Positions 1-6,871 of a DNA stretch of 6,871 nucleotides are shown in pieces. Below the pieces are notes generated by a model. That model ran no database searches, was not told the origin of the DNA, and saw only the letters and a list, made by a program, of their open reading frames with translations. Each line of letters starts with the position of its first letter. The stretch's first letter is position 1. Source of the DNA: Alloprevotella sp. (GTDB lineage: Bacteria > Bacteroidota > Bacteroidia > Bacteroidales > Bacteroidaceae). The stretch covers positions 1-6,871 of the forward strand of contig JAFUXE010000051.1 in the NCBI GenBank assembly GCA_017477205.1, in the 5' to 3' direction. The translations under genes and the position numbers were made by a program.

Positions 1-288
<288 letters not shown>

Positions 289-379
289 AAGCATTGGGGC
301 CCTGGCAGTCTGTCGGGGTATACGAAGGGTGTGCTTATTCGCCCTATCTTTTGCCTGAGCTTGTGTCGTGCAGCCTTAC

Positions 380-435
380 CGGCCGTCACATCCCTGCGCG
401 GTAGCCGCGCGAGGGGGCATGTGTTCATCCGGCCG
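380..435 (+). other. 23S-5S spacer hairpin (probable pre-rRNA processing stem)
   Basis: The 23S-5S spacer (about 289-440) holds no tRNA gene that I can see. Its right half can fold into a long interrupted hairpin. CGGCCG at 380-385 pairs with 430-435, and CACAT at 387-391 pairs with ATGTG at 419-423. Inside these, 392-395 pairs with 412-415, and a top stem of GCGCGG (396-401) pairs with CCGCGC (405-410) around the loop TAG. It ends just before the 5S gene. A role in pre-rRNA processing is inferred from position only. Confidence 0.5.
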
Positions 436-440
436 AGACA

Positions 441-553
441 TTCAAGGTGGCTATGGCGCCGGGGTTCCACCTCTTCCCATCCCGAACAGAGAAGTTAAGC
501 CCGGTTGCGCCGATGGTACTGTCCGCAAGACGGGAGAGTAGGCAGCCGCCGTC
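441..553 (+). rRNA. rrf: 5S ribosomal RNA
   Basis: This is a complete 5S rRNA gene of about 110 nt. The conserved core (CCCGAACAGAGAAGTTAAGC, 481-500) and the 3' half (CGATGGTACTG at 511-521, GGGAGAGTAGG at 532-542) are intact. Helix I closes between GGTGGC at 446-451 and GCCGCC at 545-550. The ends are estimated to within a few bases. It is followed by an intrinsic terminator, so it is the last gene of the rRNA operon. Its 3' part is duplicated twice further downstream (634-718 and 790-874), but only this copy has both halves of the molecule. Confidence 0.95.
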
Positions 554-560
554 TTTCAGA

Positions 561-600
561 GCCGTCCCCTGGGGAGAAATCCTCGCGGGACGGCTTTTTT
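561..600 (+). terminator. Intrinsic terminator of the rRNA operon (T1)
   Basis: GCCGTCCC (561-568) pairs with GGGACGGC (587-594). An inner stem, 570-575 with 580-585, is capped by a GAAA tetraloop at 576-579. A run of six T follows at 595-600. It lies just after 5S. A 40-bp block covering it (557-596) is repeated without change at 871-910. Confidence 0.92.
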
Positions 601-615
601 GTACACGTTTTTTCT

Positions 616-623
616 TACCTTCG
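616..623 (+). promoter_or_regulatory. Possible promoter -7 element before the first 5S-like repeat
   Basis: TACCTTCG matches the Bacteroidetes -7 consensus TAnnTTTG at all but one of its fixed positions. It sits between terminator T1 and repeat A, and would start transcription near 629, just before the repeat. No clear -33 TTTG box is seen at the right distance, so this is a weak call. Confidence 0.3.
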
Positions 624-633
624 CGGCGCAAAA

Positions 634-718
634 AATAGGAGTCCTCGGCGCAACGGGGCACCGATGGTGGTTGCTTCTCCGCAAGACGGGAGAGTAGGCA
701 GCCGCCGTCTTTTACAGA
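634..718 (+). repeat. 5S rRNA 3'-part repeat A
   Basis: This is an 85-bp unit whose right half copies the 3' part of the 5S gene. The stretch 679-709, from CCGCAAGACGGG to GCCGCCGT, matches 523-553 exactly, and CCGATGGT upstream also matches. The 5' half of 5S (helix I 5' strand, helices II and III) is absent, and the left portion (from AATAGGAGTCC) is unrelated to 5S. It therefore cannot make a functional 5S rRNA. It differs from repeat B at only two positions (660 and 686). The distance to the 5S gene and to repeat B is 156 bp each way. It could be a remnant of a tandem duplication, or a small RNA bounded by a weak promoter (616) and terminator T2. Confidence 0.85.
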
Positions 719-721
719 TTG

Positions 722-770
722 AAGTCCCTGAAAGCAGCAATGCTTCCGGGGGCTTCTTCTTTTTGTTTTT
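722..770 (+). terminator. Intrinsic terminator after repeat A (T2)
   Basis: A 15-bp stem, 722-736 with 741-755, contains one A.C mismatch and one G.T pair and is capped by a GCAA tetraloop (737-740). A T-rich tract follows (756-770, only two C and one G among T). The sequence is unrelated to T1 and T3 although it occupies the same place in the repeat unit. Confidence 0.85.
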
Positions 771-789
771 GCCTTGAAACTACACAGTG

Positions 790-874
790 AATAGGAGTCC
801 TCGGCGCAACGGGGCGCCGATGGTGGTTGCTTCTCCGCAAGGCGGGAGAGTAGGCAGCCGCCGTCTTTTACAGA
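790..874 (+). repeat. 5S rRNA 3'-part repeat B
   Basis: This is the second copy of the 85-bp 5S-derived unit, 83 of 85 bases identical to repeat A and exactly 156 bp from it. It carries the same 3' part of 5S (835-865), with one base changed in the helix IV region (G at 842). The left half can form a small hairpin, GGCGC (803-807) with GCGCC (814-818). The 5' half of 5S is missing. Unlike repeat A it is followed by a copy of the genuine rRNA terminator, and no clear promoter precedes it. Confidence 0.85.
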
Positions 875-915
875 GCCGTCCCCTGGGGAGAAATCCTCGC
901 GGGACGGCTTCTTTT
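875..915 (+). terminator. Intrinsic terminator after repeat B (T3)
   Basis: GCCGTCCC (875-882) pairs with GGGACGGC (901-908), with the same GAAA-capped inner stem as T1. The T tract is interrupted by one C (TTCTTTT). The block 871-910 is identical to 557-596. It may also stop leftover readthrough from the rRNA operon before the convergent gene that ends at 970. Confidence 0.88.
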
Positions 916-969
916 GTGTAATTCTCAGATGGCTACGGCATCAAGTCCGCAGCGACATATTTCATTCTA

Positions 970-3861
970 TTATCTGAGGACGATGGGCATGGCGGATGTT
1001 GTGACACCCTCTACGGAGACGGTGATGCTCTGGCAGGACGAGTTGTTGTAGAAGTCCACGGTGGCATGGCCCTTGGCATCCAACTGGACGCTGGGGTTCC
1101 AATAGAGGGTGCGGCGATAGTCCTTTTCGGGCGGTAGGACGGCGTAGTCGGGCATTTCGAAGGAATGTGGAACGTTGTAGCCTTGGAAATGCGTACGTCG
1201 CACGCCTTTCCGCTTGGTGTCGGGTCTTTGGTAGTAGGGATAGACAAAGACGTGGAAGGGGTCGTGGGAGCTCAGGAACGCGCGCTCCGGGATGCGGGTA
1301 TAGTGGCTCTCGTCGTGGTTCAGGGAGACGTAAACCTCGCGCAGTTCGTCAATGTGGACTGCGGGTGCACCCCCCGTGTAGTAGGCGGTTTCGGCACGCG
1401 GATTGGAGACGTAGATGCATTTCCCGTCGTACCAGAGGCCGTTATACATGACGTCGCGGTTCATGAAGCGGTGTTTGTTCATCTCGTTTCTTGTGCTGGC
1501 ATCCAGTTCCTGTTCGTCGCGCTCCCTCTGCGTCATGTTTTCGTCGGTCTGTGCCACGACGCTCATTTCTCCTTCATCCCGCATCGCACTTTCGTCGTAG
1601 CTGTAGGAGGCATAGAGCAGGGTTTCGCCACTGGGATTCTGCTCTCTGTCCAGTTTTTGCAGGGTCACGTCCTGCTGACGGGCGAGATATACTTTTTCGT
1701 CCTTCCCGGGTAGGGAGTAGGAGGCTCTTGAAGCCTCTCCGTAAAGCCATCCGATGCCTCGCTTTTCTTCAAAGAAAGCCTTCGAGAATACTTCCTTGGA
1801 GAGCAGCCAGGCACAGAGCGTGGGGATTTCGAGGCCTCGGTCGGCAAACTCGTCTGCGGCCCGTTCCATGTTGAAATAGAACTGCGACTTCTTTTCTGCA
1901 CCTCGCCGTGTCACCTCCCAGTCCTTGCGTGTGGCATCCCAGGGCCGTTTCTTTCGCTTTACGACGGCCTCGCCCAGTTCATGCGTCTGTCCTGCCGTCC
2001 ACTGTCCGTCGGATTGCCGTGGCGCGTCTTCTTCGGCCTCGTTTCCTTTCGCCTTAAAAACGAAGGCCGGCATGGGAGCCTTTAGCAGTCTGGTTTCTCC
2101 GATGTCGTAGGTGCGTCGTGCGGGGGAGAACAGGCGGTTCAGTGTGATGTAGGGTTCCTTTTTGTCCTCGTTGTTCTTGGTGCTGAGCAGAAGGGTGTGG
2201 TCGCCCTGGCATTCGGGAACGCTGAAGGCGAATTTTCCGTCGGCATCCGTCTGCGTCGTTCCCCGGAAGTTCCCGCTCAGTTCTCCCGAAAGAAAAAGGT
2301 CCAGGGGCACGCCCGCCACATCTTGCCCCTTGCTCCTTGGCTTCAGGATGCCGTCAATGTATAGGCCGTCCTCCAGGGGCTGCTGTCCGTCGAAGGACTG
2401 TTCTCCGGCCATTTGCGCCCAGTCGTAACGCGTCCACCCCTGCACGAGGCAGAGCAGGTCTGCCCCCTGTCGATGCGCGTTGTCATCCGCCTCGAAATAG
2501 TAGTCGGCATCCCTGACAAAGCCCCGCAGGTCGGAGGAAAGCAGGAGATATGTCGCCGCATTGCCCTTGAAGTCGTTTGTTGTCGTTTCTGCATCGCGCA
2601 CGGCGAGGGAGACGGTTGCTCCTGCGGCCTGCGGAGAGGATGCCGTGGCTTGGAGTTGTAGGGTCAGGCGTTGGCAGGGTGCGATGATACTGTCCGTGAA
2701 CGATGCTTCCACGCGTGGGAGGTCGCGGGGAGGAATGAAAAAGTGGCGCTGTGCCCAGATGCGGCCCTCTGCGTCGAAGAGCGTAAGCTGATGGACGCCT
2801 GCTGGCAGTTCGTTGCGGGGAAAGGACAGCATGACAGGTTCTTCGGTGCTCATCGTGAGCACCTGGAATGCCAGCACGTTACCGTCGTGGATGAGGGAGA
2901 GACCCAGCTCGCTGCCTTCCAGTGCGGGCGAAGCCGTCACCTGCACGCCCACCTGTCGCGCCGCCACGGCGTTCACGGTGAGTGCGCAGCCCTCCTCTTC
3001 CGCTTTCGGCAGGGGGAAGGTATGCTCCCGTCCGTTACCGAATTGGAGGGCGAGGACGAGCGGTTCGTCTGTCGGTGTGCAGAGGAAGGTGCCGCGTCCC
3101 TCGCGGAGCGTCCGCACCTGTTCCAGCACTTCGCCGCCTGCCGTGCGGAGTTCGCCTTCGGCACGCACATCTGTGGAGTCGGGGATGGTGATGCTGAAAG
3201 CCACCGTGCTTGTGAGTCCCTGCACCAGCTGCCCGCCTTCCGGATAGAAAGAAACCTGCGGCCCGTTGTAACGCCTGTGGCTCTTTGCCTTGCCGTCTGC
3301 GTCGTCTTCGTCACTGCCCGTACGGAAGCTGACGAAGTCCTCCTGAATCTCCATGCGCGAATAGTCACCTTCCTGCTGTGGCCTTGCAAATACCGGCACA
3401 ACGCGTGAGAAGATGTTCTCTGCCGGCCAGTTCGTCATGTATCGCGTGTAGGCGCGAATCTCATAGAATCCCGTTGCGCGCGGCTTTTCCAGGGATATGT
3501 CGCCGTGGCATTGCCCGTTCTCAATCTTCAGCTTCTGCGTCTCCAGAATCTCCCCGAAGGGATCGACCAACTCCACGTACAGCACGCGGCTCAGGTTCGT
3601 GAATGCCGCCGTGTCCGGGCGCACCACGTAGGCTTTGTACCATATCCTCTCGCCCATGAAGTACCCCGTGTTGTCGAGGTGCAGATACACCTTTTCCTGC
3701 GGCAGCAGGCGCGTGAAAGCCTCCGCATTGCGGACGCTTGCTGCGAGGCGTTCGCGCCCGGTGTCCGTCTGCGCCTTGGAGGGTAGGGGAGAGCCGACGG
3801 CAAGAACCGTGGCAAGGACTGTCGCGAGGTAAAGACGTGTGTGGAGGAGGTGTTTTTTCAT
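970..3861 (-). CDS. Secreted MG2-domain / carboxypeptidase-regulatory-like envelope protein
   Basis: This encodes a 963-residue exported protein of a family common in Bacteroidales and usually annotated as hypothetical, MG2-domain or TonB-plug-like. A signal peptide is clear at residues 1-30: MKK start, hydrophobic core, SKA before QTD. Residues about 54-160 form a macroglobulin MG2-like domain with the family hallmark QEKVYLHLDNTGYFMGERIW. The middle carries SSDLRGF and VQGWTRYDW (about 440-480), also family-typical. A carboxypeptidase regulatory-like beta domain follows at about 496-570 (GVPLDLFLSG...TDADGKFAFSV). The C-terminal third resembles a plug-like region and ends in a beta-rich tail (YWNPSVQLDAKGHATVDFYN, about 920-940). 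No beta-barrel is present, so it is not a complete TonB receptor. The likely location is periplasm or outer membrane; the molecular role is unknown. The gene stands alone, convergent with the rRNA operon and divergent from the methyltransferase gene. Long ORFs on the opposite strand are shadows. Confidence 0.9.
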   Translation of the reverse strand: MKKHLLHTRLYLATVLATVLAVGSPLPSKAQTDTGRERLAASVRNAEAFTRLLPQEKVYLHLDNTGYFMGERIWYKAYVVRPDTAAFTNLSRVLYVELVDPFGEILETQKLKIENGQCHGDISLEKPRATGFYEIRAYTRYMTNWPAENIFSRVVPVFARPQQEGDYSRMEIQEDFVSFRTGSDEDDADGKAKSHRRYNGPQVSFYPEGGQLVQGLTSTVAFSITIPDSTDVRAEGELRTAGGEVLEQVRTLREGRGTFLCTPTDEPLVLALQFGNGREHTFPLPKAEEEGCALTVNAVAARQVGVQVTASPALEGSELGLSLIHDGNVLAFQVLTMSTEEPVMLSFPRNELPAGVHQLTLFDAEGRIWAQRHFFIPPRDLPRVEASFTDSIIAPCQRLTLQLQATASSPQAAGATVSLAVRDAETTTNDFKGNAATYLLLSSDLRGFVRDADYYFEADDNAHRQGADLLCLVQGWTRYDWAQMAGEQSFDGQQPLEDGLYIDGILKPRSKGQDVAGVPLDLFLSGELSGNFRGTTQTDADGKFAFSVPECQGDHTLLLSTKNNEDKKEPYITLNRLFSPARRTYDIGETRLLKAPMPAFVFKAKGNEAEEDAPRQSDGQWTAGQTHELGEAVVKRKKRPWDATRKDWEVTRRGAEKKSQFYFNMERAADEFADRGLEIPTLCAWLLSKEVFSKAFFEEKRGIGWLYGEASRASYSLPGKDEKVYLARQQDVTLQKLDREQNPSGETLLYASYSYDESAMRDEGEMSVVAQTDENMTQRERDEQELDASTRNEMNKHRFMNRDVMYNGLWYDGKCIYVSNPRAETAYYTGGAPAVHIDELREVYVSLNHDESHYTRIPERAFLSSHDPFHVFVYPYYQRPDTKRKGVRRTHFQGYNVPHSFEMPDYAVLPPEKDYRRTLYWNPSVQLDAKGHATVDFYNNSSCQSITVSVEGVTTSAMPIVLR

Positions 3862-3893
3862 GGCTCAGGGGCATTTGCTTGCCGTTTCGGAGG

Positions 3894-3901
3894 CAAAGAT
3901 A
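3894..3901 (-). promoter_or_regulatory. -7 promoter element for the MG2-domain gene
   Basis: Read on the minus strand this is TATCTTTG, a perfect match to the Bacteroidetes -7 consensus TAnnTTTG. Transcription would begin near 3887, giving a leader of about 26 nt before the start codon at 3861. A good -33 TTTG is not evident. Confidence 0.6.
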
Positions 3902-3914
3902 GGGATTATTTTCG

Positions 3915-3922
3915 TAATTTTG
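3915..3922 (+). promoter_or_regulatory. -7 promoter element for the rRNA methyltransferase gene
   Basis: TAATTTTG is a perfect match to TAnnTTTG. It is followed by a short leader (start site near 3928) to the ATG at 3944. It lies back to back with the minus-strand element at 3894-3901, 13 bp away, so the two promoters must share or compete for upstream contacts. The -33 region is weak. Confidence 0.6.
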
Positions 3923-3943
3923 CACTCACAAGCTCATTCAAGG

Positions 3944-4735
3944 ATGGAAGAAATCATAACGAGCGGGCAGAATCCCCGCGTGAAGGCTGTCGTGGCCTTG
4001 CAGCAGAAGGCTTCCGAGCGTCGCCGCACCGGACTGTTCGTGGTGGAGGGGCAACGCGAACTCTCCCACGCCCTTGCGGCTGGCTACGAAATGGAGACGC
4101 TTTACTATTGTCCCGAGATCTGCGGCGAACAGGCTTTGCCGATTTTTGGCGAAGCTCGTACGTGCGTGGCCGTTTCCCGCAATGTCTATGCCAAGATGGC
4201 CTATCGCGAAGGCACGGAGGGCGTGCTCGCCGTGTTGCGGGCAAGGCACTTGGCCCTTGAGGATCTCCCCCGTGTGGATGCGCCGCTCTACGTCGTCCTC
4301 GAGAGTGTGGAAAAGCCCGGGAACCTCGGTGCCGTGCTGCGTAGTGCCGATGCGGCCCGTGCCGATGCCGTCATACTATGCGATGCCCTTGCCGACCTTT
4401 ACAATCCCAATCTCATCCGCAGTTCCCTGGGGGCCCGCTTCACGGTGCCCGTCGTGGCCTGTTCTTCTACGGAGTGTATCGCGTTCCTGAAACGTCGCGG
4501 TGTCCGCATCCTGACGGCACAGTTGCAGGATTCCGAACTCTACTATGCCACCGACATGCGTCGTGCCACGGCCCTCGTGATGGGTACCGAGAGCACAGGT
4601 CTCACCACCGCCTGGCGTGAAGCTGCCGATGCCCACATCCGCATCCCCATGCGCGGCCGCCTGGATTCGCTGAATGTCTCCGTCAGTGCCGCCATCCTGC
4701 TCTTCGAAGCCGTCCGTCAGCGGCTTGGCGAGTAG
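3944..4735 (+). CDS. SpoU/TrmH-family RNA 2'-O-ribose methyltransferase
   Basis: The 263-residue product is an S-adenosylmethionine-dependent methyltransferase that modifies a ribose 2'-OH in rRNA or tRNA. The N-terminal substrate-binding domain covers about residues 5-105 (FVVEGQREL at 32-40). The SPOUT catalytic domain covers about 115-260 with all three motifs. Motif 1 is EKPGNLGAVLR at 123-133, containing the conserved Asn127 and Arg133. Motif 2 is GTESTGL at 214-220, and motif 3 is DSLNVSVSAAI at 241-251. The frame is open upstream to 3839, but that would overlap the divergent gene's start and both promoters. The ATG at 3944 fits the family N-terminus and the -7 element at 3915. The exact target (for example the RlmB site in 23S) cannot be told from sequence. 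The gene is monocistronic and ends before a strong terminator. Confidence 0.93.
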   Translation: MEEIITSGQNPRVKAVVALQQKASERRRTGLFVVEGQRELSHALAAGYEMETLYYCPEICGEQALPIFGEARTCVAVSRNVYAKMAYREGTEGVLAVLRARHLALEDLPRVDAPLYVVLESVEKPGNLGAVLRSADAARADAVILCDALADLYNPNLIRSSLGARFTVPVVACSSTECIAFLKRRGVRILTAQLQDSELYYATDMRRATALVMGTESTGLTTAWREAADAHIRIPMRGRLDSLNVSVSAAILLFEAVRQRLGE

Positions 4736-4778
4736 TTTCCCAATTCCAGTGTCCGCCTTTGCAAGACTTATCCGTGAC

Positions 4779-4820
4779 AATCGCCGCAAGCGCCCTATGC
4801 CGCCTGCGGCGATTTTTTTT
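4779..4820 (+). terminator. Intrinsic terminator after the methyltransferase gene
   Basis: AATCGCCGCA (4779-4788) pairs perfectly with TGCGGCGATT (4805-4814) around a 16-nt loop, and the T run continues to 4820. It separates the methyltransferase from the recombinase gene, so the latter needs its own promoter. Confidence 0.92.
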
Positions 4821-4863
4821 GTGTTGCTACTATTTATCACCAATCAATATAAGAATTGCAGGT

Positions 4864-5886
4864 ATGAAAAAACAATTAGGCAACAAAATGGATGGAAATG
4901 ACAGGAAGCGGGTACGGAAGATGCTCGCTTTCTTGGATTCAGAGGTGGACACGCTTGTCCGCAGGAACAAGCTGGGACTGGCAGAAAACTACAGGAGCAG
5001 CGGACGCAGCCTGCTGTGCTACCTCACAACGCAGCACCGGAAGGACATTCCGCTCCGGAAGCTTTCCGAGGAGCTACTCTTTGGCTATCAGCAGTGGCTA
5101 CAGGAGAGGGGCGTCAAGAAAAATACGTCCGTATTCTACATGCGTAACCTCCACGCTGTGTATAATAAGGCCGTCAAGGGCGGGTTGGTCGCAGACGCCC
5201 ATCCTTTTGTCAACATCCCCACAAACATCACCCATACGGACAAACGTGCTGTGACGCCAGAACTCATCAGGAGCATCAGTACGCTTGACATCCCTGGCGG
5301 ACTTGTCAGGTTGGGGCAGGATCCCGGGAAAAAGCCGTTTCTACGTATGTGTCGTGAGCTCACGTTTGCCCGCGACATTTTCATCTTCTGCTTCTGCGCC
5401 CGTGGACTGACCTTTGTGGATTTTGCTTACCTGAAGCACGAGAACATCCGGCATGGATGCATCGTCTATGAACGACGCAAGACGGGACAGTTCATAGAAG
5501 TAGAGATACAAGCGAAGATGCGTGGTTTCATTGAACAATATGGCACGAAAGGCGGGCCGTATCTCTTCCCCGTTCTTACCAGCGGCGATGTGGGCGAGGC
5601 ACATAGGCAATATGCCTCTGCGCTGCGCCGTTACAACAAGCATCTGAACAGACTCTCAGAGATGCTGGGCATGGATACAAGCCTGACCTCGTACGTGTCC
5701 CGTCACTCCTGGGCCACCGCCGCATACCATGCAGATATGCCCATGCCGTATATCAGTGAGGCAATGGGCCACACGTCAGAGCATACTACGCGCATCTACT
5801 TGAAATCGCTTGAAAGTAGCAGGATTGATTTGGAGAACAAACGGCTTTTGGATGGAATCTTCAAGTGCGGCTCTCTTTTAGGATAA
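4864..5886 (+). CDS. Tyrosine recombinase, probable local DNA invertase
   Basis: The 340-residue product is a tyrosine-type site-specific recombinase of the Bacteroidales integrase class. The N-terminal SAM-like DNA-binding domain covers about 15-110. The catalytic domain covers about 165-330, with Arg180 (FCARGLTFVD), Lys206 (RRKTGQ), Arg280 (SYVSRHSWAT), His303 (MGHTSEHTT) and the nucleophile Tyr312 (RIYL). Tyr277 occupies the first position of the usual HxxR box. The frame extends upstream to 4759, but that start lies inside or before the preceding terminator, so ATG 4864 is preferred; ATG 4888 is possible. I see no convincing promoter in 4821-4863, only a TTG at 4824 and TATAAG at 4848. 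The stop codon (5884-5886) lies inside a 26-bp inverted repeat whose partner is at 6082-6107. Position, size and the adjacent sites point to a dedicated invertase of the promoter segment rather than a phage integrase. Confidence 0.92.
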   Translation: MKKQLGNKMDGNDRKRVRKMLAFLDSEVDTLVRRNKLGLAENYRSSGRSLLCYLTTQHRKDIPLRKLSEELLFGYQQWLQERGVKKNTSVFYMRNLHAVYNKAVKGGLVADAHPFVNIPTNITHTDKRAVTPELIRSISTLDIPGGLVRLGQDPGKKPFLRMCRELTFARDIFIFCFCARGLTFVDFAYLKHENIRHGCIVYERRKTGQFIEVEIQAKMRGFIEQYGTKGGPYLFPVLTSGDVGEAHRQYASALRRYNKHLNRLSEMLGMDTSLTSYVSRHSWATAAYHADMPMPYISEAMGHTSEHTTRIYLKSLESSRIDLENKRLLDGIFKCGSLLG

Positions 5887-5894
5887 GAGAGCCA
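5869..5894 (+). repeat. Left inverted repeat / recombination site (IR-L)
   Basis: This 26-bp sequence is the exact reverse complement of 6082-6107. Internally it has two perfect 9-bp palindromic arms, GGCTCTCTT (5869-5877) and AAGAGAGCC (5885-5893), around an asymmetric 7-bp core TTAGGAT (5878-5884). That is the layout of a tyrosine recombinase core site. It overlaps the last codons and stop of the recombinase gene. No T run follows, so it is unlikely to be just a terminator. Confidence 0.93.
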
Positions 5895-5905
5895 CAATTC
5901 GGAAG

Positions 5906-5913
5906 CAAAGGTA
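5906..5913 (-). promoter_or_regulatory. -7 element of the invertible promoter, now facing left
   Basis: On the minus strand this reads TACCTTTG, a perfect TAnnTTTG match, with a T-rich stretch just upstream. The -33 region about 20 bp upstream (TTTAACA) is a poor match to TTTG. As drawn, transcription would start near 5900 and run through IR-L into the recombinase gene as antisense. After inversion the element would lie at about 6063-6070 on the plus strand, starting transcription near 6076. That gives a leader of about 55 nt ahead of the antiterminator gene at 6131. Confidence 0.65.
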
Positions 5914-5927
5914 ACAAAAAACCAAAT

Positions 5928-6000
5928 ACACCTGTTAAATAATGAGGAGAATTTTCAAACTAGGAATTTTTACCCCTCCCGTTTTTAATACTTGTTAAAT
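5928..6000 (+). repeat. Short direct repeat pair inside the invertible segment
   Basis: Positions 5928-5940 and 5988-6000 match at 11 of 13 bases and share the core TGTTAAAT, exactly 60 bp apart. They may be binding sites for a regulator or accessory sites for the recombinase. Chance similarity in AT-rich DNA is not excluded. Confidence 0.4.
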
Positions 6001-6081
6001 GGGGATAACGGGTGAATAAATGACGGATTTCGTGTCATCACAACAGTATTAATTATCAGATTTACTGTGAGTAGCAAAAAC

Positions 6082-6107
6082 TGGCTCTCTTATCCTAAAA
6101 GAGAGCC
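6082..6107 (+). repeat. Right inverted repeat / recombination site (IR-R)
   Basis: This is the exact reverse complement of IR-L over 26 bp, with arms at 6083-6091 and 6099-6107 and core ATCCTAA at 6092-6098. The cores are opposed, so recombination between the sites inverts the DNA between them. It lies 23 bp before the antiterminator start codon. It would be part of that gene's leader in the ON state, where it can fold as a 9-bp hairpin. Confidence 0.93.
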
Positions 6108-6130
6108 AGAAATGACATATTGGGTCCGAT

Positions 6131-6871
6131 ATGGATGCATTGTCTAAGGCTCGCATAGCGGTAGAAAACTCAGGTGAAGGCCCGTCCCCCTTCACGCCCC
6201 CCAAGGCCACGCACTCAACGTCAGGGGTGTCGGTGGAATACACCCCGGAGCCTGGCAAGGGCTGGTTCGTCCTCCGCGCCTCCTACGGGCGCTCCCGGAA
6301 GGCGGCGGACCTGCTCATCGGCCAGGGACACTATGTCTATGCGGCGCAGCGCTATGAATACCGCACCGTGAACGGCCGCAAGCGGAAGGAGCTCAGGGAG
6401 CTCATCCCCAACATGCTGTTCGCCTATGCCGGCAGGGAGGAAATCAGGCGGCTGCTCTCAAGGAAGGAAGCCGCGCCCTCCCCCCTCCCCCAGCTGGCCA
6501 TGATAGCCACCTTCTACTACAACCACTTCGTGCGGGAAGAGGGCAGGAACCCCCCGCTCGAGATACCGGAGCGCCAGATGCTGGACTTCATAAGGATGAC
6601 CGTCTCGAGGGACGAGAACATCGTATATGTCAGCGACGGCAGCATCGTCCATGTGAAGAAGGACGACCCGGTCCTCGTCACCGAGGGGAAGTTCAAGGGC
6701 TGCATGGGGAAGGTGGTGCGCATAGCCGGCCAGCAGAGGGTCGGCCTGCAGCTGGCGGAGCTCGGCTGGGTGGCCACGTCCTACGTCCCCACGGCATTCA
6801 TCGAGGTCGTCCCCCGCGACGTTTACGACGCCCGCCTCCGCGAGGTAAAACCCGGCAGCACCGCGGCACGC
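6131..6871 (+). CDS. upxY: UpxY-family NusG-like transcription antiterminator (3' end beyond window)
   Basis: The frame is open for 247 codons to the window edge. Residues about 44-165 form a NusG N-terminal (NGN) domain: GWFVLRASYGRSRKAADLL, then RKELRELIPNMLFAYAGREE. Residues about 180-226 form a KOW domain: VLVTEGKFKGCMGKVVRI, then GQQRVGLQLAELGWVATSYV. This combination matches UpxY proteins. In Bacteroides these bind RNA polymerase in the leader of a capsular polysaccharide operon and stop premature termination, so the gene is normally first in such an operon. The first 40 residues, rich in Ser, Pro and Thr, are an extension beyond NusG. ATG 6131 is the first in-frame start after a stop at 6113-6115. 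It lies 23 bp from IR-R, and no promoter faces it in the present orientation. Base composition rises sharply in GC within the first 50 bases. Polysaccharide genes would be expected to the right, but none is visible here. Confidence 0.88.
   Translation, partial: MDALSKARIAVENSGEGPSPFTPPKATHSTSGVSVEYTPEPGKGWFVLRASYGRSRKAADLLIGQGHYVYAAQRYEYRTVNGRKRKELRELIPNMLFAYAGREEIRRLLSRKEAAPSPLPQLAMIATFYYNHFVREEGRNPPLEIPERQMLDFIRMTVSRDENIVYVSDGSIVHVKKDDPVLVTEGKFKGCMGKVVRIAGQQRVGLQLAELGWVATSYVPTAFIEVVPRDVYDARLREVKPGSTAAR

Follow-up and report, generated by a model that had tools for sequence, protein, structure and literature searches.

The window, the whole 6,871-nucleotide stretch of Alloprevotella sp. contig JAFUXE010000051.1 that we analysed, carries at its right end a tyrosine recombinase gene, a pair of inverted repeats around a short segment, and the beginning of a upxY-family gene. 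The features are as follows.

4779–4814, plus strand: terminator-like hairpin and T run in the gap that separates the recombinase gene from the upstream methyltransferase gene (from the inverted-repeat listing, with the T run read from the letters)
4864–5886, plus strand: tyrosine recombinase gene, 340 aa, likely an invertase (PF13102, 1e-14; PF00589, 1.6e-9)
5869–5894, plus strand: left 26-bp inverted repeat, a palindromic core site (arms 5869–5877 and 5885–5893, spacer 5878–5884)
5895–6081, no strand: AT-rich (66%) segment of 187 bp, predicted to invert (inverted-repeat search)
5906–5913, minus strand: −7 promoter element TACCTTTG, 11 bp inside the left repeat, aimed at the recombinase and OFF for upxY
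6082–6107, minus strand: right 26-bp inverted repeat, a predicted hairpin in the 5′ leader of the ON transcript
6108–6130, plus strand: 23-bp leader from the right repeat to upxY, with TGACATA and TCCGAT ahead of the ATG in common with the homologue in genome G461
6131–6871, plus strand: transcription antiterminator gene of the upxY family, truncated at the window end (NF033644, 105.4 bits, cut-off 100)

A first-pass annotation had named the recombinase gene, the 187-bp segment with perfect 26-bp inverted repeats of core-site architecture, and a UpxY-type gene 23 bp past the right repeat, and each of these parts held up. The recombinase frame was open throughout and both integrase domains scored above their Pfam cut-offs, with PF00589, the catalytic domain of the Phage_integrase family, at 38.2 bits against a cut-off of 27.1. 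By eye and by position we placed the stretches taken to contain the Arg, Lys, RH, GH and Tyr boxes; the first His of the HxxR box is Tyr in this protein. The protein collection contained 911 related proteins, the best at 80% identity, and among the genomes searched the best relative was in G393 (73% identity, aligned from residue 1). Among solved structures the recombinase had no match at E 0.001. We rejected a mobile-element reading of the locus: positions 5850–6871 had no plasmid DNA match, the UpxY protein had no plasmid match, and the exact site was absent from viral contigs.

The left repeat is GGCTCTCTTTTAGGATAAGAGAGCCA and the right repeat is its exact reverse complement (26 bp, 100% complementary, 187 bp apart). 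Each copy is itself a palindrome with 9-bp arms around a 7-bp spacer, GGCTCTCTT-N7-AAGAGAGCC, and palindromic arms around a spacer are the form expected of a tyrosine-recombinase core site. The TAA stop codon of the recombinase (5884–5886) sits within the left repeat. On our home-made scale the window pair scored 26, while a score of at least 14 occurred in 0.15% of 1340 shuffled versions of the regions downstream of 67 recombinase loci, with a maximum of 15. The idea that repeat copies agree better in the centre than in the arms was dropped (mismatches at 5/266 central vs 13/572 other positions).

The −7 element of these promoters has the consensus TAnnTTTG, which occurred once in the window segment, as TACCTTTG on the minus strand. 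The first-pass call of a consensus promoter element was right for the −7 element but not for the −33 element, as no TTTG at a −33 position was seen when the window segment was read by eye. The chance of a −7 match within 50 bp of a repeat was ~9% in the window segment alone, so the element is convincing only together with its relatives, where it was present in 36 of 40 repeat-bearing segments against 3.4 expected from shuffles. Inverted repeats thus bracket a promoter beyond chance, as in invertons, the repeats judged by shuffles and the promoter element across the 40 loci. The earlier annotation was silent on orientation: the promoter is there, but its −7 element points left, away from upxY, and the window therefore shows the OFF orientation. 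Because the promoter faces the recombinase gene, upxY has no consensus promoter facing it as assembled.

The product of that gene reached 105.4 bits with the curated UpxY subfamily model NF033644 although it is cut by the window end; Pfam NusG scored 20.5, below its cut-off of 22.2.

We surveyed 67 distinct recombinase loci including the window, 56 of them with at least 500 bp downstream. A repeat pair (score ≥14) lay directly after the recombinase gene in 39/56 loci, window included, and the same search upstream of the gene gave 3/63. The 17 loci without a pair at this threshold included three at 43–44% identity (L001, L074, L076). Adding L002, which has shorter downstream sequence, gave the 40 repeat loci; L153, with a long repeat at a contig end that may be an assembly artefact, was left out. 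The repeats used by other recombinase loci were quite different from the window repeat.

The next gene was UpxY-like in 30 of the 38 repeat loci with >600 bp past the repeats, using a home-built profile. This profile was made partly from the same surveyed loci, so scans with NF033644 served as the independent check: 19 of 20 proteins submitted matched at E ≤0.1, four of them above the curated cut-off, and L062 was missed (this set includes L125, which has no recombinase beside it, and L073 is represented in it by the second gene). Pfam NusG matched none of the nine proteins of 317–388 aa from this set, and L067 matched KOW just above the cut-off. In an order-wide set of mostly more distant recombinases (31–41% identity in loci with repeats), repeats were found in 30/68 further loci and a UpxY-like next gene in only 6/30, which indicates that the pairing of recombinase and switch is wider than UpxY output. 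The unit of recombinase, invertible promoter and UpxY gene proposed at first reading was thus upheld among closer relatives but usually not among distant ones.

The window ends inside upxY, and the findings on polysaccharide genes come from the loci of relatives. We scanned 39 proteins from five loci with ~15 kb downstream (L061, L063, L064, L065, L078; the similar repeat locus L070 was left out). Flippase-type and glycosyltransferase genes lay behind the switch in all five; three of them also had EpsG-type genes and two had pyruvyl transferases. The first gene behind the L063 switch was of AlbA/HATPase type, and the Wzy match of this locus was below cut-off. L071 and L073 had UDP-GlcNAc 2-epimerase and polysaccharide export genes, and L052 had a sub-threshold glycosyltransferase 4 match. 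The surface polysaccharide genes that the first-pass annotation had expected do follow the switch in the relatives scanned.

We looked for similar cassettes in 139 genomes belonging to the same genus as G393, in which the recombinase had its best match. The exact arm pattern occurred in two of them, at two sites in G461 and one in G393, and a reversed control pattern in none (0/139, exact search). In G461, a upxY homologue with 72–73% identity to the window gene was preceded by the same arms, inverted, around a segment with TACCTTTG facing upxY, which is the ON orientation. No match to the recombinase query was found in the 1.5 kb before this gene, where a 1294-aa frame ends; elsewhere in the genome, on other contigs, the query had a match at 43% that covered the C-terminal half, plus a further weak one. 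With up to three mismatches allowed, G393 had two further arm matches (one and three mismatches) and the control pattern appeared once in each of G461 and G393, which leaves the 3-mismatch site no better than chance. At each of the two better G393 sites a lone palindrome is flanked by a rightward TACCTTTG on one side and a NusG-like gene on the other, and no mate for either was found at ≤3 mismatches in the assembly, barring one 3-mismatch match on another contig. The G393 recombinase and the two arm-matching sites (one exact, one 1-mismatch) lie on three different contigs, and no repeats were found in the 210 bp left on the contig after the recombinase gene. These arm sites and recombinase matches suggest that site and recombinase tend to co-occur, in few genomes and not always side by side. 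Leader hairpins folded better than shuffles (z −2.74 for the natural ON leader of the G461 homologue, and −2.94).

We called segments ON or OFF by motif and compared them by BLAST. The motif calls agreed with homology in all 53 segment pairs with both members called: 31 OFF/OFF and two ON/ON pairs aligned in the same orientation and 20 OFF/ON pairs in opposite orientation, with five more pairs containing an uncalled member. Eighteen of the 20 opposite pairs came from the upxY set, with no recombinase found upstream, and two from recombinase loci: L043/L267 (254 bp at 87%), followed by genes that do not resemble UpxY, and L266/L270 (58 bp at 83%), followed by UpxY-like genes. Neither the window segment nor the G461 segment had a BLAST match among all other collected segments. 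Both orientations nevertheless occur among related genomes, in these two pairs beside recombinase relatives and in the ON cassette of G461 against the OFF window, and the promoter is probably invertible, as the first-pass annotation had proposed.

Orientation was uneven among the loci. The first survey gave 35 OFF, one ON (L049) and four uncalled, or 33 OFF to one ON without two of the near-copies L046, L047 and L134. L071 was counted as OFF and also carries a second copy of TACCTTTG that points right, ~59 bp from its right repeat; deep inside their segments, L065 and L069 contain motif matches in the same direction. The 30 order-wide repeat loci gave 17 OFF, seven ON and six uncalled. In the upxY set (79 loci analysed from 80 regions fetched, one having no usable upxY edge), loci with repeats and no recombinase found upstream were nine OFF, five ON and five uncalled, and 14 of these 19 had ACGTTCGT in the repeat; for L213 and L214 the upstream sequence is <460 bp, too short to reveal a neighbouring recombinase. 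Loci with repeats and an adjacent recombinase were one OFF, three ON and one uncalled, and the other 55 upxY loci had no repeats. We rejected a general OFF rule for recombinase-adjacent switches, since the order-wide and upxY-found loci include ON members. In a tree of 70 recombinases the window fell within a supported set of 20 rows (100/99). New here is that all 20 loci of this clade were assembled OFF. The rest of the tree had 32 OFF and eight ON rows, the latter representing eight separate changes; the difference gave a Fisher p of 0.043 on rows that are related and not independent. The G461 cassette, ON and with no adjacent recombinase, lies outside this tree.

From comparisons of sequence, we consider the window locus very probably a phase-variation switch of the kind known from Bacteroidales capsules. 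The tyrosine recombinase, which we infer to be the one encoded in the window, would cut and rejoin the two 26-bp palindromic core sites and so invert the 187-bp promoter segment in the window organism. In the OFF state seen in the window the promoter faces back into the recombinase gene and leaves upxY without a consensus promoter. Once the segment had inverted, TACCTTTG would stand 12 bp ahead of the GGCTCTCTT in the right repeat; in front of the G461 homologue, the ON promoter has a corresponding distance of 13 bp. Transcription from the ON promoter would pass through the repeat, which would form a leader hairpin, and on into upxY; the product of upxY, going by its family, may let RNA polymerase read through a polysaccharide operon predicted behind it.

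The layout of recombinase, invertible promoter and UpxY gene has already been published for Bacteroidales (PMC12118408, PMC13114119). PMC12118408 describes capsule operons with palindromic repeats, integrases or invertases in front, and NusG or UpxY genes first; in P. distasonis, 10 of 12 capsule operons have 17-bp repeats, an integrase in front and a NusG gene first. The P. distasonis, B. xylanisolvens and B. thetaiotaomicron loci of that report resemble the window in part order, palindromic repeats and leading antiterminator, and differ in their arms (GTTAC or GCTAC rather than GGCTCTCTT) and segment length (280–345 bp, compared with 187 bp). In B. fragilis, Tsr19 (BF2766) is likewise a tyrosine recombinase with an invertible promoter of a polysaccharide operon immediately downstream, a likeness to the window in layout; this local promoter, IVp-I, drives an extracellular polysaccharide operon and was found mainly in the OFF orientation, both in cultured cells and in the majority of human faecal samples examined. 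Tsr19 also flips a distant promoter (PMC4747536). The P. vulgatus CL10 locus has the same series of recombinase gene, invertible promoter, upxY and polysaccharide locus, and the portion of PMC13114119 that covers it names only a −7 element; its neighbouring recombinase, however, is defective and its promoter almost always ON. Switches of the Mpi kind are described in PMC8375218 and PMC12632263. The Mpi capsule promoters of B. fragilis also precede upxY genes, but Mpi is a serine recombinase that acts on many regions with ACGTTCGT-type repeats (PMC8375218, PMC4747536), whereas in the window the repeats are of another type and the enzyme encoded beside them is a tyrosine recombinase. By the repeat type and serine invertase that define the Mpi-controlled class, the window repeat and its neighbouring enzyme, taken for the window alone, fall outside it. 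More generally, UpxY and invertase genes are reported as enriched near invertons, with invertases generally oriented such that the promoter could not drive them (PMC11892184). Titles and abstract openings in the open-licence literature, with the site sequence not among the queries, contained no work on the window site or on an antisense self-bias. With the window, the surface-sugar switches known from Bacteroidales gain one that has a recognition sequence of its own.

It is possible that the segment inverts through an enzyme encoded elsewhere, or that the neighbouring recombinase also serves distant sites as a master invertase like Mpi or Tsr19, in which case the window would be one output of a wider circuit and not a self-contained unit. 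The G461 cassette without a neighbouring recombinase, the G393 recombinase and its two arm-matching sites on separate contigs, the action of Tsr19 on both a local and a distant promoter (PMC4747536), and the P. vulgatus promoter that still inverts beside a defective recombinase (PMC13114119) all point this way. The placement of repeats directly after the recombinase gene in most of the loci surveyed, the window stop codon inside the repeat, and the absence of the exact arm pattern from 137 of the 139 genus genomes argue for a local partnership instead. The words dedicated and self-contained in the first-pass annotation nonetheless went too far, given the G461 cassette, the reach of Tsr19, and the lack of repeats in the 210 bp between the nearest recombinase relative, in G393, and its contig end.

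That all loci of the recombinase clade were assembled OFF would also fit a frozen relic whose repeats no longer invert, with upxY permanently off or served by another promoter. We think this very unlikely, since the recombinase gene retains an open frame of 340 aa, the two 26-bp repeats match each other perfectly, and ON forms occur in G461 and at eight separate places among the 70 rows of the wider tree. It is even harder to credit that the palindromes serve mainly as an RNA leader hairpin, for example in antiterminator loading, with inversion secondary. Two G393 NusG-like genes each have a promoter and a single palindrome in the leader, and the leader hairpins fold better than shuffles, but a palindromic core site folds as RNA anyway, other recombinase loci have quite different repeats, and a leader hairpin alone would not need the matched inverted pair kept in 39/56 loci.

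Returning to the phase-variation switch, its recombinase clade is now paired with a recognition site, and there is an idea for why its loci were assembled OFF. The OFF promoter, running antisense into the recombinase gene, might lower recombinase expression, and the ON state might release it so that the segment flips back. We hold this self-bias to OFF to be doubtful. The 20/20 OFF clade fits it without proving it; habitat selection for OFF would look alike, and clades other than the window's with an adjacent recombinase include ON members. If the self-bias were true, OFF would be the default state and capsule expression only a short departure from it, which would make the switch a counterpart in Bacteroidales to the orientational control of fimE in E. 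coli. The fim switch resembles the window in layout, with a tyrosine recombinase gene (FimE) beside a switch whose orientation could feed back on it. Three of nine named relatives came from sheep rumen or yak reticulum, so this kind of switch reaches past human-gut models.

Two NusG-like genes, similar to each other, were found in G393, the genome with the best recombinase match among those searched (L125:5168-5844 on contig C81, and L131 on contig C1), and each had a promoter and, in its leader, one palindromic site. An inverted mate of this palindrome was sought for L125 and L131 and was not found. The two genes may be locked-ON versions, with the promoter facing the gene, or the leader may form a hairpin with a role of its own.

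Genome G259 contained two divergently oriented upxY homologues separated by about 1.1 kb:
G259:C2:2616-3122, (-) strand, upxY homologue
G259:C2:4209-4730, (+) strand, upxY homologue

Eight compared loci (L061, L062, L063, L065, L066, L067, L077, and L078) had divergent UpxY-like proteins of 317-388 aa beyond the repeats, none of which had a NusG-domain match in the Pfam scan or reached the NCBIfam UpxY cut-off (NF033644, 100 bits).

The repeat-bounded segment of L071 (3783-4008) had TACCTTTG elements pointing outward at both ends, and could provide a promoter toward each side whichever way it lies. In L153 (G510:C20; 2418-2709, match oriented), 74-bp inverted repeats at the contig end extended into the recombinase 3' coding end; these are possibly an assembly artefact.

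The following features occupied the left part of the window:
1-302, 23S rRNA 3' end
443-554, 5S rRNA gene
560-595, hairpin
634-718, 85-bp repeat copy
790-874, 85-bp repeat copy
874-909, hairpin
970-3861, (-) strand, 963-aa protein matching the MG2 domain below threshold

The 963-aa protein had no match in the NCBIfam scan at E 0.001. The two 85-bp copies are near-identical, spaced 156 bp apart, and have a 40-bp stretch in common with the 5S 3' end. The rRNA operon precedes the window's switch by a few kb.
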